Of a stretch of 34,311 bases of DNA, positions 1 to 34,311 are shown one piece after another; the first letter of the stretch is position 1, and each line of letters begins with the position of its first letter. Origin of the DNA: Discostella pseudostelligera (lineage: Eukaryota > Bacillariophyta > Thalassiosirophyceae > Thalassiosirales > Thalassiosiraceae); assembly GCA_036940085.1 (NCBI GenBank), contig JALLBK010000361.1, positions 1 to 34,311 of the forward strand, written 5' to 3'. Made by a program: the position numbers and the translations under genes. Under the pieces are notes generated by a model. It saw nothing but the letters and a program-made list of their open reading frames with translations, was not told the DNA's origin and searched no databases.

Positions 1-21
1 GCTCGAGTGTGATGGGGAAAT

Positions 22-222
22 CTAGAGCATTGGGTAGGTGTGATGCTTGATGAAGTAGAGCTTTCGGAATTGAACGCAGAGAAGAGATGCGCTGACATCG
101 GTGTCCTCGACAATGAGGACGAGCGGTCGAGCACCAAGAGCAGCAGCTGCACTACTTGGATTTGGAGCCATGGATGCATCGGACGGCACGCCGTTGAAAG
201 AGGTATTTTTTGTAGGCAACAT
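22..222 (-). pseudogene. Truncated response-regulator receiver domain fragment
   Basis: A 66-codon open frame contains the start of a CheY-like receiver domain: strand beta-1 followed by the acidic Glu-Asp pair and the start of helix 1 (motif LVLIVEDTDVSASLLC). Bases 76-135 match bases 5280-5339 of the hybrid histidine kinase in this window at about 50 of 60 positions, and only one of the 20 encoded residues differs (Ile for Val). The match fades after a shared Arg-Lys-Leu and the frame stops at 22-24, before the phosphoacceptor Asp, the Thr and the Lys of a working receiver. The sequence upstream does not resemble the parent's linker. It is most simply a decayed duplicate. It could also be an exon of a paralogue whose remainder lies left of the window, although no clear splice donor is visible. 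Confidence 0.6.
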
Positions 223-1827
223 TATGTTTATGTCGACCTCAGAGATCAGGCTCAGGATGGTTTTGATGAGAATGACTTCATTCCAATCATAAATTCGTTG
301 TTCAAGTTACTGTTGAAGAGATTGGCCAAAGAATGTCTCTTCCGATGGGTGTTGATGAACGACGATACTATTGACACTATGATAGAAGTACTCTGATAGC
401 CCCCCCTAAGAGAAGCACGGTCGATCTGGTATTCATCTTGAACATGCATCATGGTCGCAGATGGTGCCACATATCTATCGCCTCCGTTATCGTCAGATGA
501 ATGACACATCGTCCCCTCGCTGACTCGTTGAATGATGTGGTTTTGAGCTGGAGTTGTTTTGTGGTTGGTTGGTTGGTTGGTTATTATCGCTTACTACTAC
601 AGAGCTTTAGCGCCAATTCTGTCCCCTTATGCCATATATACAGGTTCAATTGGTGTCATAGCGACAGCGCCACCCTCTGCATGGCTAACAATATGCTACA
701 GTCCGTCCGCCTTACGGATTCTTAATGTTTGGCCTGTGGTTCCTATGTGGCTTGAAGTTTTGCAAATGAGAAGCAGACGAGACAGGTACAATAAGTAAAA
801 ACAGCAGGGATAAGCAGAAACAAGCAGGCAGGGTGATGATGTTATGAATTTTGAATTTTGGGCCATTTCTCGTAGAGAGTGGTCATTGTATGCATGAATT
901 TGAAAAGGAGGTGCTTGATGTCGGTTGGTTATTCTTGAGTGTCGTTGGTATCTTGGAGGGTTGTTGGTGTCTCGGAGTGTTGGTGAGTGCTTGGTGTTCA
1001 TAATTTTGTCGGATCTTCATTATTTGTCACGTTGCGATGAAGGATAAAAGGAAGAAGGGGAAGGGGAAGGAGAGGAAGGGTGCTGTGAAGGCTTTTAGCG
1101 TTCATCCTCGGTGTAGTACAGCTCCGTTGCTGTCGGATCTTGTTAAGCGGCATGGGTTGATGCACCCTATGGATGGTTTCAATGGGTGGTCGGATTGCAG
1201 GGAGGTGTGGGTTCATCAGGTAGAGGCAGTGCCCATCAATCCATTCTGTGCCCCGATGGTGAATCCATTGATTATGGTGGAGGGGAAGGAGAAGGATGAT
1301 GGGGATGTGGTGGAGGATTATGTGTTTGGCCATGATTGCGTTCTGGATGATCGCGAATGGGAGGTATTCTGTTGCGAGATATTGTTGTTAGAGCATCCAC
1401 TGTTGCAGACATTGGACTCAGTGGTTGACATGGTAGACGAGATTGTGGTTTATATCATCCATGCGGTGGCTGGTTGTGAGGACTTTGCATCTGGTCCAAA
1501 GTCGGGTTTGATGAGGTTGGTGGTGATGTTGGTTCGGCTACTTCTGCTCTGTGGTGGAAGCGGCTCGTTTCCTCGTGAGTACGCGATCGCTTGGTTTGGA
1601 GGTATAGATCCGAGTGTTGCTGGGGGTCCATTTCCCAGTCATACCGGGCGGTATGCTGTTGTATGTTTGGCCGGTTGAAAACGCTGGTGGCTGTTGAAGG
1701 GAAGGCTGAGCGAGGTGATGACCGAACGGGGGCGGGCGGGCGGGGCAGCCCCCCGATAGCGTCCCGCCAATTTCTTCTGCTTCCCGCCAAAATAGCCACG
1801 CACATCCACCAATCCACATCACATCAC
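223..1827. other. Gene-poor stretch
   Basis: About 1.6 kb with no gene I can support. It holds a short GGTT microsatellite near 564-584 and a G/T-rich part (about 1020-1680) in which long open frames exist on both strands but encode low-complexity peptides with no recognisable domain. The last part is the promoter of the helix-hairpin-helix gene and contains two E2F-like sites. Confidence 0.5.
1762..1792 (+). promoter_or_regulatory. Paired E2F-like sites upstream of the HhH gene
   Basis: TCCCGCCAA at 1762-1770 and TTCCCGCCAAAA at 1781-1792 match the E2F/DP consensus (TTTSSCGC or its complement). They lie 36-66 bp before the ATG at 1828. Function is inferred from the motif and its recurrence in other promoters of this window. 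Confidence 0.45.
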
Positions 1828-2769
1828 ATGCACCAAACACCAATGACAATGACAATGATATTATTGATATTCCATTTCACAACAATAGTATTGGTCTCGA
1901 GTGCGATGACAATGACGATGAAGACCAAGCGCAAGAACAACGCACACTCCGCCGCCGCAACATTCTCTCGGACCACCAGGCCCGGTGTTCAGGATGCCAT
2001 ACGGCTCGTCGCACTCGAGCCAATATCGAACTTTAGACATAGCTGGGAGGTCGCGTCATCGCACTATGATGCAATGGTTCTGGCCAAGGGTGGATCTCGT
2101 CTGGCCGAACTCGATCGACGGAGGGAGGACCTCGCTACGGATTGGAAGACGGCAACAAGCATGACGAAAGATCAGCTGCTGACAATCATCATTGAGTGGA
2201 AATTTTTCAAAGGAAAGCCTCGTCATGCACTCAAACCTCTGCTTCAATCGAATAGCGAAGCATCCGTCATTGCTGCCTCAATATTGGCATTTGCGGCTGC
2301 GAATGCCATTCCGAAAAAGGATAAGGAGAATTGCAACAACAATATTCAGTATCGTGAGAACGACGAAGACACTAAACGGCAAATCATCTCCGCCATCAAT
2401 CACCTATGTGAACTGAAAGGGGTCGGACCTGCCACAGCTTCTGCTATCTTGTGTCTGATACGGCCCGATGTATTTGCATTCATGGATGATGAGGTCATTG
2501 AATCTTTGTTGCCTAATAAGAAGAGAGGATACACCTTGGGAATATACATGGAGGTGAATGATCGATGTCGTGAGATGGCAGACCAATTGAACATGGATAT
2601 GACAAGGAGAAAGAAGAGGAGAAAGACGAATGTTGACGAGGAAGAGAGCGATGATTCCTTATCAGAAGAATGGACGAGTTGCAAAGTAGGCAAGGCAATA
2701 TGGGCGTGTGCGATCATGTCCGCGACAAATGATGAAAATGGTCTCTCGGCAATATTCAATAACAAATGA
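1828..2769 (+). CDS. Helix-hairpin-helix DNA-glycosylase-superfamily-like protein
   Basis: The product has 313 residues. The central part carries a helix-hairpin-helix element (LKGVGPATASAIL, about residues 195-207), followed by a stretch in which Phe, Met and two Asp precede a Glu (FAFMDDEVIESL). Upstream is a conserved-looking block with a Trp-Lys-Phe motif (about 124-160). This order resembles an uncharacterised eukaryotic family related to HhH-GPD base-excision enzymes; the catalytic Lys/Asp of true glycosylases is not obvious, so activity is uncertain. The C-terminus has a Lys/Arg-rich segment followed by an acidic one. I chose the ATG at 1828 because the frame upstream is low in quality and the E2F-like sites lie just before it. 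The first 30 residues are Met/Thr-rich and hydrophobic, which could be a signal or targeting peptide, or a later Met may be the true start. Confidence 0.72.
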   Translation: MHQTPMTMTMILLIFHFTTIVLVSSAMTMTMKTKRKNNAHSAAATFSRTTRPGVQDAIRLVALEPISNFRHSWEVASSHYDAMVLAKGGSRLAELDRRREDLATDWKTATSMTKDQLLTIIIEWKFFKGKPRHALKPLLQSNSEASVIAASILAFAAANAIPKKDKENCNNNIQYRENDEDTKRQIISAINHLCELKGVGPATASAILCLIRPDVFAFMDDEVIESLLPNKKRGYTLGIYMEVNDRCREMADQLNMDMTRRKKRRKTNVDEEESDDSLSEEWTSCKVGKAIWACAIMSATNDENGLSAIFNNK

Positions 2770-3163
2770 TGATGTATCAAAGATACTACGCCCACTTCTC
2801 CTCGAATGCTTTCTACATGACAACGACATTCTCCTAGTAACTTTTATAATCATGGTGATTGACGCTTCAATGCTGCACCATGCATGTGTGAATTCTGTTC
2901 TTTGATTGTTCGTTCTAGATCTCTGTCCATCCCATGGGCCAGGATTAAATGCGCGGTGCGTCATGTTGCTAATCAAATATGAGTTCTTGTGATAGTTTCA
3001 TTGCACTTCTTTTGCATATGTCTCAATGTGGATGTCAATGTGGACATCTCACATAATTGGATTTCGTCCCCGCCCTTCCATAGCCATCGTTCGCAAGTTA
3101 TCCGGCATCGCCGAAGGAGGCACCTATACATTCTCTTCGACTTCCATCTCGCAATCCGCAACG
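2770..3163. other. Convergent intergenic gap
   Basis: This gap separates the 3' ends of the HhH gene and TAF11. I see no gene, RNA or strong hairpin in it, only presumed 3' untranslated sequence of both neighbours. Confidence 0.5.
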
Positions 3164-4435
3164 CTATCGACCTTTCTTGTCACTGTCGTTATCTACCACT
3201 TCCCTATCGTACGCATCCTGCGCTGCCAACGCGGCCATATAACACGCCCGATCCCTATCAAATGTTCCCAATGCCGCGGCTTCCATAACACCCACCCCCT
3301 TGCTGTTGTTGCCTCCCAGCCGTCCTCCGCGGTGTTGTTGCTGTTGTCCAATCCTACTTGACATCCAAAACCCAGGATCAAGGCCCGCACGTTCCCGATG
3401 CAAATGTGCTTCTAGCAAGTGATGCGGCTGGAGAGGTTGTATTTCGGTTGTTTGCGCTGCTGCTGCTACTGATGTGGATTTTGAAGTGTCCTCCGCCAAA
3501 GAAGAATTAGAGGCATGTATCTCATGCATCTCCTTGTCCTTCTCCATCTCTGCATCGGCAACCCTACGCGCAGCAGCAACCAATCGTTGCGCGTAATATT
3601 TTGCCAATGTCGACACCACGGCCACAATCTCGGATGCAGATGATGGCACAACGAGATGTTCCAGTTTTGGTGGTGGTGCATTTGTCTTCCCATAATGATG
3701 ATACGGGAAAGGTTGATCCATTGCAATTTTTCTTCGCTTGGATTCGTCCTTTAGCATTCGCTTCATGCTTTGTTTCATCTTCCGCTTATTTTGAGTCGCA
3801 TCGTTGTTGCTATTATTGCTCGACTTCGTTGTTGACGCATCATCCGAAGTAACAATCGATGCTGCACCACCATCTATCCTTCCGTACTCATTCGAGCCCA
3901 TCACCTTGTCAGCGGAGGCATCAATTTTGTACACATCCTGTCCCATGCCAACTCTGACCCCTCCCCTGATGATGTACCTCCTTTCTGCCTCCTCGACTAA
4001 CATCTTCGCAATGAATTGTTCCATTGGACGAGATGGAAATCCGCACCGTCGAAAGCATTCGAAGCGGTATCGATCTTGCTCTGAGAGTTGATTGTATATT
4101 CGCGATGGACTCAGGCCAAGATCCTCATCGTCCTCGTCATCGTCGCCAACACCTGCGGCTGCTGCTGCATTTGTCGCCAATTCCATTTTGCTACTCTTCT
4201 CTTTCTTCTCCTTCTCCCTCCTGGCCGCCTCCTCTGCTGCCTCCTCCTCTTCCATACGGGCACGGGCCGCTGCTGCCGCTGCCACAATGGCGGCAGGATC
4301 ACGTCCCGAGGCGGCGGCAATGGCATTCAAAGCCTTGCCCTTGCCGCGCACGACGGGCTTGGCTGCTGGTTTGTTGAAGGCAGCAGCCACGTTGCTGCTG
4401 CCTCCTCCTTCGGCAATGGTAAATTTATCGTCCAT
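3164..4435 (-). CDS. TAF11: Transcription initiation factor TFIID subunit 11 (TAF11/TAFII28-like)
   Basis: The product has 423 residues in one exon, starting at an ATG (4433-4435). TAF11 pairs with TAF13 through a histone fold in TFIID and acts in the nucleus in RNA polymerase II initiation. The TAF11 signature is split here. Helix 1 with the RYR-FECFRR-GFPS region lies at about residues 117-148. The long helix 2 region (VPSSASEIVAVVSTLAKYY) lies at about 263-297. The closing LQPHHLLEAH segment lies at about 334-345 and matches the LQP-H--EA pattern of other TAF11 proteins. Two insertions interrupt the fold: about 110 residues rich in Asn, Ser and Lys, and about 35 residues before LQP. The N-terminus is Ala-rich with a charged coiled-coil-like stretch and an Asp/Glu run. 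The C-terminal tail is not conserved. Confidence 0.82.
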   Translation of the reverse strand: MDDKFTIAEGGGSSNVAAAFNKPAAKPVVRGKGKALNAIAAASGRDPAAIVAAAAAARARMEEEEAAEEAARREKEKKEKSSKMELATNAAAAAGVGDDDEDDEDLGLSPSRIYNQLSEQDRYRFECFRRCGFPSRPMEQFIAKMLVEEAERRYIIRGGVRVGMGQDVYKIDASADKVMGSNEYGRIDGGAASIVTSDDASTTKSSNNSNNDATQNKRKMKQSMKRMLKDESKRRKIAMDQPFPYHHYGKTNAPPPKLEHLVVPSSASEIVAVVSTLAKYYAQRLVAAARRVADAEMEKDKEMHEIHASNSSLAEDTSKSTSVAAAAQTTEIQPLQPHHLLEAHLHRERAGLDPGFWMSSRIGQQQQHRGGRLGGNNSKGVGVMEAAALGTFDRDRACYMAALAAQDAYDREVVDNDSDKKGR

Positions 4436-4854
4436 ATTCTTCGTCTTGATCTCTATTATCTATTGGGTGTTGTTGTATGTCCTGCTAATGCCCATTGCCA
4501 TCTATTATCTAAATAATACCATTGCCATTGCCATTGCCATAGCCACTGTTTGAGTTGGATTTGCACTACGGCGAACTCTACGTAGAAATAAGGAAGTGAC
4601 GTCATACACATGCCACGTGTCACGTATTGTAATAATTTGGCGGGAGGCAGGAGTGTCGCAGTCAATACAGGTGATTTTCGATTTCACTGCCAGAGAGAGG
4701 AGAGATGCATCGATACCCTCTGCAGAAGAATTAAGCAGCCCTTCATTAGGTTTGATTCAAAACAAATGATATTATATAAACTTAGCCGTCACTAGGCGGC
4801 AGCAGAAATGATGGGGAGATTTTGAGGATACACAAAAATCAATTGCATCTCTTT
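4436..4854. promoter_or_regulatory. TAF11 promoter with bZIP, G-box and E2F-like sites
   Basis: This gap serves as the promoter of TAF11 (minus) and the 3' side of the histidine kinase. It holds TGACGTCA at 4597-4604 (CRE type, also containing the TGACGT core bound by diatom bZIP/aureochrome proteins), CACGTG at 4614-4619 and TTTGGCGGGA at 4636-4645, all within 49 bp. CTACGTAG lies at 4578-4585. A short CCATTG microsatellite (4519-4540) lies nearer the gene. Confidence 0.45.
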
Positions 4855-7649
4855 CTAGTCAACAGGAGTATATCCAGGGACATATTTCTTCAGCAATTCC
4901 TTAAGTTCAGGGCGCTTCAGTGGCTTTGTTTGATAAGCATCAAATCCAATTTCGTCACATCGTTTCCTGTTCTCTTCACTAGTTTCACCAGTCAAGGCCA
5001 CGACTGGGATGTTATTGGCATTACTTGACTTGATGATTTTCGTTGCCTCGAAACCATCCATCACCTTCCAGATTGACAAAGGAGAAGTGAGAAGAACCTA
5101 CTCGATGTCACATAGATGTCCGCACATAATATATTATGTACATGCAAACTTACCGGCATACGCAGATCCATCAAAATGAGACTGTACATATTCGGGGCAG
5201 GCGCGGAACGTAGCATTTCTATTGCTACTTCTCCATTCTCGGCACGGTGGGATGTGCAGTTGAGCTTGCGTAGGTGCATGCAGAGAAGCGATGCACTGAC
5301 ATCGGTGTCCTCAACAACCAGAACAAGCGGCCTAGCTCCGGGTACAACGCCGGGATATAGTTTTGTCGTGCTAGTAGCTCCACCCACAGCCGCAGTGTTG
5401 GCCTCAATATTGGAAGTTGTAGATGCAGATGCAAGGTACACCGAAGTCGGTGTGGTTTCAGGCTGATTCAAGAGCGATGTAGGCACGTTCATCCCCATTG
5501 GGTTGTTACTCATATTTTGACTGAAGGGATCCATTGGAGCATGAGGATGCGATAACTTCGGTATCTTTTGTCGCGATTGTTGCATCCCCATATCATCATC
5601 GGGAGTTCCGGAGGAAGTCGCCATGAACGGAGACCTATTGGGAAGAGAACGGGCGATTGACTGGCCGCCACCTCCAACCGGAGGCGAGACACCCTGAATA
5701 TCATCTTTAACAACTTGTCTGGCAGGTAAACGATCTGGGAAATCCAAGCTCATGGGAAGAAGGAACCAGAATTTTGTCATCGATGAGAGCCCAAATGTTG
5801 TAGGCCCCTGTTGTTCGGTTACAAGGTCATATCGCAAATCACTCCCCTGCGCTCCTACAAGGTGATAAAGCAAGCTGAGACCAAGGCCCAATTTCTCTTG
5901 ACGACAGCTCGTCATTCCACTTTGTATGCTCTCTCGTAGACGAATTCGGTGCGCCATTGGCCCTCGATGAACCGTAGTGTGATATTTTTGTATAAATTCC
6001 ACGGCGTCTTCGTTGGTTGGCGTGTTGTAGTACTCTCCGAATGGTGTGGGAAGGTTGCTGAAGGAACTCTTTTGAGTAATGTTGCCGCCGCCACCTGAGT
6101 TCAATCCGTTTACATGATTACTTGTAGGAAACGGATGTTGCTGATTGTTGCTCTCAAAGAATACCATGGGTGAAGCTTTCCTTGCTGCTACCACTGCGGA
6201 GCCAAGAGCAATCGAAGCCTCCATGGGGTTGGAATAGAATACTGAAATCTTGCAAGCTGACACATCACCTGTCCCACCCCAGCCGGCAGCATCCTGAACT
6301 GATAGAATAACTTTCCCTCGTGTCGTGGTGCCACCACCCGATGCCGCTGCTGCATTGGCGGCAGCATCCACTGCAAAATTTAGTAACAAGGCGAGACTCC
6401 GTCGAAGTACACCCTTATCGGTAACGACCCGCGAAGGCGTACCCTCCTGCACATCAAGGACAACATCTACCAATCCCCCCGCGATCGGGCCGGTGCGACT
6501 TGTAATGTTATTCATCGCCTCGAGGCAAATATCTTGGACTTTCACGGCCTCTTTTTCAATCAGCAGCACGCGTCCCTGGTCGAAGCGACATAGATCGGTG
6601 ATGTCATCAACTAATGCCAGTGCGTCTTTCGTCAGCGTCGTTGCTAAAGTGACTACCGAGCGCGCTTCCGATGTCGCCGATAGAGCAACAGCCAGTGGTA
6701 TCGCAAAGTTTTTACTGGTGCTGTTCCTATTGTTATTGTTCCCTCCTCCCGCTGTGGGCGGCAGTGATGGTTCATGATGCGATTTGCCTGCTTCGACTTG
6801 TCCCTGGTGCTCACCAGTACTGCTGCTGTCACTTGGATCTGTTCTAGTATCATTAATGCTGCCGATGGTAATACCACGAACTACCTCATCCATATCCTCA
6901 ATATTTTCCGCAACAAGATCACATGCCCGTTCCATTAACGTGAGCGGAGCACGCATCTGCTGCATACTACGATTCATAAAGTCATCGAGCATCTGAAGTG
7001 AACGATTTGTTTCCTGGAAGAGCACGTTCGATCGCATTTCCTGAATTCGACGAGCGGTATCATCACGGGTGAAAAACCGAAAGTAGTGAGATGACAGCGA
7101 TGGGATGGTAGATGCTGATGAGGAAGAGTCGAAAATCCGTCGCAGTATTGCCCGGCCATCGCAATCCAGCAATAGGTAAACAATTGTCCCTGATCTCGTT
7201 ACGAACCGCACGGGTATTCCACTGATGGGATTTCCCGCCGTAACACGCCTCAGAACCTCATTGTAGAGTGTTCTATCGTCCACCGTCATTACGTTTGTAT
7301 CACTCTGATGCCCCATTGCATCATCGCCATCAACCTTGTTTTCTGAATAAACAAAGCTCGTGACACATCGACCAACATATCCACCATCGTTGCTACTGGT
7401 ATTAAATCCTAAAAAGTTCAATTCGGCACGGTTGGCCCATAATATGACGCCATTGGAGTCGACGCAATGCACACCCACAGGAGCGCTGGCGAAGAGTGCC
7501 TCTTCGATCTCGAATTCCTGTGCACCTGGCGATCTAGATGCCGCTTTTGATGCAGCTGCCGCTTGATGGTTCTGCTGCTGCTGCTGCTGTTGTTGATGCT
7601 GTTGTTGACGTTCCACCGAACGCATCATTTGATGAGAATGATTGTGCAT
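4855..7649 (-). CDS. Hybrid histidine kinase-like protein with degenerate kinase core and intact receiver
   Basis: Two exons (7649-5154 and 5064-4855) with an 89-bp GT-AG intron (5065-5153), joined in phase 0 between LMDLRMP and VMDG, give 901 residues. After a poly-Gln tract comes a PAS domain (about 45-202), then a dimerisation/phosphoacceptor region in which the H-box reads FMNRSMQQMRAPL. By alignment with the usual FLANMSHELRTPL pattern, the His is Gln (about residue 230). An ATPase-like domain follows, with an N-box-like LLLNFAVDAA and a GLGLSL motif but no clear DxGxG. A Ser/Pro/Asn-rich linker leads to a C-terminal receiver (about 775-895) with Glu-Asp, phosphoacceptor Asp (LMDLRMP), Thr (ALTG) and Lys (TKPL) all present. 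The frame stays open above 7649 but has no ATG there, so 7649 is the first ATG; an unseen 5' exon is possible. It may act as a phosphorelay receiver rather than an autokinase. Confidence 0.8.
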
Positions 7650-8381
7650 AGGTATTGTTAAGGAGCAGATAAAGATCGGAGCAATTGCAGTTTGCAATAC
7701 TCTCCTCGACTTCCGTAGTCTGTCGACTGTTGACTCTCTCAACCCCAATAATACGACTGTTTTATTCCAACTTTCACCTAGATCGTTGGTGTTATCATAG
7801 TGAGATGAGATAGGGGGGGCAACAGCCAACTTGCCTATGGAGAAGTTTGGAGATGTGGATACGATACTTGATATTATGATATTATGATATTATGACATCG
7901 ACGATCGATGGCTTCATCGCCATGGTCGACATCATGAAATTCATTTTCATTTGTCATTTCATGGTCCGTCGAAGTAAAAGCAAAAGCAAAAGGGCGGTTC
8001 AAGTTCAAGATAAAGTTGAAGTCATATCCTGATTTGGCGAACATTCATTCCTAATGAATTTCAATGGTACATATGAAATCCCGGTTTAAGTGATAATGAT
8101 GAAGTTGAAGAACCGATGAGATAGCTGGCAGGTGTAGCTTGAAGTTCGTTTTGGCGGGAGCGTCTGTCCAACAAGCGAAGCAAGCTGCACCGCACCATCA
8201 AAAATAAAAACCACATCCCGCCGCCACCCAAACAACAAACAACATCAACATGACCATGAACATCATTACTCCTACTTCTTACTACTACTAAAAGGACATC
8301 TTCCCATCGTCAACGGCAACTCACTCTACGCGGAATAATTTAAACGCCCACAAATATTATATCCACTTGAATTTGTTCATC
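7650..8381. promoter_or_regulatory. Divergent promoter, histidine kinase / G-patch gene
   Basis: This region drives the minus-strand kinase and the plus-strand G-patch gene. It holds TTTTGGCGGGA (8149-8159, E2F-like), an 8-bp tandem repeat of TGATATTA three times at 7869-7892, and a short GCAAAA repeat near 7976-7991. No gene is visible. The 7650-7829 part is open in the kinase frame. Confidence 0.45.
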
Positions 8382-9440
8382 ATGGCATACACCAATCTCT
8401 GCGGCAAGAAGCTCCAAGCCAAATTGGGCGGCTGCCTCAACGAATCTGCAACCTCGCACTCTCCAGCACTCCTATCGTCGCAGCAATCATTTGCCAAACG
8501 CCAGCTCGAAAAAATGGGATGGGAGGAGGGCACTGGCCTCGGCAAGCGACGAAATGGTATACAAGAACACGTGAAGATCAAACAACGCGAGGATGAATTA
8601 GGTCTGGGACGTGAAAAGGAGATGGCGAAAGAGATTGGAAATGTTTGGTGGAAGGATTCGGTGGGCGGGACATTGGCTCGGTTGCAGTTGCGACAGAAAG
8701 AGATGAAGGAGAAGAAGGAGAAGCAAAAAAAGAGCAAGAGGGACAAGGAAGACAGTGAGAAGAAGAAGAGAAAAAAAGACAAACGTAAATCATCATCCAA
8801 GAGAAGTAGTAGCTGTAGTGGATCCGACGACGAAAATTCATCATCGAAAGAAACAACAACTATCATCAAAACTTACACCGACGAAGAATTATTTCAAGCC
8901 ACGGGAGGTGCACGGTTCGGTATGCGTGCTCAAAGACGAGCTGAAGGGAAGTGGAAACGGACTGAATCGGGAAGTAATCTCGTGGAATTGGAAAAGAAGG
9001 CGAAGACGAGCATTGAGTGGAATGGTCGGGGAAACGCGCAGGTGGCGGTGTTAGGAGAGGCAATATCATCATTAGCAGAAGAAGCTGAAGCAAATTGCTC
9101 TACTTCATCAGTGTCACATTCAACTACAAACAAGAAGAGAAAACGAGCGGACGATGTGGATGCGAGTGAGGGTAAGGCATGGGATGCTGCTGCCGTAGTA
9201 AATGGTGAACATGAATTGAAAGAGAAGAAGAGGAAGCAAAAGAAAGAGAATAAGGAACGAAAGTCAGAGAAATCATCGAAGAATATTCACAAGGTATCTC
9301 CGTCGGCATCAGAGGGAGAAGAGGAGGACTGTACGACTGCAATGGATGAGTGCGCTGAGGTCACTAAATCGCCAACAAAGAAGCGCAAAGAGATTAAGAA
9401 GAAGAAGGAAAAGAAGGACAAAAAGAGAAGCAAGAAATAA
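8382..9440 (+). CDS. G-patch nucleolar protein (GPATCH4/PINX1-like)
   Basis: The product has 352 residues in a single exon. The N-terminal G-patch (about residues 30-75) has the typical series of Gly with aromatic and hydrophobic residues (KMGWEEGTGLGKRRNGIQEH). G-patch proteins activate DEAH helicases in ribosome biogenesis and splicing. A second short block (ELFQATGGARFGM, about 165-180) resembles the motif downstream of the G-patch in GPATCH4. The rest is long Lys/Glu/Arg-rich sequence, with many KKK and KRK clusters ending in a fully basic tail, as expected for a nucleolar protein. The ATG at 8382 sits in a good context (ATCATGG); the open frame before it has only a TTG. Its 3' end faces selenoprotein K. 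Confidence 0.8.
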   Translation: MAYTNLCGKKLQAKLGGCLNESATSHSPALLSSQQSFAKRQLEKMGWEEGTGLGKRRNGIQEHVKIKQREDELGLGREKEMAKEIGNVWWKDSVGGTLARLQLRQKEMKEKKEKQKKSKRDKEDSEKKKRKKDKRKSSSKRSSSCSGSDDENSSSKETTTIIKTYTDEELFQATGGARFGMRAQRRAEGKWKRTESGSNLVELEKKAKTSIEWNGRGNAQVAVLGEAISSLAEEAEANCSTSSVSHSTTNKKRKRADDVDASEGKAWDAAAVVNGEHELKEKKRKQKKENKERKSEKSSKNIHKVSPSASEGEEEDCTTAMDECAEVTKSPTKKRKEIKKKKEKKDKKRSKK

Positions 9441-9827
9441 AGCAGCAAGATTTCAATGTGAAATGTTCCATTATATTATAGAATTACAAATCCTCCCCAA
9501 AATGAGTTACGACGCAAGCCGCATCACTCCCCCCATCTATAGATCTTTCGGTCTGGAACGAAAGAGCATTCTCAGCAATTACTCAGGAGTTATCCTTGAA
9601 GAATTGCGTCATTCACATCAATAACCATTTTTGGAAGAACCAAAATCATTAGTCGATTGGCTGCTCTTTACAAAATCCCAGACATTCCCGGTCATCATCC
9701 CACGGTAAGGCCAATTGTATCTTTCTTTGAGAGGGCGACACCATCACCATCATTTAAACCAATAGCAAGGCATCGCTCGAATCAACTTAAAAAGAAACCG
9801 AAAAGTCCTTAACCATAATGATGACCA
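9441..9827. other. Convergent gap holding the selenoprotein K 3' UTR
   Basis: The gap between the G-patch stop and the selenoprotein K stop contains the SECIS-like hairpin. Otherwise only short open frames are seen and none is supported. Confidence 0.6.
9571..9612 (-). promoter_or_regulatory. SECIS element (form II-like) in the selenoprotein K 3' UTR
   Basis: On the minus strand, an ATGA (9612-9609) opens a stem made by GCAATT paired with AATTGC. After 11 bases comes an unpaired AA (9597-9596), then a mini-stem GGA/TCC closing a TAAC loop, then the returning strand and a TGA (9574-9572). This gives the non-Watson-Crick quartet, the conserved AA at the usual distance, and the extra mini-helix of form II SECIS elements. 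It lies about 225 nt past the in-frame UGA at 9837-9839. The outer helix I is not clear by eye. Confidence 0.75.
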
Positions 9828-10317
9828 TTACCGTCCTCACCCACCTGCAGGATTGTTGGCACAACCTAATTGATTTACGCGACGGATATTGGAGCCACTA
9901 CCACCCTCACCACGAGTACTACTGCCTGAACCTGATCCTCCACCGGCTCCCCCACTACGACGAATACCTTGACGTTGGGCGTAGGTGGTCTGTCGCCGTC
10001 CCTTTGAATTTTGTCGCATTTCAATTATTGTAGGTGTAACGGGTCCGGTGGAAATTATTTTGCCATGTTTATGTTAGAGATTTCAGAGTGTGATATCTTT
10101 CACTAAAAATCATACGCCATGCAGAAAATCAAATTCACCCCCTCTCTCTTCAAACACTCACCCGCTCATGCTCCAAGGCAGCCTGACTAGTTGTCAACGT
10201 TCTAAAAAATATTCCAATAAAATCGAACACTGCCACAACCCAATCTCGAAGTAAGGAGAGTCCCCACTTCCGCTTTTTTGTGTCGGAGACGGTCCCCTCT
10301 GATGTGATGTACACCAT
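9828..10317 (-). CDS. SELENOK: Selenoprotein K (UGA-encoded selenocysteine)
   Basis: Two exons: 10317-10162 (52 codons) and 10001-9828 (57 codons plus TAA). The intron (10002-10161) is 160 bp with donor GTGAGT and an acceptor ending AAAG, and joins them in phase 0. The 109-residue product starts MVYITSEG, has one membrane helix (about residues 18-41, WGLSLLRDWVVAVFDFIG), and a Gly/Ser/Arg-rich cytosolic tail ending RRVNQLG-CANNPAGG-U-GR. The TGA at 9837-9839 is followed by GGA CGG TAA. This matches the SelK family in its MVY start, WxLS, FFxTL and the closing AGGUGR with Sec third from last. SelK is an ER membrane protein linked to ER-associated degradation and palmitoylation. A SECIS-like hairpin follows at 9571-9612. 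Ordinary gene calling would stop at the UGA and miss exon 1. Confidence 0.93.
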
Positions 10318-10658
10318 GGATAATAATATGCAATTGATTCTGTACGAGTGCAGAGATTATGATGATAATAGTATGATAGTACTAGACTATCGAACATGAG
10401 TAGTCAGGGCTGGCTCCGACGGAAATGGAAATCTATCGTCAATGCTCTTTCCGGCAAGCAGCACTTCCCGCTAAATCCTTCCCGCCAACCTAAAACAACA
10501 GAAACTTTGATGCACACACACATAACACACAAACCACATGATGGACCACGGTGACATGCCGCCGCCGGCCCCCGTATCATTGCATCCACAACATAAACAT
10601 CAACAAGCAGCCTTCTTCAGCATCCACTCGATCATCTTCTTGAATACCAATATATATC
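10318..10658. promoter_or_regulatory. Divergent promoter, selenoprotein K / unknown gene
   Basis: This 341-bp promoter carries TTCCCGCTAAA (from 10465) and TTCCCGCCAA (10479-10488), two E2F-like elements 14 bp apart. No further gene is visible in it. Confidence 0.45.
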
Positions 10659-11357
10659 ATGGATGATTTTTCTAGCTGGCTCCGTCAACGCATCGCGGAA
10701 ACGGCCGCGGCTGCGGATTCTGTGGGTGCATCACCAACTGCACGTCCACCTCCAAATCAAATGCCACTTGCACATGTACCACCGCCGTCCACCGCTCAAA
10801 ACGATTCGAGAGCAAGCACGCCGTCACCGCCGCCGATCGAACCCTTAAATCAAAAGAAGCGTACACTGTATTCCATCAACGATAAGATTCGTATTCTCAA
10901 ACGAATGCAAGATTATAGCAATCGACATCCAAATAAACCTCTACAGACGCAATTAAAGGTATTGAATCTTTCTCACATTGGATATTCCAACGCGAAATTA
11001 TGGATGGACACTTGTGATGAAATATATACTGCTCAACGATTAGGGTATGGATCGCGTTATCGGCTTAAAGCGAGAGAACGAGAACATGTCCAAAGAGAAT
11101 TGTTGAAGAAAAGATGCGGGTCCGATGGGGAGGAGGCATCAGCATCAGCAGAAGCATTGGCAGAAGATGTAGAAGCTGAAGATAAGGAGGATATTGACCA
11201 ACGACACATGTCCCATAACCAAGTTGGCATAGACTTTAACACAGATGATTACAATTCTGATGATGAAGAATTCTTAGGAGCCATAATTTATCGGTCATCC
11301 CTCACCGCAAAGTTGAGGAGGGAGGCAGCATCCCAAATTGGAAAGGCAGATATTTGA
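10659..11357 (+). CDS. Conserved-looking protein of unknown function
   Basis: The product has 232 residues, a single exon, ATG at 10659. I do not recognise the family. Residues about 1-70 are Pro/Ala-rich. About 70-135 form a charged, likely helical block (YSINDKIRILKRM, then IGYSNAKLWMD) that could be a helix-turn-helix of the kind in CENP-B or transposase N-termini; this is only a resemblance of pattern. A basic segment (about 133-150) is followed by an acidic Ala/Glu/Asp segment and a short C-terminal tail. Charge layout suggests a nuclear protein. It shares its promoter with selenoprotein K and converges on the ArsC-like gene 187 bp away. Confidence 0.6.
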   Translation: MDDFSSWLRQRIAETAAAADSVGASPTARPPPNQMPLAHVPPPSTAQNDSRASTPSPPPIEPLNQKKRTLYSINDKIRILKRMQDYSNRHPNKPLQTQLKVLNLSHIGYSNAKLWMDTCDEIYTAQRLGYGSRYRLKAREREHVQRELLKKRCGSDGEEASASAEALAEDVEAEDKEDIDQRHMSHNQVGIDFNTDDYNSDDEEFLGAIIYRSSLTAKLRREAASQIGKADI

Positions 11358-11544
11358 TATTTGACACGCGAGATGATGTAGGAAGGTACTACGTTCAAGA
11401 AATATTCGGTTTATGCAATACTAATCTTATATCCAACATTGTTTGTCTACTGCACGCTCGTTGTACCCAAAAAATTACGTGCGCCGGCTTCCCCTCCTAA
11501 AATTATTGCACTCCAACGGGACATCATCCTTCTCAAGTTGTGTA

Positions 11545-12630
11545 TCATGAGAGTGCGCAACTCTTCAATTGATTCATAAACTCATTGACCTGCTGTCGGA
11601 TTTGCCGACTCACGCGTAAGAAGGCAACCTCTTCTCCCTCGGTTAATGCCGCAGTCGAGGGTGGATCCACGTCCCAATTCAACATTTCCTTGCTCACGTC
11701 GGCTAATGGTCGTGTCAATGATTCTGGGCACAAACATAGTACGATGAGATTATCCACCAGATGTGTGCTATTGGTGTTGGTGGTGGTGTTGCTACTGTAT
11801 TCGACGCCATCGGCAATAATAGTTTGTGTATCTCCTTTCTCGACTTCTTGATTTGTTTTTCTTGGTATTCCAGCAAATGCCATTCCCATGTCCCTCGATG
11901 CATTCTCCAACATGTTGCTAATTCTAGGAATTAGTAATTGCGATCTCCAATTCCTCTTGGTCATATCGATGATTCGCTCCTTGGACACATAATGTCTGCG
12001 ATCATGATGACCGAGAAGGTCGTGGAAGATGTCTCGAAATGACTTCCTTTCATAGTTGGATATATCCACTCCATCATGTGCCATTGCCCGCACTGCCATT
12101 TCTTTGGGGTGTCGACGTCGTGCCGACAACGGACAAACTTCCCCATCGCATGTATTGCATTCAAATGTCGAAGTGAGGCTGGATTCATCTCGCGGTGAAT
12201 GCTTTGGTTCCATGCTGCACGCCGATGTTTTTTCCCTTTCATCATTAGTGGGTGCAACGCAGGTTTCGTCTAGGGCAACCGATGCAACGAAGAGACCATC
12301 CACAAAGGCACGGAGTTTCGTAACTCCGTCGTCTTCGCCGTCACCGCCGCCACCGCTGCTCTCGAGCTCTCTGCGCTCTGCCTTTATCCACTCCTTCGCC
12401 CAAGCCTCAGCCATCTGCGAGCGGCAGCTATTCGACTTGCATGCGAAAACAATTGTCGTTGACATTATGGTTATGGTAGAGCAACCGATGTTATTGGAAC
12501 TTGGACTTTGGATTTCACCGGCAACAGCGGCAACACCAGCGTCATCAGCTTTCGCCGCTGCCGCTGCTGAAAACTGGAGGCTTTGATAGTCCGGCGAGCT
12601 ACTACAAGTGCTACTGCTACAGTCCATCAT
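11545..12630 (-). CDS. ArsC / low-molecular-weight phosphatase-like protein
   Basis: The product has 361 residues in one exon. A Ser/Ala-rich N-terminus precedes the phosphate-binding loop CKSNSCRS (Cys64, Arg70: CX5R) followed by QMAEAWAK, as in thioredoxin-coupled arsenate reductases and low-molecular-weight tyrosine phosphatases. Later blocks also fit: HDGVDISNYERKSF (about 190-205), LIVLCLCPESL (about 300-312), then a Trp with a downstream DPPS and a C-terminal helix with paired Arg (VSRQIRQQ). The catalytic Asp-Pro equivalent may be the DPPS Asp. The family's usual length is 130-150 residues; here the excess comes from the N-terminus, a roughly 100-residue Cys/Ser/Glu-rich insertion after the P-loop and another of about 80. 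Arsenate reduction or protein phosphatase activity is possible; which one cannot be told. Met56 is an alternative start close to the core. Confidence 0.72.
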   Translation of the reverse strand: MMDCSSSTCSSSPDYQSLQFSAAAAAKADDAGVAAVAGEIQSPSSNNIGCSTITIMSTTIVFACKSNSCRSQMAEAWAKEWIKAERRELESSGGGGDGEDDGVTKLRAFVDGLFVASVALDETCVAPTNDEREKTSACSMEPKHSPRDESSLTSTFECNTCDGEVCPLSARRRHPKEMAVRAMAHDGVDISNYERKSFRDIFHDLLGHHDRRHYVSKERIIDMTKRNWRSQLLIPRISNMLENASRDMGMAFAGIPRKTNQEVEKGDTQTIIADGVEYSSNTTTNTNSTHLVDNLIVLCLCPESLTRPLADVSKEMLNWDVDPPSTAALTEGEEVAFLRVSRQIRQQVNEFMNQLKSCALS

Positions 12631-13280
12631 ATCATCTGCCCTGGTGCCAACAACAGCTGATGTTGATGTCTGATGTGTTGGAGTTGTATTTAGATCGTTT
12701 TCATTAATCGGCGGCGAAATATCTATTGACCATTGAAAACACCACTTGTCCGACTGGAGAGGATATGACTATGACAAGTATACTTGATCGCCGCGATCGG
12801 TGGCCGCAATCCAAGCAAGAATAATAATTGATGGCTATGATAATATTATTGAACTCCTACGAATCGTTGTTGCGTTGGTGACCTTCTTCTTGCCACGAGA
12901 AGGTGGACATGAAAGTAGAGAGAAGAGAGTTGATGTGAGATTCTGTAAAAGAGGGAGTTCCCGCCATTTGTTCCAAGGTGAAAGTATCCCGCGAAATCGC
13001 TGCCGCGTGTAAGCTTTTAATTTGAATCGAGTCAATAATATTGAAGTCTCCCGCCAAATCGGAGTTGAACATCTACCATCGACCTCTTGCTTCTCGCCCT
13101 CTCGCGCTCTCTCGCGATGCTCGCAATCGCAAATCGCAAGATCTCGCATCTCGCATCATCCTTCAATTCCACCATAATCATAATCCACCCCCTCGTCCAC
13201 CTCTTCTCCGAGCCGCCCACTCTGGCTTGCGATGAATCTATTCTATTCTATTGCTATTGCCATTGCGCCTTCGTGTTGTC
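12631..13280. promoter_or_regulatory. Divergent promoter, ArsC-like / SDR genes
   Basis: This 650-bp promoter has E2F-like sites at 12958-12965 (TTCCCGCC), 12987-12996 (TCCCGCGAAA) and 13049-13058 (TCCCGCCAAA), one CCTACG at 12856-12861, and a cluster of CTCGC(G/A/C) units at 13093-13155, two of them exactly 10 bp apart. A small upstream ORF (13232-13333) overlaps the SDR start in another frame. Confidence 0.45.
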
Positions 13281-14738
13281 ATGTCAAAAAAACCTTCGAA
13301 GAAAGCCAGCACTGCCAATCTGCATGCTCCTGACCGGCGCATCTCAGCATCAGCGGTGGTCGAGGTCGACCATCTCGCCGCGGCATGCCTCGCCGCGTAC
13401 ACTTTGGGCTTCATCTTCTTCCGTATAGCCGAGATTGGAATGTGCGTCTACTACTACACTAGGGAATGCGTATCCGTGTTGGTTGGTACGATCATGCTTC
13501 ATTTAACGCTCGGGCTACGAGGAAAGATGGCGTTGCATATCTTGTCAATGGTGGTATTGGTGCACTTTCTCGACAATTATCTTCCCAAACCTCTACCACC
13601 GCCACCAAACAACAACAAAATAAATTTATTTTCATCCAGAACGATTGTTATCACTGGAGCCAATGCTGGAATTGGTTACGAAGCATCGAGACAACTTGCA
13701 GTAAATTATGGAATGCAAGTTATCATGGGTTGTCGATCCGAGTCTCGATGCAACAAGGCATCAAATGACATCCGAGCCGAGCTAGCTGCAACTAACAATA
13801 CACAAGGATCTGTCACTCCAATGCTCCTCGACTTGTCCAACTTCGACTCGGTCGAAACTTTTGCCTCTCAGTTAAAAGGTCGACATATCGGAACATTATT
13901 CAACAATGCTGGATATGTACCCACGGCAGGATTACCCGTGAATAGCTACGGCCTTGATCCATCCTTAACCTCCATGCACATATCTCATTTTTATCTTACC
14001 GAATTATTGCTACGCGAGAATCCTACCATGAGAGTGATTAATACCTCCTCGGGAACGCATCATTTGTGTGCATTGCCGTTTGCATACATACCGCAATGGA
14101 TTCGGGAGAATTATTTGACATTGCCACAAAGTTGTGGATGCATTACGGAAGAATTTCTGCAGAGTGGCATTCGATCCGAAACGGATGATGCGGCATATAT
14201 TCAAGCAAAGTTGGCCAATGTGATGCATGCTGTGGAAATTCCCCGACGGCATCCGAATGCGGCACTATCAGTGGCAATTGATTTGGGATGGGTCGGCACG
14301 ATGATTCAACCATTCATGAGAGACACAGTATTCGTAAGTTGGAATTGGAAACTGATTGCTATACAACATGCACATTTACCTTATTATCACGTTGGCTGAT
14401 GATTTTTTGTTTGCATTGACGCCATTCTCTTTCCATTCATCAATCTCTCTCTGAAGACCCCCACAAATGTCGGCTGGATGAGAAATGTGCACATTGGAGT
14501 ATTGCCGGTAATGCACGCCGTATTATCCAGCAATGAGGAGCTACTGAATGATTTGGAACATGGTCGAGCTTCTACAGGTATAGTAATGAATGTATTTGGT
14601 CGAACGATGGAGGCATTTACATTACCGTGGTGGACGACGCGTGTTAACCTTGGCCGAGATCGTATGATGGAGTTGGGCGAGAAGTTGTGGGAGGAGTCCG
14701 CGAAGGTGATACAATCTCTTGGACATGATGTGTGGTAA
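13281..14738 (+). CDS. Membrane-anchored short-chain dehydrogenase/reductase
   Basis: Two exons (13281-14333, 14457-14738) with a 123-bp intron in phase 0 (GTAAGT...GAAG) give 444 residues. The N-terminus has two hydrophobic segments (about 30-60 and 62-100) that should anchor it in a membrane. The Rossmann SDR domain follows: TGANAGIG cofactor loop (125-132), NNAG (208-211), catalytic Ser in NTSSG (about 256) and YIQAK as the YxxxK pair (Tyr306, Lys310). The arrangement is that of retinol dehydrogenase/protochlorophyllide reductase-like SDRs; the substrate cannot be told. I chose the ATG at 13281 because the open frame above it starts only at a TTG. Without splicing, the frame ends shortly after the active-site half. 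Confidence 0.82.
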
Positions 14739-14843
14739 TATTATAATTGCATATCTATGAGGAGAAGGCAAGTATAATGGACGGATACATCTGGTGGTAA
14801 GACAGCCAGAATGATGAACACCATCTATCTGATGTCAACCTTC

Positions 14844-16091
14844 TTATCCTTGATTGACTCCTCTCTCCTTATCCTCGTCATCACCCGTCGATGACGACGA
14901 TGGGTGATAGCGAAGACTGTTCCGGAACTCCTCCTCCCGCGCCTCATCCTCCAACGATCCCACCACCTCCCCCTCCAATACATTCACAGCGCGCAGACTG
15001 ATCAAATCAAACACAAAATCTCCATCCTGTCCATCCATTAATGTAAACCCAATCGATTCAATATTCACCGCTCCATCAAGTGCTCGTTGAGAACGTCGCA
15101 TCCTACCCCGTGAGGTTAATGCAAAGTTTTTGAATGGTAAGATGTATCGTTGAAATCCGAAAGGTGGATAACCATAATAAGGATGATCATCGGCGCTTAG
15201 GTATGTTTTGCGAATGAGATTTCTTCGATTGCGCAAATGTTCTCGAACATCGAGAGATTGTTGTTCGGTCGGAGTGGTTGTTGTTGCATCGACTTCTACA
15301 ACTGATGTTCCTTCTCCATAATCTTGTTTCCGTTGTTGTAGTAGCTGACGCTTTTGCGCAATAAAATCATTAGTCTCTCCATCTCCACCTTCCTCATCGG
15401 ATGGTTTGCCAACAAGGAACCCCTGATACATATCCTCGGGAAAATATGTCTCAACGTGCAAATTCACCGCATACGTTCGTCCATCGGTACGACAACAAAT
15501 TTCTAATGCCTTGTATTGATTCGACAGTGGTGCACCAAAAGGATAATCGGGTGAGAGTATAGCCGCAAAGCCAGAGCGAGTGATGCCGCGTGCTAATTGG
15601 GAGTGGGGGTTGATACGCGTGTCGATGGTTCCAGACCATCGAAGGAATGGTGGCGATGATGATGATGCTGCTGTTGTAGATGGTGACCACGATGATGGCG
15701 AGATCCCAACTTCATCACCGTCATGATTATTGTTGTTCTCATGAAACTGCATATGGCTCGAACTGTATCCCCCAATCACACCATCATCGGACACTCTCCA
15801 CCCACCAAAGATTCGCCGTGGTTGATTGGGAAGCAACGATTGGCGCAAGTCGGCGGCATCGTCATGTCGTCGAAAGTCAAAGAGTGAAATTGGACCACGG
15901 AGAGGCCGCGAATCATTGTACTTCGTTTGGAGGAGAGCTTGACGAATGGCGAGGTAGCGGCGGAGGGCGCCGCCCCCTTCTTTGGGGAATAGGAGCTGCC
16001 GGGGCACCATTATGTAAAATGCTTGTTTGGTGTTGGATGGTGTATCTAGGTTGGTGCCGTGTGCCGTCGTCGCCGGTACATCTTCCGCCAT
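14844..16091 (-). CDS. NDUFAF1: CIA30-domain protein, NDUFAF1-like complex I assembly factor
   Basis: The product has 415 residues, single exon. The ATG at 16089-16091 has a good context (AAAATGG); the open frame above starts only at a TTG. The CIA30 domain spans about residues 70-360: an LFDFRR start, [38 protein letters not shown], a block with [13 protein letters not shown] and [12 protein letters not shown], and near the end [11 protein letters not shown] and [20 protein letters not shown]. These fit the sandwich fold of complex I intermediate-associated protein 30, which helps assemble the membrane arm in mitochondria. A roughly 75-residue insertion rich in Gln, Thr and charged residues splits the domain. 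The first 60 residues do not form an obvious mitochondrial presequence. Related CIA30 proteins also act on photosynthetic complexes, so a plastid role is possible. Confidence 0.8.
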
Positions 16092-16275
16092 TTTCGCCAA
16101 ATCTTTCTCGCCACAATATCGCCACTTCAACCAGTTCCTATTACTACTTACTCCTACGTAGAACAGTACCAGAATCCTACGAGTTCCTACGGCACATCCT
16201 TACAGCCCAAGAAGTAGCGATCATTCATCTATTCCATTCGACGCAAAAGAAATCCATCAATTATTATTATCCATC
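16092..16275. promoter_or_regulatory. Divergent promoter with three CCTACG elements
   Basis: This 184-bp promoter between the CIA30 gene and the spliced unknown gene has CCTACG at 16153-16158, 16176-16181 and 16186-16191, all in the same orientation. No clear E2F-like site is present. Confidence 0.4.
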
Positions 16276-17116
16276 ATGCCTTTTCCATGGTTCACCAGCA
16301 GTACTAACGACTCTCGTCCTCCACATCTCCATTCATCATCTGCCACTATTATATCCCGAAGCAGCAGTGGTCGGGGAGGCAGGCATTATCTCGGCAGTAG
16401 TGGCGCGGCGGGTTCTACTTCATTGTCGACATCGCTGCCGTCGTCGCGGCTGGATGATGTTCGGGCCAAGGTACGATATTATGTCCAGACCGTAATTCCA
16501 ATTATCCATTATGTATGTTCTGCATTCCTTCTAACTACCATTTCGACTTTATGCAAATTCGTCCTAAAAGACTCGAACATCCTACCTACGAAAAGAGTTG
16601 ACCCAATCCCATAACATTGATTTATCTGGGGGAAGATTGAATAGGAGTAATACTAGGAGAGTTGGCAGTTCTGCACCACCATCAATTACAGTACCCGTTG
16701 CTGCAGCAACTTCAATTGGCGAGATCAGGAGACGAGGGGTTATTGTTGCCGTCGAAGACGATTTTTCTGCTCATACTCCTCCTGCATCTCTGTCATCCTC
16801 ACGGCACAGAATCGATCAGGGTTTAATTGATGCTAGTCGATTGTCACCGAAGCATATACTATCAGGGACGATGGGTGGAGGGGAAGATACAAACATTGAG
16901 AAGATGGTTGTACCATCACTGGGGAACGATAAGGTGGGAGATAATGTACCTAGTCCACACAAACGGTGGTGGTCGATGATGCCCAATACGATGGGAAGTG
17001 AAGGGATGTCGAATGCAACAAAAGATACTGCGCATGAATCAGACGCAGCAGCGGCAAATCCATCAACCAATCATCGACGTTCTGTGAGCTACAACACAAC
17101 GTATCACGTGCCTTGA
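16276..17116 (+). CDS. Ser/Arg-rich protein of unknown function, probably spliced
   Basis: The preferred model joins 16276-16512 to 16571-17116 across a 58-bp intron (GTATGT donor, CTAAC branch-like site, AAAG acceptor, phase 0), giving 260 residues. A second acceptor 27 bp downstream (exon from 16598) is also in frame. The product is rich in Ser, Arg and Pro with no domain I recognise; its C-terminus has a WW-SMMP segment. If the intron is kept, the frame instead ends at 16614 as a 112-residue protein whose C-terminus gains a hydrophobic membrane-like segment. The ATG at 16276 follows the short shared promoter with the CIA30 gene. Confidence 0.5.
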
Positions 17117-17240
17117 AAGTAGTAGTAACATATGAAGTTGCATAATTTTGATTGATTGAGAAAAAAATACTCTATCGATTGCACCCTGCAACCTGTCTAT
17201 TAGGAGATTAGGTAACGTAAAGGCTCATTCAGTTTATTAT

Positions 17241-20200
17241 TTACTTCTTGTCATCTTCCTTTGGTAAGCAATTCTCCAGAACTGCCCTCTTCATCACACC
17301 GTACGGGGCCGTCCTACCGGTCCATAATTCGAACTGTCCCACCCCCTGTTCCCATAACATTTCGGACCCACGTACAACATCGCACCCATTTTCGGATGCT
17401 TGGAGAAGTAACGCCGTGTTGTATGGTTTGTAATTGACATCAAACACAATGGGTAGAGGGTGGCTACTGATGCCCGAGTGGAGCATCCATTCGGGGAGTT
17501 GAAACTCGGCAGATGCAGGGAGCGTGCTAAGGACTACCTTGACTATTCCCTTGTTCTTGGAAAGTATCTCTCCGAGCGAGTTGCTGTCATTGTCTGATTC
17601 ACTATTGGTATTGTCGAGACTTGTCGCCACAATGCCACCGAATTCCTTCGCTAGATCCATGGCCTTCTCTGGAGTTCGATTGAAATATATGCGCTCGAGA
17701 CCCAACTTCGATGCCGCATAGGCAGCAGCACGCGCGGTGCCACCACCACCAAGAATTAGTGCATATTTGGTAGCAGTACCGCCCTTGCCTTTTCTACCGG
17801 TGTTGTTGTCATCATCGCCAAGCCTACGCTGCAAAGGATTATATATTCCTCTCCAATCGGTGTTGTCCCCTATCAATACTCTTGTTCCGAACTTATCCTT
17901 CTTCACAATAACAGTATTCACACTCCCAATTTCTTTCGCCGCATCTGTCAAGACATCTACATGGGGAATGATGTTCTGCTTGTGTGGGATAGTCACGGAA
18001 CATCCACCAAAATGTTCGTCATTCCATATTGGCCCCTCGATGAATTCCTCTACCGTCTCGACGTCGGCACGCGAATAGCTATGTGGTAATTTGACTGCCG
18101 CGAAGGCACTACCCTGCATTTGGGGGCTGACGCTGTAGGCAATATTATGTCCCAAAATGGCATACCGCTCCGTGGGTACCATCCCAGTGATAACACGTGC
18201 GGCCATAATTTCGGCCGCGGTCAATTGTCCCGGTGCCGCCTTGGACGGCAGGCACTCGTGTGTAACAGGAGTGAAGCGTGGATTGAGTATGCGAGAGTAC
18301 GATCCATCCTCGCCCAGTGTCAGTCCAATGCTGGGTATTTCCGGTTCGTCCAATTTGGATGCCGCCATCGATGCCTTATATGCCAATTGATCCTCGTCAT
18401 TATCATTGGAGTTGATACTGAGCACAACCTTCGCCCCGTGCGCACGATTGTTCATCCGACATTGTCGGAATAGTTGAATGGCCTCCTCCATCGAGACTTC
18501 GGTACCAATAACGTGATGACTTCCCAATATCAATGATGTGTATCGCTGCTTTGCCTTGCGTAACAACTTATCCGTAAGAGATGCGTCCCATGCACTCTCT
18601 ACATCTAATACTTCTACGGCACTGCGCAATCCCAATTCTAACAATTGGAACATGTGCCGGATGCCATCATCGTCATCTGGCCACGTCCCAGCCTGGTGGG
18701 CAGTGCGGACGGTGTACACGATTGGTAGGGCATCGTCGATGCTGCCTGATCCTGCAAATGGCAACGCAGGTGCACTGATTCAATGGAGAGAGGGAGAGCA
18801 AGTAGAGTGACGAAGAAATGGCGTGAGCAAATAATGATGCGAGATGAAGACGTGATATCATCAACGTAAGCATTGACAACACCACCAGATGGGGCTATGT
18901 ATCGGTACAAGTCAACAACGTTACATAATTCACTCACCGTTGTGCATGCGGCCGACAGAGTGCACGTAAACGTTGCTGTTGATAGAGAATATCAAACCTC
19001 GGATCATCACCATCACTATTGCAAGAGTCAGCATTATTCTCATCACTGCTCTTCATCGATAAATAATCTCTGGCCGCCGATAACAAATCAACACGATACT
19101 CCATCGAATCCACATCTTGACACATTTGTTCGACATAGGGTGAAGCGTCCTCGACTTTTGGAAACGACAAACTGAGGAAGAAGGTATTCTTTCCCATTGT
19201 TAGATCCGCATTATTGTTCGGTGCGGTACTTCCAGTGTCGCCCACGACGGGAGACGGGAGGAGGGCACGCGCAATGATTCGTTGCAGTTCCCATTCCATA
19301 TCCTCCCAAGACGATCCATTCTCCACAGTCTTTTGTGATGTCTCTACAATTCCCTCATTTTTGATGCACAATTCATAATCTGAAAATGGAATCAATACCT
19401 CCTCTTCGATCATTTGTTTCCGTTCCTTGGCATCGTCAATCATCATTCCTTCTCCATCGGGCTGTACATTCACATATACCGATAATAGTTTCTCATCCTC
19501 ATACAGTTCTTTTGCTACCATCCCCAATGCCCGTATCAAGTCTACTTCATACTCTTTCGATATGTCAAATGCAGCATGATTGAAATCAATAACAAGGACA
19601 CCGGTTGTGAGTGTAAGAGTCTTTTCGCGAATGAGATCACGGATTAGTTCGGCATCGAATACAAATGGTCCTTCGTCATCAAGCCCTATTGTTGAGAGGG
19701 AGATACCCGTGACTGTAGTACTACTGCTTCCGTCGGACGATGGTTGGCTACTGCTATTGCTGCTTGTGTTGTCATCATCGTCGTCCTCACCCAGGAATAT
19801 CGCACCCTGACTCCGTTGCAAACCCTCCAAGGTATCTTGTACTTTCTTAGCACCGCCTACCGCCAATAATGCTCCACTCAATGAAAGAGCCAAACGTTGC
19901 AATTCATTATTGGATGGTGAAGAGGATAGACCGAGGAGTACAATTGGTTTGTTGTAGTTTTCAAATAGATACTTTACGGTGGATGGTTGGGATGATGATG
20001 ATGATGACTTTTTGGGTTTCTTCTTTTTGGTGGATGATGTCGATGAATCGTCGGTGTCAGATTGAGTTTTCGAGGAGGATGCGCACAATGGAGAGATAGA
20101 ATTAGAGCGGTGGCGTTGATGAAACGGCACACTGCCATGCGCCGCCGCCACAGCCGACGACGACGGCGTCTTCATTGCGAAAGCCACCAATGATGTTTGC

Positions 20201-20298
20201 GGCGGTATGACGAACGCGGTGCTGCATGACAATGAAGCGAATATCACGCTGCAGCATGCAGCGAGCAACATTGCTATCCTTTCCGACGAGCACATCAT
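17241..20298 (-). CDS. Plastid 3-dehydroquinate dehydratase / shikimate dehydrogenase with N-terminal extra domain
   Basis: Two exons (20298-18938, 18774-17241) with a 163-bp intron (18775-18937) give 964 residues; the frame is kept by the acceptor at 18775, preceded by a long pyrimidine tract. It catalyses steps 3 and 4 of the shikimate pathway. The N-terminus is a signal peptide ending in an ASAFAP-like STAFVIPP, which implies the plastid. Residues about 110-365 form an unrecognised domain. Type I dehydratase spans about 371-645: Glu400 (MEYRVDLL), [12 protein letters not shown], His540 (GSHHV), Schiff-base Lys569 (GAKVVLSI), Arg615 (SYSRILNP) and APGQLT. Shikimate dehydrogenase follows: SVSP (668), VTIPHK with Lys719, GSVNT, NTDW with Asp760, and an NADP loop GGGGTARAA. 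All catalytic residues seen are present. The dehydratase is split across the intron, so exon 2 alone looks like a truncated enzyme. Confidence 0.9.
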
Positions 20299-20830
20299 AT
20301 TATATTATCCAGCATAAACAATCGAGGGCATGCATCGATTTCATGTTCATGGCAATGGGTGTGGTGATGGTGATGCACCGTCAAGGCCGATCGACCGCCA
20401 ACAAACGGTGTGGTGGGTGAAAATTACGCGTGGAGGCCTCAGAAACTTACACGTGGAGTAAAATCGAGAAAGAGTGCCTACTGCCTACGGACTCCTACGT
20501 TGCACTAAGGGAGCTAATTTTAAATTAAATTTCAAAATCAAGATATTACGAATTCCATTGCACGTAGGTGATCAAAAAGGCGCGCCGCGTTGTCGTCGGT
20601 CGTCGTCCGCCCATCAACACCCCCGCCCATAGATACCTACTGCCTCCAATAACTCCGTTCACGTCAATTATTGTACCATCACCCAAGTCTTTCGCAGTGG
20701 TAGCGTGTCCGGCGCCACCATGTTCACTTGCTTTCGGTAGCGGCTGTGGTGAACAACAGTATTGGTATTGGCGAACTCTGTCGGCACTCGGCACCATCAT
20801 CCACCATCTAACCCTCAATCTCGAGAAACA
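20299..20830. promoter_or_regulatory. Divergent promoter, shikimate enzyme / NYN nuclease
   Basis: This 532-bp promoter serves two plastid-protein genes. It has CCTACG at 20484-20489 and 20494-20499 (10 bp apart) and the inverse CGTAGG at 20563-20568. An ACACGTGG G-box-like site lies near 20449-20456. No clear E2F-like site is visible; a palindromic GGCGCGCC lies at 20579-20586. Confidence 0.4.
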
Positions 20831-22528
20831 ATGCCGTCCTATCGCTATTATTTTAGATGTCTTATCATCATCCTCATCTCATTGCTACTGTTCGTGTCTG
20901 TAGAGATCACTACCGTCGATGCATTCCTTGCTTTACCGACCCGTTTCGTCGGCTCATCGATCAATGCATGTCTTTCGGCAAAACGATTGTCCACAGATAC
21001 ATCATCGGTTCCTGAAATCACCAGACGCATGCTATCCATTACGAAAAATCCAAATGTTGCTTTTGTCATTGACTTAGAAAATGTTCGTGGGAAAACCAGC
21101 TTTGAACTAGATCATGCCGACTTGTTGGATAGATTGATGGTATGGACATCATTACGAAATTATGCCAAAGGACGGACGATGGTGGTAGTCGATCATGGAA
21201 GAAGGAGCAGTGCACATTTACTCCATGGTCACGACTATCATAATGGTCATAATCACCGTGATGAAAATATAGATGCAACGATAGCACAGGATGATGCCTC
21301 AATGTGCATATCATTTGCAGGACCACGTGTCAAGGCCGATGATATTATCGCCCGTGATGTCAAATGGTTACTCACTTCGCCAGAGTCAACAACTCAGCAC
21401 ATTGTACTCATCACTGCTGATCAAAACTTGACCTATCGATGTCGCAATGCAGTTCGAATGGCGGGGAGAAATCGGAGTGCAGTTCCATTTAGTATTGATA
21501 GTGTTGTACACAACTCAATACTACGCAGCTTCCTGGATGATTCCAAAAGGTCGAATGGCAGGAGGAGGGGCCGTGTGAAGCAAGCGAGAGATGGAGGAAG
21601 GAAGAAGAAATCTCGTGCGGCTAGGAAACTGGAAACGACAAAGAAAGGAGGGCCTATTAACGACGAAGACGAGGTGGGCGATGCCAAGGAGGACGATGAA
21701 GAGGACGGAGCTGAACAAGACGAAGGCGGACATGAATTGAAAGCGAACGCCACCGACACAATCATGAACATCACAGCCGTTAACGGACATCAACCCAACA
21801 ACCTTCCCATCCCGACAATTGAGGTAATCTCACCTCAACGATTTCTAGAAGACTTGGGACAGTCACTATATGAATGGTTACAAAGCGAAAAAGGAAAGCA
21901 TGCATCATCAGCAGCAGCTGTCGAGTACAAAGTCGACGATGACGCAACAACAATGAATTCAACGGAAAACAACAAGACGCCAATATATTCTTCGCAGAGC
22001 CTATTCCAATTGCGTCAAAAGATATTATCATTAGAAATGTCACTCCGAAGTACATGCTCCTTGCACAAACGCAAGGGATTGACGGGAGAATTGCGCAAAT
22101 GCAAGGAGGACTGGAAGGCATTTCTTACATCAATCAACAGTGATGCCATCAACTGGGAAGATTTCGATGGTGATAAACAAACAGTGCTGGCTTCATTGGC
22201 ATGCACATTTTCATCTGCCACTTTTATGCCGAAATCGGGTAGTGATGGCAGTCATTTATCATCATCCTCGTCCACCACGGCATGGGAACGACTTGCCACT
22301 AGAGAACAAGACAAGTTGCTAATGGCTACGCGACAAGAAAATACAGGAGATAGAGTAGTCCTTGCAGAACGGTTGCGTAGGCAGTTGTTGGAGGTTGTGT
22401 CGAGATCTGATGATGAACATGCGCCGTACCAAAGTGAAGTACATGACGTGATTGTGGATGGTGCCGCAACAGCACTTGCGAAGGTCTATGCAGATTACAT
22501 CAATGCCATGTTGACAGGGCCTGATTAG
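20831..22528 (+). CDS. Plastid-targeted NYN/PIN-like (YacP-type) nuclease candidate
   Basis: The product has 565 residues, single exon. The ATG at 20831 starts a signal peptide (about 1-31) ending VDAFLALPTR, with Phe32 as the ASAFAP-type +1 residue, so plastid import is likely. Residues about 75-235 look like an NYN/PIN nuclease fold of the YacP kind: an early Asp (FVIDLENVRG, Asp81), VVVDHG (Asp121), KADDII (Asp170/171) and LITADQN (Asp197), which give four acidic sites in the expected order. Bacterial YacP/Rae1 is a ribosome-associated endoribonuclease; plastid function here is inference. A basic then acidic low-complexity region follows (about 240-300). A C-terminal part (about 325-560) of predicted helices has no domain I recognise. 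The open frame above 20831 begins only at TTG. Confidence 0.7.
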   Translation: MPSYRYYFRCLIIILISLLLFVSVEITTVDAFLALPTRFVGSSINACLSAKRLSTDTSSVPEITRRMLSITKNPNVAFVIDLENVRGKTSFELDHADLLDRLMVWTSLRNYAKGRTMVVVDHGRRSSAHLLHGHDYHNGHNHRDENIDATIAQDDASMCISFAGPRVKADDIIARDVKWLLTSPESTTQHIVLITADQNLTYRCRNAVRMAGRNRSAVPFSIDSVVHNSILRSFLDDSKRSNGRRRGRVKQARDGGRKKKSRAARKLETTKKGGPINDEDEVGDAKEDDEEDGAEQDEGGHELKANATDTIMNITAVNGHQPNNLPIPTIEVISPQRFLEDLGQSLYEWLQSEKGKHASSAAAVEYKVDDDATTMNSTENNKTPIYSSQSLFQLRQKILSLEMSLRSTCSLHKRKGLTGELRKCKEDWKAFLTSINSDAINWEDFDGDKQTVLASLACTFSSATFMPKSGSDGSHLSSSSSTTAWERLATREQDKLLMATRQENTGDRVVLAERLRRQLLEVVSRSDDEHAPYQSEVHDVIVDGAATALAKVYADYINAMLTGPD

Positions 22529-23243
22529 AGCCCATTTGTGGAAGCGAATTGTTGCATGATTCCCACTATGAAATTCAATAGACGTAACTGCTACGAGCTA
22601 CGATCTGGTACTGCCGTAGACCGTAGTTACAATGCCCTCCACCTTGCCATCTCAAATCTCATAGATATCTCATCGTCCTGCAGCGTCGGTAGCAATCATT
22701 GGCTACTTCTGGAACTACAACACGCCGTCATAGGCCGAATCCATTCTCATGATGAACAATCCAAAGATCCTTCCGCCATCCATTTCATCGTGATCTATCG
22801 TCATAGATCGTGATGGTGATGCTGCCATACTTCGCGATCTTTCTCGGCTCGATGCTCGATTTTGTGCGGTGGTGGTGGAGGTGCTGGTGCGTTCGCGCCA
22901 AAACACGTCACACAGGCTCGCGGTAGCTCGCGAAGACTCGCGACGTCACAGTCCGTGGCCACAAAATCCTCTGCCGATCCAAACTCTGAGCTTCTTCAAT
23001 TGAGTGCGATAGACTCTCATCCCTTTTTGTGGTTCTCGAAGTTTGTTCTTCGGAACGAAGCTTAGTACCAAAAGATCCGGATCTTGACACCCGCCATTTG
23101 GTGCGTCATGGACGCAGACAAACATCGGAACCATGAAATCCATTGTGCATTGTGCTTTGGATTTGGATGCATGCACCGCATAAAATCTTTATCCACTTCT
23201 CCATCAAACCAACTCCAATTCCACCCTACCCAACAACTCCATC
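22529..23243. promoter_or_regulatory. Intergenic region and promoter of the Gfo/Idh gene
   Basis: This 715-bp gap lies between two plus-strand genes. TTCGCGCCAAAA at 22892-22903 is a strong E2F-like site. CTCGCG occurs at 22917-22922, 22927-22932 and 22937-22942, exactly one per 10 bp, followed by a TGACGT-type core (complement ACGTCA at 22944-22949). A perfect 7-bp inverted repeat (GATCTAT/ATAGATC, 22792-22809) has a 4-base loop. CTACG/CGTAG cores occur near 22590-22625. No open frame is convincing. Confidence 0.4.
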
Positions 23244-24443
23244 ATGTCCATCGCAGCAGATCAAGCCGAAGTCATTCTCGTCGGATGCGGTGCCCCCCTC
23301 CGCGGCATGGGCTGGTATCACGCCGTCCAAATGCTTGGCGGTGAATGCCCTTCTGCCAAATTGTGTCACATCGTCGAACCATGGTTCTTGGGTCCAGGAG
23401 CGGCGGGGCCAGGTGGTCCTGAATTTGCCGAGTTTGCAAAGCAACATCCTGATGTTCAGTTCCACAAGTCATTGGCGGATGTCCCAACCGTCGCGGAAGG
23501 TGTGAAGCGTCTTGCACTCATTTCTGGAAGGACTGCTGATAATCCGCGTCTGCTTGGCGAGTCGATTGCGGCGGGATGCTCTGTCATTTACCTCGAAAAG
23601 CCTGGTGAGTTAATAATAATTGTTTTTTGTCTCAACGTACATTCGTCTTTCTTTTTCATCTTACAAATTATCTGATTTCCTATTGAAATTACCAAACATC
23701 ATTCAGGTGCACCAACTGTCGCTGAGCTTGTCGCTATGAAGGAACAAGCTGCCGCTGCCAACGTTCAAATCTGCATGGGGTACAATAAGAATGTATGCAA
23801 GTACGTCAGGAAGGCACGAGAATTCGCAGCCTCCACTCCTGGAGCACATGTTACCTTCGTCTCCAACAATACCTATGAGAACAATGCATCCAGTTTGGGT
23901 GAATGCTTCGAACGCAATGCCGAGGGTATGTTGAAAAATATGGCAATTCACGAATTGGCATTACTGGCATCATTCTATGATGTGACTGTGGATAACATTG
24001 ATAGTGTTACGGTGGACAAGGAGTTCTCCAGCTGTCAGACCCTCCCTGGTCCATCTGGGAAAGAGTTTACCGATTTTGATAAGGTGAAGTTCACAATCAA
24101 GACCAAGACGGGGAAGGAGGTATCCGTCCAAGCAGATAGGTGTGGTGGTGACAAATCCTACGCCAAGGTTAGCGACTCGGATGGCAATGAGCTATTTAGG
24201 CACAGTATGCCCGATGAAGAGGATGAGGCCAATGTCGCGGTCTTGGAGACCAAGTATCCTGGTGCCATGCCGTACTTCTTCTCGCAGGATCCGGATTATA
24301 TCACTGTGAAGGAACGTGTTGCCAAGTTGTGTGCTACCGGAGAGGAGGCGAAGGATATTGCGACAATTGACATTGCTATTGCGGCTCTTTCTGTTGCTGA
24401 GTATTTGACTCCTTTGATGAAGACGGAGCTTGCTGGAAACTAG
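23244..24443 (+). CDS. Gfo/Idh/MocA-family NAD(P)-dependent oxidoreductase
   Basis: Two exons (23244-23604, 23707-24443) with a 102-bp intron (GTGAGT...TTCAG, phase 1) give 365 residues. The N-terminus is a Rossmann fold beginning VILVGCGAPLRGMGWYH. The family's EKP motif (VIYLEKPGAP, Lys about 119) sits exactly at the splice junction and is restored by splicing. The C-terminal half is the alpha/beta domain of the family, with a KNMAIHELALL segment holding a His typical of the active site. No targeting peptide is seen, so it is probably cytosolic. The substrate, a sugar or polyol in known members, cannot be told. Codon use is richer in C/G endings than many neighbours, as in well-expressed genes. 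Confidence 0.8.
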
Positions 24444-24582
24444 GTCGGTTCACGGTAGTGATGTAGCCATCGGTGTCGTCAATTCATTGTTCAACATTTT
24501 TCAACAGTCCATGCAGTGCAGTGCAAATAATGTAGAGAATCATCGTTCAATGTACTACTCATTGACTGTTATTTTCTATTAT

Positions 24583-26489
24583 CTATTCAATGTCTGTAGT
24601 ACGGTGAGGCAAGAACGGAATTCTCTTCCCCCTCTGTTTCGTCGGCAGTGCCCAATTCGGCTTGGCCGCAACTAGTAGTGCCGTTACTTCGGCTGCTTGC
24701 AATACATCATCTGGAGCATTCCAGTATGGCTTTGATTCGTTACGTGAATGATGTTCTCGACGTATTGCCGCGGCTCGCAAAAGAAACAGCACGGAGCTAT
24801 CGGTGTCGCCCACCGCTAAATATGCAAGTGCAAGATTGTGGAGAATTGCGGCGTGGGAGGCAGCATTCTCATCATCAGGTTTGGATACACCGTATTGAGC
24901 TGAGATGGCATGATGCCCTGAACCTATCGTTGCACTCTGTGGTGATGAAAATAGTGATGATGCCACTTTGAGATGGTACGTGGCCAGTGACAAGAGAGAG
25001 CTCTGGATTGGGCTCTTCGCCTTTGTGTTGGAAGAATTGCTGTTGTCGCCTTGATGGAAAATACCTTGGATCAATAGACAAGTGCCAAGTCCTGCCCTTA
25101 CGTTTGGATCGAATGGTCTAATCGTAGACTTCAAGACAGGTGCAAAAATAATAAGGTTGTCGAAGAATTATTGAACACTCGATATATGAGCAGCTTCGAT
25201 GCACTTACCAATCTATCAAAAACTTGGGTTGACAAACGTAGCCTCTCCATGTCCAAGTTATTCTTGTCAAGGAATGCCAAGCCCGCACCACCAAGGCAAT
25301 GTTGGGCATCTAATGCTAACGACTCCCACGAAATCGGAACTATAGACTCAATGTGACCGTCATTGCTAGTTCTGTCATTGTTCAGGGACTCGTTGGCAAC
25401 AACCCAAACATTTCCACACGTCGATTCAACCAGCTTTCTGTTCAATTCTCCACCTTTTCTGATGATTGACGCCTTCAATCCGTCAAACCCCTCGTCAAGC
25501 ATTGATTGCAGTTTCTTGAACTCTTCAAATTGTTCAATGTTGTCGGCTTCGTCATTATCATTAGATATTCCTTCGTTCACTGGGCCTTTGTGACTCTCAA
25601 CATCGCTGCTCCCTAGATCGAATGTGTCCAATTCATCAGCGATATCCACTTCTTCACTTTCGATTACCTTGTCCGCGAGAATCTCATCTTCGGCAGTATT
25701 GCCGAAGGTGAATTTAGGATGTTGCAAATCTGGAGCAAGATGCAAATCTGGTGTTACCACGACGCTTTCACCAGCAACGGCGACGGAGTCTTTGAGGTAA
25801 AAAACTAGCATCCCAAGAAATATTTCACTCAATAGGAAGAATACAATGATGAATATTGGAATAATCCATGCTCTCGTTGGATAGTGAATTGGGCTTGCAG
25901 CTTTTGTACCACCCGTGGACGTGGAGGATGTGGAGAGTGGCTTTTTAGTGTACGATGACTGCTTGTTGATGTTACTAACGATGGAACTGCTGCTAGTGCT
26001 TGTATCACTACCATTACCCCTCTTATATCTCGTGTTGTGCACCTTCTTGACATTTCTTCGTTGGGATTGACGAGAGGCTTCCACGTATGCGGCCATTGCT
26101 TCGATCGAGCTGCTGTAGGACGTCTGTGGCGATTCGGCCACATCGGTGTTCTGGCGCGTATCGTTACTACGGGGTGGCGACGGCCGCGCGGCCATTTTCA
26201 GAGCGTCCACCAAAGCAGGCGAATCTGGCGAACACGTAGTAAGTGCAGGAGTGACGACATTGGGATCGGAATGTCGAGGTGGTGTACTGTATTCAAACAA
26301 CACCTTCCCTATTGCCGCGGCGGGAAGCTTTTTTGGCGTAGAAGACGCCAAGGATGCAGCTGAACTGCCCTCCGTTTCAAGCAATGGGTGCGAAACTCTC
26401 TTCCTCCTTGACCGTTGTGAAGCGGCATTGTTCTTCTTTTGAGGCGTGCCTGTGAGGGCGGCGGCGGAGGTGGTCTTGGCGGACGCCAT
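24583..26489 (-). CDS. Single-pass membrane protein with C-terminal TPR-like helices
   Basis: Two exons (26489-25209, 25128-24583) with an 80-bp intron (GTAAGT...GAAG, phase 0) give 608 residues. The start has a near-perfect context (CACCATGG). The N-terminal 210 residues are Ser/Thr/Lys-rich and basic, probably cytosolic and disordered. One membrane helix follows (WIIPIFIIVFFLLSEIFLGM, about 212-236), then an acidic lumenal-type stretch (about 250-320) and a C-terminal helical region (about 375-590) with TPR-like repeats, the clearest being SHAAILHNLALAYLAVGDTD. Topology suggests a type II membrane protein with TPR repeats in the lumen. I cannot name a family; ER or Golgi quality control is a guess only. 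Confidence 0.7.
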
Positions 26490-27091
26490 GGTGATGGTGC
26501 ACCTGTTTTTGTTCCCAAGTAAATGGTGCGTTGAGGTGTCCCTTGCTTTTTGTTCACGTGGTGTTTTTTTGGCGCGAAGACCAAAGATATGGCGGGAGCT
26601 CGAAAGATATTACGGCGGGAACTTGACATCGTGAAAAGCGTTATTTGTCTGTACTAATTCCTATGTTGTTGAGCGTTAAGGACATTCTTTGAATTCCTAA
26701 GTAGAGATGTTGTTAGTACCAACCGTGGTAAAATACAAGTCAGGTTTTGCATCCGTATCTCAGTACGGCGGGAACTTGACATCGTGAAAAGCGTTATTTG
26801 TCTGTACTAATTCCTATGTTGTTGAGCGTTAAGGACATTCTTTGAATTCCTAAGTAGAGATGTTGTTAGTACCAACCGTGGTAAAATACAAGTCAGGTTT
26901 TGCATCCCTATCTCGCCAAATTAGGCCGATTTCCATGCCTCTAGAGAGCTAGAGAGACCGTTTCAAACCTGATATAAGGGTCTATGCCGTCTCTGCAGCC
27001 AGAAATGCCACTAGCCACAATACTCATCTCATAATTCTACAAAGCTCTCCTCCTGGACTCACGGAACAAAACCATCCTACCTCCAGCAACC
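26490..27091. promoter_or_regulatory. Divergent promoter, TPR gene / silicon transporter
   Basis: This 602-bp promoter has a strong E2F-like TTTTGGCGCGAA (26567-26578), TGGCGGGA (26590-26597) and two further GGCGGGAA sites, one at the start of each copy of the tandem duplication. No gene is visible. Confidence 0.5.
26611..26916. repeat. 153-bp tandem duplication in the SIT/TPR promoter
   Basis: Copy 1 is 26611-26763 and copy 2 is 26764-26916, directly adjacent. Read against each other they are identical over about 149 bases apart from one substitution near the end (G in copy 1, C in copy 2), with divergence only in the last few bases. Each copy opens with TACGGCGGGAAC, so an E2F-like element is duplicated with it. 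Confidence 0.95.
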
Positions 27092-28731
27092 ATGACTGAT
27101 ACCGAAATCGAAAAGTCCCCCGAGGGCGCCCACGACGTCGAGCTCACTCCGCTCCTGCTGTTCAAATACCTTTTATCCGTTTGTGTCCTGCTCTTTTCCA
27201 TCATCCTCGTTGGCGCGCTCATGTTCACCGGTAACACCCGTGTCGCCAAAGAGACCAACCCGTGGGTCGCCTTGATTGTTTGCGTGAGTGCACTTTTGTC
27301 TTCGTTGATCTTTTTGTTTGTGCTACAAAAGAGCCGCTTTCTATTCGTCTCCCGACGCTAAATCTTGATGCGCCATGCGCCTCGATTCCACCAAACCAAC
27401 AGATCGCGGCCATCATTTGGCTCACCATGATTGAGGGACAACAGGCATCCCTCGTTGGTCTCCCCCCCGTCGATCCCATGCTATACAAGGACAGCCACCC
27501 GATAACGTACAAGAACGGTGCCGTGGCCTTCAAGGGGGACAACCTTGACCGTTACCTCATGGGACGTCAGTTCATGGTGCTGATGGTTGTCTTTGTTATC
27601 AACCAGTGCGGCCAGCCCCTCGACCCCACGGTCGATGTCCTCGGCATGCCCGATTGGGTCAAGTTCGTCTTCCTCGACATCGGACTTGGTATGATCGTTT
27701 TCACCTGCGTGCTCGGACAGCTACACACCCAGGTCAATGCCACCCACTGCATGATCGACTTCATAAACAACTACTTCGCCCTATTCACCCTGTACACGGC
27801 CATGTGCGTCGAATTTACCGGCATCATGCACAGCGCGTACCTCATCCAGAACCTCATGTCCGCTGTGTCTGGCAAGCCGATCATCTCTAACGAGGAGCCC
27901 AAGACTGGTTTCACATTGGTGTTTTTCTGGGCTCGCGTCCTCGTGTCCTTGTGCATTCTTGGGTTCTGCATGGCCGTGGTCATGGTAGCCCTCGTCAACG
28001 GAGACACCATGGTTGCCGTCAAGTACCCAGATATCTCGGTCGGCCTTTCCATCTTCTTATTCTTCTTCTTTATGTCCGTCGTTGGCACGCTCGAGGCAAT
28101 GCAAATCGCCTACTTCTGCTCGGCAAAGCTCACGTGGGAAGAACGCGCGCAGGGTATCTTTGGCAAGAAGACTAACCACATACTCTTCGACGGAAACGGG
28201 CGTAACCTCCCAGGATTCATGATCGGGCGTCAGCTCACCGTTGTCGCCAGTTTCTTCCTCGTCGCCTCCATCACCGGCCTTAACATCACGCCTGGCGAGG
28301 GCAACAACATCTTCGGTATTTCCGATGGTGCCCAACAGTTCTTGAACTTCGGTTTGCACGGTGCCGTCATCACCACCATCCTTGCCTCCATCACCTGGCA
28401 ATACGCTGCATCGGCCTTTCCCAACGCCTTCGTGAACAGTCCCATCACCTACGTCCTCCTCATCCTCGCCCTGTGCCTCGAGGGGACCGGAATCTGCCAC
28501 GGCGCCTGGGTCATCGCCAAAGTCATGAAGAAGGTCTGCAAGCTCCAGTACGACGAGGTATACGTCGGCACCCCCGAGGAGCGCATGGCCAGCAGCAAAC
28601 CAGACAAGGAGATGACCCCTGCCCAGGATGTCGGTCATCTGACGGGAGGTGGATTCGCCGGATTCGCGTGCGGATCTCACGATCCCCTTGACGGCCCCAT
28701 CCGCTCCAAGGATGCCATGGAAGCCCCTTAG
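27092..28731 (+). CDS. SIT: Silicic-acid transporter
   Basis: Two exons (27092-27283, 27403-28731) with a 119-bp intron (GTGAGT...AACAG, phase 0) give 506 residues. SITs import silicic acid with Na+ across the diatom plasma membrane for the cell wall. The protein has about ten hydrophobic segments in two five-helix halves. The paired GXQ motifs of the family are visible: EGQQ (75-78) with GRQ (118-120), and in the second half EAMQ (295-298) with GRQ (339-341), at nearly equal spacing (43 and 44). The second motif has Ala where EGXQ is usual. CMID at 180-183 corresponds to the CMLD motif described for SITs. The C-terminal tail is hydrophilic. Codons are strongly C-ending (GTC, CTC, ATC), as in a highly expressed gene. 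The splice falls just before the first GXQ motif. Confidence 0.95.
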
Positions 28732-29147
28732 AGTATCGGATCTGTTTACGAAGCTGTGCTAGATCTATGCATTGAGGTCATGCGCAATGGTTTATGTTGT
28801 ATGTGTCATAAATTTGCTTTGTTAAGATAAGAAATTGGCGAGATGAAAAATAATGTTAATATAAACCCAAAGTCGAATGAGTATAATTATTTGTGAGGCG
28901 TCTTAGGCGATGAGCTCACAAGGCTCTCGTCCTTTTCAATCAAGGGTGGATGCGCACCCTTCGTCAGTGAAGAGAACCTGGGAGGAATTATCTAGTTTTA
29001 CACTATTAACAGGATAACCAGAGGGAAAGTGATTTGGTTCGGACGGTGATGACAACGATTGACGACAGCAAGTCCGAATGAGGCTTGTTTGTGGACAAGT
29101 CAGGGTTCAGTTTATTGTTCCTCCATTCTAAAATGAAAGCGCCCACT
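28732..29147. other. Convergent gap, SIT / SLC35 3' ends
   Basis: No gene is seen. A hairpin with perfect 7-bp arms (AAGGGTG at 28942-28948, CACCCTT at 28955-28961, 6-base loop) lies about 210 bp past the SIT stop and may be in its 3' UTR. Confidence 0.45.
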
Positions 29148-30572
29148 TTAAGATAGTTCTGCATTATTATCATCGGTGGCATTGATAACAGTGTTTGCTC
29201 TATCAGTTTCTTCATACAAATCGGCGCCCCCCTCCTCTAGTCTTCTCCTCTCTACTTTCATCGTCTCTTCTCCATCAATATTTACAAATACAAAACCAAA
29301 TAATACAAATACTGCACCAATGACATCTCCACGTGAAGTGACGGAATGATTGTCCATGATCCAATCTGCGAGAAATGCCATGGGTATTGTTAACCCCACC
29401 CCTACCGATGCCACCGTCGCTGACGTTAAGATTACAGCTCGTGCCCATAGATAATCAGATAGGACGTTGTCGAGTAAGCCTTTCAGAATTAGGAAGAGAA
29501 ATATGCTTGCAGTGAGTGTTGTATGTACAGTAGTGTCAGTGTAGCCACCCTTTTGAGATGATTCAGTTGATTCATGGATATCATCGTCATCGTAAGCTAT
29601 TATCACCCATATGGCCACAGGTAGCAGAATAACCATGTTCAGTAGGCCAATGTACCCAAACAATAATTGCATCGACATAAGATCTTCATCTTTAGGACAT
29701 AAATGTCGTAGTAAGTTGGTATATGCACCATATCCAATGGCAGAGAACAAACCAGCGCAATCTCCAAGAAACGATCTTTGTTGTTGTGTAGAGGTGGCAT
29801 TATCATGGTCGAATTCATCCTCCAAATCTCCCGTTACATGGTCGGCATCCTTGTCTGTCCACGCGGTGGCGACACCTCCCGCAAAGCAAAGTACTACTCC
29901 CAACAATTTCCATTTTGTTACCCGTTCATCACCAAATCGTGAACAGGTAGCAAATGCAAATGCAAATATTGATCCCATCGATGCCAAGACTGTAGAACTA
30001 GCAATGGATGTCCATTCGAGGGATGTCGCATAAAAATAATTGGAGATGAACCACAGTGGCGCTACCTTGCTTGCCATGGATATATGATCTTGGTGGGATA
30101 ATATCATTGTATTGATCATAGTGGTGCCGTTGTTGTTGTTCGGTGACGATTGCGATTGTGATAGTGATGACGGTTCGTAATTGTCCTCTTCGGTCGATGT
30201 TCCCTCGTAATGTCGATTATCCCTCAATGTTGTGGATGGAGATATCATATCTATACCCTCGTCTCCTTGTCCTCTATCCGAATAATTTCTCCATGGTATG
30301 ATTATCACCACCTCCACATTGTTGTAATGAGTATTCTCATCGTTGCTGCTCAACTCACGTCGCCTCCCAACGCACCAACTGCATCGTTCATACATCAATC
30401 GACTTGGAAGAAAAATCGAAAAAAGACTTGTACCGATATAAACCACGAGGAATGGTGAATGAAATGACATGTCATTGTATAAATGTTGCACAACCATGGA
30501 TGCAATGGTCCACAGAATGGAGATGATGACGAGGAAACATAGTCCAAGTGCGTAGGAGGAGGAGATGGTCAT
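29148..30572 (-). CDS. Drug/metabolite-type membrane transporter (SLC35F-like, EamA fold)
   Basis: The product has 474 residues, single exon, ATG at 30570-30572. About ten membrane segments are visible. The core SNYFYATSLEWTSIASSTVL then LASMGSIFAFAF (about 190-220) is typical of SLC35F proteins, especially the F3-F5 group; it is followed by LLGVVLCFAGGVAT and later GLLDNVLSDYLWARAVILTS and GDVIGAVFVLFGF. A 110-residue hydrophilic loop rich in Asn, Ser and Asp follows helix 2, and a second acidic loop lies near 255-275. Substrates of this group include thiamine in some animals, but none can be assigned here. The C-terminal tail is acidic. Confidence 0.82.
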   Translation of the reverse strand: MTISSSYALGLCFLVIISILWTIASMVVQHLYNDMSFHSPFLVVYIGTSLFSIFLPSRLMYERCSWCVGRRRELSSNDENTHYNNVEVVIIIPWRNYSDRGQGDEGIDMISPSTTLRDNRHYEGTSTEEDNYEPSSLSQSQSSPNNNNGTTMINTMILSHQDHISMASKVAPLWFISNYFYATSLEWTSIASSTVLASMGSIFAFAFATCSRFGDERVTKWKLLGVVLCFAGGVATAWTDKDADHVTGDLEDEFDHDNATSTQQQRSFLGDCAGLFSAIGYGAYTNLLRHLCPKDEDLMSMQLLFGYIGLLNMVILLPVAIWVIIAYDDDDIHESTESSQKGGYTDTTVHTTLTASIFLFLILKGLLDNVLSDYLWARAVILTSATVASVGVGLTIPMAFLADWIMDNHSVTSRGDVIGAVFVLFGFVFVNIDGEETMKVERRRLEEGGADLYEETDRANTVINATDDNNAELS

Positions 30573-31049
30573 CTTTCACACGTGTGATTTTCATGCAGTG
30601 AGTGTAAATAATGTCATGTGAATAGATCGATGGCGAGGGCTGGAGAACGTCATATTATGTTTATTCAATGCTCCATCAGGGATGGAATGTTGAGAATCGT
30701 GTCGTCCACGGCATGGAATATATTACTGTCATTGAATTGAATTGAATTTGAATGCAATGAAATAATGAAGGTGAACCATGTTGCTTGCCATCGTACTACC
30801 CGCCAAATTTTGTGCCACGCCGCTTCGACGAACTTTCCCGCCAAAAAAGATATCCGAACTGCCACGTGTAAGAATCTAGAGATTCGTCACCAAGATCTCG
30901 TCTTGCCATCCTCATCCTCATCCCCCGACCACATCTACCATACATAGCCCGTCATCGTCATCGCTCATCGCCGCCGCCGCATATCCAACACACTGCCGGC
31001 CGCCGCCGCCCGCCACCCTATCCTATTATCAGCCATTCAGCCGCAGACA
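30573..31049. promoter_or_regulatory. Divergent promoter, SLC35-like / EPSP synthase
   Basis: This 477-bp promoter has CCCGCCAAA at 30799-30807 and TTTCCCGCCAAAAAA at 30834-30848, two E2F-like sites 35 bp apart in the same orientation. An ACACGTG core lies near 30579-30584 beside the transporter start. No gene is visible. Confidence 0.45.
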
Positions 31050-32702
31050 ATGAGGACTCTCGCTACCGCCGCCCTCCTTGTGGCATCATCATCATCGTCG
31101 TCACCGTTGCTGGTGGCCAATGGATTCGGTTTCACGAGCCCAACGGCGGCAACAGTAGACCATCGTCGTCGTCATAGTCATCGCGATGCACCGTCGTCAT
31201 CGTCGACGTCACTGCACATGGCAAGCAAACACAAGTCAAAGGTTGCATCGCGAACGATCTGGGCCGAATCTCGTGGTTTTGGTTCTGCTGGTACTACCAC
31301 CCTCTCTTCATCATCGTCCGTCGCATCATCATCATCTTCATCTTCGGGGGGCATGACATTTGAAATCGACTCGACACAAAATCAACTCACCGTCACACCC
31401 ATCACCTCCCTTGATGGCACTGTAACCCTGCCTGGTTCCAAATCTCTCTCCAATCGTTGTCTTCTCCTGGCAGCATTAAGCGAGGGCACTGCCCGTGTTG
31501 AGAATTTATTAGAGAGTGATGATATTCGATACATGCTCGAGGCACTGGATACATTGCGCGTACATGTCGAACGGGATGCCAATGATCCTACCTGCGTCAC
31601 TGTTACTGGTCAAGCTGGTCCGATTCATTCACCTACTCCTGATTCATCCTTGGAATTATTCTTGGGGAATGCTGGAACTGCCATGAGACCCCTCGCTGCG
31701 GCATTATGTATGGGGAATGGCAAATTTGTATTGGACGGAGTGCCACGCATGAGAGAACGGCCCATTGCCGATTTGATCGATGGTCTGCAACAACTTGGTG
31801 CCGATGTCACATGTGTCGAAAGCACAGGATGTCCTCCTGTTACCATTAGTGCCCAAAAGCTCGTGGGTGATAAAAAGGCCAGCATCTCGGGAAAAATGTC
31901 ATCGCAGTTCCTATCCTCCTTGCTTATGGCATCCCCATTGATTGATGGCGAGGTTACCATCTCCATCAAGGATGAATTAATCTCGGCACCGTATGTTTCA
32001 TTGACCATTGGCTTGATGAAGAAGTTTGGTGCGAATGTACGCATTGAGGGAGATATGTCTGGAACGCCTTCGTTTATCATCGGTGCAAATGAAAAGTACA
32101 CATCGCCCAATTCCATCTTGGTCGAGGGTGATGCTAGCAGTGCTAGTTATTTCTTGGCTGGTGCCGCCATTACCGGTGGAACAGTTACCGTACGTGGATG
32201 TGGATCGGACAGTGTCCAAGGAGATGTGGCATTTGCCAACGTTATGGAACAGATGGGTGCTACGGTAACTTGGGCACCCGAAAGTATTACCATTACACGT
32301 GACCCCGCTGTTCGACTGCGAGGTGTCGATGTCGATTGTGGGAAGATACCCGATGCAGCCATGACACTTGCCGTGGCAGCATTGTTTGCCGAAGGCCCCA
32401 CGACGATACGCAATGTTTACTCGTGGCGATTGAAGGAGACAGAACGCATGAAGGCGATTGTGGCAGAATGTACCAAGCTCGGTGGTACCGTGGAGGAATT
32501 TACCGATTATTGTGTGATTCATCCACCCAAGGATAATGTATTGAATGACAATGTACTCATTGAGACATATGATGATCATAGGATGGCAATGACATTTGCC
32601 TTGGCGGCATGTGGGGGTGTGAATGTTCGGATTCATGATCCTGGTTGTACGGCCAAGACTTTCCCAACCTATTTTGACGTTTTGGGAAGTATTGCAAGTT
32701 AA
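31050..32702 (+). CDS. Plastid 3-phosphoshikimate 1-carboxyvinyltransferase (EPSP synthase)
   Basis: The product has 550 residues, single exon, ATG at 31050. It joins shikimate-3-phosphate and phosphoenolpyruvate, step 6 of the shikimate pathway. The first 25 residues are a signal peptide followed by VANGFGF, an ASAFAP-like site, then a Ser/His/Arg-rich transit peptide, so the plastid is the likely site. The enzyme proper starts near residue 110 and is complete: PGSKSLSNR (about 128-136), FLGNAGTAMRPL (204-215), PRMRERPI, SSQFLSSLLMA, DELISAPYV, EGDASSASYF, DCGKIPDAAM, RLKETERM and DDHRMAM. The LGNAGTAMRP loop is of the ordinary class I type. Step 3/4 enzyme of the same pathway lies about 11 kb upstream. 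Confidence 0.95.
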   Translation: MRTLATAALLVASSSSSSPLLVANGFGFTSPTAATVDHRRRHSHRDAPSSSSTSLHMASKHKSKVASRTIWAESRGFGSAGTTTLSSSSSVASSSSSSSGGMTFEIDSTQNQLTVTPITSLDGTVTLPGSKSLSNRCLLLAALSEGTARVENLLESDDIRYMLEALDTLRVHVERDANDPTCVTVTGQAGPIHSPTPDSSLELFLGNAGTAMRPLAAALCMGNGKFVLDGVPRMRERPIADLIDGLQQLGADVTCVESTGCPPVTISAQKLVGDKKASISGKMSSQFLSSLLMASPLIDGEVTISIKDELISAPYVSLTIGLMKKFGANVRIEGDMSGTPSFIIGANEKYTSPNSILVEGDASSASYFLAGAAITGGTVTVRGCGSDSVQGDVAFANVMEQMGATVTWAPESITITRDPAVRLRGVDVDCGKIPDAAMTLAVAALFAEGPTTIRNVYSWRLKETERMKAIVAECTKLGGTVEEFTDYCVIHPPKDNVLNDNVLIETYDDHRMAMTFALAACGGVNVRIHDPGCTAKTFPTYFDVLGSIAS

Positions 32703-34311
32703 GAGAAGGTTGCTGCCTGTTGGACGTTGTTGTTGTTTTTGTGCGTGGTGAACACGGGGAGGAGGAGAGAGAACATGGTGGGTGGTAGATTCACCCGAGA
32801 GAGAAACATAATGGAATCTATCAACGTCGTTACTTGTTTCCTCTGTTCACGCACAGCCAATAACGATTCAGCTGTTATATTTTTTGCTGTCAATCAATCA
32901 ACTCTTCGTTTACAATACGTAGACGTAAAAGCATTTCCTACTCTTACCAGAGGATACAAAGATATTCCAGCTTCCCGAGCACACACCCAGCGCCGAGCAA
33001 ATGGACAACACACCACGCTCACTGCTCACGAGTCTACCAGTAGTAGTGAAGATACTATCATCGAGTATCGTAGTGGTGATGTGTGAGAAGGTGGAGAGAT
33101 GATGTGAGAAGTCAACATGACGGGATGGATTTTATGGACACTCACACAGCGCACCCCAACACCCCAAATACACAATCCATAACATTGGATTAGGAATTGT
33201 CAAAGCTTTCAGCCTACATTTGTGGACCAGCATCAAGCACAGCAATGTCTCACCACAGCAACAATCTCATCAATTCAATCCCGAGGACACCTCCTCTGCC
33301 CATTAGTTGTAGAAACACACTTGAATTAGACAGGATATCATGTCCATCCAGCTCCGGCTCTATGGTATGTCCAGGTTGCTGGCATCTGGGAAGGGGATAG
33401 AATAAAGGGAGTTGTTGAACCATGAGACTATTATGGTAGACCAATATTGCCCAAGTGTTCTACCATAGTTCTACCTATGTACAAGAGGGCTACAAATCAA
33501 AAGTCATTGTGTACATATGATACGTCATATGTCCTCATAGCTTGATGCCACATGGCAAAGTCTTTTTTTGCAATGATGAACAAGGGCAAAATGAAACCCT
33601 TCCTCTTCGGCTTAGTATACAATACTTGGTTAAAGAATTGGTTAAAATAATATTGTTTTGATGAAGATACAATCCTTTGAACGCGCACATGGCTGATTTG
33701 GCTCCAACTTCTTGGTCTACAGATGTATTGATCATGTATATGATACTTGAAATCATTAGCTGCATTTATATGCACAAATCAACATCTAATTTCCATTATT
33801 CATGAAGTTCTTGTGGCTTGGCAAAGTTTGATGCTGCAATGGTGAGCGTCCAAGCCAAACTTCATAGAGCCATTACTCGTTCAATATTGCACCAGTCTTG
33901 ACAATTTTTGCAGATAGATGAAGATAATGTTGGTGACCACCATCGTGCCAGTCAAGATGATGATATGACATCAGCAGTAGCCTTGAGATGGTTTTGGAAG
34001 GTATGGAACAGTCATTGAATTTCTTGCTGGTAGAACCTTTAACCCTTTCCGCCAACTGTGCACCTACCCCATAGTAGCCATTACTCAGCAACCACTGGGC
34101 CGAACATCATCAAACTTCACAGGAGCCTCCTCCATCAACCCTCACATTACCCTTCTGATATGGCTGTCAGTGGTGGTGTCAGCGACGACTTCCTCTTTGA
34201 TCTGCTGGAGGGTAGTGAAAATTCAGAATAATCCGACGATGGATAATCGATTGAGCTGCTGACATGAGCCCATTGGATACTTTGTAACAATGGTTACAAA
34301 GGTGGAGTGTC
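32703..34311. other. Gene-poor right end
   Basis: About 1.6 kb with only short, non-convincing open frames. It holds three perfect inverted repeats: 33432-33440/33459-33467 (TATGGTAGA), 33513-33532 (ACATATGA with a TACG loop) and 34280-34301 (CTTTGTAAC with an AATG loop). From about 33490 the sequence is more AT-rich with frames broken by stops on the minus strand, which may be a decayed mobile element, but no transposase or polymerase motif is clear. Confidence 0.4.

Follow-up and report, generated by a model that had tools for sequence, protein, structure and literature searches.

The window analysed here comprises 34,311 nt of Discostella pseudostelligera DNA (assembly GCA_036940085.1, contig JALLBK010000361.1) and carries, at 10317-9828 of the minus strand, a two-exon gene of the selenoprotein K (SelK) family encoding 109 residues in one spliced frame, with a candidate SECIS hairpin downstream and a convergent G-patch gene beyond it (Table 1). 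When the intron is left in place, translation runs three codons into it before hitting a stop, whereas in the spliced frame the UGA at 9839-9837 is the sole internal stop, followed by GGA CGG TAA, which with selenocysteine (Sec) at the UGA gives a GGUGR ending and a product of the form MVYITSEG...AGG-U-GR. SelK proteins start with MVY and end in a GGUGR tail. A first-pass annotation of this DNA had proposed two in-phase exons with GT-AG borders, at coordinates that turned out to be correct to the single base, and had read the tail GG-TGA-GGA-CGG-TAA as GGUGR, which the spliced translation confirmed.

Table 1. Features of the SelK locus and its convergent neighbour (positions in the window)
Feature	Position	Strand	Description	Basis
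SelK exon 1	10162..10317	-	156 nt, residues 1-52, MVYI start, predicted membrane helix at about 22-38	translation, Pfam, alignment, hydropathy
SelK intron	10002..10161	-	160 nt, GTGAGT...AAAG, phase 0	junction agrees with joined relatives P0001-P0006
SelK exon 2	9828..10001	-	174 nt, Gly/Arg-rich tail ending AGG-U-GR	aligned to P0001-P0007
Predicted selenocysteine codon UGA	9837..9839	-	residue 107 of 109, third from end	
Predicted true stop TAA	9828..9830	-		spliced-frame translation
SECIS candidate, type II-like	9571..9612	-	225 nt downstream of UGA	scans, leave-one-out covariance model, fold
G-patch protein ORF	8367..9440	+	convergent neighbour, outside SelK	ORF; PF01585, 45.6 bits

The encoded protein has the general composition of the family, with glycine making up 30% of the residues after position 52 and 16 K/R against 7 D/E over its whole length. 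Membrane segments were called from hydropathy averages in a 17-residue window, and these revealed one hydrophobic stretch, with a best mean of 1.73 at residues 22-38 and with R24, D25 and D32 inside it, making a single membrane helix plausible but marginal.

The assignment to SelK made in the first-pass annotation was borne out by both profile and homologue searches. The Pfam family SelK_SelG (PF10961) matched residues 2-86 of the spliced product at 40.8 bits, against a cut-off of 23.3, and exon 1 on its own was the only match to this family in a six-frame search of the 23.0-Mb genome (963 contigs); an 861-base DNA query matched itself only, indicating a single copy. Among 55 scored candidates, 12 homologues passed E <= 0.01 (best 7.4e-35), and those whose names were visible were called 'hypothetical protein' or 'RDD domain-containing' or bore transcript numbers, the named sources being Stephanodiscus triporus (P0001) and Thalassiosira punctigera (P0006, taxon 265564). 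Ten of the 12 were taken into the alignment, leaving out P0009 and P0012, and 26 columns were invariant among the 11 aligned sequences; the glycine/serine stretch of the Discostella protein is longer than in its aligned relatives. Of the two omitted, P0009, a 60-residue entry with seven member sequences, equals exon 2 as the window encodes it, which is the glycine-rich ORF ending at TGA that standard annotation had been expected to yield, and P0012 matches weakly and only in part (63% identity over 17%) and ends differently. A search of the PDB with SelK produced a best E of 0.066, in low-complexity parts only, and none of 597 pattern matches among genome contigs or 600 among viral contigs, searched for the DNA of relatives, encoded a relative.

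Seven homologues (P0001-P0007) contain both halves of the protein, and six of these (P0001-P0006, with 62-73% identity in the aligned part) share the junction between ER and G of the gene described here, which reads ER-GRRQTT where the joined relatives read ER-GHRRTT or ER-GRRRTT. Three of the six (P0003, P0004 and P0006) have transcript-collection sources or names. In P0008, P0010 and P0011, the same ER is followed by V-S, as an unspliced intron starting with GT would read. Furthermore, the 52 residues of exon 1 are identical in P0003, which comes from a transcript collection, and P0011, and the two diverge only past the junction (GHRRTT versus VSIF), so that in this relative the intron is seen removed. 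The seventh homologue, P0007 (20 member sequences), reads on through its retained intron, so that the 130-residue entry contains a spurious insert, and its identity in the aligned part is 47%. The one feature that could point to a pseudogene, or to chance as the source of the exon pairing or of the resemblance to SelK, is the 3' splice region, where inspection of the sequence revealed no clear pyrimidine tract, but the homologue E-values, the intact frame, the junctions matching in six of seven relatives and the above-threshold SelK_SelG score, which contradicts chance likeness, leave this explanation with a negligible probability.

All seven of these homologues end exactly at AGG, the position at which the gene described here has UGA. 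An alternative to be weighed is a SelK gene that has lost Sec, in which UGA would be an ordinary stop, the product would comprise 106 residues ending in AGG, and the GGA CGG TAA and the hairpin would be relics or chance. This is how the seven entries were deposited and how pipelines read them, and Sec insertion at the Discostella codon is itself something we infer. However, the stop falls on the same residue in all seven relatives despite variable glycine tracts, the pattern expected of an unread Sec, and the probability of Gly-Arg-stop directly following UGA in the family position by chance is about 3e-4 (a hand estimate assuming uniform codons). Two further lines of evidence against Sec loss, the SECIS candidate and the Sec machinery of the genome, are presented below, and in view of all four we consider this alternative very unlikely.

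The SECIS candidate consists of an A-UGAC quartet strand, a helix formed by GCAAUUCUUC and GAGUAAUUGC (9 of 10 pairs), an unpaired AA, an apical mini-stem GGA-UAAC-UCC, and a UGAG quartet strand. The SECIS criteria given in PMC2375036 are an NTGA, 10-13 nt to an unpaired AA and 15-39 nt to a GA, a shape fitted by the 11 nt from NTGA to AA and about 22 nt on to GA in the candidate. In a scan with generic SECIS rules, position 9612 on the minus strand was one of four matches in the window; such a generic pattern is too loose to serve as proof, matching 36 of 1000 shuffles of the SelK 3' stretch. A narrower pattern, in which AATGAC, helix, AA, helix and TGA follow one another, matched at 9613; when the 387-nt 3' stretch was shuffled 20000 times with its dinucleotides preserved, it occurred in 43 of the shuffles, and in 3 when at least 9 of 10 pairs were required, as observed here; a further match in the window, at 500 on the plus strand, has 7 of 10 pairs. 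The minimum-energy fold of the candidate leaves just one of the two bulge adenines unpaired, and folding energy was discarded as a proof of SECIS identity (z -1.41, with 17 of 200 shuffles folding equally well). The Rfam model SECIS_1 had no match at E <= 10 in 9300-10400, where five weak matches to unrelated families were obtained (best E 0.25), nor anywhere in the genome, and was set aside as insensitive because no control matched it either. The first-pass annotation had pointed to 9480-9830 of the minus strand as the place to search for a SECIS and had named the lack of one in the 3' UTR as an outcome that would speak against its reading; a candidate does lie in that interval, at 9612-9571, within what is predicted to be the 3' UTR.

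More specific support for the hairpin came from a covariance model, R1, built from six SECIS candidates of the same genome, those of GPx, SelW2 (two), SPS2 (two) and MsrA, with SelK left out. These training elements are themselves candidates picked by scanning, and they were used without their apical middle because MAFFT misaligned the 3' arms of the whole elements. R1 ranked 9621-9567 first among 15 matches in the window at E <= 10, with 24.7 bits and E 1.8e-4, compared to 14.2 bits and E 0.11 for the next-best match (E-values being rough). Thus, the element was found by a model that had never seen it, which argues against the loss of Sec at this gene. Across 14 further loci, the best R1 match was the stretch downstream of SelW1 (18.1 bits, E 0.014 with default filters); with filters off, SelW1 gave 11.4 bits (E 0.23) and SelM 14.0 bits (E 0.046).

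The candidates downstream of GPx (L005), SelW2 (L011, two) and SPS2 (L022, two) each begin with AATGAC, and the SECIS candidates of this genome share a core that the Rfam SECIS model misses. The AATGAC-core pattern matched 6 of 24 loci, all of them Sec loci, namely SelK (L001), GPx, SelW2, SPS2 (L013 and the overlapping L022) and L018. Among the 18 loci in which it had no match are L010, L012, L020 and L021, which are the Sec genes SelW1 and SelM, that is, misses of the pattern. L018 is one of six MsrA loci and the only one marked by the pattern, the other five having Cys and no match; there is no stop within its matched stretch, and reading upstream revealed G-stop-FW, with TGA at the active site. 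A Sec-MsrA gene (G-UGA-FW) was in this way uncovered via the SECIS pattern at L018:1354 and L018:1946-1994 (+).

Several of these loci have features of their own. Two successive SECIS candidates, both with GCTGTGAATGACGAGA, lie at L011:2150-2189 and 2255-2297 (+), following the stop at 2053 of an Rdx gene (SelW/T type) that contains an in-frame TGA. Similarly, the 3' region of SPS2 on the reverse strand of L022, from 104 onward, holds two SECIS candidates after a stop at 240. This SPS2 stretch occurs in tandem, offset by 877 nt and identical over 879 positions, reflecting either a recent duplication or an assembly artefact.

The genome also encodes components of the machinery for making and inserting Sec, which likewise weighs against an ordinary stop at the SelK UGA. 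We identified tRNA-Sec (77.9 bits; called as tRNA-SeC with anticodon tca by ARAGORN), SepSecS (326.6 bits), SPS2 with an in-frame TGA of its own (209.1 bits) and eEFSec (63.9 bits); a second eEFSec piece is interrupted by stops, perhaps because the match spans an intron. Further genes with in-frame TGA are GPx, two Rdx genes of the SelW/T type, and SelM.

The original reading of the locus as selenoprotein K is therefore supported by the family match, the exon structure, the position of the UGA, the SECIS candidate and the Sec machinery. What the sequence itself displays is the match to the family, the exon frame, the UGA-Gly-Arg-stop tail, the hairpin motif and the Sec-insertion genes elsewhere in the genome, and from these we conclude with high confidence that 10317-9828 of the minus strand is a diatom SelK gene whose UGA is likely decoded as Sec with the help of the predicted SECIS hairpin. 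Annotation that takes this UGA as a stop would shorten the protein.

In eukaryotes, SECIS-bound factors let tRNA-Sec read UGA as Sec. The SelK intron would be spliced out here as in the relatives, leaving an mRNA in which the hairpin follows the UGA at a distance of 225 nt, and a SECIS-binding protein, eEFSec and tRNA-Sec would recode the codon. The product would be a single-pass protein of the ER membrane whose disordered tail, rich in Gly and Arg and bearing the Sec, would reach into the cytosol, and by extension from animal work it might have a role in ER-associated degradation, in acyltransferase complexes or in the response to ER stress. As a rule, termination competes with the recoding of UGA as Sec, and stopping at this UGA, so close to the end, would lose only three residues. 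The gene could thus yield two products, a truncated one of 106 residues and a Sec form of 109, in proportions set by selenium supply, an idea that we regard as possible but doubtful.

The predicted diatom protein shares with SELENOK/SelK (the G-rich protein of Drosophila; PF10961) the MVYI start, a Gly/Arg-rich tail, a predicted Sec third from the end and, if its marginal hydrophobic stretch is one, an N-terminal membrane segment, and PMC10650576 likewise describes SelK as having an N-terminal membrane segment, a Gly/Arg-rich tail and Sec second or third from the C-terminus, in animals located in the ER and involved in the stress response, calcium signalling and a complex with the acyltransferase DHHC6. 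Its SECIS candidate, in contrast, is of a diatom type. Compared to the thalassiosiroid members of the family, including those of Stephanodiscus triporus and Thalassiosira punctigera, the gene has the same junction and the same AGG, but the entries seen stop before the predicted Sec. Sec-containing SelK has precedents in unicellular eukaryotes: Table 2 of PMC2375036 lists SelK for Ostreococcus and Dictyostelium, as well as for Drosophila pseudoobscura, and PMC7238072 names SelK1 of a microalga beside GPx and SelW homologues. According to PMC7539508, SELENOK is among the least widespread of the algal Sec families and occurs almost only in the Sec form. The 2007 table for T. pseudonana gives 16 selenoproteins with SelK left blank (Table 2 of PMC2375036), and our literature search found no report of a diatom SelK, although Fig. 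5 and the supplements of PMC7539508 may list one. Within the literature found, the Discostella gene thus adds to an old and wide family a member from a group lacking a record.

Extending this to the thalassiosiroid diatoms as a group, we consider it somewhat more probable than the contrary that they carry a Sec-ending SelK that is cut at the UGA in gene catalogues and was missed by the 2007 T. pseudonana survey, and that their SECIS elements share an order-specific A-AUGA(C) core, such that a model built from one genome could be used to find missed selenoproteins. If so, seven homologue clusters, some from transcript collections, would lack their one redox-active residue, estimates of how much selenium bloom-forming centric diatoms require would be too low, a blank in the published distribution of SelK would be filled, and a same-genome SECIS model, by which a second Sec gene, MsrA, was recognised, would be at hand.

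The stop of the convergent G-patch gene and the SECIS candidate lie 131 nt apart (window 9440-9571), so that the 3' UTRs of this gene and SelK may overlap, in which case the antisense 3' UTR of the G-patch gene could mask the SECIS. Elsewhere in the window, a 3-dehydroquinase/shikimate dehydrogenase fusion (17241-18764, minus strand) and an EPSP synthase (31050-32702, plus strand) place two shikimate-pathway genes on one contig, with a silicon transporter (27262-28731, 690.5 bits) located between them.
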